Both the position numbers and the translations under genes were made by a program. Under the pieces are notes generated by a model that did no database searches, was not told the origin of the DNA, and saw only the letters and a program-made list of their open reading frames with translations. From NCBI GenBank assembly GCA_027858715.1, contig JAQICD010000075.1, positions 1-52,776 of the forward strand: a stretch of 52,776 bases of DNA, in the 5' to 3' direction. Shown here piece after piece: positions 1-52,776 of the stretch (position 1 is the stretch's first letter; each line of letters opens with the position of its first letter). The DNA is from Prolixibacteraceae bacterium. Lineage in GTDB: Bacteria > Bacteroidota > Bacteroidia > Bacteroidales > Prolixibacteraceae.

Positions 1-732
1 CCGGGCACCGAACTCGATTGGTTCGAAAAATGGAAAGCGACCCGTATGAGTTGGCACCAGGCGCTGGGATTTGGTGAAGAAAATTACCGTTTCCATGAAC
101 ATGAAAAACTGGCTCACTATGCCAACGCGGCAGTTGATGTTGAATATAAATTCCCGTTTGGATTTAAAGAAGTAGAAGGCATTCACTCGCGTACCGATTT
201 CGACCTGAGCCAGCACCAGAAATTTAGTGGTAAAAAAATTCAATATTACGACCCCGAAGAAGGAAAGTCGTATGTACCCTACGTTGTTGAAACATCAATT
301 GGTGTTGACCGCATGTTTTTGCAGGTTATGGCAGCTTCGTACTGCGAAGAAGAAATAGAAGATGCTAATGGAAAGAAAGATACTCGTGTGGTATTAACAC
401 TTCCACCCGTACTGGCACCGATAAAACTTGCTGTATTGCCATTGGTTAAAAAAGACGGGCTACCGGAAAAAGCACGTGAGATTATCGACGACCTGAAATT
501 CGATTTTAATTGTCAGTACGACGAGAAAGACTCTATTGGAAAGCGTTACCGCCGTATGGACGCTATTGGTACGCCATTCTGTGTTACCATCGACCATCAA
601 ACCATGGAAGACAATACCGTAACAATTCGTTATCGCGATACCATGAAACAGGATCGTATTGAGATTTCTAAACTACATGGAATAATGGCTGAAGCAGTTA
701 GCATGAAGAGTGTATTTGCAAAACTAAAATAG
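1..732 (+). CDS. glyS: Glycyl-tRNA synthetase, C-terminal part (5' end cut by window)
   Basis: Class II aminoacyl-tRNA synthetase that charges tRNA-Gly with glycine in the cytoplasm. The frame is open from base 1, so the gene begins outside the window and about 243 C-terminal codons are present. The visible part holds the end of the catalytic core, including the stretch ending PYVVETSIGVDR, which resembles the class II motif 3 region. It is followed by the anticodon-binding domain, starting near VLAPIKLAVLPL and ending with YRDTMKQDRI. This is the single-chain eukaryote-like GlyRS type used by Bacteroidota rather than the two-subunit GlyQ/GlyS form. The trmN6-like gene follows after only 4 bases, so the two are probably cotranscribed. 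Identification is secure; the exact start cannot be seen. Confidence 0.93.
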   Translation, partial: PGTELDWFEKWKATRMSWHQALGFGEENYRFHEHEKLAHYANAAVDVEYKFPFGFKEVEGIHSRTDFDLSQHQKFSGKKIQYYDPEEGKSYVPYVVETSIGVDRMFLQVMAASYCEEEIEDANGKKDTRVVLTLPPVLAPIKLAVLPLVKKDGLPEKAREIIDDLKFDFNCQYDEKDSIGKRYRRMDAIGTPFCVTIDHQTMEDNTVTIRYRDTMKQDRIEISKLHGIMAEAVSMKSVFAKLK

Positions 733-736
733 TAAA

Positions 737-1450
737 TTGCCACACAATAACTTTTTTCAGTTTAAACAATTTAAAGTGGTGCAAAACCATGCTGCCATGC
801 GTGTTGGCACCGACGGGGTAATGCTGGGAGCCTGGACTGATGTAGGCCGGGCTTCCCGTATTCTCGATATAGGTACAGGAACTGGTTTAATTGCGCTAAT
901 GCTTGCCCAACGCAATAAAACAGCCCAAATTGATGCTATCGACATTGAAACAGGCGCTGTAACCGATACGTCATTCAACTTTGAAAATTCGCCCTGGAAA
1001 AAGCGGCTTCACCTGAAGCAAATCAGCGCACAGGATTTTGCAACTACAAGCATTGCAAAATACGACCTGATTGTTTGTAACCCGCCTTTTTTCAATAATT
1101 CGTTGCCATCGCAGCAACAATCAAAAACGCTTGCCCGACATACAAGTAAACTCACATTTAAAGAATTAGTTTTAGCAGCTTCGAAGCTGCTAAAACCCGA
1201 AGGCCGTTTCTGTGTGGTTTTGCCGGTCGAAAGTGAAAAACAATTTCGTAGTGAAGCTGCATTATTAAGGCTGCTCCCATATCGCATTACCCGGGTCAGG
1301 TCTAATCCTTTCAAGCCTGTTAAAAGAATTATAATGGCTTTTGCTTTCGAAGCAACATCTATAAGCGAAAATGAATTAACCATTGAAGACGAAACCCGGC
1401 ATGTTTACACCAAAGCATTTCAGGAGCTGGTTGATGCATTTTATTTATAA
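737..1450 (+). CDS. trmN6: tRNA1(Val) (adenine(37)-N6)-methyltransferase (YfiC/TrmN6 family)
   Basis: SAM-dependent methyltransferase, 237 residues, predicted to make m6A at position 37 of tRNA1(Val). The Rossmann SAM-binding motif is DIGTGTG at residues 44-50, and the N6-adenine methylase signature NPPF is at 115-118. The start is TTG at 737: an in-frame stop lies at 725-727, and the next ATG (797) would remove the conserved FKQF segment and part of the conserved region before VGTDG, which the family needs. No clear ribosome binding site is visible. It sits 4 bases after the glycyl-tRNA synthetase stop, which fits an operon of two tRNA-related genes. The family is clear; the exact substrate is inferred from homology. 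Confidence 0.88.
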   Translation: MPHNNFFQFKQFKVVQNHAAMRVGTDGVMLGAWTDVGRASRILDIGTGTGLIALMLAQRNKTAQIDAIDIETGAVTDTSFNFENSPWKKRLHLKQISAQDFATTSIAKYDLIVCNPPFFNNSLPSQQQSKTLARHTSKLTFKELVLAASKLLKPEGRFCVVLPVESEKQFRSEAALLRLLPYRITRVRSNPFKPVKRIIMAFAFEATSISENELTIEDETRHVYTKAFQELVDAFYL

Positions 1451-1466
1451 AAGATCGATTTTTGTG

Positions 1467-1496
1467 TTGTAAAACACATTTTATGAATTATTTTTG
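1467..1496 (+). promoter_or_regulatory. Bacteroidota-type promoter for the SulP transporter
   Basis: TTG at 1467-1469, 19 bases, then TATTTTTG at 1489-1496. This matches the Bacteroidota housekeeping pattern of a -33 TTG and a -7 TAnnTTTG. It would start transcription near 1502, leaving a leader of about 70 bases before the SulP gene at 1574. A weak 6-bp hairpin (TGTGTT/AACACA) overlaps the -33 side and may end the upstream operon. Confidence 0.65.
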
Positions 1497-1573
1497 CACT
1501 CCATTATTACAGCTCCACAACCGGAACATTCCTGTTGCGCCTGCACTATAATTCTTTTTAAAACTTTTTATAC

Positions 1574-3214
1574 ATGGCTCAAATTTTCAAGCCAAAGCTT
1601 TTCTCAATCCTAAAATCGGGGTTGAGCAAAAAGCAGTTTACTACCGATGTTATGGCTGGTATTGTTGTGGGAATCGTTGCATTACCCCTGGCTATTGCAT
1701 TTGCTGTTGCATCGGGTGTTTCGCCCGAAAAAGGACTAATAACCGCAGTTGTTGCCGGCTTTTTAATATCGGCACTTGGTGGCAGTCGTGTGCAAATTGG
1801 CGGCCCTACAGGCGCTTTCATTGTAATCGTGTATGGCATTGTTGAGCAATACGGAATCGATGGCCTTATTATATCAACCATAATGGCCGGCATATTCATG
1901 ATTCTCTTTGGCGTACTTAAACTGGGTGCCTTACTTAAATTTATTCCTAACCCATTGGTCGTAGGTTTTACAAGTGGCATTGCACTTGTTATTTTTTCTA
2001 CACAAATAAAAGATGCCCTTGGACTTGAAATTAGTAAAGTACCTTCTGAATTTCTCATGAAATGGTCGGCCTATTTCGATAACATTGGCAGCATCAGTCC
2101 GGCTGCTGTTATCATTACTACGGTAACTGTGTTGGTTGTAATTTTTGCTAAAAAAGTAACCAAAAAAATACCCGGTTCGTTTATTGCTATTGTAGCAATG
2201 ACACTCATTGTACAACTTTTCGACATACCGGTTACGACTATCGAATCATTCTTTGGTGAAATACCAGGCCGAATAAGTATTACGATTCCGGGCATTGAGC
2301 TTTCCGAATTAAAAAACTATCTTGCACCGGCCCTTACCATTGCATTGCTTGGCAGTATCGAATCGCTGCTTTCGGCAGTTGTATCAGATGGAATGATAAG
2401 CGGTAATCATCGTTCGAATACCGAACTTATTGCCCAGGGAATAGCCAACATAGTAACACCTTTTTTCGGCGGAATACCGGCAACAGGTGCTATTGCACGT
2501 ACAGCTACCAACGTTAAAAACGGAGGCCGGACACCCATTTCAGGCATTACACACGCCATTACATTGCTGCTTATCATGCTGTTTTTCGGGAAATGGGCAA
2601 AACTGATTCCCATGTCGTGCCTTGCCGGAATATTGATTGTTGTGGCTTATAACATGAGTGAATGGCGTTCGTTTGCTTCCATTCTCAAAAACTCATGGTT
2701 TGATAAACTGGTATTATTATCTACTTTTTTCCTGACTGTACTGGTTGACCTTACAATTGCAATTGAAGTTGGTGTAGTACTTTCGGCCATTCTGTTTATG
2801 AAACGCATGGCCGATGTAAGTGAAAAAGGCATTACAAAAGAATTGGATACCGATGTGCTTGAAGATTATTCAATTTTACCCAAAGATGTTTCGGTGTACG
2901 AAATTAGCGGACCTCTTTTTTTTGCTTCAGCAAAGGAATATGCACAGGTAATTAAATCAGTAGGTTATGCTTCAAAAATTCTGATAATCAGAATGCGGCA
3001 TGTACCGTTTATAGACTCAACCGGAATTCAGAATTTTAAATCAGCAATCAAATATTTATGCGATGCCGGCATTTCCATAAAACTGTCGGGTGTAAATAGT
3101 GATGTAAAAAACGATTTAGACAAGAACGGTATTACAAAACTTGTTGGAAATGAAAATATTTTCGATGCTTTTGACAAAGCCGTTAAGGATGCCTCAATTG
3201 AAAAAAGTGAGTAA
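1574..3214 (+). CDS. SulP-family inorganic anion transporter with STAS domain
   Basis: Inner-membrane anion transporter, 546 residues, of the SulP/SLC26 family (sulfate, bicarbonate or related anions). The N-terminal 410 residues form many hydrophobic helices, beginning with VMAGIVVGIVALPLAIAFAVASG, a stretch typical of the family. The motif GGPTGAF follows, and GGIPATGAIARTATN lies near residue 300. A cytoplasmic STAS domain occupies about residues 435-540 and contains IDSTGIQNF, the site around the conserved serine of anti-sigma-antagonist-like folds. The gene has its own promoter upstream and looks monocistronic. The anion cannot be told from sequence; some marine Bacteroidota members are proposed bicarbonate transporters. 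Confidence 0.92.
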   Translation: MAQIFKPKLFSILKSGLSKKQFTTDVMAGIVVGIVALPLAIAFAVASGVSPEKGLITAVVAGFLISALGGSRVQIGGPTGAFIVIVYGIVEQYGIDGLIISTIMAGIFMILFGVLKLGALLKFIPNPLVVGFTSGIALVIFSTQIKDALGLEISKVPSEFLMKWSAYFDNIGSISPAAVIITTVTVLVVIFAKKVTKKIPGSFIAIVAMTLIVQLFDIPVTTIESFFGEIPGRISITIPGIELSELKNYLAPALTIALLGSIESLLSAVVSDGMISGNHRSNTELIAQGIANIVTPFFGGIPATGAIARTATNVKNGGRTPISGITHAITLLLIMLFFGKWAKLIPMSCLAGILIVVAYNMSEWRSFASILKNSWFDKLVLLSTFFLTVLVDLTIAIEVGVVLSAILFMKRMADVSEKGITKELDTDVLEDYSILPKDVSVYEISGPLFFASAKEYAQVIKSVGYASKILIIRMRHVPFIDSTGIQNFKSAIKYLCDAGISIKLSGVNSDVKNDLDKNGITKLVGNENIFDAFDKAVKDASIEKSE

Positions 3215-3270
3215 CTTGGTTCTATCATTAAGGTAATTGCTTAACTTTATTCTTTATAACTGAGACGAAT

Positions 3271-3747
3271 ATGAAAAAATATATAGCAATCGTATTGTTG
3301 TTTGCCTCATTTTCGTGTGCAAACCAAAAGGCTTCAAATCAGCAAACTATGTCGAACGAGCCATTTATTATTTACAAAACAAGGGTCGATTACACTCAAA
3401 ATGTGCCGGTAATTTTAAATGCCGGCAAAACAGCTATTGTTTCCTATCCCGGCCCGTCAGATTTGATAACAAATAACGAACTTTTAACTCCTACTCAACT
3501 TGCAAATGGCTATTTGCTTGACAACAGAGGTATTTCTCCAAACGTAGCTTTTACCTCGTACACTTACAGCGATTATGTGAAACTAGAAAAAGCGCCATCT
3601 ATTGAAGAACTTTTTGAAAGCATTATCGACAAATATCCGTTAATTAACATGTACGATTGTAAAAATCAGTTACATATTAAAAACGACAAGAAGAAGATCA
3701 AACATCTGATTAAGAGCGGTTTTAATGACTGCAAAAAACTAAAATAA
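3271..3747 (+). CDS. Putative lipoprotein of unknown function
   Basis: 158 residues, not recognised. The N-terminus MKKYIAIVLLFASFSCANQ is a lipoprotein signal peptide with the lipid cysteine at residue 16. No acidic cluster follows the cysteine, which favours a periplasmic-facing lipoprotein. The mature part is soluble, with a C-terminal segment rich in lysine and two cysteines (YDCKNQL and NDCKKLK) that could form a disulfide. It starts 56 bases after the SulP gene in the same direction and could share its transcript. I can assign no reaction or partner. Confidence 0.7.
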   Translation: MKKYIAIVLLFASFSCANQKASNQQTMSNEPFIIYKTRVDYTQNVPVILNAGKTAIVSYPGPSDLITNNELLTPTQLANGYLLDNRGISPNVAFTSYTYSDYVKLEKAPSIEELFESIIDKYPLINMYDCKNQLHIKNDKKKIKHLIKSGFNDCKKLK

Positions 3748-3787
3748 TTCTTTTTATCAAGTCCAGTTAAAAAAATTCAAGAAAAAC

Positions 3788-3819
3788 TTGACTTTTACCT
3801 GCTAACTACCGTACATTTG
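3788..3819 (+). promoter_or_regulatory. Promoter of a short non-coding transcript
   Basis: TTG at 3788-3790, 21 bases, then TACATTTG at 3812-3819, a full match to the Bacteroidota -7 element TAnnTTTG. Transcription would start near 3825, and no plausible plus-strand gene follows before the terminator at 3892. Confidence 0.55.
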
Positions 3820-3824
3820 TAATG

Positions 3825-3921
3825 CTTAATCAAAACCAGTTTAATTTTCTCTTTTCCAACCACACACCCCAAGCGCACAAGCTTGACTTCAGCCGGAAAT
3901 TCCCTATTTCCGGCTTTTTTT
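3825..3921 (+). ncRNA. Candidate small RNA (about 97 nt) with own promoter and terminator
   Basis: A promoter-like element at 3788-3819 and a strong rho-independent terminator at 3891-3921 bracket a short stretch with no convincing coding frame. The body has an A/U-rich 5' part, a C/A-rich single-stranded-looking part (about 3859-3880) and the terminator hairpin. Its 3' end touches the last bases of the S4-domain gene on the other strand. An ATG at 3822 opens a frame, but that frame runs through the terminator and is antisense to the S4 gene, so coding is unlikely. Existence is inferred only from the signals; function is unknown. Confidence 0.45.
3891..3921 (+). terminator. Rho-independent terminator
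   Basis: Ten-base arms AGCCGGAAAT and ATTTCCGGCT (3891-3900 and 3906-3915) with a 5-base loop, running into seven T residues at 3915-3921. The T tract is on the plus strand, so it ends plus-strand transcription. On the minus strand the hairpin lacks a T tract and would serve poorly for the S4/hemW operon. Confidence 0.8.
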
Positions 3922-4132
3922 ACACTATTTTTATCTGTACATTAAATATCTCAACAACATCTCCTTTTCGCAATTTTGCGCGTTTACGTTGCTCGGGTTC
4001 TTCATTAAGCAAAACCTCACCATTATCGACAAAAAGTTTTGCCTGACCACCACTTTCGGCAATTTGTAAAACTTTAAGCAGTTTTATCAACTCAATATAT
4101 TCGGTTTCTAATTCAAATTCTATGTTTTCCAT
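3920..4132 (-). CDS. S4-domain RNA-binding protein (YbcJ-like)
   Basis: 70-residue protein made almost wholly of an S4 RNA-binding domain. It resembles E. coli YbcJ, with the typical core LKVLQIAESGGQAKLFVDNGEV followed by a basic RKRAKLRKGD turn and a final strand. S4 domains bind structured RNA such as rRNA or tRNA. It lies 12 bases downstream of hemW on the minus strand and is probably cotranscribed with it. Its stop codon overlaps the T tract of the plus-strand terminator. Family assignment is firm; the RNA partner is unknown. Confidence 0.85.
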   Translation of the reverse strand: MENIEFELETEYIELIKLLKVLQIAESGGQAKLFVDNGEVLLNEEPEQRKRAKLRKGDVVEIFNVQIKIV

Positions 4133-4144
4133 TTTAACTACTTT

Positions 4145-5269
4145 TTACACAACTAAATCCGACATAATCTTATCGGAAATAAAAATACCCTTTTTTGTAA
4201 GAGCAAGCGAATCATTTTCAATATTTACCTGCCCTGAATTAACGTAACTTTCTGCATTTTTAAGCATCTTTTCGAGATAATTGAGGCCAAATTCTGTTTC
4301 GACATAACTCAAACTAATGCCCCAAATAGTACGTAATGAAGTAATTATATAATCGTTGAACTTATCATTTACTGATAGAATTTCAGTTTCGCAAGATACT
4401 TTTCTGCCTGTTATTGATGCCAAATAAACGTCAAGGTTTGAAATATTCCATTGCCGGTTCTGAATATTAAAAGAATGTGCTGAAGGCCCTAATCCAAGGT
4501 ACTCGGTCTGCTTCCAATACGAGGAATTGTGATTGGAATAAAAACCTGGTAAGGCAAAATTTGATACCTCATACTGAACAAATCCATTTTTTTCGGCCTT
4601 GTTTATCAATATTTCAAATTGCTCAACACTTTGTTGTTCGTCAATTTCACGGATAGTGCCTTTTTTAAGTCGATTCCACAACGATGTGCCGGGATGATAA
4701 GTAAGATGATAAGCCGAAAGGTGCTGAACATTTAAATCAAAAACTTTATCGAGATTTATTTGCCACTGCTCGTTGGTCATTTGTGGAAAACCATAAATTA
4801 AATCAACGCTAATGTTATTATATCCTGTATTTTGAGCAATTTTAACGGCATCTTCTGCCTGTTGTTTGTCGTGCCGGCGATTCATTAATTTCAGTCCTGA
4901 AGCTGAAAACGTCTGAATACCAATACTTAAACGATTAATGCCCGCATTCTTTATTTGCTCTAAATACTTGATATCAAGGTCGTCGGGATTAGCCTCAAGT
5001 GTTATTTCAGCACTATCCGAAACCCGGTACAATTTTCTACATTCGTGTAATAATTCCGAAAGTTGCTCAGCCGAAAGCAACGAAGGGGTACCACCTCCAA
5101 AATAAATGGTGCGGATAGTTCGTTCATTAAGATAATTGTTGCGTAGTTTCAATTCCTTTTTAAAAGCATCAACCAAAGCCTGAATTTTATCGATATTAGT
5201 TGTTTTATAAAAATCGCAATAAGTACAACGGCTTTTGCAAAAAGGAATATGAAAATAAATTCCGGCCAT
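4145..5269 (-). CDS. hemW: HemW-like radical SAM protein (heme chaperone)
   Basis: 374-residue radical SAM enzyme. CKSRCTYCDF at residues 11-20 supplies the three 4Fe-4S cysteines (11, 15, 18), followed by F where true coproporphyrinogen oxidase HemN has a fourth cysteine. This and the modest length point to HemW, a heme-binding chaperone, rather than HemN. The SAM-binding segment YFGGGTPSLL and the family's C-terminal winged-helix-like end are present. It leads a minus-strand pair with the S4 protein and is divergent from the VanZ-like gene at 5343. Older databases label such genes as oxygen-independent coproporphyrinogen oxidase; I judge that label less likely. Confidence 0.88.
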   Translation of the reverse strand: MAGIYFHIPFCKSRCTYCDFYKTTNIDKIQALVDAFKKELKLRNNYLNERTIRTIYFGGGTPSLLSAEQLSELLHECRKLYRVSDSAEITLEANPDDLDIKYLEQIKNAGINRLSIGIQTFSASGLKLMNRRHDKQQAEDAVKIAQNTGYNNISVDLIYGFPQMTNEQWQINLDKVFDLNVQHLSAYHLTYHPGTSLWNRLKKGTIREIDEQQSVEQFEILINKAEKNGFVQYEVSNFALPGFYSNHNSSYWKQTEYLGLGPSAHSFNIQNRQWNISNLDVYLASITGRKVSCETEILSVNDKFNDYIITSLRTIWGISLSYVETEFGLNYLEKMLKNAESYVNSGQVNIENDSLALTKKGIFISDKIMSDLVV

Positions 5270-5342
5270 ATTTTTTGAGAATTAAAAATTAAAGACACAA
5301 AAATACAATATTAAAATACAGATATTTGCAAAAAACAATTTC

Positions 5343-5735
5343 ATGCAGAAAAACATAAAATATCTATACCTGATAATTTGGATTGCACTATTGATATACG
5401 CACTTTTAACTCCGCCAAACGCACTACCAAAACTTAAATTATTTCAGCATTTCGATAAAGTTGTACACTTTGGAATGTTTTTCACTCTGGTTGTAATACT
5501 GGTTCCGATTTATTTGAGTCAGCAAAATTACATCAGAAGTTACCTGTTCAGTTTTTTTACTTCGGTATTTACGGGCATTCTTTTCGAAATATTACAAAAC
5601 AATCTCACTAGCGGTCGTACCGGCTCTATTGACGATGCAATTGCCGATACAGCCGGAGCAGCAATCGCAGTGCTATTTTATCATTATTTTGTAAGGCAAA
5701 AACCTCTTGAGAAGTTTGTTTTCAGAATTCAATAG
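5343..5735 (+). CDS. VanZ-like membrane protein
   Basis: 130-residue integral membrane protein with about four hydrophobic helices: YLYLIIWIALLIYALL, FGMFFTLVVILVPIYL, a third around residues 60-75 and one near the C-terminus. The segment FDKVVHFGMFF and the late SIDDAIADTAGAAIAV are typical of the VanZ-like family, named after a teicoplanin-resistance protein but mostly of unknown role in Bacteroidota. Nothing here implies antibiotic resistance. Its last 14 bases overlap the 3' end of the Rrf2 gene on the opposite strand. Confidence 0.8.
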   Translation: MQKNIKYLYLIIWIALLIYALLTPPNALPKLKLFQHFDKVVHFGMFFTLVVILVPIYLSQQNYIRSYLFSFFTSVFTGILFEILQNNLTSGRTGSIDDAIADTAGAAIAVLFYHYFVRQKPLEKFVFRIQ

Positions 5736-6165
5736 ATTCACCCGAAATTTCAAAATCATCGATAATATCTGCCAACGAAGTGTCTTTATAAAAACGGATT
5801 AAATCGTCGCGAATCTGGCTAAACCTGCGGTGAACCGGACATGTTGATATTTCTTCTGTAAAGCAGGTACAAGGTTCGAGCCTGATTATGCAGTTGTTGA
5901 AATATTTATCACCATCAACATGAACAACAATGTCGTAAAGTGAAATATCTTCGGCATCGCGACCAAGCGAAAAGCCACCATTTGGCCCCTTCGTTGAACT
6001 AAGCATTCTTTCGCGTGCCATACTTTGAAGAATTTTACCAAGAAAGGGCGATGGTATTTTCAGGTCTTCAGATATTTTTTTAATGCCAATTTTTTTTTCA
6101 TCTTTTGAGTAATTGGCGAGGTAAATTAAAGCCCGAATGGCATATTTACAGGTGTTTGAAAGCAT
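5722..6165 (-). CDS. Rrf2-family transcriptional regulator with four cysteines
   Basis: 147-residue regulator with an N-terminal winged helix (residues 1-65, including the recognition-helix region SPFLGKILQSMA and the wing GPNGGFSL), as in IscR, NsrR and RsrR. The middle holds C92, C99, C101 and C109 followed by H112, a cluster able to hold an Fe-S centre but with spacing unlike the C-x5-C-x5-C of IscR. A redox or nitric oxide sensing role is therefore plausible but inferred. It lies 66 bases downstream of rpiB on the same strand, and no iron-sulfur assembly genes are adjacent. Its own targets cannot be read from this window. Confidence 0.87.
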   Translation of the reverse strand: MLSNTCKYAIRALIYLANYSKDEKKIGIKKISEDLKIPSPFLGKILQSMARERMLSSTKGPNGGFSLGRDAEDISLYDIVVHVDGDKYFNNCIIRLEPCTCFTEEISTCPVHRRFSQIRDDLIRFYKDTSLADIIDDFEISGESIEF

Positions 6166-6231
6166 AAGCTCAAATTTTAGGCGTTGGGTATTTATTTAGT
6201 ACGTTTAGTTACATGCCTTAAAATTAATATT

Positions 6232-6678
6232 TTATTTCGTACTTAATGGTATTTTTTTAATTCTTTGTTCGTGACGGCCACCTTCAAAATCTGAATTCAA
6301 AAACGCATCTACAATCTCAATGGCTTGTTGGTCAGTTACAAAACGAGCTGGCAAGGCAAGTATGTTTGCATCATTATGCTTTCTTCCCAGCACAGCAATT
6401 TCGGGTGTCCAGCTCAAAGCCGAACGAATTCCCTGGTGCTTATTAACCGTCATGTTTATTCCGTTTCCGCTGCCACAAAGTGAAATTCCAAAATCAAATT
6501 CTTCATTTTCAACAGCCGACGCCATCGGGTGTGCCCAATCTGCATAATCTGTACTTTCGGCCGAAAAGGCACCAAAATCTTTTATTTCTATTCCTAAACC
6601 TTTCAAGTGTTTTATAACCACTTGTTTTCGCTCGTAACCGGCATGATCCGATGCCAGGGCAATTTTCAATTTGTTCAT
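6232..6678 (-). CDS. rpiB: Ribose-5-phosphate isomerase B (RpiB/LacAB family)
   Basis: 148-residue sugar-phosphate isomerase that interconverts ribose 5-phosphate and ribulose 5-phosphate in the pentose phosphate pathway. Family motifs are present: SDHAG at 10-14, the catalytic-cysteine loop CGSGNG at 68-73, and the HND phosphate-site segment at 101-103. Length fits the family. It is 11 bases downstream of the flippase gene and probably on its transcript. Related LacA/LacB or allose-phosphate isomerases share the fold, but the single-gene setting and motifs favour RpiB. Confidence 0.92.
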   Translation of the reverse strand: MNKLKIALASDHAGYERKQVVIKHLKGLGIEIKDFGAFSAESTDYADWAHPMASAVENEEFDFGISLCGSGNGINMTVNKHQGIRSALSWTPEIAVLGRKHNDANILALPARFVTDQQAIEIVDAFLNSDFEGGRHEQRIKKIPLSTK

Positions 6679-6689
6679 TTTACTATGAA

Positions 6690-8162
6690 TTAGTCTTTTA
6701 TAATCAACCTGTAAAAATCTTTTTTTTCTTTTATCACAATAATTGCCAAAAATAAAATATTAATAAGAATTGATAACCAGAAATGTGGATTTGTTTCTGT
6801 TCGAACATTCCAATACAACAAAAATAATACTACTGAAACAAATAAATAGAATAAGAAGTTTTTAACGTCGTATTTAATGGGGTAATGCTTTCGTCCTAGA
6901 AAATACGACACCACCACCATACTAACAAAACATGCCAATATGGCCCATGCCGAAGCATAATATCCAATATACGGTATCAGCATAATATTTATCAATACGG
7001 TAATAACCGAGCCCATTATGCCCATATAAGCGCCATAACGTGTTTTATCGCTTAGCTTGTACCACAACGATAGTGTAAAATAAATACCCATAAAAAGATT
7101 GGCCATAAGCACAATAGGCACTATAGTTATGCCTTCGCGATAAGGTGGTGCTATAATAAATTTAAATAAGTCGATAAACGAAGAAAGTCCAAGAAAAATC
7201 ATGAAACCAAATATGGCAAAATACTTCATCACAATCACGTACATGGTTTTATCGTTGTCGTCGTTTTTTTGGCTGAAAAAGAATGGTTCGAATGCGAATC
7301 GGAAAGCCTGTATAAACATATTCAGCACCACCGCCATTTTAAACGAAGCCCCGTAAATACCCAGTTGCTTTAAGGGTTCTGCTTCTTCGGGCAACAACCG
7401 GGGCAACAATATTTTATCAATATTCTGATTAATCATGCCCGTTATACCCACAATAAGTATCGGAAACGAATACGAAAGCATCTTTTTCCATAACAAAACA
7501 TCAAATTTCAAAGCCAACTTCATGTGGGGAATGAGCATCACGAAAGTAACCAAAGTAGCGATCATGTTGGCTAAAAAAACATATCCAATACCAAATTCGG
7601 GGTCGTACAATTTATCGAATATTCCACGTGGAAATATTTCGGCAAAGTAGGGAAGAATAACCAGGAAAAACACGTTAAATCCAATGTTTATGCCAATGTT
7701 AACGAACTTAATTACAGCAAATTTAAGCGGTTTGTGTTGAAGCCTCAGACGTGCAAACGGAAGGGTTGATAGCACATCAAAAGCAATTGTTATCCCCATT
7801 ATTTTGATGTAGGTTTCAAATCCATCAAGCTGAATGGCTGAGGCAATGTCGGATGTCCAGCTCAATACAACAATTAGAAACAATAACGAAGAAAAAGCAA
7901 GTGAAATAAATGATGTTGAAAAAACTTTAGTAGCGTCTTTTTCTTTGGACGAAAACCTGAAAAACCCGGTTTCCATTCCGTAAGTTAATATCACGAACAA
8001 GAAAGCAACATACGCATAAATGTTCGTAATTACTCCAAGATTGGCCTGCTCTAAAAAAATATAGGTCCACAACGGGTTTAGCCACCAGTTCAGAAATCTG
8101 CCAATAATGCTTGGAACTCCATAAATTGCTGTTTCTCCGGTTAATTTTTTAAGTGCTTTCAA
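6690..8162 (-). CDS. Polysaccharide flippase (Wzx/MATE-like, MOP superfamily)
   Basis: 490-residue inner-membrane protein with about 12-14 hydrophobic helices and short loops, of the polysaccharide exporter branch of the MOP superfamily. The N-terminus (TGETAIYGVPSIIGRFLNW) is typical of Bacteroidota lipopolysaccharide-biosynthesis flippases, which move lipid-linked glycans across the inner membrane. The neighbouring rpiB lies directly downstream; no glycosyltransferases are adjacent, so the glycan is unknown. The 12-bp palindrome TTCCACGTGGAA (a weak parS-like site) lies inside the gene at 7622-7633. Confidence 0.85.
   Translation of the reverse strand: MKALKKLTGETAIYGVPSIIGRFLNWWLNPLWTYIFLEQANLGVITNIYAYVAFLFVILTYGMETGFFRFSSKEKDATKVFSTSFISLAFSSLLFLIVVLSWTSDIASAIQLDGFETYIKIMGITIAFDVLSTLPFARLRLQHKPLKFAVIKFVNIGINIGFNVFFLVILPYFAEIFPRGIFDKLYDPEFGIGYVFLANMIATLVTFVMLIPHMKLALKFDVLLWKKMLSYSFPILIVGITGMINQNIDKILLPRLLPEEAEPLKQLGIYGASFKMAVVLNMFIQAFRFAFEPFFFSQKNDDNDKTMYVIVMKYFAIFGFMIFLGLSSFIDLFKFIIAPPYREGITIVPIVLMANLFMGIYFTLSLWYKLSDKTRYGAYMGIMGSVITVLINIMLIPYIGYYASAWAILACFVSMVVVSYFLGRKHYPIKYDVKNFLFYLFVSVVLFLLYWNVRTETNPHFWLSILINILFLAIIVIKEKKDFYRLIIKD
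7621..7634. other. parS-like palindrome, two mismatches
   Basis: The 12-bp core TTCCACGTGGAA is identical to the core of the perfect site at 17301 and differs only at the two outer bases of the 14-mer. It is inside the flippase gene. It could be a weak ParB site or chance; the perfect site nearby makes it worth noting. Confidence 0.3.
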
Positions 8163-8228
8163 AATTTGACAATTAGTTTATTAATTTTGTTTTCAAATCT
8201 ATAAAATTGAATTTAACAGATTAATGAA

Positions 8229-9278
8229 ATGAAGTACTTTCCAATAATTATACTCTTTTTAATTGGAATTGCAGGATGCAGTTCCAAATCAAATTCGAAT
8301 CGTAAACCGGTTACAAATATACAGATTAGCCATTCAAACAACATAATAAGTTCAGGAAATGATTTCACAATAAATATTTCGTCGCGCGTAACTAAACCAA
8401 AAATAGAAAAAATTGAATTGTATTTAAACAATGAGCTTATCGAAACTTCAAGCGATGCTTCCTTTTCAGTAAACATCAGTTCAAAAAATTATTTACCGGG
8501 CAAACATATTATAAAAACGGTAGCTACAAACGAAAATAACAAAACAGGAATCAATTCTGTATATGTAAATATATTATCAGATATAAAACCTGAAAAAATA
8601 AGTTACAAAATTATAGATAGGTTGCCCCATAACGAATCGTATTATACACAAGGACTGGAAATATACAATGGTAAAATATACGAAGGAACCGGGAATTATG
8701 GTGAATCGGGAATTTTTGTTTACAACCCTGCTAACGGGAATTTGTACAATGAATATAATAATGAAAATCAATATTTTGGAGAAGGTATAAGCATACTAAA
8801 CGGCAAATTGTACCAGTTAACCTATAAAGCCCAAAAAGGCTTTGTTTACAATGTTGAAACCCTCGAAAAAATTGATGAATTTTCTTATTCAAACAAAGAA
8901 GGCTGGGGATTAACAAACGATGGTAATTATTTGATAATGAGTGATGGAAGTTCTCAGTTATTTTTTATTAATCCAAACAATTACAAAGTAGAGAAAACAT
9001 TATACGTTACTCATCCCGGTGGGTTTGTGAACAACTTAAACGAACTCGAATATGTTGACGGTGTTATTTATGCCAACATATGGACTACACAAACCATTGC
9101 CAAAATTGATGCAGATAATGGAAAAGTATTGGCTTTTATCGATATGAGTGGCTTGCTACCTACCACTCTTCGATCGCACATTGATGTATTTAACGGCATA
9201 GCCTACGATAAAAACGAAGATCTTTTTTATGTAACCGGTAAATGGTGGCCGTATTTGTTTAAAGTACGGTTTAAATAA
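8229..9278 (+). CDS. Glutaminyl-peptide cyclotransferase (lipoprotein)
   Basis: 349-residue lipoprotein that should convert N-terminal glutamine of peptides to pyroglutamate, releasing ammonia. The signal peptide ends in GIAGC with the lipid cysteine at residue 17, and no acidic residues follow, favouring the periplasmic face. Residues about 30-120 look like an Ig-like beta domain. Residues 125-349 form the glutamine cyclotransferase beta-propeller, with landmarks YTQGLEIYNGKIYEGTG, GEGI, GWGLTNDG, NELEYVDGVIYANIW and the final FYVTGKWWPYLFKV. It is divergent from the flippase gene and convergent with ruvB. The family is clear; natural substrates are unknown. Confidence 0.9.
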   Translation: MKYFPIIILFLIGIAGCSSKSNSNRKPVTNIQISHSNNIISSGNDFTINISSRVTKPKIEKIELYLNNELIETSSDASFSVNISSKNYLPGKHIIKTVATNENNKTGINSVYVNILSDIKPEKISYKIIDRLPHNESYYTQGLEIYNGKIYEGTGNYGESGIFVYNPANGNLYNEYNNENQYFGEGISILNGKLYQLTYKAQKGFVYNVETLEKIDEFSYSNKEGWGLTNDGNYLIMSDGSSQLFFINPNNYKVEKTLYVTHPGGFVNNLNELEYVDGVIYANIWTTQTIAKIDADNGKVLAFIDMSGLLPTTLRSHIDVFNGIAYDKNEDLFYVTGKWWPYLFKVRFK

Positions 9279-9319
9279 GAATGGATTCCGAAACAGCTAG
9301 AGTATTAGTAAATTTAAAA

Positions 9320-10345
9320 TCAAAACAACTTCAAACTCTCATCATCAATCTTTGTGCAGCCAAGGTGGGTATATGCCAGCATAGTGGCTTCGCGACCTCT
9401 TGGAGTTCTTTTAATAAATCCTTCTTTTATCAAAAAAGGTTCATATACTTCTTCTATAGTACCTGCATCTTCACCTACGGCAGTAGAAATAGTAGTTAAG
9501 CCAACGGGACCGCCTTTAAATTTATCGATAATAGTTAAAAGAATTTTATTATCCATTTCGTCCAATCCATGCTGGTCGATATTAAGCGCATCAAGGGCAT
9601 ATTTTGTTATTTCGATATCGATATTGCCATTTCCTTTAACCTGTGCAAAATCGCGTACCCTACGCAACAATGCATTCAAAATTCGCGGAGTTCCTCTACT
9701 GCGGCGTGAAATTTCATTTGCAGCCTTTTCATCAATATCAACATTGATGATTCCTGCGGATCGTTTGATAATGGTATTTAAAGTTTCTGCATCGTAATAC
9801 TCGAGATGTGAATTTATTCCGAAACGAGCCCTTAGCGGACTTGTTAATAAACCTGAACGTGTGGTGGCACCAATAAGAGTAAAAGGTTCGAGCTCGATTT
9901 GAATAGAGCGGGCTGAAGGCCCTTTATCGAGCATTATGTCTATTTTGTAGTCCTCCATAGCAGAATACAGGTATTCTTCAACTACGGGGCTTAAACGATG
10001 TATCTCGTCGATAAAAAGTACATCATGTCTTTCAAGATTTGTAAGCAGTCCTGCCAAATCGACGGGTTTATCCAACACCGGTCCCGAAGTAACTTTTAAA
10101 TTTACTCCTAACTCGTTGGCTATTATATTTGAAAGAGTTGTTTTTCCTAATCCGGGAGGGCCATGAAGTAGAACGTGGTCAAGTGCTTCGCCGCGCTGTT
10201 TTGCTGCCTGCACAAAAATGCCAAGGTTCTCAATTATTTTTTTCTGACCACTAAAATCAGAAAAAGACAACGGCCTTAGTTTTTTATCCAGTTCATTATC
10301 GCTTTCAGGAAATGAATTACCTCTTAAGTCGATCAAATCTTCCAT
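9320..10345 (-). CDS. ruvB: Holliday junction branch migration ATPase RuvB
   Basis: 341-residue AAA+ motor that, with RuvA, drives branch migration of Holliday junctions in recombinational repair. The Walker A motif GPPGLGKTT is near residue 61, Walker [10 protein letters not shown] near 110, and sensor 1 GATTRSG near 158. The C-terminal winged helix ([12 protein letters not shown]) binds DNA. Length is normal for the family. ruvA and ruvC are not in the window. It follows the lone receiver gene by 39 bases on the minus strand. Confidence 0.97.
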
Positions 10346-10384
10346 TACTGCAAAAGTATAGAATAATGGTTAAAGAAATGATCT

Positions 10385-10774
10385 TTACGCGAGAATATTT
10401 AATTCTTTAAAAATCTCATTTAATCTATTCATATCAAATGGCTTAGCCATATATTCATCCATACCGGTTGCAATACACTTATCCCTGTCGTTATCTAATG
10501 TATTGGCTGTAATAGCTATTACAGGTGTATGTCTTTCTTCACCGGCTTCTTTTTCATATTTACGAATTTGGAAAGTAGCTTCCAGACCATCCATTACAGG
10601 CATCATAATATCCATCAAAATAACATCGTATTTTTTATCTCGATACTTGTTAACTGCCTCTAAGCCATTATTCGCAATATCAACTTCGTGGTTGAATTTC
10701 TTTAAACTAAAAGTTGTTATACGTTGGTTGAGAATATTATCTTCAACCAATAAAATCGACAAGTTTTCTTTCAT
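10385..10774 (-). CDS. Single-domain response regulator (CheY-like receiver)
   Basis: 129-residue stand-alone receiver. The acidic pocket is E11-D12, the phospho-acceptor is D55 within LMDIMMPVMDG, and the conserved T89 and K111 (AKPF) are in place, so it should be phosphorylated. There is no output domain. Such proteins act as phosphorelay carriers or by protein contact. No kinase is adjacent; the nearest is the multi-PAS kinase 11 kb away, and a link is only speculative. A TATATTTG element on the minus strand (10816-10823) lies about 40 bases upstream and may be its -7 box. Confidence 0.9.
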   Translation of the reverse strand: MKENLSILLVEDNILNQRITTFSLKKFNHEVDIANNGLEAVNKYRDKKYDVILMDIMMPVMDGLEATFQIRKYEKEAGEERHTPVIAITANTLDNDRDKCIATGMDEYMAKPFDMNRLNEIFKELNILA

Positions 10775-11286
10775 AGCCTAACTTCTTCCTCTCACTAATT
10801 AACAAATCTGCATTGCAAATATATATTTTTTATTTTTATAAAATTTAAAAGTAATGGTAATGATGATATGCTGTTAATTGTGTTGATAACTGTTCGTTAT
10901 TTTTTATCCTTACGTTATGCACACTTCTATTAACAACAAAAACGTTTGCAAAGGTAATATAAATATATGTAAACCAAATTTATAAATATTTTTTTCAACA
11001 CCTGTTGATAAAGATAATTTTTAAATTTTGACAGGTTAACATGTTCATTCAAGCCTCATAAATTGTGTATATAAAATGTGTTTTTCAACTTAAAAGTTAA
11101 ATATTTTTAAATATATATAATAATTTTTCACATGAAAAAATTTATTTTTCAAAATTTATTCCCTTTTATTTAACAGGTTTTAAACATTTTTTCAACCAAA
11201 TATAAAAAGTAATAACTTTAGGTTGTTAATTTTGTTGTTTTTAAGGCAGTTTAGTTTAGCCTTCATAAATTTAAAAAAATAAAAGA
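10775..11286. other. AT-rich gene-free region with DnaA-box-like sites; candidate oriC
   Basis: 512 bases without a gene, the longest such stretch here. By hand count 11041-11160 is about 15% G+C. TTATGCACA at 10915-10923 fits the DnaA-box consensus TTATNCACA. TGTTGATAA occurs at 10881-10889 and 11003-11011 and is one mismatch from the reverse box TGTGGATAA. An inverted repeat TCAACA-CC-TGTTGA spans 10995-11008 and another, AATTTTTCA/TGAAAAAATT, lies near 11122-11141. Genes diverge from it, and mnmG and a perfect parS site lie within 7 kb. A TAATTTTG (11227-11234) may be the -7 box of the DUF4175 gene. An origin is inferred; the region could simply hold two divergent promoters. Confidence 0.42.
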
Positions 11287-14200
11287 ATGGGAACTGAATT
11301 TTCAGTTATTGAGCAGAAGTTGTTAAAATTTACAAGAAAATATTATCTCGATCAAATATTGAAGGGAGTAATATTCTTTTTAATTTTGTTGTTAATTTTA
11401 TCGTTAAGTGCTATTACTATCGAGTATATCATTTATTTACCAATAAATCATAAAAAAGTTCTGTTATTGGTATATCTTATTTTATTGCTGATTTCTTTTG
11501 TTTATTATTTAGGTAAGCCAATAGTAGGTATTGCAGGCATTTTCACTACTATTTCTGAAAAGAAAATGAATTCGATTATAGTAAGTCATTTTCCTGAAAT
11601 AAAAGATCATTTATGGAATGCAATTGAACTAAATAAGAGTGGATTAGAAAATGAGAACTATTCACATGAATTGGTAGTTGCAAGTTTAAATCAAAAAATT
11701 GCCTCTTTAAAAGGATTCAATTTTACGGAAGCCATCTCCATAAAAAAGAATTTGAAGTTCAGTTTTGTAATTTTATTTTTTCTTTTATTGATTACTATAT
11801 TAACGATTTTTACTCCAAATTATATTAAATCTTCATCTCAACGATTGATTAATTATAATCAAAGTTATACAAAACCATCTCCATTCGATTTTGAAATTTT
11901 AAATGAATCATTATTAATTGGTAAAGGAGAAAACATTAGGGTTAGAGTTAAAGTAATTACTAATACCCCTTACGAAAGTGTAAACATAGAATATGGTAAC
12001 AATGCTTTTGTAATGAAAAATGATTCTACTGAATTTTTTTCATATTTATTTACTAATGTTAATAATTCTTTACCGTTTAGAGTATCTATAAATAATTATA
12101 AATCAGATGAATATATATTGAAAGTTAATCCAAAACCAATATTAATTTCATTTGATATTCAAATTCAAAAGCCTCGTTATACGGGTATGGACAACGAAAC
12201 TCATACTAACTTGACTGAAATTGTTGTACCCGATGGTTCAAATTGTACTTTTGATTTTAATTCTATAGATACGGATTCTATTATTATTGAAAGAGCTAAT
12301 ACAATTGATGTAATTAATAATGATAATTCTTATCAATTAACAGCCAATCAATCAACTAAGTTAAATATTTCTTTAAAAAATGAATTTTACTTGCTTGATA
12401 ATATACTTACAATAAAAATTGAAACTATAAAAGACGAATATCCAACAATATCTGTTAACCAAATGCTCGATAGTATAGATTTTAGCAGTGTATATTTTAA
12501 AGGATTAATTGATGATGATTATGGTTTTAGCCGACTTGAATTTGTTACCGAAATTAATAATGAAATTGACTCTGTTTATGAGTTAAGTATTCAACCAAAT
12601 TCAAATCAACAAACCTTTTTTTATGGTTATAATTTCATACCTTATACTAGTGTTTCAAAAACAGTCAATTATTATTTTAGAATATTGGATAACGATCATA
12701 TTAATGGCCCTAAATCATCGGTTAGTGAATATTTTACTTTTGTTTTTCCCGACACAAAGGATTTGATGAATAAACAAGATTCTGAATACGAGGACATTGA
12801 GAATGTAGTAAATGAAAGTTTAAATTTAACCAACCAGTTAAAAAATGATATAAACGAACTTCAAAGGAAAATGTTTGAATCAGATATGTCGGACTGGGAG
12901 CGTAAAGAGGTTGTTAAAAATATTATTTCTAAAAAGGATAAGCTTGAAAATGCCATAAATGAAATCAGAGAACGTAACGATGAACTAAGTAATTATATGA
13001 GTTCATTTTCTGATCAGGATCAAGAAATTATTAAAAAGCAGGAACAAATTCAAAAGTTGTTAGATGAGGTCATGAACGAAGAACTCAAAAAACTATTGGA
13101 TGAGTTTAATAAAATGATGGAAGATTTTGATAAGAATAGAATGAATGAAATAAAAGATGAAATGGATATTTCGCTAGATGATTTAACTGAACAACTCGAC
13201 AGAAACCTAGAGATGCTCAAGAAAATGCAAATGGAACAAAAGCTTGACATGATAATGGGTGATTTACAAAAGCATATTCAAAAGCAAAAAGAATTATCTA
13301 AAAAAATTGAAGATGGTGAGAATCCATCCGATTTAGTAGATGATCAGCAAAAAGAAAAAGAAAGTTTAGGTAATCTGGAAAAAGAATATAAAAAGGTAAA
13401 TGATATTAATGATGAATTAAAAGATCCGGTCAATTTGATGGATTTTCAAAAAGAATTTGATCAAATTCAGGATGAATTTGAAAAATCGCTTGAAAATCAA
13501 AAAAATAACAACAAAAAGAAAAGTCAGGAATCAATGCAGCAGAATAGTCAGAATATGCAAAATCTGGCTGAAATGATGCAGCAAATGATGGATGCGGCTT
13601 TTATGAAACAAGCCAGTGAAAGCCTTGAAAATTTGATTCAAATTTTAGATAATACTGTTACTTTTAGTTTCAGCCAGGAAGATATAATAAGTATCCCTTT
13701 GAATAATAATTTCGATCATCAGATAATGAATCAGCAAAAGAAGCTGTTTTCTGATTTCAAAGTAATCAGAGATTCGTTATATGCTTTAGCTCTCCGACAA
13801 CCACAAATAAATTCTGCTGTAAATAAAGAAATTGTCGCTATTGAAACTTCTTTTAAACAAATAGACAGGGATTTTAACGAAGATAGAATAAGCAGTGCCA
13901 AAACTAAACAGCAGATTGTACTTACATCTGCAAATAATCTTGCTTTATTTTTATCCGAAGTTATTAAAAACATACAGCAACAGTTGGCAAATTCTAAACC
14001 CGGAAATCAAAATTGTCAGAAACCAGGTAATAATCCCAATCCAAGCAGCATGGGAAATTCACTAAAAGAAATGCAAAAAAGCATGCAGCAACAACTAGAA
14101 AAAATGATGCAAATGATGAAACAAGGTGAGGGGAGTCAAAAGATGGAAGGAGAAATGGGTAAAGCATTATCTCAGCAAGAAAAAATGCGTAGCACGCTTC

Positions 14201-14583
14201 AAAAAATGATGAATCAGGGTAATGTTGGTAGCGATGCACACGAAACTTTAAAGCAAGCTGATGAATTACTTAATAAAGTTAGAGAGGATATACTGCGTAA
14301 TAATATATCGCAGAATACGCTAAATCGTCAGCAGGAGATTATGACCCGCCTTCTTGAAGCTGAGAATTCGCAAAACGAAAGAGATCTTGAAGAAAAACGA
14401 CGTTCAGAAACGTCTAAAGAACAACGAATAAGTGAATCTGCAAAATACTTTGATAATAGCTCAAGTAATATTAAATTTAACGAGCAATTATTAAGAAAAA
14501 AATTAATTTTAAAAGGATATTATCAAAACAAATACCAAGAATATGTAAATCAATTAGATAGCATTAATGGAGCGGCGCATTAA
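11287..14583 (+). CDS. Large DUF4175-family membrane protein
   Basis: 1098 residues, resembling the DUF4175 proteins of Bacteroidota, of unknown function. Two hydrophobic segments lie near residues 27-50 and 57-77 and a third near 155-175. Then comes a long beta-rich extracytoplasmic part (about 200-490) and a C-terminal half rich in K, E, Q, M and N predicted to be long coiled coils (for example EMMQQMMDAA and MQQQLEKMMQMMKQ). It opens a plus-strand run with the RsbW-like ATPase, ybeY, mnmG, ade and uvrC, and its end overlaps the ATPase start by 17 bases, implying coupled translation. The gene is noticeably more AT-rich than the later part of the window. No catalytic motif is visible. Confidence 0.72.
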   Translation: MGTEFSVIEQKLLKFTRKYYLDQILKGVIFFLILLLILSLSAITIEYIIYLPINHKKVLLLVYLILLLISFVYYLGKPIVGIAGIFTTISEKKMNSIIVSHFPEIKDHLWNAIELNKSGLENENYSHELVVASLNQKIASLKGFNFTEAISIKKNLKFSFVILFFLLLITILTIFTPNYIKSSSQRLINYNQSYTKPSPFDFEILNESLLIGKGENIRVRVKVITNTPYESVNIEYGNNAFVMKNDSTEFFSYLFTNVNNSLPFRVSINNYKSDEYILKVNPKPILISFDIQIQKPRYTGMDNETHTNLTEIVVPDGSNCTFDFNSIDTDSIIIERANTIDVINNDNSYQLTANQSTKLNISLKNEFYLLDNILTIKIETIKDEYPTISVNQMLDSIDFSSVYFKGLIDDDYGFSRLEFVTEINNEIDSVYELSIQPNSNQQTFFYGYNFIPYTSVSKTVNYYFRILDNDHINGPKSSVSEYFTFVFPDTKDLMNKQDSEYEDIENVVNESLNLTNQLKNDINELQRKMFESDMSDWERKEVVKNIISKKDKLENAINEIRERNDELSNYMSSFSDQDQEIIKKQEQIQKLLDEVMNEELKKLLDEFNKMMEDFDKNRMNEIKDEMDISLDDLTEQLDRNLEMLKKMQMEQKLDMIMGDLQKHIQKQKELSKKIEDGENPSDLVDDQQKEKESLGNLEKEYKKVNDINDELKDPVNLMDFQKEFDQIQDEFEKSLENQKNNNKKKSQESMQQNSQNMQNLAEMMQQMMDAAFMKQASESLENLIQILDNTVTFSFSQEDIISIPLNNNFDHQIMNQQKKLFSDFKVIRDSLYALALRQPQINSAVNKEIVAIETSFKQIDRDFNEDRISSAKTKQQIVLTSANNLALFLSEVIKNIQQQLANSKPGNQNCQKPGNNPNPSSMGNSLKEMQKSMQQQLEKMMQMMKQGEGSQKMEGEMGKALSQQEKMRSTLQKMMNQGNVGSDAHETLKQADELLNKVREDILRNNISQNTLNRQQEIMTRLLEAENSQNERDLEEKRRSETSKEQRISESAKYFDNSSSNIKFNEQLLRKKLILKGYYQNKYQEYVNQLDSINGAAH

Positions 14584-14962
14584 TATAAATTCTGAGATTA
14601 ACAATATTTGCGATGTCGAATATTTTCTCAATTCTTTATTTAAAGAATTAAAATTTTCGCGAAAAGTTTATTGTAAAATTTATTTAGCAGTAAACGAAGC
14701 CGTTAATAATGCTATTATACATGGAAATAAAGAAGATTCAAAAAAATTGGTTCAAATTAGCTTTAATGATGAATCTGAATATTATTGCTTTATAGTAAAA
14801 GATCAGGGTGATGGTTTTGATTATACAATTTTAAAAAGTCCGATAGATTCCAATAATCTATATAAAGAATCGGGAAGAGGAATTTTCATTATGAAACAAT
14901 ATTCAGATAAAGTTATTTTTGATGACAAAGGAAGAAAAGTAAAAATGCTTTTTAATAAATAG
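14567..14962 (+). CDS. RsbW-like ATP-binding protein (anti-sigma/serine kinase fold)
   Basis: 131-residue HATPase_c_2 protein. The GHKL motifs are visible: N box NEAVNNAIIHGN at 43-54, G1 DQGDGFD at 79-85, and G2 GRGIFIM at 103-109. In Firmicutes and others such proteins bind a sigma factor or phosphorylate a STAS antagonist. No sigma factor or STAS antagonist is beside it, so the partner is unknown. It overlaps the DUF4175 gene by 17 bases and ends one base before ybeY, which marks a tight operon. Whether it acts on sigma factors in this phylum is uncertain. Confidence 0.85.
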   Translation: MERRININSEINNICDVEYFLNSLFKELKFSRKVYCKIYLAVNEAVNNAIIHGNKEDSKKLVQISFNDESEYYCFIVKDQGDGFDYTILKSPIDSNNLYKESGRGIFIMKQYSDKVIFDDKGRKVKMLFNK

Positions 14963-14963
14963 A

Positions 14964-15380
14964 ATGATAGAATTTTTTAACGAGGATACTAATTTCCCTG
15001 ATATCTCCATCAAAATAGTTACTAAATGGATTTCAGCTATTATTAAAAGAAAATGCTTTTCAGTGAGTGATATTACTTTTATTTTTTGTTCAGATGAATA
15101 TATTCTGCATATAAATAAGCAATTTCTCAATCACGATTACTTTACCGATATTATTACTTTCAACTACAACGAAAATAAGCTCATTTCAGGCGATATTTTT
15201 ATTAGTACCGATACTGTATTATCAAATACAAAAAGATTCGATACAGCTTTTGAAAATGAATTACACAGGGTAATCATCCATGGTATTCTTCATTTACTTG
15301 GATACGATGATCAAACAGACGATCAACAAGTAGAAATGACCAAACATGAAGATGAAGCATTGAAACTCTTATCTTTGTAA
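14964..15380 (+). CDS. ybeY: Endoribonuclease YbeY (16S rRNA maturation)
   Basis: 138-residue metal-dependent RNase acting in 16S rRNA 3' maturation and ribosome quality control. The metal motif reads HGILHLLGYDD: H106 and H110 are present, but the third ligand position, usually histidine, is D116. This may be a lineage variant rather than inactivation. The conserved substrate-site arginine of the family is not clearly placed. It lies one base after the RsbW-like gene, and a promoter for mnmG overlaps its end. Confidence 0.88.
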   Translation: MIEFFNEDTNFPDISIKIVTKWISAIIKRKCFSVSDITFIFCSDEYILHINKQFLNHDYFTDIITFNYNENKLISGDIFISTDTVLSNTKRFDTAFENELHRVIIHGILHLLGYDDQTDDQQVEMTKHEDEALKLLSL

Positions 15381-15403
15381 ATCACTATTATTTCATACTT
15401 TTG
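15374..15403 (+). promoter_or_regulatory. Internal promoter for mnmG
   Basis: TTTG at 15374-15377, 18 bases, then TACTTTTG at 15396-15403, a full TAnnTTTG match. It overlaps the last codons of ybeY and would start transcription about 20 bases before the mnmG ATG, giving mnmG and followers their own transcript. Confidence 0.6.
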
Positions 15404-15426
15404 CATTCTAAAATTTACTATTTAAA

Positions 15427-17301
15427 ATGAATTTAAATTACGATGTAATTGTTGTTGGTGCCGGCCATGCAGGTTGCGAAGCTGCTATGGCTTCAGCAAA
15501 TTTGGGTTCAAAAGTTCTGCTCATAACAATGGATATGAACAAAATAGCTCAAATGAGTTGTAATCCGGCAATGGGAGGAATCGCTAAAGGTCAAATATTA
15601 CGTGAAATTGATGCGATGGGTGGCTACGCAGGTATTATATCTGATGAATCAACAATTCAATTCAGAATGCTTAATAAATCTAAAGGTCCTGCTATGTGGA
15701 GTCCACGAGCTCAATGCGACAGAATGCAATTTTCTGCAATATGGCGCAGTTATCTTGAAAAAAATAAAAATATCGATTTTTGGCAAGGAATGGTTACAAA
15801 TATTTTGTTTAATAATAATAAAGTAGTTGGTGTTAAGACCGACCTTGATATACATATTTCTTCTACATGTGTTATTTTAACAAACGGAACATTTTTGAAC
15901 GGGTTAATGCACATTGGTCAACATAAACAAAAAGGAGGAAGAATTTCTGAACCTGAATCCAAACATATTAGTGAACAACTGTTATATTTAGGTTTTAAGG
16001 TTGGTCGCATGAAAACGGGCACCCCAGTTAGAATTGACGGAAGAACAGTGGAATACAGTAAGTTAACAGAGCAAAAGGGGGATGAAATCTATTCAAAATT
16101 TTCTTATCTTCCTGAGAATCGCATAAAACTAAAGCAACTGCCTTGTTATATGGCCTACACCAATAGCGAAACGCACAACATATTGCAAACAGGCTTTAAT
16201 AAGTCGCCTATGTTCGACGGAACCATAAAAAGTATTGGTCCAAGATATTGTCCGAGCATCGAAACGAAACTGATAACTTTTTCAGAAAAAGATTCACATC
16301 ATTTATTTCTCGAACCCGAAGGTGAAGATACTATAGAATATTATTTGAATGGATTTTCTTCATCATTACCATGGGATGTTCAGTTAAAAGCTTTACGAAA
16401 AATTGAAGGATTTGAAAATGTCAAAATATTTAGACCCGGATATGCAATTGAATATGATTACTTCGATCCAACTCAATTGAACCATACACTAGAAACAAAA
16501 TTGATAAAAAACCTATATTTTGCTGGCCAAATTAACGGTACAACAGGATATGAAGAAGCTGGCGCACAAGGACTGATTGCAGGTATAAATGCCCATAATC
16601 GGTGCGATCAAAAAGATGATTTTATACTTCAACGTGACGAAGCCTACATAGGTGTTTTAATTGACGATTTGGTTATTAAGGGTGTTGATGAACCATATAG
16701 AATGTTTACTTCACGCGCTGAATATCGTATTTTACTCCGTCAGGATAATGCCGATGAAAGATTAACGCCTAAAGCTTTCGAAATTGGCTTGGCTGATAAA
16801 AGGCGCATTGATCTACTTAAATCGAAATTAATAATTCGTGATGAATTACTAAAATTCATTACAAATTTTAGCATTAAGCCTGATGAGATAAATAACTATC
16901 TCAAACGTGTTCATTCATCGCAATTAAAACAAGGTGTAAAACTTATTGATATTATTAGCAGACCCCAGGTAATTCTAAACGATATTATTGAAGAAGTACC
17001 TGAGCTAAAATTAAAAGTTGAAGCCATTACAGATAGGGTAAATGAAATAATAGAATCGGTGGAAATTCAAATTAAATATTCTGGTTATATAGATCGTGAA
17101 AGGTTAATAGCCGATAAGTTTCAACGTTTAAATGATATTGTTTTAGAAAATAAGTTTGACTACGATTCGATACATACTATATCAACAGAAGCACGCCAGA
17201 AACTTTCAAAGATTAACCCCAAAACTATAGGACAAGCAAGCAGAATACCCGGAGTTTCACCATCGGATATAAATGTATTATTAGTTTTATTGGGACGCTA
17301 G
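15427..17301 (+). CDS. mnmG: tRNA uridine-5-carboxymethylaminomethyl modification enzyme MnmG (GidA)
   Basis: 624-residue FAD enzyme that, with MnmE, installs the carboxymethylaminomethyl group on U34 of certain tRNAs. The FAD-binding motif GAGHAGCEAA is near residue 12, followed by the family signature SCNPAMGGIAKG. Later marks are GTFLNGLMHIG, TSRAEYRILLRQDNAD and the C-terminal helical domain ending in IPGVSPSDINVLL. Length is typical. mnmG (gidA) is found next to the replication origin in many bacteria, which matters given the AT-rich region and parS site nearby. mnmE is not in the window. Confidence 0.97.
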   Translation: MNLNYDVIVVGAGHAGCEAAMASANLGSKVLLITMDMNKIAQMSCNPAMGGIAKGQILREIDAMGGYAGIISDESTIQFRMLNKSKGPAMWSPRAQCDRMQFSAIWRSYLEKNKNIDFWQGMVTNILFNNNKVVGVKTDLDIHISSTCVILTNGTFLNGLMHIGQHKQKGGRISEPESKHISEQLLYLGFKVGRMKTGTPVRIDGRTVEYSKLTEQKGDEIYSKFSYLPENRIKLKQLPCYMAYTNSETHNILQTGFNKSPMFDGTIKSIGPRYCPSIETKLITFSEKDSHHLFLEPEGEDTIEYYLNGFSSSLPWDVQLKALRKIEGFENVKIFRPGYAIEYDYFDPTQLNHTLETKLIKNLYFAGQINGTTGYEEAGAQGLIAGINAHNRCDQKDDFILQRDEAYIGVLIDDLVIKGVDEPYRMFTSRAEYRILLRQDNADERLTPKAFEIGLADKRRIDLLKSKLIIRDELLKFITNFSIKPDEINNYLKRVHSSQLKQGVKLIDIISRPQVILNDIIEEVPELKLKVEAITDRVNEIIESVEIQIKYSGYIDRERLIADKFQRLNDIVLENKFDYDSIHTISTEARQKLSKINPKTIGQASRIPGVSPSDINVLLVLLGR

Positions 17302-17314
17302 TTCCACGTGGAAC
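17301..17314. other. Perfect parS centromere-like palindrome
   Basis: GTTCCACGTGGAAC is a perfect 14-bp palindrome identical to the core of the well-known ParB-binding parS site (relatives of TGTTTCACGTGAAACA). It starts on the last base of the mnmG stop codon. With no unpaired loop it is unsuited to be a terminator although T residues follow. A perfect match is expected by chance about 0.0002 times in a window of this size, assuming equal base use. ParA/ParB genes are not in the window. Confidence 0.7.
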
Positions 17315-17388
17315 TTTTTTGTTTATCCTTTTTTGATGTATCTTTTAAATGTTTTGATCTCTCTATTTTGAAATTAATATTTTTAGTT

Positions 17389-19014
17389 ATGAAAAAAATC
17401 GAAGGTAATATAGTTGATGTAGTAGGACATAAAATTATTAAGGGACGAATTGAATACACTGATAAGATAGTATCCGTTACTGAAGATTTAACGGTTCAAA
17501 GTGATAAATATATTTTGCCCGGCTTGGTTGATGCTCATGTACATATCGAAAGTTCGATGTGCTTACCTGTACGCTATTCAGAATTTGCCTTAAAACATGG
17601 GGTAGTAGCTGCAATAACCGACCCCCATGAAATTGCTAATGTTTGTGGCGTTGATGGTGTTAAATTTATGGTTGATAATTCGAAAAACACACCAATGAAA
17701 CTGTTTTTTGGAGCCCCATCATGTGTACCCGCAACACCATTTGAAACATCAGGAGCTGTAATTTCATCAACAGATATAGAATATTTATTTCGAAATAATG
17801 TTTGTACGCATCTTTCAGAAATGATGAATTTTCCAGGATTGTTAGCTGGCGATATCGAAGTTCACAAGAAGTTATCGATTGCAAAAAAATACAATAAAGT
17901 TATTGATGGGCATGCACCTTTGTTGAGGGGAAAAGCTCTTGAAAAATACTATAATTCGGGTGTTAGCACCGATCACGAATGCACCAATATAGATGAAGCC
18001 GTTGAAAAAATTAAACTCGGATTTAAGATAATGCTGCGTAAATCCAGTGCTTCAAACGATTTTAAAGTGTTGTATCCATTGATAAAAGATTATCCCGATT
18101 CAGTAATGCTTTGTACAGATGATTGTCACCCCGATGATTTGGTTAATGGCTATATAAACGAAATGGTTAAATTTTTACTCAATAAAGGTTTTAATATTTT
18201 CGACATTCTTAAAGCAGCAACACTTAATGCCCGAAAACATTTCTCATTTGATATTGGATTGCTACAAATTAACGATTCGGCTGACTTTATAGTTGTTGAT
18301 AATTTAAATGACTTCAATATCGAGCTTACCGTAATTGATGGAAAAACAGTATGTGATGATTCTGAATTGAAAGAATTCTTTTCAGTTAAATCACAATTGA
18401 TAAACCGTTTTTTCATTAACCAAATTTCAGAAAGTGACTTACAAGTTGAACAGAAATCCAAGAACTATCGGGTAATTGATATAGTAGAAAATAGTTTACT
18501 TACGCATACTTTTGATATGCCGTTAAGTTTAGAAATGAGCAATATTGTATCAGATACAGAAAGTGATATTCTTAAAATTGTTGTGTTGAATCGCTATGAG
18601 AAAGCAAAACCTGCAATTGGATTTATACGTGGTTTTAATATTAAAAATGGAGCAATAGCAACCACTGTTGCCCACGATTCTCATAATATAGTGGCGGTTG
18701 GTGTAAGTGATATAGATATAGCAAAAGCAATAACAGAAGTCCAAAACATGCAAGGAGGAATGGTGTATGTTAACAACAATTCTGTATATGAATTGCCTTT
18801 ACCAGTTGCAGGTTTAATGTCGGACAAGCCATGTGATGAAGTTGCACGTCAATACGAGAAAATTACCGATAAGGTTAAACAGGCAGGAAGTACATTACAT
18901 GCTCCTTTTATGACTTTATCGTTTATGTCGTTGTTGGTTATACCAGAACTTAAACTTGGAGACAAAGGATTGTTTGATGTAAACAAATTCGAATTTACGA
19001 ATCTTCAGTTTTAA
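17389..19014 (+). CDS. ade: Adenine deaminase
   Basis: Amidohydrolase that converts adenine to hypoxanthine and ammonia in purine salvage. The metal-site motif HVHIESS lies near residue 48, followed by TDPHEIANV, a conserved DGHAP, and TDDCHPDDL near residue 245, all typical of Ade. The frame is open from 17308, but the ATG at 17389 (MKKIEGNIVDVVG) fits the family N-terminus, giving 541 residues; the extra upstream residues are hydrophobic and unlike the family. It ends one base before uvrC. The region between mnmG and this start holds the parS palindrome. Confidence 0.92.
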   Translation: MKKIEGNIVDVVGHKIIKGRIEYTDKIVSVTEDLTVQSDKYILPGLVDAHVHIESSMCLPVRYSEFALKHGVVAAITDPHEIANVCGVDGVKFMVDNSKNTPMKLFFGAPSCVPATPFETSGAVISSTDIEYLFRNNVCTHLSEMMNFPGLLAGDIEVHKKLSIAKKYNKVIDGHAPLLRGKALEKYYNSGVSTDHECTNIDEAVEKIKLGFKIMLRKSSASNDFKVLYPLIKDYPDSVMLCTDDCHPDDLVNGYINEMVKFLLNKGFNIFDILKAATLNARKHFSFDIGLLQINDSADFIVVDNLNDFNIELTVIDGKTVCDDSELKEFFSVKSQLINRFFINQISESDLQVEQKSKNYRVIDIVENSLLTHTFDMPLSLEMSNIVSDTESDILKIVVLNRYEKAKPAIGFIRGFNIKNGAIATTVAHDSHNIVAVGVSDIDIAKAITEVQNMQGGMVYVNNNSVYELPLPVAGLMSDKPCDEVARQYEKITDKVKQAGSTLHAPFMTLSFMSLLVIPELKLGDKGLFDVNKFEFTNLQF

Positions 19015-19015
19015 T

Positions 19016-20818
19016 ATGGATACAGCAGAAAAGCTAAAAAATATTGTTACAACTTTACCTGATGAGCCAGGTATTTATCAGTTTTTCGATAAAATGGGTA
19101 CAATTATTTATATCGGCAAAGCTAAGCGTTTGAAAAAAAGAGTGTCCTCTTACTTCAATAAAAATCACGATCATCGAAAAACCATTTTACTAGTTCGCAA
19201 CATTAGCGACATAAAATATATTGTTGTTGAAACCGAACAAGATGCACTAATTCTTGAAAATAACTTTATAAAAAAGTATCAGCCTCGGTATAATATTCAG
19301 CTTAAGGACGACAAAACCTTTCCCTGGATTTGTATTAAAAATGAACGTTTTCCGTGTGTTTTCTATACCCGTAGGGTAGTAAAGGATGGCTCTCAATACT
19401 TCGGTCCATTCACTTCGATGTTACTTGTTCGTACGCTAATCGACTTATTTAAAAACACATACAAGCTAAGAACCTGCAATTATGTGCTTACAGAAGAAAA
19501 TGTTTCACGTGGAAAGTTTAAGGTTTGTCTTCAATATCATATAGGTAATTGTTTAGGACCTTGCGAAAATCATCAAACAGAAAGTGACTATAATGAATCG
19601 ATTGGTGAAATAAGACATATTTTAAAAGGAAATATTGGTGGTGTAGTGACACATTTGAAAGAACAAATGCAAAAGTATGCTGCTGACCTCGATTTCGAAC
19701 AAGCACAGAATGTAAAAGATCGACTCGATGTGCTTCAGAAATATCAGGCAAAATCAACTGTTGTTAGTCCGACCATTAAAAATATTGATGTTTATTCGTA
19801 CAAAAAAGAAGATAATATTTCGTACATAAATTTCTTGAAAATTGTAAATGGGGGAGTGATTCATTCTTTTACGCTCGAAATTAAATCGAAGGTTGATGAA
19901 TCGGATGAAGATTTATTAATGAGTGGAATAACTGAAATACGTCAAAAAATTTACAGCAATGCAAGTGAATTAATTGTTCCTTTCAAACCTTCTTTTGTGC
20001 TCGAAGATGTAAAATATACCGTACCACAGCGGGGCGATAAAAAGAAATTGCTTGAACTTTCAAAAAAAAACGTTACCTATTTTATACTCGACAAGAAAAA
20101 GAATAGCGCACTAAAAAAACATGAGACACCAGCAGAGCGAATTCTAAAAACAGCACAAAAAGATTTACGTTTATACGAAATACCTTTTCATATTGAATGT
20201 TTTGATAATAGTAATCTGCAAGGAACCAATCCGGTAGCAGCATGTGTTGTATTCAAAAATGCACGGCCATCGAAACGCGATTACCGTCACTACAATATAA
20301 AAACAGTAACCGGATCAGATGATTATGCTTCGATGGAAGAGGTAGTTTACCGGCGTTATAAACGCTTATTAGATGAAGGAGAAAAATTACCAAACTTGGT
20401 GATTGTTGATGGTGGAAAGGGACAATTGGGTGCGGCTTTAAAGGCACTTGAGAAACTTGAATTGAGAAGTAAATTGCCAATAATTGGTATAGCAAAGCGT
20501 CTCGAAGAAATATTTTATCCCGGCGATCCGGTGCCCTTGTATATCGATAAAAACTCTGAAACTCTGAAATTAATTCAAAAATTACGAGATGAAGCGCACC
20601 GGTTTGGAATAACCCACCACCGTAGCAAGAGAGATAAATTGATGACTGTTTCTGAACTCGATAAAATACGTGGAATAGGTACCAAAACGAAGGAAGTATT
20701 ACTTCAAAAATATAAATCGCTTGAGGCTATTAAAAATACTTCGGATGAAGAATTAGAGAAAGAAATTGGTAAAAACAAAGTGAAAATAATTCAACGTTAT
20801 TTCAATCGTACTAATTAA
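19016..20818 (+). CDS. uvrC: UvrABC excinuclease subunit C
   Basis: 600-residue nucleotide excision repair nuclease that makes both cuts around a DNA lesion after UvrA/UvrB loading. The GIY-YIG domain spans residues about 17-95 (GIYQFF, IIYIGKAKRLKKRVSSYF) and makes the 3' cut. A UVR domain lies around 205-240 (DFEQAQNVKDRLDVL) and contacts UvrB. The RNase H-like domain (about 380-540, with IECFDNSNLQGTNPVA and VIVDGGKGQ) makes the 5' cut, and a helix-hairpin-helix region (IRGIGTKTKEVLLQKY) closes the protein. It follows ade by one base and overlaps ribD by 4 bases in convergent orientation. A degenerate parS-like site lies within it at 19502. Confidence 0.96.
   Translation: MDTAEKLKNIVTTLPDEPGIYQFFDKMGTIIYIGKAKRLKKRVSSYFNKNHDHRKTILLVRNISDIKYIVVETEQDALILENNFIKKYQPRYNIQLKDDKTFPWICIKNERFPCVFYTRRVVKDGSQYFGPFTSMLLVRTLIDLFKNTYKLRTCNYVLTEENVSRGKFKVCLQYHIGNCLGPCENHQTESDYNESIGEIRHILKGNIGGVVTHLKEQMQKYAADLDFEQAQNVKDRLDVLQKYQAKSTVVSPTIKNIDVYSYKKEDNISYINFLKIVNGGVIHSFTLEIKSKVDESDEDLLMSGITEIRQKIYSNASELIVPFKPSFVLEDVKYTVPQRGDKKKLLELSKKNVTYFILDKKKNSALKKHETPAERILKTAQKDLRLYEIPFHIECFDNSNLQGTNPVAACVVFKNARPSKRDYRHYNIKTVTGSDDYASMEEVVYRRYKRLLDEGEKLPNLVIVDGGKGQLGAALKALEKLELRSKLPIIGIAKRLEEIFYPGDPVPLYIDKNSETLKLIQKLRDEAHRFGITHHRSKRDKLMTVSELDKIRGIGTKTKEVLLQKYKSLEAIKNTSDEELEKEIGKNKVKIIQRYFNRTN
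19502..19515. other. parS-like site, two mismatches
   Basis: GTTTCACGTGGAAA matches the perfect site at 17301 in 12 of 14 bases and contains the central TTTCACGTGGAAA arrangement seen in natural parS variants. It lies inside uvrC, 2.2 kb from the perfect copy. Confidence 0.4.
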
Positions 20819-21873
20819 ATTGAGTTTTGATTAAGAAATACCTTTAAATTACTATTATAAAATTGGTCAAACTTTTTGGGTGAATAGTTAATAACAGGTG
20901 CTTTTATACCTGAATGGAAGCAAACTTGTCCGGTATAAACATGGGCTTCGTCCCACAAATTGAGGTTTATAAAACTTTGTAGCATTTTTGTTCCTCCCTC
21001 AATAATTACCGAAAGCACATCGTGCCCATATAAATAATGTAGCATCTCGTCGATTACTTTGCCGGGTTTTTCGACTTTTATATGCTTTGCCTGTCGTTTA
21101 TCTGGGTACGAATGATGCGAAACGTAGGCCGATGCTTCTGTGCCGTCGAATATGGTAAGGTTGGCAGGTAAGCGATGATAATAATCGGAAACAATGCGTA
21201 AAGGCTGCTTTCCGGCCCAATCGCGTAGCGTGAGCGATGGATTGTCTTTTAGTGCCGTTTCTGTTCCGATAAAAATTGCATTTTCGGTAGCTCTTTGTCT
21301 GTGTACGGCTATGCGCGCCATTTCGTTGGTTATCCATGTGGGCTGACCCAATTGAGCAGAATGGCGGTCGGCATCAACAAATCCGTCGGCAGTTTGTGCC
21401 CATTTCAAAATGATGTACGGCCGTTTTTTCTCGTGGAAAGTGAAAAACCGGCGATTAAGCTCAAGGCATTCGTCGATACATACACCAACAGTAACATCGA
21501 TGCCGGCTTTCTTCATTTTTTCGATGCCTTTACCCGCAACTTTAGCAAAAGGATCGGTAGTTCCAATTACTACTCGTGGGATTTTCTTTTTAATGATAAG
21601 ATCGGAGCAGGGTGGTGTTTTACCGTAGTGAACACAGGGTTCGAGGTTAACATACAAAGTTGATTGCGTAAGCGAACTGCTGTTTTGCACAGAATTTATT
21701 GCATTTACCTCGGCATGATGCTCGCCGTAGTTTTGATGAAATCCCTCGCCTATTATTTTATCCTGTTGTACAATTACACAACCCACCATCGGGTTAGGTG
21801 CTACACGACCTTCGCCCTGCCGGGCTAGATCAATGCATCGTTGCATGTAAAACTCAGAAGTAGTGCTCATCAT
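20815..21873 (-). CDS. ribD: Bifunctional riboflavin biosynthesis deaminase/reductase RibD
   Basis: Two-domain enzyme for the second and third steps of riboflavin synthesis. The N-terminal cytidine-deaminase-like zinc domain has H53-A-E55 and cysteines C80 and C89 (EPCVHYGKTPPCSD). The C-terminal reductase domain (about residue 150 onward; ILKWAQTADGFVDAD, ITNEMARIAVHRQRA, IIEGGTKML) uses NADPH. The frame is open from a GTG at 21888, but that codon overlaps the probable -7 element TACTTTTG (minus strand, 21888-21895), so the ATG pair at 21873/21870 is the likelier start. Convergent with uvrC with a 4-base overlap. Other rib genes are absent. Confidence 0.94.
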   Translation of the reverse strand: MMSTTSEFYMQRCIDLARQGEGRVAPNPMVGCVIVQQDKIIGEGFHQNYGEHHAEVNAINSVQNSSSLTQSTLYVNLEPCVHYGKTPPCSDLIIKKKIPRVVIGTTDPFAKVAGKGIEKMKKAGIDVTVGVCIDECLELNRRFFTFHEKKRPYIILKWAQTADGFVDADRHSAQLGQPTWITNEMARIAVHRQRATENAIFIGTETALKDNPSLTLRDWAGKQPLRIVSDYYHRLPANLTIFDGTEASAYVSHHSYPDKRQAKHIKVEKPGKVIDEMLHYLYGHDVLSVIIEGGTKMLQSFINLNLWDEAHVYTGQVCFHSGIKAPVINYSPKKFDQFYNSNLKVFLNQNSI

Positions 21874-21907
21874 TTGTATATTTAGCACAAAAGTAGCAAA
21901 TCTGATT

Positions 21908-24900
21908 TTATTGCTTTGCTTTAGGCAGATAAAAGCTAAAACATGAGCCTTTACCTACTTCCGATTTTAGAGTAATTTCTCCGCCCATTACACCTACTAG
22001 GTTTTTAACGATAGATAAGCCCAGACCGTTTCCTCCAAATTTACGTGTAGAGCTGCTTTCAACCTGTCTGAAACGGTCGAAAATGGCTTCCTTGTGTGTT
22101 TCTTCAATGCCTATTCCTGTATCTTCTACTTTAAAATAAATATAGTTATTATCGTACCCGGTAACACCAAATTCGATATAGCCTTCGGGTGTAAATTTAA
22201 GAGCATTATTAAGCAGGTTAACAAAAATTTGGTTTAACCTGTTTCTATCGGTTGTAATATCTAGTTGAACATCTAGCGTTAACACTCGTATATCAATATT
22301 GTGTGGCGATGTACTTGCAAGATCGGCATATTCGCGATATAAAGCACGAATAATATTATTGAGGCTGAAAGTTGACAGGTGGATGCTCAGTTGATTGGTT
22401 TCGAGACTTGAAATGTCGATTATGTCGTTGATGATTTGCAGCAGGCTTTCGGCACTTTTCTCAATAATTGATGAAAATTGCTTCCTGTCTTCAATTGAAA
22501 GTGTTTCAGTTTCTTTTAGCAAATCGGTGAATCCGAGAATTGAATTTAGCGGAGTACGAATTTCGTGACTCATATTAGCCAGGAAGGATGTTTTCAGTTT
22601 ATCGCTTTCTTCAGCTTTATTTTTAGCATCAACTAATTCTTCGATCAATTCTTTTTTATAGGTAATATCTTCTTCTACAGCAACATAATTGATTGTTTCG
22701 CCAAGCTGATTTTTAACCGGAGAGATAATTACATTTACCCAATAAAGTTCACCGTTTTTCTTTTTATTTTCAAGTTCACCCCGCCAGTCGTACCCGCGTT
22801 TTAACATACTCCACATTTCGTTGTAAAGTTCTTTAGTATGTGTACCCGATTTTAGAATATTTGGTTTATTCCCAACAACCTCTTCCATATTGAATCCGGT
22901 AGTAATAACAAAATTATGATTTACATATTCTATAACACCTTCAATGTTTGTTATAATAATATTAAGCGGTGTTTGTTCTATAGCAGTAGAAAGTTTGCTG
23001 CGTTCTTTTTCGGCTTCCATTTGGTTGGTTACATTATGTCCAAGGCCAACAAGACCGATTATTTCGCCGTGTTCATTTTTTAAAGGTATTTTCGATGTTT
23101 GTAACCATTCTTCCTTTCCTTTTTTGGTTACCACGTGTTCTTTTTGGTTAATAATTGATTTACCTTCTTTTATTACAAGCTGATCATCAGCCCAATATTT
23201 TTCAGCAAATTCTTTTGGAAACATTTCAAAGTCGGTCTTTCCTTTAATTTCATCAAATGATTCCGCACCACATACAAGTACATCATTATGGTTGGCAATA
23301 ATTTTACGCCCCTGGGCATCCTTCATATAAATGGTATCGGGTATATTTTCTATAATGGTATGAAGCAAGTTGTTGTTGTAGGTGAGGGTTTGTTCGGCCA
23401 ATATTCGTTTGGTTATATCGGTGACAGTGCCAATAAAACCTATCAGGTTTTGGTTGGCATCAAATTCAGGAGATACTTGTCCCTGTACCCATATAATTTT
23501 GTTATTTTCATGTAAAAACCGGTATTCAGTAGCGTAATTTTCTTTACTGTTAATAATTTTCAACCAGTTTTTATGTACAGTATCTCTATCGTCGGGGTGG
23601 ATCCTGTTTAGCCACTGCAAGCCCAGGGCTTCGCTTTCGGAGCATCCGGCCAGTTCGCACCATTTTGAGTTTACAAAAACAGTTTTTCCTTCAACATCGG
23701 TTTTAAAAATACCTACACTTGCATTGGTGGCTAAATTCTTAAATAAAACCCGGCTGTCTTCAAGTTCGTGTTCAATTTTTATTCTTTCGGTTATATCATT
23801 TATAAAACCTTCAAGAGCATACACTTTACCGTGGTCGTTATAAATGGCTCTGCCTTTTTCCCATACCCATTTTTTGTCACCGCTTTTTGTTTTGATTTCG
23901 TATTCCAGCTCAAAACTTTTATTGTTTTTTATAGCATCGTCAATAGTTTGATATACTTTTTCGCGGTACTGGGGTAATATCAATGAATTATAGCTTATTA
24001 TATTGTTGTTTATTAAATCTTTACTCCAATATCCGGTAAGTAACAAACAGCCATTACTTACAAATTTCATGGTCCATTTAGAATCGGGTTGGCAGCGATA
24101 AGCCATACCTGGTAAATTCGAAAGTAAAGTTTGCATTTGACGACGATGTTCATCAATTTTCTTTTCTTGTTCGTGCTCTAATGATTGATCTCTGAATACA
24201 ACAACTACGCCCGATAATTTTCCGTTGCTATCGAAAATAGGTGCACCGCTATCGGCTATTGGTCGTAAAATATTGTCTTTTGATATAAGTAAAGTGTGAT
24301 TGGCCAAGCCAACAACCACCCCATCTTCTATCACTTTTTTAAACGGACTTTCAATTTTTTCGCGTGTTTCTTCGTTTATAATTCTGAAAACATCTTCAAC
24401 TGGTTTGTTTATCGCATCGAGTTCATTCCAACCGGTAAGTCTTTCGGCAACAGAATTTAAATTCTTTACTTTTCCTTCGGTATCTGTAGTGATAACAGCA
24501 TCACCAATACTATAAAGTGTTGTTTTATACACTTCGTTTGCAAGAAATAATTTTTGATATAGTTTGCTTTGTGATGTTCGATAATAGTATGCGAAAACAA
24601 ATATTATGAGAAGAATAAAAAAGAGTAAAACAAGATAGAAGAATACGGCCTTGGCTTTAAGTGATGAAAATACTTCATCTTCGTCGATTTTTACCAATAC
24701 AAACCAGTCAGTATCTGCTACATCTTTTACATATGATATAACGTTGTTTCCATAATAGTCTTTCCCATAAACTATATTTTGTCCACCTGTTGTGCCCTGA
24801 ACAGAGACAAATTCATTATGACTTAAAGGCAGGCTAAATGAAAAATAATTGTTTTCGTTTTGAGAATAATTATTAATAAAAATGATGCTGTCTCCTGCTT

Positions 24901-25522
24901 TTTTAAACAAAAGCACTTCGCCACTAACTCCGGCTCCGGGCCAGTTAGTAAATGCAGGAAAAAATGTAGTTTCAGGATCTATTGAATATAAAAATGCACC
25001 AATAACTTGTTTGTTGGCATTGAGTATGGGAGCTGAGAAATCAATTGAAAAAAGTTGTTTCTGATCGTGGCTTTTTTGAAAACTCAGGGCTTGTTTCTGT
25101 TTTGAAGCGATCGTTGTGTTGATAATAGAGTCGATCGTTTGGCTTATGGTATAATTTTTCAGTGACCATACGATTTGAGAATTAGTATCAAACAAAACAA
25201 TGTTCGAGTAACTATGTTGTATTGCAAGATCTGATAAATGCTCAGAAAGATAGTTTTCATTCTCTGTGTTTTTGACTTTAAGGAATTGCGAAATACCTTG
25301 TATGAGTGTAGTACTCTGAGAAATATAATCCACATCATTCAGTTCATCGGAATACCATTCAAATAAGTTGTTTGCTTTAAGTTCGGCAATTGATTTTAAT
25401 TCATTTTCTATCCCTTCGGCAACATTCTTATATATGTTTTTGGTGTAAATTTTGCCGGCAATTATTGCCAATAATGTTAAAAAAATTATTGCTGAAATTA
25501 GAATGTTGCGAGTTCGTTTCAT
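21908..25522 (-). CDS. Membrane sensor histidine kinase with Cache-like and five PAS domains
   Basis: 1204-residue two-component kinase. TM1 is at residues 7-25 (ILISAIIFLTLLAIIAG). An extracytoplasmic domain of about 260 residues resembles dCache sensors. TM2 lies near 290-310 (FYLVLLFFILLIIFVFAY). Five PAS/PAC units then run from about 325 to 955, each ending in a PAC-like VVVFRD, GFINDITE, GFIGTVTDIT, GLVGLGHNVT or NYVAVEEDIT stretch. HisKA carries H986 in SHEIRTPLNS, and the HATPase has NQIFVNLLNNALKF, DTGIGIE and GNGLGLSIV. There is no receiver domain, so it needs a partner; none is adjacent. It is divergent from the ECF sigma operon at 25691. Confidence 0.93.
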   Translation of the reverse strand: MKRTRNILISAIIFLTLLAIIAGKIYTKNIYKNVAEGIENELKSIAELKANNLFEWYSDELNDVDYISQSTTLIQGISQFLKVKNTENENYLSEHLSDLAIQHSYSNIVLFDTNSQIVWSLKNYTISQTIDSIINTTIASKQKQALSFQKSHDQKQLFSIDFSAPILNANKQVIGAFLYSIDPETTFFPAFTNWPGAGVSGEVLLFKKAGDSIIFINNYSQNENNYFSFSLPLSHNEFVSVQGTTGGQNIVYGKDYYGNNVISYVKDVADTDWFVLVKIDEDEVFSSLKAKAVFFYLVLLFFILLIIFVFAYYYRTSQSKLYQKLFLANEVYKTTLYSIGDAVITTDTEGKVKNLNSVAERLTGWNELDAINKPVEDVFRIINEETREKIESPFKKVIEDGVVVGLANHTLLISKDNILRPIADSGAPIFDSNGKLSGVVVVFRDQSLEHEQEKKIDEHRRQMQTLLSNLPGMAYRCQPDSKWTMKFVSNGCLLLTGYWSKDLINNNIISYNSLILPQYREKVYQTIDDAIKNNKSFELEYEIKTKSGDKKWVWEKGRAIYNDHGKVYALEGFINDITERIKIEHELEDSRVLFKNLATNASVGIFKTDVEGKTVFVNSKWCELAGCSESEALGLQWLNRIHPDDRDTVHKNWLKIINSKENYATEYRFLHENNKIIWVQGQVSPEFDANQNLIGFIGTVTDITKRILAEQTLTYNNNLLHTIIENIPDTIYMKDAQGRKIIANHNDVLVCGAESFDEIKGKTDFEMFPKEFAEKYWADDQLVIKEGKSIINQKEHVVTKKGKEEWLQTSKIPLKNEHGEIIGLVGLGHNVTNQMEAEKERSKLSTAIEQTPLNIIITNIEGVIEYVNHNFVITTGFNMEEVVGNKPNILKSGTHTKELYNEMWSMLKRGYDWRGELENKKKNGELYWVNVIISPVKNQLGETINYVAVEEDITYKKELIEELVDAKNKAEESDKLKTSFLANMSHEIRTPLNSILGFTDLLKETETLSIEDRKQFSSIIEKSAESLLQIINDIIDISSLETNQLSIHLSTFSLNNIIRALYREYADLASTSPHNIDIRVLTLDVQLDITTDRNRLNQIFVNLLNNALKFTPEGYIEFGVTGYDNNYIYFKVEDTGIGIEETHKEAIFDRFRQVESSSTRKFGGNGLGLSIVKNLVGVMGGEITLKSEVGKGSCFSFYLPKAKQ

Positions 25523-25690
25523 GTTATGATTTCAAAAAAATAAGTCAAATGTCAAATGTAAGACGTTTTGATGACATATGCATGATTTTTTTTAAAGTGA
25601 AATGAGATTAAGGGCAAATCTATCGTAAAGGTGTCTTTGTTTTTAATTGCCTAATATTTTGTATTTTGTACAATAATTCAACAAAACCGA

Positions 25691-26260
25691 ATGGATAAAA
25701 ACGAGCAACTTTTTAGTCAGTTTTTAAAGGGCAACAGGAAAAGCTTCGAAATTCTTTTCAAGCGCTTTTATGCTCAACTTTGTTACTATGCATATAAATA
25801 TGTGAACGATTTTGATGAGGCAGAAGATATAGTTCAGGGTTTTTTTGCAAAAATGTGGGATTCAAAATCATCGGTAAATATCAATACTTCAGTTAAAAAT
25901 TATTTTTTCCGTTCGGTACGCAACCTATGTTTAAATCAGATTAAACATTATAAAGTTGTTGACCAACATCGTAAAGAATCACTTCGGGATATGGTAACTT
26001 CTGAAAATGATAATGTTATATACGATTATGCATTGGTTAATCGTATCAATCAATGTATTGATGAATTACCACCTAAAAGACGAGAAATATTTGTTCTTAG
26101 CCGTGAGTATGATTTAAAATATCGGGAGATAGCCGAAAGACTAAATATTTCGGTTAAAACAGTTGAAACCCAAATGGGTTTAGCCCTTAAAGAACTTCGA
26201 GTTAAACTGGGCGATATAAAAAAAATGATTATCGGACTCATTCTGATATTGAAATCTTAA
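25691..26260 (+). CDS. ECF sigma factor (FecI-like, Bacteroidota expansion family)
   Basis: 189-residue extracytoplasmic-function sigma factor. Region 2 covers about residues 10-90 (FEILFKRFYAQLCYYAYKYV, DEAEDIVQGFFAKMWD, NYFFRSVRNLCLNQI). Region 4 covers 118-180 (INELPPKRREIF-like INQCIDELPPKRREIFVLS, then YREIAERLNISVKTVETQM with the helix-turn-helix). It heads an operon with the FecR gene 45 bases downstream. In the FecI/FecR model it is held inactive by FecR until an outer-membrane signal arrives. A possible promoter (TTTG 25636-25639, TATTTTG 25662-25668) has a spacing of 22 and is imperfect. Confidence 0.93.
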   Translation: MDKNEQLFSQFLKGNRKSFEILFKRFYAQLCYYAYKYVNDFDEAEDIVQGFFAKMWDSKSSVNINTSVKNYFFRSVRNLCLNQIKHYKVVDQHRKESLRDMVTSENDNVIYDYALVNRINQCIDELPPKRREIFVLSREYDLKYREIAERLNISVKTVETQMGLALKELRVKLGDIKKMIIGLILILKS

Positions 26261-26305
26261 GGGTATTACACTCGTAAATTGTCGTTATAAGTAAAAGCAA
26301 GAAAA

Positions 26306-27280
26306 GTGAAGCAGGAAAATTGGAATATTATAGCAGGCTACCTGTCGGGCGAAGATCTCGATGATGAGGAACTAAGGGTAATCGAACAATATAAAACGAA
26401 CCACAAAGAATGGGGAGAAACGGTTGACTTATTCAACAATTTATCTGATGTGGCAAAAATGCGTAGGTTCGATGCCCAAAAAGCATGGGATAAACTACAG
26501 GAAAAGCACAATTACAAAACAAGCACGCGCCGCTTGTCTGTATCTCATATAACTATGAAGTATGCAGCAGCGATAGCAGTATTGCTGGTTGTGCCAGTTC
26601 TGTTTTGGTACTTTTTAACTTCGCAAAATCAAATAACCTACACAACTGCAAATAACGATAACAGTCGCCCGGTTTATGTGCTTAGCGATGGTTCGAAAGT
26701 AACGCTCAACCATGGTTCGACCATTACTTATAGCAAGAAATTCAATAACGATAAACGAGAAATTCAACTTACTGGTGAGGCTTATTTCGATGTGTTACCT
26801 GATGCAGAACGTCCGTTTATGGTTGTTACCGATGCAGCCGAAGTAAATGTACTGGGAACCTCTTTTAACGTTAATGCATATCCCGGGGCAACAAATATAG
26901 AAGTTGCTGTAAGTAGCGGCGTAGTTGAGTTTAAGTCGAAAAACAATTCCGTAATTCAACTTAAACAAGGTGAAAAAGGAATATTTGAGCGTAAAACCAA
27001 TAAAATGGCTATACACAGTACCTTTAACAAAAACGATATAGCATGGGTTACCCGTCAGATTGAATTCAATGCAACAAACCTCGGCAAAATATTACCGGTA
27101 CTTGAAAAAGCTCATAATATCAATGTAAAAATTGAAGATGATGTTGATACAACTTTGCTGCTAACAGCCACTTTTAACCAACAAGATGCCGACTATATTT
27201 TTGATGTGATTGGTATAACACTAAACCTTGAAATTGAGCAAATTGAAGACGATGTTTATTTGATTAAGAATATAAAATAA
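26306..27280 (+). CDS. FecR-family anti-sigma factor
   Basis: 324-residue single-pass inner-membrane regulator. Residues 1-85 are cytoplasmic and should hold the sigma factor; TM at about 90-107 (AAAIAVLLVVPVLFWYFL); the periplasmic FecR domain (about 120-225) has the typical LSDGSKVTLNHGSTITY, GEAYFDVLPDAERPFMV and VNVLGTSFNVNAY; and a DUF4974-like C-terminal domain spans 250-322. The start is GTG at 26306 (KQENWNIIAGYLSGE), the only start giving a complete N-terminal domain. The DUF4974 domain is similar in fold to STN domains, which the next two proteins carry at their N-termini. Usually the partner is a TonB-dependent receptor; here none is present. Confidence 0.93.
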   Translation: MKQENWNIIAGYLSGEDLDDEELRVIEQYKTNHKEWGETVDLFNNLSDVAKMRRFDAQKAWDKLQEKHNYKTSTRRLSVSHITMKYAAAIAVLLVVPVLFWYFLTSQNQITYTTANNDNSRPVYVLSDGSKVTLNHGSTITYSKKFNNDKREIQLTGEAYFDVLPDAERPFMVVTDAAEVNVLGTSFNVNAYPGATNIEVAVSSGVVEFKSKNNSVIQLKQGEKGIFERKTNKMAIHSTFNKNDIAWVTRQIEFNATNLGKILPVLEKAHNINVKIEDDVDTTLLLTATFNQQDADYIFDVIGITLNLEIEQIEDDVYLIKNIK

Positions 27281-27292
27281 TGAGGGGGAAGG

Positions 27293-28837
27293 ATGATGAA
27301 AAAAACATTATTTATTACAACTTTAAAAGCACTGTTAATCTTTGCGTTGTTGCCGGGTGCAGTAGCACAGCAACCATCAAACGTGCTCGATCAAAACATT
27401 TCACTTTATGTTGAAAACGAACCACTTGAATCGGTAATCGAAAAAATATGCGAACAGTTTAACCTCGATTACGACTACAATTCGAAACTGATAAAAGGCA
27501 AGCGGATTAATCTAAGCATTTCGAATAAATCGGTGCGCGAAGTGTTGGACAAACTGATGGAAGATTATTTTCTAATTTTTGAAATAGAAAACAACCTTTT
27601 GGTTGTACGCGATTATGTGCCAATGTCGAAGAGTATTGATTTTAAAGAGATGTACAGCAAATCAAATACCGGTTTTTTGTTCGATAACACAAAAACAAAA
27701 ACAAAAATTATTGATTTTAAACTGATCAGCAACCTGATAATCATACCGATTAGTATTAACAATTCCGATACCATGAATTTTATTCTCGATACCGGGGTAA
27801 AGGAACCAATTATTACAGAACTAACCCTTGTTGAAGAACTTGACCTTAATTATTTGCATCCTGTAAAAATAAATGGACTTGGAAGCGAAAACGATATACA
27901 GGCATACCAATCTGGAGACAACACCATTACCCTGCCCGGACTTACAGCACGTCATGTTAAACTAAATGTAATACTCGACGAGTCGTTTCAGATATCACAA
28001 ATATTGGGAATGCCTGTTCATGGCTTAGTCGGGTTTGACCTTTTTAGGCATTACATTGTTGAAATTGATTACCAGCGTGAAAAAATTGAACTTACTAAAC
28101 CACAGTTTTTCAAATATAAACCACGGCGAAACGATATTGTGCTACCCATAAAAATGGTACGCAACAAACCTATAATACAGTCCGAAATAGTACAGGACAA
28201 CGGCGAGATAGTACCTGTGAAGTTACTGGTTGATACAGGTGCAAGCGATGCCCTTTGGCTTATAACCGAAACCGATTCGTCGATTGTGTTGCCCGAAAAA
28301 AATCTATTTACCTATCTTGGTGCAGGTTTGGGAGGCGATTTGTACGGACACAAAGGCAGGCTAAGTTCTTTGTGGCTCGGTGGTAAACCCATTTCGAGCC
28401 CCATTGCATCGTATCCGCAATCTCATTTTATTAACCAGATAATCAAATCGGAAAAACGAAACGGAACGCTTGGCGGCGAAATTTTGCGCAGATTTACAGT
28501 TACCATCGATTACTATAACAACCGCCTCATTCTCGACCCGAACAGCAACTTTAAAAACAAGTTCAATTACAATATGAGCGGGCTCGAAGTTATTAACCCT
28601 GTACCGGGTGTACCTGTTTTTACCGTAAGCAATGTAATTGAAGAATCGCCTGCATGGGAAGCAGGTGTTAGGGAAAATGACCAGATACTAAGGATTAATT
28701 TTATGAATCATAATAGCTTGACACTAAACGATATTAACCTGGAATTGAGGCAAAAGGATAACAAAAAAATCAGGCTGACCCTTTTGCGAAACGGTGAAGA
28801 GTTTAAAACCGAATTCAGGCTGAAAGAAATAATATGA
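27293..28837 (+). CDS. STN domain - retropepsin-like aspartyl protease - PDZ protein
   Basis: 514-residue exported protein. Signal peptide about 1-25 (cleavage after GAVA). Residues about 36-106 look like an STN (secretin/TonB short N-terminal) domain: ISLYVENEPLESVIEKICEQ, then INLSISNKSVREVLDKLM. Two retropepsin-type lobes follow, each with an active-site triplet: D166-T-G in FILDTG and D314-T-G in LLVDTG. A PDZ domain ends the protein (about 428-512, VSNVIEESPAWEAGVRENDQ). It is probably a periplasmic or surface peptidase. It lies 12 bases after FecR and its stop overlaps the next start (ATGA). STN is normally the signalling part of TonB-dependent transducers; joining it to a protease is unusual. 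Proteolytic targets are unknown. Confidence 0.82.
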   Translation: MMKKTLFITTLKALLIFALLPGAVAQQPSNVLDQNISLYVENEPLESVIEKICEQFNLDYDYNSKLIKGKRINLSISNKSVREVLDKLMEDYFLIFEIENNLLVVRDYVPMSKSIDFKEMYSKSNTGFLFDNTKTKTKIIDFKLISNLIIIPISINNSDTMNFILDTGVKEPIITELTLVEELDLNYLHPVKINGLGSENDIQAYQSGDNTITLPGLTARHVKLNVILDESFQISQILGMPVHGLVGFDLFRHYIVEIDYQREKIELTKPQFFKYKPRRNDIVLPIKMVRNKPIIQSEIVQDNGEIVPVKLLVDTGASDALWLITETDSSIVLPEKNLFTYLGAGLGGDLYGHKGRLSSLWLGGKPISSPIASYPQSHFINQIIKSEKRNGTLGGEILRRFTVTIDYYNNRLILDPNSNFKNKFNYNMSGLEVINPVPGVPVFTVSNVIEESPAWEAGVRENDQILRINFMNHNSLTLNDINLELRQKDNKKIRLTLLRNGEEFKTEFRLKEII

Positions 28838-30354
28838 GAAAACATTTCATTTCAATTTTCTTCGTTTTATGTTTCACGGCATCGGGTTCGTATGCCGGCG
28901 AAGAAATTTTAATGCATTATGTTTCTATAAAAGCCGATTCTATTACCAAAGCCGATTTACTCGACACCTTAAGTGCAAGGTATAATATTCATTTTTCATA
29001 CAATCCGGAACTACTGAAAGCAAACAAAAGGGTAAGCATCAACATTGAAAATATGCCACTCTATTATGTGCTAAACGGATTAATACCCGATGAAATTATG
29101 GCCATCCGATCGGTAAATACCCAGGTAATTTTTTATCCTACACAAAAACAACCACCTGAAAGTAAAACGAACAAATACATAACGATAAGTGGAAAAATTG
29201 TAGAAGAAGAAAGGGAATTACCGGTACCTTACTGCAACATAACCATTGTTGGAAAAGCTTTGGGTACAATGTCTAATAACAACGGACGATTTTCGGTTCT
29301 TATTCCCGATAGCCTGGTTAACGATACGCTGGCCTTCTCGTGCATGGGTTACCAAATTGAATATTTGCCCATGGCGCAAGCCCAATTAGCGACGGTAACT
29401 GTTTATTTGAAACCACGCACTTATAATCTGAAAACCATCGATATTGTAAGGTACGAGCCTGAAAAAATATTTGCTGGGTTTGATAAAAATTTTGACGATA
29501 ATTACGAATCAGAATATACCCTGTTTTCGGCTTTTTACCGCGAGCTAACAACCGAAAACGATAAATATACAAATATATCGGAAGCCGTTCTGAAAATTAT
29601 GAAAGCTCCGTATAAATCTGATTTTCGCGACGATTTGGTGAAATTTATAAAAGGCAGAAAGGGTACCGGAATATCTCCCGTGAGCGATATCAGGTTCACC
29701 CTAATGGGTGGCCCGTACTACATAACAAAGCTTGATGTGGTTAAAAACAACGAAAGTTTTATGAAAGCAGAAAACCGTCATCTTTACAATTATAAATACG
29801 AAAGTACAATGCTGGTTAATAATCGCAAAACTGCCGTTGTGAGTTTTTCACCTGTTTACAGTTTGCGCGACATACTTTTTGAGGGTACACTTTATTTTGA
29901 TGTTGAAACCTGGGGTATTTCAAGGGTTGAGTTTAATTACACCCGGCAAGGTTTGCGCGAAGCACGTCACACCTTAATCCAGAAAAAGCCGCAACACGTT
30001 AGAGTGATACCCGAAAAACTTGAATATGTTGTTCAATATAAATATCTGGACGGAAAATGGTATCTTCAATCCGCTAGAAGTTTTTTTGATATTCAGATTA
30101 ACAACCGTGAAACCCGTGAAAAAACGAAGTTTAAAAGTACTTCAGAAATATTGACAACTGGCATTGAAAAAGGAAATTATGAAAAAATTTCGCGACATGA
30201 AATATTTAGACGACACGAAATATTTACCGATAAAATTTCGACATACGACCCTTCGTTTTGGGATAAATATAATGTAGTTGAACCCGAAGAAGATCTTACA
30301 AATGCATTGAAAAATTTCAACGAACAAAACCTTGTGGTTACATATACCTATTAA
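28834..30354 (+). CDS. STN and carboxypeptidase-regulatory-like domain protein
   Basis: 506-residue exported protein. Signal peptide about 1-21 (ASGSYA). A probable STN domain spans about 28-102 (ITKADLLDTLSARYNIHFSYNPELL, then VSINIENMPLYYVLNGL). A CarboxypepD_reg-like beta-sandwich spans about 116-195 (ITISGKIVEEERELPVPYCNITIVG, NGRFSVLIP). The C-terminal 300 residues, from ESEYTLFSAFYREL onward, resemble a region found in Bacteroidota regulatory-domain proteins of unknown function. There is no plug or barrel, although STN + regulatory domain is how a SusC-type transducer begins. Its start overlaps the previous stop by 4 bases, so it is translationally coupled. Confidence 0.8.
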   Translation: MRKHFISIFFVLCFTASGSYAGEEILMHYVSIKADSITKADLLDTLSARYNIHFSYNPELLKANKRVSINIENMPLYYVLNGLIPDEIMAIRSVNTQVIFYPTQKQPPESKTNKYITISGKIVEEERELPVPYCNITIVGKALGTMSNNNGRFSVLIPDSLVNDTLAFSCMGYQIEYLPMAQAQLATVTVYLKPRTYNLKTIDIVRYEPEKIFAGFDKNFDDNYESEYTLFSAFYRELTTENDKYTNISEAVLKIMKAPYKSDFRDDLVKFIKGRKGTGISPVSDIRFTLMGGPYYITKLDVVKNNESFMKAENRHLYNYKYESTMLVNNRKTAVVSFSPVYSLRDILFEGTLYFDVETWGISRVEFNYTRQGLREARHTLIQKKPQHVRVIPEKLEYVVQYKYLDGKWYLQSARSFFDIQINNRETREKTKFKSTSEILTTGIEKGNYEKISRHEIFRRHEIFTDKISTYDPSFWDKYNVVEPEEDLTNALKNFNEQNLVVTYTY

Positions 30355-30373
30355 AAAAATAAAATTTCAACGA

Positions 30374-32899
30374 ATGAAAGCAATAATACCCGTACTTATA
30401 TTAATCCTGTTAAGCTACATAAAACCTGCCGCTCAAACTCCTGTTGATTCGATGTTTGCCCGACTCGAAAATTATAAACATGAGCATCAACATATTAAAA
30501 CACTTTTACTAACTGATAAAGATATTTATGCACCAGGAGAAAAAATATGGTACAAAATATCATTGCACAATATCTTAACTGAATCATTAGCCGATAATCA
30601 AGTGCTTATTGTTATGCTTAAAACCGACCAGGGTGAAGTTGTAATTGACCAAAAACTGGTAACCGGTTCTGATAACAATTCTCAAGGCAGTCTTACCATT
30701 CCATCATGGACACCTGAAGGGAATGCCTATTTGTTAGCTTACACATCCGAGGCATTAAGCATGAACGGATCAGCCTTATCGGCACTAAAACCTATTTTTA
30801 TAAACCGGCTCGAACGAAACGATTTTGTTATTGGAGCCCAGCTCAGTAAAAAACTACATAAGCCGGGTGAAAAAGTAAACCTTTCGGTAAATGTTAAACC
30901 CGTAACAAACTCATCGCGCAAGGAACGTATTTCTATTACTTTGTTCGATGGCAATAAGGAAATATTCACCGACAAACAACGGGTTGAAACAGAACAGAAC
31001 ACCGTTTTCACATATCAAATTCCTAACGAAATCAACCGTGGGCTTTACTTTGTTGTTGAAACAATTGGACGTGGAAGTTTTTCAACCAAAGTACGTGTGC
31101 CAACAACTGCCGATAAAATAAGCATGCATTTTTATCCCGAAGGCAGCAATATTATATCAAATCTCCAACAGCGAATTGTTTACCGCGCCTTCGATACTTA
31201 CGGATTACCGGTTGAAGTTGAAGGCAGCATTTACGACCAAACCGGACACCAAACCGGGCTGGCTAAACTGCTGAAAAACAACATGGGGCTTATCAGTCTT
31301 ATGCCTTCAGCTCAAAATACCTATCATCTTAAAATTGAATCGGCATACGGAAAAGGACAGCAAATAACATTGCCCCGGCCTCAAATTAACACCAGTGCTA
31401 TTCATCTTGTAAAATCTGATGAAGAACACATTCGTATTGATGTGTTGTCAAACGGTAGCATCATTGAAAACGAATTAATATTAATGGCGGTTCAACGAGG
31501 AACAGTGGTATTGGATAACAGTTTTATTGCCGATTCAAAAAACAGTTTCCAGCTTGCGGCTCAATCGCTGCCCCGCGGCATTATCAGTTTTCTGGTGTAT
31601 TCACCTGAAAATGGAATAATATCTGAACGATTGATTTATAACGGATTATCAGTTCCGGCAGATAATATCGACATAACTGTTTCGAATGGCACTCCATTAG
31701 CGATCAGTGAATTCGACCTTACCGTAAAAATTGATACCACTAATTTACCTGGCGAAGAGTATTACGTTGATATAAAAGTAGTTGATAAACAAAATATAAT
31801 TGACAAAGCACAAAAAAAGGATTTTGATTTTCTGAAATTTCCGTTGTTCGATTACCCTCCCCAAAATGTGCTTACACAATATGTTACTAACATTGAACTT
31901 ATTGGAAACGAGTTCCCGTATTTTTCATACCAAAAAATATTTAATGGAATTGAAAAAGCAAAAAGTAGCGAAAAAGGAATTGGGGGTACTGTACTTAACA
32001 AAGAAGGAGAACCGGTACCTAATGCCAATGTGATACTGAAGCATCCGCAGTATCCGTCGCCTTATACGGTGCAAACCGATTCAAGCGGCCGCTTTACTTT
32101 CGGGGGTGTTTCACGCTCAGACGAAATGGTAATAAAAGCAGTGACCGACAACGGGAAAAAAGAGCATTCGATAGTTTTTGAACCGGGATTTAACGAAGCC
32201 ATTGAAGATATATATCTGAAAAAACTTTTTCAGCGGAGTGTGTTGTATCATCCCGATACTTATGAGTATAACGAACAAAACAAAGGATTACTGGCAAGCA
32301 TTGGAACCGAAACCAAAAATAAACGACCGACACAACCATCGCCGGCAGAAAGGATGTTGAAGTCGGGTTCATCAATTCTCGAAGTTATAAAAATGATGAA
32401 GCCTTTTGATATTGTGAATAACCAGATTGTGTTTTTCGGGTCACAAAACTCGCTTAATTTTCAGCAAGGCGCTTTAATTGTAATCGACGGACAAAAAGCC
32501 GGTACCGGCATAGATGTGCTGAGTCAACTATCGCCAGCCAATGTTTCATCTATAAATATAAGCACCAGCCCCATCGACATACAGCGTTACACCGGGTTAA
32601 ATAGTGTGGGCATTATCGAAATAAATACATTTGGAGCTAAAAGTATTGACAAAACAGATAAAGAAACGGAGAATACAGCTTCTACATTCAGCTATGATAA
32701 CTTCACCAGCGAAACATGGCCGTATCAAACCACCCTTTTGTGGATGCCTAATGCAATATTTGGAGAAAATGGAGTACTTAAAACAACTGTAAGAACCAGT
32801 AAAATTGAATCGGAATTTGTAATTGATGTAACGTTGACAACCGAAACCGGCATTCGGTTTAAGAAGCAACTTTCAATAAAAGTGGGTGAGCTGAATTAG
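30374..32899 (+). CDS. Macroglobulin-like protein with TonB-receptor plug domain but no barrel
   Basis: 841-residue exported protein. The frame is open from 30332, but the ATG at 30374 starts a proper signal peptide (MKAIIPVLILILLSYIKPAAQ), so that start is chosen. Residues about 40-130 resemble an MG2 alpha-2-macroglobulin domain (LLLTDKDIYAPGEKIWYKI, GSLTIPSWTPEGNAYLLAYT). More beta-sandwich domains follow. A CarboxypepD_reg-like domain lies about 535-620 and a TonB-receptor plug-like domain about 663-755 (GALIVIDGQKAG, LSQLSPANVSSINI, GIIEINTFG). About 85 residues follow, far too few for a 22-strand barrel. It closes the sigma/FecR operon, 19 bases after the previous gene. Homologues without barrels exist in Bacteroidota, but their role is not established to my knowledge. 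Confidence 0.78.
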   Translation: MKAIIPVLILILLSYIKPAAQTPVDSMFARLENYKHEHQHIKTLLLTDKDIYAPGEKIWYKISLHNILTESLADNQVLIVMLKTDQGEVVIDQKLVTGSDNNSQGSLTIPSWTPEGNAYLLAYTSEALSMNGSALSALKPIFINRLERNDFVIGAQLSKKLHKPGEKVNLSVNVKPVTNSSRKERISITLFDGNKEIFTDKQRVETEQNTVFTYQIPNEINRGLYFVVETIGRGSFSTKVRVPTTADKISMHFYPEGSNIISNLQQRIVYRAFDTYGLPVEVEGSIYDQTGHQTGLAKLLKNNMGLISLMPSAQNTYHLKIESAYGKGQQITLPRPQINTSAIHLVKSDEEHIRIDVLSNGSIIENELILMAVQRGTVVLDNSFIADSKNSFQLAAQSLPRGIISFLVYSPENGIISERLIYNGLSVPADNIDITVSNGTPLAISEFDLTVKIDTTNLPGEEYYVDIKVVDKQNIIDKAQKKDFDFLKFPLFDYPPQNVLTQYVTNIELIGNEFPYFSYQKIFNGIEKAKSSEKGIGGTVLNKEGEPVPNANVILKHPQYPSPYTVQTDSSGRFTFGGVSRSDEMVIKAVTDNGKKEHSIVFEPGFNEAIEDIYLKKLFQRSVLYHPDTYEYNEQNKGLLASIGTETKNKRPTQPSPAERMLKSGSSILEVIKMMKPFDIVNNQIVFFGSQNSLNFQQGALIVIDGQKAGTGIDVLSQLSPANVSSINISTSPIDIQRYTGLNSVGIIEINTFGAKSIDKTDKETENTASTFSYDNFTSETWPYQTTLLWMPNAIFGENGVLKTTVRTSKIESEFVIDVTLTTETGIRFKKQLSIKVGELN

Positions 32900-33838
32900 T
32901 TACCCCAGTTTTCCCCTTTTAATCATATACGATTGCAGTACATGCCTGAAATTATCGTTGATGTCAGCTTCGATTACATCGATGTGGTACTGGGCACAGC
33001 GTAGTTTCAAATCGTCGGTAGTTTCTTTCATCACGCGTGCATATTCGCGTTTTACCTCCTGGGGCTTTAGCTTAATTTGCTCGCCGGTTTCGAGGTCGAT
33101 AAAACGGTGCGGACGGTTCGAGTAGCTTAGCTCAGCCTCGTGTTGCTTGTCGGTTACGTGAAAAAGCACTACTTCGTGTTTGTTGTAACGCAGGTGTTGC
33201 AGAGCCTGGTAAATTTCGTTGGGGTTGGCCGATTCAATCATGTCAGAGAAAATAACCACCAGCGAACGTTTATGGATATTTTCGGCCACAAGATGCAGAA
33301 CTTCAACGGCATTGGTGCCTTTTTTTAAAGCAGCCTTGTCGGGCTTAAGGAGCTTGCTTAGCTCGCTGTAGAGCAAATCGAGATGCACTGATGAGAGTCT
33401 CGGATCGGCATGGAAGTCAATTTTGTCGGAAAAAAGGGTTAAGCCCGATGCATCGCGTTGGCGGCGCAGCATGTACATAATCGCTGCTGTGCAATACACC
33501 GAAAATGCCAACTTGTTCATTTGTGCCTTGTCGCCTTTTTTATAAGGAAACAACATCGAAGAAGAGGTGTCGATTACGAACTGGCAACGGAGGTTTGTTT
33601 CTTCTTCGAACTGCTTAACGTACAGGCGTTCGGAACGGCCATACAGTTTCCAGTCGATGTTTCGTGTCGATTCACCTTCGTTATACTGGCGGTGTTCAGA
33701 GAATTCGACAGAGAAACCGTGAAAAGGACTTCGGTGCAAACCGGTGATGAAGCCTTCAACGACTTCTTTCGCAATAATGTCGAGGTTGTCAAAATCCTGA
33801 AACTCTTCTAAGTTATGTAAGTTGGTAATGTATTCCAT
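32900..33838 (-). CDS. DUF58 family protein (VWA-like)
   Basis: 312-residue cytoplasmic-looking protein of the DUF58 family, with the typical GFSVEFSEHRQYNEGES and RNIDWKLYGRSERLYVKQFEEE. These lead into a von Willebrand A-like domain with the metal-site motif DTSSS at 90-94. DUF58 genes usually sit beside a MoxR-type ATPase and VWA membrane proteins; none is seen here, which is odd. It is the last gene of a minus-strand run behind dGTPase and the broken CAP gene and abuts the end of the plug-domain gene by one base. Function unknown. Confidence 0.87.
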   Translation of the reverse strand: MEYITNLHNLEEFQDFDNLDIIAKEVVEGFITGLHRSPFHGFSVEFSEHRQYNEGESTRNIDWKLYGRSERLYVKQFEEETNLRCQFVIDTSSSMLFPYKKGDKAQMNKLAFSVYCTAAIMYMLRRQRDASGLTLFSDKIDFHADPRLSSVHLDLLYSELSKLLKPDKAALKKGTNAVEVLHLVAENIHKRSLVVIFSDMIESANPNEIYQALQHLRYNKHEVVLFHVTDKQHEAELSYSNRPHRFIDLETGEQIKLKPQEVKREYARVMKETTDDLKLRCAQYHIDVIEADINDNFRHVLQSYMIKRGKLG

Positions 33839-33889
33839 TGGTTCAAAAATAATATTTTATAATTGAGCAGCAGCCCGTTTTACCTAAAA

Positions 33890-34313
33890 TTACTCCGAAT
33901 CGGCTTGTTCGCCAAACCATACAATGGAGTATCCGTCGCCCATAGCAGAGCCAATCGCTTTCCAGCCAGGATTTTCCCATTCGTTCGCACTTAAAATCAT
34001 GTTGTTATGTGCCGGAGAATTTTGCCATAACTCAAGAGCTTCGATTGCTGTAATTCCGGTGCTGCGGTAGGCTACAATTTCATATCCGTAACCGGTATAG
34101 GTAGTAAGCTCGGCCGGTTTGTTCCACATGCATTGCGCTTGCGCATGGTCGTTGGTATAGCAGCAGTCTGTCCAGTCGCCATTTTCGGACCAGCTGTGTA
34201 AATTACACGTTTCGTTATTTGAATAGTGATTCATTAGGGGCTGGTTCTTCTTTTTTACAGCCTGCAAAGGCGAGCATTGCCAAAATGCCAAAAAACACAA
34301 TTCTCTTCATCAT
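33890..34313 (-). pseudogene. Truncated, frameshifted CAP/SCP-domain lipoprotein
   Basis: Two frames together resemble one gene. ATG at 34313 or 34310 opens a lipoprotein signal peptide (MKRIVFFGILAMLAFAGC, then KKEEPAPNE) that stops at 34215. In another frame, without a good start (a TTG at 34300), the sequence from about 34230 to 33890 encodes the second half of a CAP domain: CNLHSWSENGDWTDCCYT, MWNKPAELT, ALELWQNSPAHNNMI, WKAIG and a final YSIVWFGEQAD. Intact relatives, as I recall them, have about 60 more residues between the lipid cysteine and CNLHSW. The simplest reading is an internal deletion that also shifted the frame. A sequencing error alone would not restore the missing N-terminal half of the domain. 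Confidence 0.68.
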
Positions 34314-34327
34314 CTCATCAGTTTTAA

Positions 34328-35659
34328 TCAGATACCCGGAATGCTAATGCCGGTAATTTTACGGTATAAATCAAGTGCATATACGTCGGTCATGCCCGAT
34401 ACAAAATCGACTACCGATTGTATTTTTGAATATTTATCGTCCGAATCGGCTAAAAATTGCCTGGGGAAAAGGCTCATTAATTTCTTGTTGTATTTATTGT
34501 TTGTTAATACAGCATTTACAAAATGGTCGGTAATGGTGCTGATAACTTTGTAACCGGCCAGCTCAATTTCAACAACCGACGAATCGGAATAAATGCGTTG
34601 TACCGAAACTTTAACCACATGTTGCATGGCGTTGTGCGATGTTTCTGGAATATGGTCGATTAACGAACCCTTAAAATTTCCATCCATTATTTCGGTGTAG
34701 TTGTTGATAAAAACCTGCACACAGTCGAAAATAAGCTTGTTAATAACGCCGGCCCTTAGGTAGGCAATTTGCTCATTCGGGTCAGAAACCTCGGTAAATG
34801 TTTGTTCGATGCTCGAAAGTGTAGATGCATCGATTTCAGGGTGATAAAAGTTCAGGTAAAGTTCTTTTGTTTCGTTATACGAAAGAATTTTCAGTTTGTG
34901 GGCATCTTCTACATCCATAATCTGGTAGCAAATATCGTCGGCTGCTTCAACCAGGTAAACCAGCGGGTGACGGGCAAATTTTATTCCTTCGCTACCAATG
35001 CGTTTCAAACCCAGTTCGTCGGCAATATGCGCAAATGTTTCTTTTTCGCTCTGAAAAAAGCCGAATTTTGCTTTTGGCGCCAATACCGATTCATACGGAT
35101 ATTTAACAATTGATGCCAGCATAGTATAAGTTAAAGCAAAACCACCTACCCGACGACCGCGTAACTGGTGGCTCAAAACCCTGAAAGCATTTGCGTTTCC
35201 ATCGAAAAGAACGAGGTCTTTCCATTGTGCTTCGCTTAATCCTTTTTTAAGTGTCTGCCCGTCGCCGGTTTCGAAATACGCTTTGATGGCATCTTCGCCC
35301 GAGTGTCCAAATGGCGGATTGCCCATATCGTGTGCCAGACAGGCAGCAGCTACCACTGAGCCTATTTCGCCAAGTAGCGGATGATTTTCGCCCTTTTTTT
35401 CAAGCTCCACACTGATGATGTTGCCCAGCGAACGGCCAACACTGGCCACCTCAAGGCTGTGGGTTAATCGGTTATGCACAAAGATGCTTCCCGGCAATGG
35501 AAAAACCTGTGTTTTGTTTTGCAGGCGGCGAAAAGGAGACGAAAAAATCAGTCGGTCGTAATCGCGCTGAAACTGTGTTCGTGCATCGGGTGTCAGTTTT
35601 CCCGAAGTGGTCTTGCCCAGTCGTTTTATCGATAAAAGTTGATTCCAATCCATGCTCAT
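34328..35659 (-). CDS. dgt: Deoxyguanosinetriphosphate triphosphohydrolase (dGTPase)
   Basis: HD-superfamily enzyme that hydrolyses dGTP (and in some species other dNTPs) to nucleoside and triphosphate. N-terminal signatures are RDYDRLIFSSPFRRLQNKTQVFPL and HNRLTHSLEVASVGRSLG. The metal site is AHDMGNPPFGHSGEDAI, and YLVEAADDICY supplies a further acidic ligand. The frame is open from 35674; I place the start at the methionine at 35659 (MSMDWNQLL), although 35662 or 35653 are possible. About 443 residues, normal for the dGTPase group. The CAP pseudogene follows after 14 bases, and a GH2 gene lies 54+ bases upstream on the same strand. Confidence 0.93.
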   Translation of the reverse strand: MSMDWNQLLSIKRLGKTTSGKLTPDARTQFQRDYDRLIFSSPFRRLQNKTQVFPLPGSIFVHNRLTHSLEVASVGRSLGNIISVELEKKGENHPLLGEIGSVVAAACLAHDMGNPPFGHSGEDAIKAYFETGDGQTLKKGLSEAQWKDLVLFDGNANAFRVLSHQLRGRRVGGFALTYTMLASIVKYPYESVLAPKAKFGFFQSEKETFAHIADELGLKRIGSEGIKFARHPLVYLVEAADDICYQIMDVEDAHKLKILSYNETKELYLNFYHPEIDASTLSSIEQTFTEVSDPNEQIAYLRAGVINKLIFDCVQVFINNYTEIMDGNFKGSLIDHIPETSHNAMQHVVKVSVQRIYSDSSVVEIELAGYKVISTITDHFVNAVLTNNKYNKKLMSLFPRQFLADSDDKYSKIQSVVDFVSGMTDVYALDLYRKITGISIPGI

Positions 35660-35728
35660 CATAATGAATACCACGCAAAGGTAGTAATAAGTTTATGAGT
35701 TGATGAACAGCTACCGGTTTGTATAAGT

Positions 35729-38596
35729 TTATTCAAGTGCCGGTTTTAGCTCCGTTTGGCTTGCTTGCATGCTCAAAACAGCATCTTTCAGTCCCTCCGA
35801 TTTGGCTGTTAATACAATTTCGCCGGCTTCCTTCGTCGTTTGTACAATTACTTGTGCATAGCCATTAAACAAGCTGCGTTTGTAGTTTGCAGCAGGTTTT
35901 TTAATCTGAATAACTCCGGGATTTGTGTTGGGTTCGTCCCAACTGTTTTTTACCGAATATGGTGTTGCCACAATGGCGATATAGTTTTCACCAGGGTGTA
36001 ATTTCGACGCATCAATACCGAAAGTGTATTGTTCGCCTTCGGCTTTGTTTATCTTTTCTGAAATAGGTTCGCCGTTGACATACAGAGTTTGCAAATCGCC
36101 TATGCATTTGTAGAATAATGTAACTTCGATGCTGTTCTTATCCTTAGGTACTTCAAAAGTGCTGCGATAAACGGTTGCTGCCCCTTTTTTTATCTCATTC
36201 TTCATATCCCGATGGCTCTTCCAGTTACTGTAATCTGAGTCTGGAGCAATTTCGATAGGGCTATCCATTCCGTCAACTACTTTTGCTTTCAGACTGAGTT
36301 CATGATTTGTAATTTCTTCGATGTACTTATCGGGCTCAAGGCAGGTATTGTCGCCGTTGCCTACACCAATAATTTTGCCCGGACCGCTTATGGTGAACTC
36401 AACCAAGTTGCCTGCTGTAGGCACGGTACGTCCTTTTTTATCGGTTGAGGAAACCGAAATGATGGCTAAATCTTCGCCATCGGCTTTAAACGTTGCTTTA
36501 TGGGCATCGAGTTGAAGTGTTTCCGGTTCGCCGGTAGTTTCAACTGTTTCGGTCATAAACTTTTTACCATCTTTGTAGCCAATTGCTTCAAGCTTCCCGG
36601 CTTTGTAAGGTATCATCCATTCAATGTGCGAATTGCGCTCCATTGTTTTTCGTCCGGCGCTCTTCTTGTTTACGATCAGTTCAACTTCATCGCAATTGCT
36701 GTAAGCCACTACTTTTATGGTGTCGCCTTCTTTACCCGTCCAGTTCCAGTGTGGAAACAGGTGAAGAACGGGTTCGTTGTCCCACCACGATTTCAAGTAC
36801 CACACATTATCTTTTGGGAAGCCACACACATCGTACATGCCAAAGTAAGAATGAATAGAAGGCCAGCCGTAAGGTGTAGGCTCGCCCCGGTAATCGAAAC
36901 CGGTCCAGATAAACATTCCGGCCAGGTAATCGCGTGCCGAATAAAACTGCCAGGTGTATTCAATAGTCTTGAAATGTCCGTTTTGTGTGGTACGATCGTA
37001 AGCGGCAATATGGTGTTTTTCGGGGTTGTCGAAGTAAATACCGCGTGTAGTATTTGTTGAGCCTTCTTCGGTTCCCACCGACGGTTTATCTGGAAATTTG
37101 GCATGATAAGCATCGTGGTCGCCGTTGCCCAGGTAATTGAAGCCCATCACTTCGATGTGTTTCGACACGCCATAGCCCCAACCGCCACTGCTGGCTGCAT
37201 TTTTGGGTCGGGTAGGGTCGAGCTGGTTGGCACGAGCCTGCAATTGTTGAATGATGCGCTCGCCGGTAACATTGCCTTCGATGGCCCATTCTTCATTACC
37301 TAATGACCATAAAATTACCGAAGGGTGGTTGCGGTCGCGCTTGATTAACCGGTCGAGATAATCCAATTGGAATGGAGCAGTTGCCATCAGTCGGTTTTCG
37401 TTAATTACTAACATTCCTAAGCGGTCGCATGCCTCCAATAACTCAGGTGTTGGCGGGTTGTGCGATGTGCGGTAAGCATTGCTGCCCATCTCTTTTAGTT
37501 TCGCCACCCGAAAATACTGTAGCTCGTTGGGCATGGCTGTTCCCACACCTGCATGATCCTGATGGTTGTTGGTGCCTTTCAGTTTTACGTGTTTCCCGTT
37601 AAGGAAAAAGCCCTTTTGGGCATCCCATTTTATAGTACGTATTCCGGTAGTTGTATAATAAATATCGCTAATACCATCGGGGTTCGAAACCATAGTTTTC
37701 ATCTTGTACAGGTATGGATTTTCGATAGACCAAAGGTTCGGATTGGCTATTTTGAGCTGTTGTTTTACCATTTTTGTTTCCAGCAAATCGATTCGGCCTT
37801 CTTCAATCTCCGATTCGGCAACAACCTGGTTTTCGGCATCGAGCAACTGGTGTTGAACCGTAAAAGCATTACCCGATAAAGCTTCATTACTGATTTCAGT
37901 TTCTATGCTTACCGTTGCTTCATTATCTTTTACTTCGGAATATATAAATGTGCCATTATGAGCTACGTGCAAAGCCTGCGTTTTGTTTAACCATACATGG
38001 CGATAAATGCCTGCACCTTCGTAGTACCAACCCTCTTCGTAGGTGGCATCAACTCTTACTGAGAGTACATTTGAGCCACCATAATTCAGAATTTCAGTAA
38101 TGTCGTAGGTGAAGCTGTTGTAACCGCTGGCTTCGTTGCCCAGGTAGTGACCGTTGATCCAGACTTTTGAATCGCGGTGTACCCCGTCGAAAATTAGCGA
38201 AATGCGCCGTCCTAAGTCTGAAGCAGGTATATCAAAGGTTTTGCGATACCAACCCACACTTACATCGGGAAAATTTCGGCCAATGGCTTTATAGCCATGA
38301 CTGTGGCTTCCGTTAGATGAAAAAGGTTGTTCTACGGCAAAGTCGTGTGGAATATCGAGCTGTCGCCATGCACGGTCGTCGAAATCCGGAGCTGCAGGGC
38401 CGTCGCCAAAACCAGCCTTGGCAAAATAAGAGAAATAACTGGTACCGTGGTTAAAATCCTTTTCGGCATCGTATGGATGACCATACGCAAACTTCCAGTT
38501 ATAATCCATCGATAATTTTTCGCGTACATTGCTTTCGCCTTTTGAGATAAGAACACTGAAAAAAACGAAAGCCAACAAGATAACAATTCTCTTCAT
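35729..38596 (-). CDS. Exported glycoside hydrolase family 2 enzyme (probable beta-galactosidase)
   Basis: 955-residue GH2 enzyme with a signal peptide (MKRIVILLAFVFFSVLISKG) and no lipobox, so probably periplasmic. Domain order: sugar-binding jelly roll (residues 30-210, VGWYRKTFDIP, VWINGHYLG), Ig-like (220-320), TIM barrel (325-610), then a DUF4982-like domain (LHLFPHWNWTGKEGD) and further beta domains. The acid/base is the E of SLGNEE near residue 434; the nucleophile is likely the first E of GTEEGS near 509. Family architecture suggests beta-galactosidase, though beta-glucuronidase or other GH2 activities are possible. It is 5.5 kb from the GH31/SusCD cluster and on the opposite strand, so any shared role is inference. 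A terminator separates it from the AsmA gene. Confidence 0.9.
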   Translation of the reverse strand: MKRIVILLAFVFFSVLISKGESNVREKLSMDYNWKFAYGHPYDAEKDFNHGTSYFSYFAKAGFGDGPAAPDFDDRAWRQLDIPHDFAVEQPFSSNGSHSHGYKAIGRNFPDVSVGWYRKTFDIPASDLGRRISLIFDGVHRDSKVWINGHYLGNEASGYNSFTYDITEILNYGGSNVLSVRVDATYEEGWYYEGAGIYRHVWLNKTQALHVAHNGTFIYSEVKDNEATVSIETEISNEALSGNAFTVQHQLLDAENQVVAESEIEEGRIDLLETKMVKQQLKIANPNLWSIENPYLYKMKTMVSNPDGISDIYYTTTGIRTIKWDAQKGFFLNGKHVKLKGTNNHQDHAGVGTAMPNELQYFRVAKLKEMGSNAYRTSHNPPTPELLEACDRLGMLVINENRLMATAPFQLDYLDRLIKRDRNHPSVILWSLGNEEWAIEGNVTGERIIQQLQARANQLDPTRPKNAASSGGWGYGVSKHIEVMGFNYLGNGDHDAYHAKFPDKPSVGTEEGSTNTTRGIYFDNPEKHHIAAYDRTTQNGHFKTIEYTWQFYSARDYLAGMFIWTGFDYRGEPTPYGWPSIHSYFGMYDVCGFPKDNVWYLKSWWDNEPVLHLFPHWNWTGKEGDTIKVVAYSNCDEVELIVNKKSAGRKTMERNSHIEWMIPYKAGKLEAIGYKDGKKFMTETVETTGEPETLQLDAHKATFKADGEDLAIISVSSTDKKGRTVPTAGNLVEFTISGPGKIIGVGNGDNTCLEPDKYIEEITNHELSLKAKVVDGMDSPIEIAPDSDYSNWKSHRDMKNEIKKGAATVYRSTFEVPKDKNSIEVTLFYKCIGDLQTLYVNGEPISEKINKAEGEQYTFGIDASKLHPGENYIAIVATPYSVKNSWDEPNTNPGVIQIKKPAANYKRSLFNGYAQVIVQTTKEAGEIVLTAKSEGLKDAVLSMQASQTELKPALE

Positions 38597-38648
38597 TTTT
38601 ATGGTTTTATATGATTAGCCGACCAAATATAACCAGAAGATTAGTGCA

Positions 38649-38691
38649 AAACACACCCCGATATGAATTCGAAACATATCGGGGTGGGTTT
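38649..38691 (-). terminator. Rho-independent terminator after the AsmA-like gene
   Basis: Arms of 17 bases (38649-38665 and 38675-38691, core CACCCCGATATG/CATATCGGGGTG) with one mismatch and a 9-base loop, sitting between the AsmA-like stop (38713) and the GH2 start (38596). On the minus strand it is followed by GTTTTGC, a short T tract. It would end the lipoprotein-AsmA transcript and make GH2 a separate unit. Confidence 0.72.
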
Positions 38692-38712
38692 ATTGACAAA
38701 TGATACATTTTA

Positions 38713-41685
38713 CTACCAATCAATCTTTTTATTAAGCGACTCCCTGATAAGTTCACGAAGTTCGAGTTGTTTGTTGGCAACGGCATAGCGTGCTGCAGGT
38801 TTGTAGGTTTCTGCATAGCGCGGCCGTACCGGCCGGTACGACATATCGTCGAGCTTGCCCTTTACATCAATACCAAGTTTTATGGGCAGCGGACTATCGA
38901 TTAGCGAAATGTGGTAATCGAAACTCATGTCGAGATTATGGCGACCGGCAACAATGGCTTTGTACCTGTCCATTACAATGAGAAAGGGATATACATCAAT
39001 TTCATTGCGAAAAACGGTAAATTCAGCCGAAAGTGAATCAACGCGGTTTTTGGCTTGTTTGGTAAAGCGCAGGGTTTTGGCAATTTCGCTGAATGTTTCT
39101 CCGTCCATTAGCACAAGATCCTGCCCGGCAACAGATGCAGCTCCCCGCAGTGTTGACATTTTCAGATTGTAGCTTGAGTCGAGGTAGGTTTCAATAGCCA
39201 TATGAAATTCTCCTTTGCCGCCAAACGATCGCAACATGGGCATAAGCGAATCAAACTCGGGAATCATATTCAACAATTCCGAAATTTCGACATCAATCAT
39301 GTGGTAGTCGAGTCCCATAAACAAATGGTTTTTACGTGGGGTGCGGTACATGGCCGTGAGCTGCATACGCGCTGCAGGAGCTACCAGTTGCATTTGGTCG
39401 AGCAGTAAAATTCCATTGTAAATCCTTACCGTTCCGCTTATATCGGTAGTCGTATCGGCTCCGTATGAGGCATTTTGCACCCGTGTGTTCAGCGTAATAT
39501 CCATGCCTTTTGGTACCATGTAAGGACCTGTGTACGTTGTGTCGGTAGGTGTGTTTTCGATTTGTTCCTCTTCGTACCCAATGCCACTTGTGAGGTTCAT
39601 TAGTTGTGTTATATCCGTTGTGCTCGAAACAAAATCGAAATTGCCCCGCAGTATCGAATCGTTTTGGAAATACGAAAGTACATTGTTTAGTGTACCCGAA
39701 AGTTGAAAATCCGATTTATCGAGTATAATGCTGCTTTCTTCAATATTGAACATCTCGGGGGTGAAATCAAGTTTTATTGATGGTATTTCAACGGGATATT
39801 TTAAGCCGGCAAATGAGATGTGACCTTTTTCAAGGTCGAAATAGCCTTCGGGTTGCCATTGATGAAATACATTTTCATATTTGCTGTTATACACAATGTT
39901 GGATTTAAGCTTCATTTTTGCAATGTTGGCAAAGCTTTGTCCCATTCGTCCGTTTATTCCGGCACTGTTCAAGTCCAGTATAATGTCAATTATTTTGGGA
40001 TTTAACGTGCCCGGAGCCAGCAATACCCGGCCAATTGGTTTTGAAAGTGCGATGGACAGCGTATCCATTGTCCCTGATAGTGAATCGATGTTGAATGAGC
40101 AAAGAACATCGGGGATGCGTGTGGTATCTCTTACGTCCGACATTTCAACATTAATGGATGTATTTTGGAGCATGGCATGGAAACTACCCGGCTTGCTTGA
40201 TGTCAGGTTTTTGCTTGTAATGTGTGCAAGTGCAAAGCCGGTGTTTGCCGATTTCGGTTTGCGATTGGGCAAAGAAAAATCGATAGTTGCATGGTTGCTT
40301 ATGAGTGAAATGCTGTCATAAACGGCATCAATACCGGTCAAAGTAAGTTTGCCTGCCAGCTTCATTTTTTCGAGTTCGAAATTTTCGAGTTGCACCAATG
40401 TAAATATCGATGCGATTTTTCCGCGGGCTTTTCCTTTCATATCCATATTCATATCGTCGGGGACGAAAGGCTTGAATTCTTCGAGGGTGAGGTTTGCGCT
40501 GGTTTGCAGGTCGAGATGAATATCGGAGAAAAGCTGCGAAACGGTTCCTTTTGTGCTGATTTGCGACTGTGGTGTTTTAGCCTCGAAACTGTTGATTTGC
40601 AGCGAGGTTAAAGCATCGGTAAGTAAGTCCGATTTGAAAGTCACGTCGCCAAAAACATCGTGCAGCTTTAGGGGTACATCGGTATAAGCCAGCGTTCCGT
40701 TTTCGAGCCCGATGTTCATATCAACGAAAGGCATTTCGTTTTGATTGTAGATACCGATAATACTTCCTGAAGATGTAAGCATTCCATCGGCTTCAATGCC
40801 TTCATAATAAATTTGAAGTGAAGGCGGTACAAGTTCTAGCACTTTTTCAAGAGGTGATACATTGATGGTGTACGAAAGTCCGAATGAAGTATCATTGTTC
40901 TGCGAATCGTATCCAATTGATCCGCTTAACTGTAAATCTGTATTATTAATTATACCTTCGAGATTATCTATAAGAAATTGCTGTTTATCGAAAATGAAAT
41001 CGGATAACATGTGAAATTGCACGGGAATAATCTGCAGGTATTTTTCGTTGGCATAGGCAAACGAAACGAGGCTGTTGTTGATTTGTACATCGCTGCGGAC
41101 GATGTTTTTGGCCATCGAAACACTTATATCAGCATCAAGGTTTAGAATGTCGGCATAAAGCTTTCCGGCATGGTCGATGTAGGATATGTTTGTATTTTTG
41201 ATACTGATGCCGTCGATGGTAATGAGTGGTGTTTCAGCATTGTTATCGTCGTTAAGGGTGTCGGGGCTTGATGTGTAAATGTTGTAGTTGGCATTGCCCA
41301 ACGAATCGACAAACACATTGATCGAACCATCTGTAAGTTTCATTTCGTTTACTCTTATTTCTTTTCCGTTTCGCCAGGCATTGATATCGACAGCAAGCTT
41401 TATTTGACGGGCTGCCACAAGCGTATCGTTTTGTGCACCGGGTGTTGGGTTTATTAGCGCGAGATCAGAAATTCTCAATCCAAATTGCGGAAAAGTACTG
41501 AAAAAAGTGAGTTCAACCTCACCAATTTGGCTTTGGCAGGTGAGCATTTTATCGGCCTGTTTGCGGATAATAGGAGTAAGCCTTTCGGGCGTAAATACTA
41601 ACCAAAGTGTGATGCTTGCTGCAAGTAAAAGAGTTGCAAGCAAGGCAGCCACTGTTATGAGAAATATTTTTAATGCCCGCCACAT
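38713..41685 (-). CDS. AsmA-family protein
   Basis: 990-residue protein with one N-terminal transmembrane helix (residues 6-31, FLITVAALLATLLLAASITLWLVF) and a long periplasmic part of repeated beta strands, the pattern of AsmA/TamB-type proteins. Those proteins form groove-like bridges and are linked to lipid traffic and outer-membrane homeostasis. An AsmA-like N-terminal stretch (LTPIIRKQADKMLTCQSQIGEVELTFFSTFPQ) and a C-terminal AsmA_2-like region (RGAASVAGQDLVLMDGETFSEIAK) are recognisable. It lies 11 bases after the lipocalin-like gene and should be cotranscribed with it. Cargo is unknown. Confidence 0.83.
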   Translation of the reverse strand: MWRALKIFLITVAALLATLLLAASITLWLVFTPERLTPIIRKQADKMLTCQSQIGEVELTFFSTFPQFGLRISDLALINPTPGAQNDTLVAARQIKLAVDINAWRNGKEIRVNEMKLTDGSINVFVDSLGNANYNIYTSSPDTLNDDNNAETPLITIDGISIKNTNISYIDHAGKLYADILNLDADISVSMAKNIVRSDVQINNSLVSFAYANEKYLQIIPVQFHMLSDFIFDKQQFLIDNLEGIINNTDLQLSGSIGYDSQNNDTSFGLSYTINVSPLEKVLELVPPSLQIYYEGIEADGMLTSSGSIIGIYNQNEMPFVDMNIGLENGTLAYTDVPLKLHDVFGDVTFKSDLLTDALTSLQINSFEAKTPQSQISTKGTVSQLFSDIHLDLQTSANLTLEEFKPFVPDDMNMDMKGKARGKIASIFTLVQLENFELEKMKLAGKLTLTGIDAVYDSISLISNHATIDFSLPNRKPKSANTGFALAHITSKNLTSSKPGSFHAMLQNTSINVEMSDVRDTTRIPDVLCSFNIDSLSGTMDTLSIALSKPIGRVLLAPGTLNPKIIDIILDLNSAGINGRMGQSFANIAKMKLKSNIVYNSKYENVFHQWQPEGYFDLEKGHISFAGLKYPVEIPSIKLDFTPEMFNIEESSIILDKSDFQLSGTLNNVLSYFQNDSILRGNFDFVSSTTDITQLMNLTSGIGYEEEQIENTPTDTTYTGPYMVPKGMDITLNTRVQNASYGADTTTDISGTVRIYNGILLLDQMQLVAPAARMQLTAMYRTPRKNHLFMGLDYHMIDVEISELLNMIPEFDSLMPMLRSFGGKGEFHMAIETYLDSSYNLKMSTLRGAASVAGQDLVLMDGETFSEIAKTLRFTKQAKNRVDSLSAEFTVFRNEIDVYPFLIVMDRYKAIVAGRHNLDMSFDYHISLIDSPLPIKLGIDVKGKLDDMSYRPVRPRYAETYKPAARYAVANKQLELRELIRESLNKKIDW

Positions 41686-41696
41686 ATCAGAAAAAT

Positions 41697-42074
41697 TTAG
41701 GGAGAAGCTGTTACTTTACTAAACGAGAATTGTTTCCCGAAACTGTCTTCGTACGCCAATGTTGTTTCGGTTAACTTGGTAACGGTATAACGTTTGGGTA
41801 CTCCATTTTCACCTATTTCCATAATGTGAATTTGAGTGAGTTCTGTTGCAACAAGTGTCCAGGTAAACTCCTGGGCTTCGTCTTCCATCACGTCGTCACC
41901 TTCATCCCAGGTAGCACCGCTTCCATCGTAGTTGTATTTATAAAAAAGAGTGCCCGATTGCCATTTTCCGATGAGCAATGATTCGTCGAACGGATCATCT
42001 TCAATTTCGATACACGAAACCATCAATGCCGAACTTACTACGCACAGCATAAGGATTGATAGTATTTTCTTCAT
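41697..42074 (-). CDS. Lipocalin-like lipoprotein, probably surface exposed
   Basis: About 125 residues from the ATG at 42074; the frame is open further upstream (42164), but only this start gives a signal peptide (MKKILSILMLCVVSSALMVSC). The cysteine is followed by IEIEDDPFDE, an acidic run like the Bacteroidota lipoprotein export signal for the cell surface. The mature part (LLIGKWQSGTLFYKYNYDGSGATWDE, TLVATELTQIH, YTVTKLTETTLAYED) fits a small lipocalin-like beta barrel. A TATCTTTG -7 box lies upstream on the minus strand, and the AsmA gene follows 11 bases on. Ligand unknown. Confidence 0.78.
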   Translation of the reverse strand: MKKILSILMLCVVSSALMVSCIEIEDDPFDESLLIGKWQSGTLFYKYNYDGSGATWDEGDDVMEDEAQEFTWTLVATELTQIHIMEIGENGVPKRYTVTKLTETTLAYEDSFGKQFSFSKVTASP

Positions 42075-42106
42075 TAGCATCAGTTTTAATTGCTTACAAT
42101 GAAATT

Positions 42107-42114
42107 CAAAGATA
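42107..42114 (-). promoter_or_regulatory. -7 element for the lipocalin-like/AsmA operon
   Basis: TATCTTTG on the minus strand (42114 to 42107) matches TAnnTTTG. Transcription would begin near 42100, about 25 bases before the ATG at 42074, which supports that start. No clear -33 TTG is present at the right distance. Confidence 0.4.
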
Positions 42115-42341
42115 ACTAATTTTGATATGTAAAGGCTGAAGCGCTGCAATAATCGTTTGAGCATTTTTAATAAGAAAACATTGGTTAAATGAATTATAAT
42201 AGATATTTTTAGCAGGTAATTATGACAATAGATCGTTAGATTTTAGACATGAGACAATAGATTTATATTCCCTGTTTTCTCTTTTGAACAATACATACAA
42301 TTTTAGCTCTGAACTAAACATATAACTAAACAATAACTGAT

Positions 42342-43865
42342 ATGAACGTAGCAAAATATTTACTTTTATATATTATCATAATATATTTTTCAGCTTGTTC
42401 CAGTAAAGAATCTAATTTTGGAATCGAAAAAGATGTTATTATTTCTGGTAGAATTATCGATTTTAATAAAGAAATAAATCCAAATACAGTCCAGATAATA
42501 CGAAATGATCTTTTAGATTTAAATGAAAAGCACAATGCTGTCATAGATGAAAAGGGATTTTTCAAGATCGTATTCCCGATTGCTTATTCACAAGAGTTGT
42601 ATTTATTATATGGTAATATTTTACCATTGGCATTAAAACCGGGTGATAGCTTATATGTAGAAATTGACAATCAGTTTTCTACTTATGAGGCTATTCCCCT
42701 GGCAGACTCAATATTTTCCATATTGTTTAAATTTGTTCATTTTAGTGATAATGAAGTGGGAATGACAAATTATGCGATAAATGAGTATTTTGGACAGTTG
42801 CCTTTTGAAGAATATTTTTGGACAACTGCTAAAGAAGCTGAAAAAAATTTGAATGCAAAAGAATATACTGAATTTGTTCAAGAACGAGATAAGGCATTAA
42901 ATGAAAATTACAACTATTATATTTCAGAGAATAAAACAACACCACTTTTCAAAGCATATTGTCGTGATTTTATAAAATATGAAGAGCTTAATAGTTTAAT
43001 GCGATATAGATGGACTCATCCTGATCATAATAGCATTGATTTAGACAATTTCACACTGCCTGAAGATTATTTTTCATTTCTTGCTGAATATGACATGAAC
43101 GACACAAAGTTTTTTTCTTTTGCTCATTCTGACTTTCTACACGAATTTTTTGGGTATGCTTCTCAAACACCTAAAGACACTTTTCTTAAAGCAAAGAATT
43201 TGCCACGCGAAAAAGCTTATGCGATTATAACTGAGATGATAAAAATAAATACAAGCGGATTTACCCGGGAATTATTTCTTTCAAAAAATTATATGCTCTT
43301 AATTAAGGCACTGCTCATTGATATATTTGAATCTATATATGATTCAAATGCTTTAAGTCATCCCTACTTTCGCAATACAATAGATAATGAATACAATAAG
43401 CTGAAAAAGTATATGTCGAATTTAAATACAGAAGGAGCAAATCTTCTGAGCTTAAAATCTTCAATTACCTCAGCCCTGATGGATTCAATTTCTGCAAAAT
43501 ATAAAGGGAAAGTGATTTATATCGATTTTTGGGCTCCATGGTGCGGGCCGTGTATGCAAGAAATGCCTTTCTCAAAAGATATTCAAGATTATTTTAAAAA
43601 TGAAAATGTGGCATTTGTTTTCCTTGCTAGTCGGTGTAAAGAAAATTCATGGAAATCCACAATCGCCAACAATAAATTATCAGGAGAACATATACTTTTA
43701 ACTGACGACCAATTTAATGTTTTATCTGCAAACCTACATATCACTGGAATTCCTCATTATACATTAGTAGATAAGAATGGAAATATTGTATTGAAACATG
43801 CACCCCGGCCAAGTGAGAAAGACAGGTTAATCGAAGAAATTGAAAGACAAATTGAAAAACCTTAA
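42342..43865 (+). CDS. TlpA-like thioredoxin-fold lipoprotein
   Basis: 507-residue lipoprotein (signal ending FSAC, lipid cysteine at residue 19). Residues about 25-330 are a large Bacteroidota-specific N-terminal part of unknown role, starting with beta strands (VIISGRIIDFNKEI). The C-terminal 150 residues form a TlpA/ResA-type thioredoxin domain with FWAPWCGPCMQEMP near residue 400 and the cis-proline turn TGIPHY. It probably exchanges thiols or disulfides in the periplasm. It stands alone, divergent from the lipocalin-like gene. Its base composition is more AT-rich than the GH31/Sus genes that follow. Confidence 0.88.
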   Translation: MNVAKYLLLYIIIIYFSACSSKESNFGIEKDVIISGRIIDFNKEINPNTVQIIRNDLLDLNEKHNAVIDEKGFFKIVFPIAYSQELYLLYGNILPLALKPGDSLYVEIDNQFSTYEAIPLADSIFSILFKFVHFSDNEVGMTNYAINEYFGQLPFEEYFWTTAKEAEKNLNAKEYTEFVQERDKALNENYNYYISENKTTPLFKAYCRDFIKYEELNSLMRYRWTHPDHNSIDLDNFTLPEDYFSFLAEYDMNDTKFFSFAHSDFLHEFFGYASQTPKDTFLKAKNLPREKAYAIITEMIKINTSGFTRELFLSKNYMLLIKALLIDIFESIYDSNALSHPYFRNTIDNEYNKLKKYMSNLNTEGANLLSLKSSITSALMDSISAKYKGKVIYIDFWAPWCGPCMQEMPFSKDIQDYFKNENVAFVFLASRCKENSWKSTIANNKLSGEHILLTDDQFNVLSANLHITGIPHYTLVDKNGNIVLKHAPRPSEKDRLIEEIERQIEKP

Positions 43866-44150
43866 ACTATATTATGAATAAATTGATTTTTTTGGCGAAT
43901 GCAGTTTTTTGATCATCCCAGCAATGTGTTGTATAACAACTATTTAACATTTAACACCCTTTAACATATCTGCTAACATGCAGAATAGCAGCTACATGAG
44001 TCCACATGTAGCTCTTCGTACGTATCATTTGTCAAATCAACAAATTGTGCACGCATAGCAAACAATTTGTACCCTAAACTTGCCAGTTCACCCCTTACAT
44101 TCGTAATTGAATAATTGTCATCAAACATCCGACAAATCAATTATAGAGAT
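43866..44150. other. Intergenic region before the polysaccharide locus, with two inverted repeats
   Basis: 285 bases without a gene. AGCTACATG/CATGTAGCT (43990-43998 and 44005-44013, 6-base loop) forms a strong stem with no T tract after it. CAAATTG/CAATTTG (44041-44047 and 44063-44069) is a second inverted repeat. TACATTCG at 44096-44103 is one base from the -7 consensus, about 50 bases before the GH31 start, but a -33 TTG is not at the usual distance. These could be operator or mRNA-leader elements of the locus; no known motif is recognised. Confidence 0.4.
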
Positions 44151-46970
44151 ATGAAGAATTTTTGGCCTTTAATTATTGCATTGTTTGTGTTAGGTTCATG
44201 TAATAATAATACGTACGAAGAAACCGATTCGGGAATTATTGTCCCCGTTGCCAGTAACGGCGAGAAAGTTCGATTGCAGGTATATGACGAAAGTGTCGTA
44301 CAGGTTACGATTGCTAAACCAGACGAAGATTTTCGCGAAGAAGAGAGTTTAGTTGTCGTTGCAAAACCAGGCCATACAGACTTTACCGCCGACGAAACCG
44401 AATCCCACGTAAGCCTTTCAACGGCTTCGATTACAGCCAGGGTAAACAAGAAAAGCGGCGAAATATATTTTACCGATTCGCAAGGCAATGTGCTTTTGAA
44501 AGAACTCGAAGGTGGCGGCCGGTTTTACGGTAAAAACGTTGATGAAACCTTACCCGAAACAATGCTCCAACAAGTATTCGAATCGCCGGCCGACGAAGCT
44601 TTTTACGGGCTGGGTCAGCACCAAAACGGCGAAGTAAACTACAAAGGTTCCGATGTTGAATTGCTTCAGCATAATATTGTAGCTGTCGTTCCTTTTGTTT
44701 ATTCCAATAAAAAATACGGGCTGCTATGGGATAATTATTCTATAACCCGCTTTGGCGATCCACGCGAGTACAAGCCTATAAGCTCACTTAAACTTTACGA
44801 TGCCGATGGAGTAGAGGGTGGCCTAACAGCAACTTACTACGATAAAGGCGATAATGTTTTCGTAAAAATTATCGAAGATGAAATAAATTATGCCACGCTT
44901 GACGAGCAGGACGATTATCCGAAAGGCTACAACATGGATCATCGAAGTAAAGTGGTGTGGGAAGGTTACTTTGAACCTCAACGCGCTGGTGTACACAAAT
45001 TCAGGTTATGGGCCGGCGGATACAGCAAATTATGGGTCGATGGTGAATTGCTGTTCGACAAATGGCGTCAGTGCTGGAATCCCTGGTACAACAAATTTGA
45101 AATTGATATGAAGCCCGGCCAGAAAAACCACATCAAAATAGAATGGGGTCCCGATGCCGATGTGTCGTACGTGGGTTTAACCTACCTCGATGCCAACTAC
45201 AGCAACAAGCAGGAAAAGCTTTCGCTGGCTTCGGAAACAGGCGGACAAATCGATTACTATTTTATTAATGGCGAAAATGCCGATGAAATTATTTCGGGTT
45301 ACCGCGAACTTACCGGCAAAGCACCTATCGTTCCAAAATGGGCCATGGGATTGTGGCAAAGCCGTGAACGTTACAAAACACAGGATGAGCTGCTTGAAGT
45401 GGTGCGCGAGTACCGCGAACGCGAAATTCCGCTCGATAATATTGTTCTCGACTGGAACTACTGGCCACAGGATAAATGGGGCGACCACGATTTCGACCTC
45501 GAACGCTTCCCCGATGTAGAAGCAATGACACAGGAAGTGCACGATATGAATGCCAGCATTATGATTTCGGTGTGGCCCAAATTTTATGTGGGAACCGAAA
45601 ATTATAAGTGGTTCGAAAAAGAAGGATGGTTGTTTACCAAAAATGTTGAATTAGGCAACCTCGACTGGATTGGCGATGGATACCTTTCGACATTTTACGA
45701 CCCATACAACCCCGATGCGCGCGATGCTTTCTGGGAAGGTTTAAACGAAAAGCTATACAGCAAAGGTTTCGACGCATGGTGGTTAGATGCTACCGAGCCC
45801 GATATCCATTCAAATGTTTCGCTGGACGAAAGAAAATCAACACTTACGCCCAACCATTTTGGCACCGGCGAAGAATTTTTCAATGCTTACTCATTGTTAC
45901 AGGCCAAAGGTGTTTACGAAGGTCAACGCGAAACCGACCCCGATAAGCGTGTGTATATTCTTACACGCTCGGCCTTTGCCGGTCAGCAGCGTTACGGGGC
46001 AGTTACCTGGAGTGGCGATATTGTATCGCGCTGGGGCGACTTACGTGACCAATGGGCTGCCGGTATCAACATGGGATTATCGGGCATACCCTACTGGACA
46101 ACTGACATAGGTGGCTTTGCTGTTGAAAAACGATACGAAAATCAAGACCCTGCACATATAGCCGAATGGCGTGAGTTAAATACCCGCTGGTTTCAGTTTG
46201 GCGCTTTCTGTCCCATATTTCGCATTCATGGTCAGTTTCCGTACCGCGAAATCTGGAACATTGCGCCCGAAGGTACGCCCGAATACGAATCGATGGTTTA
46301 CTACACCAATTTGCGTTACCGCATGATGCCCTACATTTATTCACTGGCAGGACATGCCTATCATCAAAATGCTACCATTCAGCGTGGTTTGGTAATGGAC
46401 TTTGGCAACGACCCGAAAGTGAACAACATCGACGACCAGTTTATGTTTGGAAAAGCATTTATGGCTTGTCCCGTTGGTGAGTTTAAGCAACGCAATCGCG
46501 AAGTATATCTGCCGGCTAGCAATGGTTGGTACGATTTCTATACCGGCAAATATTTCGAAGGAGGTAACCGCATTATTGCCAATGCACCAATAGGTCGTAT
46601 GCCATTGTATGTAAAAGCCGGTTCGATTGTGCCTTTTGGCCCGCAAATACAATATACGACACAAGCCACCGATGGCACCCTGAAAGTGATGGTTTACACC
46701 GGTGCCAACGGCTCGTTCGAACTTTACGAAGACGAAGCAACTAACTACGACTACGAAAATGGCGAATTTGCTACAATACCTTTCGCTTACAACCAAGAAA
46801 AAGGAGTACTTACCATTGGACAACGCAATGGGAAATTCGATGGCATGATAAAAGAACGCAACATTGAAGTGTATTTTGTTGAAAAAGACAAAGCCGCTGC
46901 CTTCAATTTAGAAGCTCAGCCCACGCAGGTTGTAAACTATAATGGCAACGAAGTAAAAGTTGAGAAATAG
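44151..46970 (+). CDS. GH31 glycosidase with inserted PA14 domain (probable alpha-xylosidase)
   Basis: 939-residue lipoprotein. The frame is open from 44115, but the ATG at 44151 begins a lipoprotein signal (MKNFWPLIIALFVLGSC), so that start is used. N-terminal beta-sandwich to about 220, a PA14 domain at about 224-345 (ATYYDKGDNVF, GYFEPQRAGVHKFRLWAGGYSKLWVDG), then the GH31 barrel. The nucleophile is D546 in WWLDATEPD, and the acid/base D623 in WSGDIVSRW. PA14 inserted at this position is known in GH31 alpha-xylosidases that act on xyloglucan oligosaccharides; alpha-glucosidase remains possible. SusC starts 62 bases downstream in the same direction, so a single locus is likely. Confidence 0.9.
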   Translation: MKNFWPLIIALFVLGSCNNNTYEETDSGIIVPVASNGEKVRLQVYDESVVQVTIAKPDEDFREEESLVVVAKPGHTDFTADETESHVSLSTASITARVNKKSGEIYFTDSQGNVLLKELEGGGRFYGKNVDETLPETMLQQVFESPADEAFYGLGQHQNGEVNYKGSDVELLQHNIVAVVPFVYSNKKYGLLWDNYSITRFGDPREYKPISSLKLYDADGVEGGLTATYYDKGDNVFVKIIEDEINYATLDEQDDYPKGYNMDHRSKVVWEGYFEPQRAGVHKFRLWAGGYSKLWVDGELLFDKWRQCWNPWYNKFEIDMKPGQKNHIKIEWGPDADVSYVGLTYLDANYSNKQEKLSLASETGGQIDYYFINGENADEIISGYRELTGKAPIVPKWAMGLWQSRERYKTQDELLEVVREYREREIPLDNIVLDWNYWPQDKWGDHDFDLERFPDVEAMTQEVHDMNASIMISVWPKFYVGTENYKWFEKEGWLFTKNVELGNLDWIGDGYLSTFYDPYNPDARDAFWEGLNEKLYSKGFDAWWLDATEPDIHSNVSLDERKSTLTPNHFGTGEEFFNAYSLLQAKGVYEGQRETDPDKRVYILTRSAFAGQQRYGAVTWSGDIVSRWGDLRDQWAAGINMGLSGIPYWTTDIGGFAVEKRYENQDPAHIAEWRELNTRWFQFGAFCPIFRIHGQFPYREIWNIAPEGTPEYESMVYYTNLRYRMMPYIYSLAGHAYHQNATIQRGLVMDFGNDPKVNNIDDQFMFGKAFMACPVGEFKQRNREVYLPASNGWYDFYTGKYFEGGNRIIANAPIGRMPLYVKAGSIVPFGPQIQYTTQATDGTLKVMVYTGANGSFELYEDEATNYDYENGEFATIPFAYNQEKGVLTIGQRNGKFDGMIKERNIEVYFVEKDKAAAFNLEAQPTQVVNYNGNEVKVEK

Positions 46971-47032
46971 ACTAAATATATGCTGAATCAAATAATTTTA
47001 TTTGTTAACTATAATAACTAATCTTAAAATCT

Positions 47033-50000
47033 ATGAAGTTTAAACAAAAAGTCGGAACCTGTTTCCGAATGAATCTATTCAGAATCATAACCGGTTTATT
47101 ATCCGGAATGATGTTTTTGTTTTTTACTTCGATCTCGCTTACTGCTTTAAGTGCAGAACAGCAAGTTGAAGTAAAAGGTAAAGTTGTGTCGGCAAGCGAT
47201 CAGGTACCTGTTATTGGTGCTACGGTTGTAGTTAAAGGAACAACAAACGGAACAACAACAAACATTGATGGCGAATTCTTTATTAATGCTTCAATGAGTG
47301 ATGTTTTAAATGTTACATTTATTGGCTATAAAAGTGTTGAGGTTGATGTTACAGAAAATGATCTTCTTATCGAACTTGAAGAAGATATAACCGACCTGGA
47401 AGAAGTTGTAGTTATTGGTTATGGTGTTCAGAAAAAGAAACTGAGCACGGGTGCCACAACACAGGTAAAGGGCGACAATGTTCAGAAAATGAGTACGACG
47501 AACCCTTTGCAGGCGATGCAAGGACAAGCTCCCGGTATCAGTATTTCTTCTACATCGGGACAGCCCGGGGCCGATATGAAAGTAACCATCAGGGGACTTG
47601 GTACCGTTGGTAATTCGGATCCGTTATACATTATCGATGGCGTTGAAGGCGATATCACAAACCTCAATGCTTCGGATATCGAATCGATTGATATTTTGAA
47701 AGATGCTGCATCGGCAGCTATTTATGGTTCGCAGGCAGCAAATGGTGTTGTTCTGGTTACCACCAAAAAGGGTAGCAAAGGAAATGCACATGTAACTTTC
47801 GATGGTTATTACGGCTTACAAATTGTTGGCCGTACTACTGATATGCTTAACGCGAATGAATATCAGGTAATCATGAACGAGCAAGCACTCAACTCGGGTG
47901 CTTCAATGTTTCCCGATTCGCTTTTTAGCAACGGGGCCGATACCGATTGGGTAAAGCAAATGTTTTATGATAACGCTGTTACTCAAAATTACTCGCTTAG
48001 TGTGTCCGGTGGAAGTGAAACATCGGTTTACGCTATGTCGTTAAACTATACCGGTCAGGAAGGAATAGTTGGCGGTCCTGATGTTTCGAATTATGAGCGC
48101 TATGGGTTTCGTTTAAATTCAGAACACAAGCTTTACGATGGTAAACTTACTGTTGGGCAAAGTTTGAACTTCACATACAAAATGAATACCGGTATTTCTG
48201 TGGGAAACCAATATAACAATACTATGCGTGGTGCATTTGTAACTTCGCCAATAGCACCGGTTTTCAGCGATAATAATATTTACGATGTGCCTTACAACGA
48301 CACTTCAAATTCCGATTGGTACAAAGGCGATGGTAATCCCTACGGCCAAATGATAATTAATACAAAGAATAAAAATAATGCTCAGAATTTGCTGGCTAAT
48401 TTTTATGCCGAATTAGAGCCGATTAAAAACTTGCGTGTTAAATCTTTAGTCGGGTTAAATTATTATTCCTCCGATTATCGTAGCTACTCTCCTTTGTATC
48501 AATTGTCGATGTATGCTTTTAACAACGATCATACTTCTGTAAATCAGAGTATGAGTAAGGGGCAAACAATAACCTGGACAAATACGGCAAGTTACGACTT
48601 CAACATCAACGAAGATCACCAATTTAACGTGTTAGGTGGTATGGAAGCCATCGCTTATGACGGGGTTGGACTTTCAGCTTCAAACTGGAATATTTTAAGC
48701 CAGTTTAACGATTTTGCACATGCCTACCTTGATAATACAACCGGACAAGCCAAACTTGATAAAGATGACAATGGCGAAGTAAACGGAGTTATCGAAACAA
48801 AAGGTGTAGGCGGTGGGCCGGCTATCAAACAAAGACGTCTTTCATATTTTGGTCGTTTAGCTTATAACTACCAGGAAAAATACATGTTTAATGCCACTTT
48901 ACGTGCCGATGCTTCTTCAAAATTTGCTGCAGGTTACCGCTGGGGATACTTCCCGTCAGCATCATTCGGATGGGTTATGACGAACGAAGACTTTATGGAA
49001 AACAATGCTGACTGGCTTACTTTCCTAAAGATGCGTTTAAGCTGGGGACGTGTGGGTAACCAGAACATCGACGATTTCCAGTATGCAGCACCAATTAATA
49101 CTTCAACAAGTTATTCATCTGATGATCCGGCTGCAAACTATGTTTTCGGAACTTCGCTGGTTAACACGCCGGGTGCTTACCCAAGCCGTTTGTCGAACGA
49201 AGAGTTGCGCTGGGAAACTTCTGAGCAAAGCAACGTGGGTATCGATGCTTATTTGTTTGACGGCCATATGGGGGTTAACGGAGATTTCTACATTAAAACA
49301 ACCAAAGACTGGTTGGTACGTGCGCCTATCCTTGCAACAGCCGGTGCCGGTGCGCCATATATCAATGGTGGTGATGTGAAAAATACCGGAATTGAACTCG
49401 CCCTGAGCTGGAACGACGAAATTGGCGATGTTTCATATACCGTTGGCGTGAATGGTGCCTATAATAAAAACGAAGTGGGAAATATTCCAACCGAAGATGG
49501 CATTATTCACGGTTTAACTAATATGCTGTACGATAATTCCGAAGAGTTTTACCGTGCCGAAAACGGGCATCCAATCGGTTATTTCTGGGGATACGAAACC
49601 GATGGTATCTTCCAGAATGAAAACGAGATTGCTGCTTGGAAAGAAGCCGGTAAAGGAGTATTGCAAGCCGATGTTAAGCCCGGCGATGTACGTTATGTCG
49701 ATCAGGATAACAATGGTGTTATCAATGCCGAAGACAAAATTGACTTAGGTTGCGGAATACCCGATTTTACTTATGGTTTTAATGTTTCACTTGCCTACAG
49801 GGGATTCGATTTCTCGGTAAATGCCAACGGAGTTTATGGCAACGAAATTGTACAATCCTACCGTAACCACGCAAACAAACAGGCCAATTATACTAGTGAA
49901 ATACTTAACCGCTGGACGGGTGAAGGTACCTCGAATACAATTCCAAGAGTTACCGAAACAAATGTTAACTGGCAATTTTCTGATTTATACCTAAATGATG

Positions 50001-50239
50001 GCAGTTATTTGCGCATCAACAACATTACACTGGGATACGACTTTAAAGAACTTGTTAACTGGAAATACCTGAGCCAGTGTCGGGTTTATGCTAGTGTTCA
50101 GAATGCATTTACATTCACTACTTACAACGGAATGGATCCCGAAATTGGATATGGTACCAGCGGATGGGTTTCAGGTATTGATCTGGGATATTATCCTCGT
50201 CCACAAACATACATGTTGGGTGTAAACATTAAATTTTAA
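47033..50239 (+). CDS. susC: SusC-like TonB-dependent outer-membrane transporter
   Basis: 1068-residue outer-membrane transporter that imports oligosaccharides with SusD, powered by TonB. Signal peptide (about 1-41), carboxypeptidase-regulatory-like domain (47-125, VKGKVVSASDQVPVIGATVVVKG), TonB-box region, plug (about 135-245, LQAMQGQAPGISISSTSGQPGAD and IESIDILKDAASAAIYGSQAANGVVLVTTKKG), and a barrel of about 800 residues ending with MLGVNIKF. The terminal phenylalanine fits outer-membrane assembly. No N-terminal STN domain is present, so it is a plain importer rather than a sigma-linked transducer. It is followed by the SusD gene 2 to 20 bases later. Confidence 0.96.
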   Translation: MKFKQKVGTCFRMNLFRIITGLLSGMMFLFFTSISLTALSAEQQVEVKGKVVSASDQVPVIGATVVVKGTTNGTTTNIDGEFFINASMSDVLNVTFIGYKSVEVDVTENDLLIELEEDITDLEEVVVIGYGVQKKKLSTGATTQVKGDNVQKMSTTNPLQAMQGQAPGISISSTSGQPGADMKVTIRGLGTVGNSDPLYIIDGVEGDITNLNASDIESIDILKDAASAAIYGSQAANGVVLVTTKKGSKGNAHVTFDGYYGLQIVGRTTDMLNANEYQVIMNEQALNSGASMFPDSLFSNGADTDWVKQMFYDNAVTQNYSLSVSGGSETSVYAMSLNYTGQEGIVGGPDVSNYERYGFRLNSEHKLYDGKLTVGQSLNFTYKMNTGISVGNQYNNTMRGAFVTSPIAPVFSDNNIYDVPYNDTSNSDWYKGDGNPYGQMIINTKNKNNAQNLLANFYAELEPIKNLRVKSLVGLNYYSSDYRSYSPLYQLSMYAFNNDHTSVNQSMSKGQTITWTNTASYDFNINEDHQFNVLGGMEAIAYDGVGLSASNWNILSQFNDFAHAYLDNTTGQAKLDKDDNGEVNGVIETKGVGGGPAIKQRRLSYFGRLAYNYQEKYMFNATLRADASSKFAAGYRWGYFPSASFGWVMTNEDFMENNADWLTFLKMRLSWGRVGNQNIDDFQYAAPINTSTSYSSDDPAANYVFGTSLVNTPGAYPSRLSNEELRWETSEQSNVGIDAYLFDGHMGVNGDFYIKTTKDWLVRAPILATAGAGAPYINGGDVKNTGIELALSWNDEIGDVSYTVGVNGAYNKNEVGNIPTEDGIIHGLTNMLYDNSEEFYRAENGHPIGYFWGYETDGIFQNENEIAAWKEAGKGVLQADVKPGDVRYVDQDNNGVINAEDKIDLGCGIPDFTYGFNVSLAYRGFDFSVNANGVYGNEIVQSYRNHANKQANYTSEILNRWTGEGTSNTIPRVTETNVNWQFSDLYLNDGSYLRINNITLGYDFKELVNWKYLSQCRVYASVQNAFTFTTYNGMDPEIGYGTSGWVSGIDLGYYPRPQTYMLGVNIKF

Positions 50240-50259
50240 TCATGCTAAATTGTATAGAT

Positions 50260-51891
50260 ATGAATAAGTTAAAACTATATATTTTGATTTTGGGAGCGGT
50301 AAGCCTGGGACTTTTCTCTTGCTCTGACAGCTTCCTTGATGTAGAACCCGAAACTTCGATTATGGATCAGAATTTCTATAAAACGATCGATGATGCTGAA
50401 ATGGCATTAATTGGGTGCTACGATGGATTTCAACGAACAACCTCAAATGTGGGGATTTCATTTTATTTAGCGTCAGAAGTGATGTCTGACGATTGTTTTG
50501 GAGCTACCGGCAATACCGATGACAGAAAATACCAGGCCATCGACCGTTTTGATATTAGCCAGGCACCTTCAAATAACGATCTCTTCAACGACACATGGGG
50601 TGAATACTATGGTGGAATATTCCGCTGCAATACCTTGTTGATGAAAATGGATCAAATCGATTGGTCGTCCGACAGTACTGCACGTGGACGTATCGAAGGC
50701 GAAACCCGTTTTTTAAGAGCCATTTTATATTTTGATTTGGTACGTATGTTCAACGAAATACCGCTTTTACTTGAACCTACTACTGATAACATTCCACAAT
50801 CACCTGCGTCTGATGTGTATAAAGTGATTGCTGAAGACCTGAAATTTGCAGCCGAAAATATCAAATACCCCGCTTCTTCTGAAGGTTGGGCTGCTGAAAA
50901 CGACGGCAGAGCAACGCAGTGGGCTGCTAAAGCCATGCTGGCTCGTGTTTACTTGTTTTATACTGGTTACTACGGAAAATCTGATCTCGAAGGAGTTGCA
51001 AACAAGGAATATGTATTAAACGGCCTCGAAGATGTAATTAAAGATGGTGGCTATGGACTGGTTGAAGAATACAAAAACCTTTGGGAAGCTGCATCTTCAA
51101 CACCTAACGCTGAGAATAACACGCTCGAATCAACATGGGTGGGCCGTGGCCATAAAGAAGCAATTTTCACACAGAAATTTAATTATACGCAGGATTACAA
51201 CGGAAATCTTGATGGGAACCGTTGGTTGGTAATGATGGGAATGCGTAATACCAACTTTTCGCCTTACGGACAAGGTTGGGGAGCATGCACGGTTACCCCT
51301 GAGTTAGTCAATACTTTTAACTCAGATGATCCGCGTAGAGTTGCATCAGTTATTGATATTAAAGGTGAAGGTATTGAGCCTGAATTTGATATTAAAGATC
51401 AGCGGGAATACACCGGATATACCAATAAAAAGTACACACCAATGAGTCTTCCCGATGGTACTACAGTGCTTGAAGGTTTAGGAGACGGTAATTTTCAACA
51501 TTCCCAGTACCAGGATTATATTGTAATGCGTTACGCCGATGTATTGTTAATGGCTGCTGAATTGGGAAGCGCTAATGCACAAAATTATTTTGATCAGGTG
51601 CTTACACGTTCAGGTATCGGCTCAAAATCGGCTACTCAAGAAAATATTCTGAAAGAGCGCCGCAAAGAGTTTGCTTTTGAAGGCCTGCGCTACTGGGATG
51701 TGCTCCGCCAGGGGCTTGATGCTGCCGCCAACGAACTTGCTACTTCGGCTACTGTATTAAGTGGTAATGTAGAAGAGGTGGTAACAATTGAAAAAGAAAA
51801 CATATTAAAAACGAAAGGATTTTTACAAATCCCGAATACGCAAATCACCTTGTCCGATGGTGTATTGAAACAAAATCCGGGCTGGGAATAA
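50260..51891 (+). CDS. susD: SusD-like glycan-binding lipoprotein (RagB/SusD family)
   Basis: Surface lipoprotein that forms the lid over SusC and binds the glycan. The frame is open from 50242, but the ATG at 50260 (MNKLKLYILILGAVSLGLFSC) gives the clean lipoprotein signal, 543 residues. The cysteine is followed by SDSFLDVEPETS, the common SusD N-terminus. Family marks are NTLLMKMD, GETRFLRAILYFDLVRMFNEIPLL, the TPR-like helices around AKAMLARVYLFY and the C-terminal RRKEFAFEGLRYWDVLR. It lies directly after susC and before a further lipoprotein in the same direction. Confidence 0.95.
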   Translation: MNKLKLYILILGAVSLGLFSCSDSFLDVEPETSIMDQNFYKTIDDAEMALIGCYDGFQRTTSNVGISFYLASEVMSDDCFGATGNTDDRKYQAIDRFDISQAPSNNDLFNDTWGEYYGGIFRCNTLLMKMDQIDWSSDSTARGRIEGETRFLRAILYFDLVRMFNEIPLLLEPTTDNIPQSPASDVYKVIAEDLKFAAENIKYPASSEGWAAENDGRATQWAAKAMLARVYLFYTGYYGKSDLEGVANKEYVLNGLEDVIKDGGYGLVEEYKNLWEAASSTPNAENNTLESTWVGRGHKEAIFTQKFNYTQDYNGNLDGNRWLVMMGMRNTNFSPYGQGWGACTVTPELVNTFNSDDPRRVASVIDIKGEGIEPEFDIKDQREYTGYTNKKYTPMSLPDGTTVLEGLGDGNFQHSQYQDYIVMRYADVLLMAAELGSANAQNYFDQVLTRSGIGSKSATQENILKERRKEFAFEGLRYWDVLRQGLDAAANELATSATVLSGNVEEVVTIEKENILKTKGFLQIPNTQITLSDGVLKQNPGWE

Positions 51892-51910
51892 CATTTAAAA
51901 TTTAAGAACA

Positions 51911-52776
51911 ATGAAGAATATAATTAAATACATATCATTACTGTTCATCCCGGTGCTGTTCATGGTTTCATGTACGCCCGAGGAATACGAACTGGGCGAA
52001 GTTGATGTAACTTCCGATGAACTTGTTGAGGGAATTGCGTTCGAGATTGTGCACGACACCGATAACCCCAACATTGTTTACCTGAAAAGCTTGATGGATT
52101 CAAAATATACTTCTTTGTGGAGTCACCCACAGGGGCGTAGTCAAAAAACTGATGTCGAACTAAAAATGCCCTTTGCAGGCACATACAATGTTCAGTTTGG
52201 CGTTCAAACCCGCGGAGGTGTAGTGTATGGCGACACTGTTACTTTCGAGGTAGAGGAGTTTTATGCCGGTTTTATTGATGATCCTTTGTGGGAGCTTATA
52301 ACTGGAGGTATAGGTAAAAATAAAACATGGTTACTCGATCTTGATGCCGAAGGTGTAAGCAAATTTTTTGCAGGTCCCCTTTATTTCTATGGAACAGACG
52401 ATAGTTGGGAAACCGTAACTGAAGGAAAAACTGTTGAAGGTGATGTCTGGAATTGGAGTCCAGACTGGAAAGGTAATCAGTGGCTTATGGATGCTGGTGA
52501 TTATGGCACAATGACTTTTGGACTTGAAGGTAATGCAACTGTTGTTGTTGATAATCCTATGTTTCCAGAAACCAACGGATCCGGAACATTTTTGTTGGAT
52601 ACAGAAAACAAAACAATTACTTTAAGCGATGTAGGAATACTCCACAATCCCGGTCATGATGCTGTAGTTAACAATTGGGGTTTTGCTAAAGTTATGTCGC
52701 TTACTGAAGATGCAATGCAACTTGGTGTTCTACGTGATAATTCTGATGAAGGTGAGGCATTACTTGTCTATAATTT
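51911..52776 (+). CDS. Probable surface glycan-binding lipoprotein, 3' end cut by window
   Basis: The gene starts at ATG 51911, 19 bases after SusD, and the frame stays open to the window end, giving 288 codons. The lipoprotein signal ends FMVSC with TPEEYELGE after the cysteine, an acidic run suited to surface export. Residues about 35-115 look like a PKD/Ig-like domain (AGTYNVQFGVQTRGGVVYGDTVTFEVEE). From about 120 a beta-rich, tryptophan-rich part follows (DDPLWELITGG, WNWSPDWKGNQWLM), typical of SusE/SusF-position or SGBP carbohydrate-binding modules. The place right after SusCD supports this. The exact family is not settled from the visible part. Confidence 0.8.
   Translation, partial: MKNIIKYISLLFIPVLFMVSCTPEEYELGEVDVTSDELVEGIAFEIVHDTDNPNIVYLKSLMDSKYTSLWSHPQGRSQKTDVELKMPFAGTYNVQFGVQTRGGVVYGDTVTFEVEEFYAGFIDDPLWELITGGIGKNKTWLLDLDAEGVSKFFAGPLYFYGTDDSWETVTEGKTVEGDVWNWSPDWKGNQWLMDAGDYGTMTFGLEGNATVVVDNPMFPETNGSGTFLLDTENKTITLSDVGILHNPGHDAVVNNWGFAKVMSLTEDAMQLGVLRDNSDEGEALLVYN

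Follow-up and report, generated by a model that had tools for sequence, protein, structure and literature searches.

A predicted STN-aspartic protease-PDZ protein in a sigma-FecR operon of the Prolixibacteraceae, a tentative candidate for a site-1 protease

We analysed a stretch of 52,776 nucleotides from a Prolixibacteraceae bacterium (hereafter the window), in which five genes follow one another on one strand: those of an ECF sigma factor, a FecR-type anti-sigma factor, the STN-protease-PDZ protein that is our subject, an STN-CarboxypepD protein (hereafter the partner) and an MG2/A2M-bait/CarboxypepD protein (Table 1). The protease gene begins 12 bases after FecR, and its stop overlaps the start of the partner gene by 4 bases; the start given for the MG2 gene in the list of open reading frames is a TTG inside the preceding gene. 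The sequence of FecR has a hydrophobic stretch near residues 82-104, and its Gly-Thr at 184-185 would correspond to the point where FoxR-type anti-sigma factors cleave themselves. Another part of the genome encodes RseP (257.5 bits, cut-off 147.55). In Pfam, no plug and no barrel was matched by any of the five operon proteins at E <= 1. A SusC-like protein (47033-50239) lies outside the operon, and at E <= 0.001 no STN was matched in it. An ORF of 1204 aa on the minus strand (21908-25522), divergently oriented to the sigma gene, looks, when read by eye, like a PAS-rich histidine kinase; a relative of it adjoins the sigma gene in loci L111, L163 and L164.

Table 1. Positions of the operon genes and of the protein features discussed in the text, with the two fused proteases found outside such an operon.
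Feature	Position	Strand	Basis or remark
ECF sigma factor, Bacteroidota FecI-like	25691..26260	+	TIGR02985 167.1 bits, cut-off 126.4; Sigma70_r2, r4_2
FecR-type membrane anti-sigma factor	26306..27280	+	PF04773 64 bits, PF16344 32.2 bits, both above cut-off
FecR Gly-Thr, residues 184-185	26855..26860	+	G184 T185 S186 F187 invariant in 19/19 aligned FecR
STN - putative two-lobe aspartic protease - PDZ protein	27293..28837	+	514 aa
Signal peptide, about residues 1-26	27293..27370	+	Read from sequence; model helix 3-18
STN-type domain, residues 34-107	27392..27613	+	Pfam, hhalign, model pattern
Protease lobe 1, residues 134-270	27692..28102	+	Asp_protease_2; model; VIA match
Putative catalytic triplet D166-T-G	27788..27796	+	Asp invariance
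Protease lobe 2, residues 280-418	28130..28546	+	Second Asp_protease_2 stretch; model; VIA match
Putative catalytic triplet D314-T-G	28232..28240	+	Asp invariance
PDZ domain, residues 428-512	28574..28828	+	Pfam, three PDZ models
Partner: STN, SusC-type NTE (CarboxypepD), probably LolA/LolB-like C-terminus	28834..30354	+	Pfam, AlphaFold2, VIA
MG2 / A2M bait-region / CarboxypepD protein, facultative operon member	30332..32899	+	Pfam
Orphan fused proteases	L130:7941-9506 (G896) and L162:4078-5637 (G932)		Neighbours lost

A preliminary description of this DNA had read the protein as an STN domain followed by a two-lobe protease and a C-terminal PDZ domain, an architecture now borne out by Pfam, profile-profile comparison and an AlphaFold model. 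In Pfam, Asp_protease_2 matched two stretches of the protein (50.9 bits, cut-off 24.3) and gag-asp_proteas also matched (30.8 bits, cut-off 28.2), while RVP stayed under its cut-off (16 bits, cut-off 20.7); three PDZ models, PDZ_6, PDZ_2 and PDZ (PF17820, PF13180 and PF00595, with 32.6, 28.7 and 26.3 bits), all exceeded theirs. The N-terminal domain scored 27 bits against FecR_C (cut-off 24.4) and 21.2 bits against STN PF07660, under the cut-off of 28.4. The name STN is a fair one despite this score, because profile-profile comparison places the domain with the partner's STN (hhalign, 98.8% against 83.9% for FecR's C-terminus). In its sequence the domain thus resembles a receptor-type STN, nearer to that of the partner than to FecR's own C-terminus. 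A profile of the fused STN also matched nine fragments that, by their ORF, were taken as transducer STN domains.

The AlphaFold2 model (alignment of 37 sequences, mean pLDDT 86.2) has an STN-like order of strands and helices at residues 35-107, followed by a pair of beta lobes (about 134-418) and a PDZ domain (about 431-510); the structure prediction proposed earlier as a check for two lobes therefore gave two. In a VIA comparison restricted to residues 132-418 of this predicted model, both lobes matched 9iy9 (Z 21.3, 3.2 A, 268 residues) as well as renin and penicillopepsin (Z about 18, about 250 residues), and Foldseek agreed on the pepsin-like match. On the strength of these matches we describe the protein as pepsin-like, with two lobes on one chain and retropepsin-type units in its sequence. 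The lobes are predicted to pack as in pepsin, and the two Asp-Thr/Ser-Gly motifs in homologous lobes assign the protein, by sequence, to the putative two-lobe aspartic proteases of clan AA (pepsin/retropepsin-like). The nearest solved two-lobe fold, 9iy9, is a putative endopeptidase of Bacteroides fragilis; it differs in having only 19% identity over the aligned residues, and the match covers the lobes (chain residues 143-437). Sequence searches of the PDB gave no match at E <= 10 with the lobes alone and no chain at E <= 0.001 with a related Bacteroidales protease, and a search with the alignment profile returned chiefly PDZ proteins among the best 60 matches listed.

Both triplets, D166-T-G and D314-T-G, are intact, as had been stated. 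Their aspartates are invariant in 51/51 fused sequences (the window included, as well as G954, which is broken by an internal stop) and in 77/77 unfused relatives, far beyond what chance would give. In the fused set the lobe 1 triplet reads DTG 47 times, DSG three times and DTD once, and the lobe 2 triplet reads DTG 47 times and DLG four times. The four proteins with DLG (L124, L158, L159 and L160) are divergent g463 members on one branch, 37-38% identical to the window protein. The middle residue is more variable in the unfused set, with DLG in 7, DIG in 6 and DNG in 1 of 78 rows (the 77 relatives plus P0001 as reference). Mean conservation is 0.754 for the STN against 0.766 and 0.729 for the lobes. 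Pfam matches, spread through the family and invariant aspartates together rule out a chance ORF or a chance motif.

A search for the STN-protease architecture across Bacteroidota, which the preliminary description had suggested, found it in the window's family; elsewhere the sequences read from the samples were unfused. The fused protease was matched in 107 of the family's 140 genomes and in 18 of its 23 genera. Nearly all of these matches (102/107, G954 among them) form a single continuous alignment that starts at residue 29 or before and reaches at least residue 512, and the other five are fragments (G956, G856, G934, G844 and G970). There is a single fused protease per genome, since two rows for one genome stood for the pieces of a split gene or, in the case of G848, for an additional copy that is unfused. 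In wider samples, P0001 was matched at E <= 0.001 by 102 of 296 genomes in a sample of the phylum, some of them through the STN or the PDZ alone, at 1e-10 by 66 of 295 in a sample of the order (four of them in the window's family, the window included) and at 1e-20 by 37 of 295 in a sample of the class (window included). The strong protease matches listed outside the family have their first aligned residue at 69 or beyond, in most cases around 120-140, and none of the matches listed or fetched from these samples of 296, 295 and 295 genomes carries an STN fusion outside the family. The idea of a fusion spread across the phylum was accordingly rejected.

Profile searches drew the same line. All 51 fused sequences matched both the fused-STN and the partner-STN profile, whereas none of the 77 unfused relatives, drawn from the three samples and a scan of genome contigs, matched the partner-STN or FecR_C profile at E <= 0.01; a single one, L082_0, matched the fused-STN profile, and that marginally (E 0.0097). 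The scan of genome contigs with one sequence contributed one unfused relative. The long leaders of two unfused proteins, L038 and L065, come from calling the ORF at the first start after a stop and show no STN profile match, and L083, one of 78 sequences that the script did not count as full-length, is a fused protein that a stop interrupts. These STN-less Bacteroidota aspartyl protease-PDZ proteins are direct relatives of the fused protease and have the same two aspartates, at 24-37% identity in the alignment and up to 42% locally, but they lack the STN and, in 20/20 loci, a FecR nearby. Eight more distant loci yielded eight two-lobe proteases, none of which matched the STN profiles at E <= 0.01. 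Three two-lobe proteases (L214:4556-5824, L218:2753-4321 and L216:3333-4781) have other, non-STN N-terminal parts of at least 140 residues. The two-lobe unit seems to have been combined with several front domains in the phylum.

Apart from the window itself, 33 fused loci were read (L111-L130, L158-L170). In 31 of these, as in the window, sigma and FecR lie directly upstream of the protease and an STN partner directly downstream; the place after FecR to which the preliminary description had drawn attention is thus a recurrent one. Where the contig extends far enough downstream to tell (28 operons), the MG2 gene comes next in 17 and does not in 11; in three further operons the contig ends too soon to show it. 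Around unfused proteases, no FecR-profile match was found in any of 20 loci (L131-L150; 19 genomes, 10 to 19 kb each), and weak sigma matches (29% and 24% identity) occur near two of them, L144 and L147. The 31/33 against 0/20 linkage to FecR, taken with the transducer-type STN, supports by sequence comparison the view that the protease acts on or with FecR. The two exceptions among the fused loci, L130 and L162, belong to the draft genomes G896 and G932, where the protease has no adjacent sigma, FecR or partner and no partner match occurs anywhere in the assembly. G896 has DTD in lobe 1 and an altered lobe 2 motif, which suggested that the active site decays once the operon is lost; G932, with its STN and both DTG triplets intact, contradicts this.

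The operon also exists without the protease. Seven of seven loci of the window's family in g449 (three) and g455 (four) have sigma, FecR and the STN partner and lack the protease (in L156, FecR is split over two ORFs). Outside the family we read 14 STN-partner loci, 13 with sigma and FecR directly upstream and none with the protease. In these 13 loci from other families of the order (L183-L188, L190-L193, L198-L200) a compact operon of sigma, FecR and the partner (STN, NTE and a probable LolA-like domain) recurs, and in 7 of the 13 an STN-less copy of the partner stands upstream of sigma. FecR systems of this type evidently do not need the protease, because the 7 sister operons and the 13 in other families lack it. 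By genome, 4 of 107 with the protease have no partner match at E <= 1e-30 (G856, G896, G932 and G970, of which G856 and G970 show protease fragments only), and 25 of 128 with a partner match have no protease; the partner search also counts the STN-less copy, and some g455 genomes have nothing else to match. The preliminary description had raised the idea that FecR is cleaved by the protease. As a link between the two this extends beyond one operon; an exclusive FecR protease is spoken against by the operons that do without it, by the two orphans and by the distance comparison below.

The same description had named the neighbouring plug protein as another possible substrate, which is inexact: the next gene encodes STN-CarboxypepD with a probably LolA-like C-terminus, and a Pfam search of the MG2 protein gave no Plug at E <= 1. 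The partner is not a plug. Cleavage of a plug protein is also weakly placed, given that the MG2 gene is a facultative member of the operon. In the AlphaFold2 model of the partner (pLDDT 81.1), which has an STN, the NTE region resembles that of SusC (VIA, 9hfj, Z 13.5), and the C-terminal region matched 3bk5 (Z 9.1), 4z48 (Z 8.9), ApoB 9bd8 (Z 8.9), LolA3 of P. gingivalis (9tp6, Z 8.9) and LolB 9tpm (Z 7.7). Matches of LolA/LolB type range from Z 6.8 to 9.1 and those of lipovitellin/ApoB type from 7.2 to 8.9, against a background of 7-8; they stand little above that background, yet are consistent with one another in pointing to LolA/LolB-type and other lipid-binding structures. The C-terminal domain, as modelled, is probably LolA-like. 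A MucB_RseB match was weak (E 0.13, in 1 of 19 members), and the best 50 VIA matches listed for the partner contain no RseB entry. The partner looks like the front end of a SusC protein (STN and NTE) moved onto a lipid-carrier fold, for which a LolA-like one is probable.

In a tree of STN domains, which has few columns and many unresolved forks and in which the G896 protease is present as two copies, the STN domains of the fused proteases form a single branch (96/86), and the fused STN is, as judged from this tree, of one origin. The simplest account of the sequences would be that the receptor-type STN was acquired a single time, by an exported protease-PDZ protein that came into a sigma-FecR-STN operon already in place, and that in g449 and g455 the protease was lost again or was never present. 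We also compared distances over 28 loci and the window. The protease STN appears slow-evolving, with a mean distance of 0.72 against 1.27 for FecR_C and 1.82 for the partner's STN. Partial correlation with FecR_C was 0.22 for the protease STN, against 0.30 each for lobe 1 and the partner's STN, and it reached 0.41 in the LolA-like region of the partner, so that this comparison gave no specific excess of coevolution between the protease STN and FecR_C. Together with the protease-less operons and the two orphans, it speaks against an exclusive, tightly coevolving protease-FecR pair.

With FecR/FoxR-type cell-surface signalling the operon shares a FecI-like sigma factor, a FecR with FecR_C and a receptor-type STN, and its genome has an RseP. 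The textbook system has a barrel transducer, whereas here STN domains are carried by a protease and by a probably LolA-like protein; because the operon has no barrel transducer, it is not a complete system of that kind. In DegS/RseB-RseA-sigma E regulation, RseB has a LolA-like fold, and the likeness, should our reading hold, would be that of a protease with PDZ alongside a periplasmic protein of LolA-like fold. The differences are a serine protease and RseA there, and an aspartic protease, STN tethers and FecR here. The partner's likeness to RseB rests on the one weak Pfam match and on fold matches that do not exceed a Z of about 9. DegS models match the PDZ part of the protease only, and its Pfam protease domains are aspartic only; the protein has no trypsin-like serine domain and is not DegS, even if it would work like DegS on our reading. 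The retropepsin-like bacterial proteases PerP of Caulobacter, SpoIIGA, whose substrate is pro-sigma E, APRc of Rickettsia and Rlo of Pseudomonas (for Rlo, PMC12239564) are aspartic enzymes, as the window protein is predicted to be, and we know of no STN-FecR arrangement in any of them. Several of the four are exported. SpoIIGA, listed as an aspartyl endopeptidase in PMC7593790, is alike also in acting in sigma control.

Two papers bear on how the parts might work together. In PMC11637429 (2024), the site-1 protease of FoxR is given as still unidentified, the authors suggest that signalling domains may interact with proteases, and the signalling domain of a transducer is reported to bind the STN-like C-terminus of FoxR. 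DegS, in PMC7593790, is a site-1 protease that senses through its PDZ and starts a cascade, and RseB shields the anti-sigma factor. Our favoured reading, which we consider quite possible if somewhat short of probable, is that the window protein is an aspartic site-1 protease that docks through its STN and cuts FecR, while the probably LolA-like partner serves as guard or sensor. An exported pepsin-like protease would be brought to the periplasmic face of FecR by its own STN, which would stand in for the TonB-dependent transducer of textbook cell-surface signalling. In the resting cell, FecR's STN-like C-terminal domain would be occupied by the partner's STN. Given a cue, which might be a peptide or the end of a protein on the PDZ domain or else a lipid or lipoprotein on the LolA-like domain, the protease STN would engage FecR and the protease would make the first periplasmic (site-1) cut; RseP would cut next in the membrane, freeing the sigma factor to transcribe the operon. 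Docking on FecR, proteolytic activity, FecR as the substrate, the cue and a division of labour like that of DegS and RseB are what we infer. We favour an STN-docked site-1 protease because the operon carries candidates for both the DegS role and the RseB role, each joined to an STN domain. The conserved operon, the single origin and receptor-type kinship of the fused STN, the two invariant aspartates, the predicted pepsin-like fold, the RseP of the genome and the invariant Gly-Thr-Ser-Phe of FecR count in its favour as well.

Other readings account for parts of the evidence. The protease might be a product of the regulon whose task is to process something else in the envelope, whether lipoproteins, misfolded proteins, the MG2 protein or the STN partner, its STN merely localising it. 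A regulated effector would show the same operon position, the sister operons manage without the protease, and because the unfused protease-PDZ relatives have no FecR nearby in any of the loci read, the ancestral job was probably not FecR. We nevertheless think such an output enzyme rather unlikely, since it leaves unexplained why a single gain of the STN came together with a seat in the FecR operon and why the STN is conserved on a par with the protease lobes; the MG2 gene, moreover, is facultative. As an obligatory substrate the MG2/bait protein was rejected on its occurrence in the operons. Alternatively, one STN-protease per genome might serve many FecR or other STN partners, the operon being its site of regulation only. 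That the protease is single beside 8 to 29 FecR genes in four operon-bearing genomes (8 in G000, 19 in G950, 24 in G907 and 29 in G838) fits this, as do its slow-evolving STN next to a faster FecR_C and the orphan in G932, which keeps its STN and active-site motifs after loss of the operon and still has 8 FecR genes. A free hub would hardly need to sit in exactly this operon in 31 of 33 loci, however, and G930 has 19 FecR-profile matches and no protease match, while the orphan in G896 has a single FecR; on balance we regard a hub as unlikely.

The cleft and PDZ domain could also simply bind peptides, the signal passing through the STN to FecR as from a TonB-dependent transducer and catalysis being secondary. 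An STN protein does occupy the gene place expected of the transducer in an operon devoid of plug and barrel matches, and altered triplets exist, DLG in four proteins and DTD in one. Against this stand the invariance of both aspartates in every fused sequence and the occurrence of middle-residue changes in the unfused set too, and a pure receptor appears very unlikely to us.

If the protein is indeed an STN-docked site-1 protease, it might represent a new class of such enzymes, an aspartic one seated in a FecR operon, addressed by a receptor-type STN and paired with an STN-LolA-like guard, which would combine a DegS/RseB-like logic with parts of the TonB transducer and no TonB receptor; we put this forward as a possible but doubtful proposition. 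The parts are each known. As far as we searched the open-licence literature, we found no description of a FecR operon in which an aspartic protease carries a receptor-type STN.

What sets off the proteolysis of FecR-type anti-sigma factors is an open question, as PMC11637429 indicates for FoxR, and the fused STN-protease makes it directly testable. In evolution a signalling-type domain has been joined to a protease, and in most genera of one family the fusion has stayed in the FecR operon. This is a FecR operon without a gene for a TonB receptor, in which the partner may sense lipids or lipoproteins.
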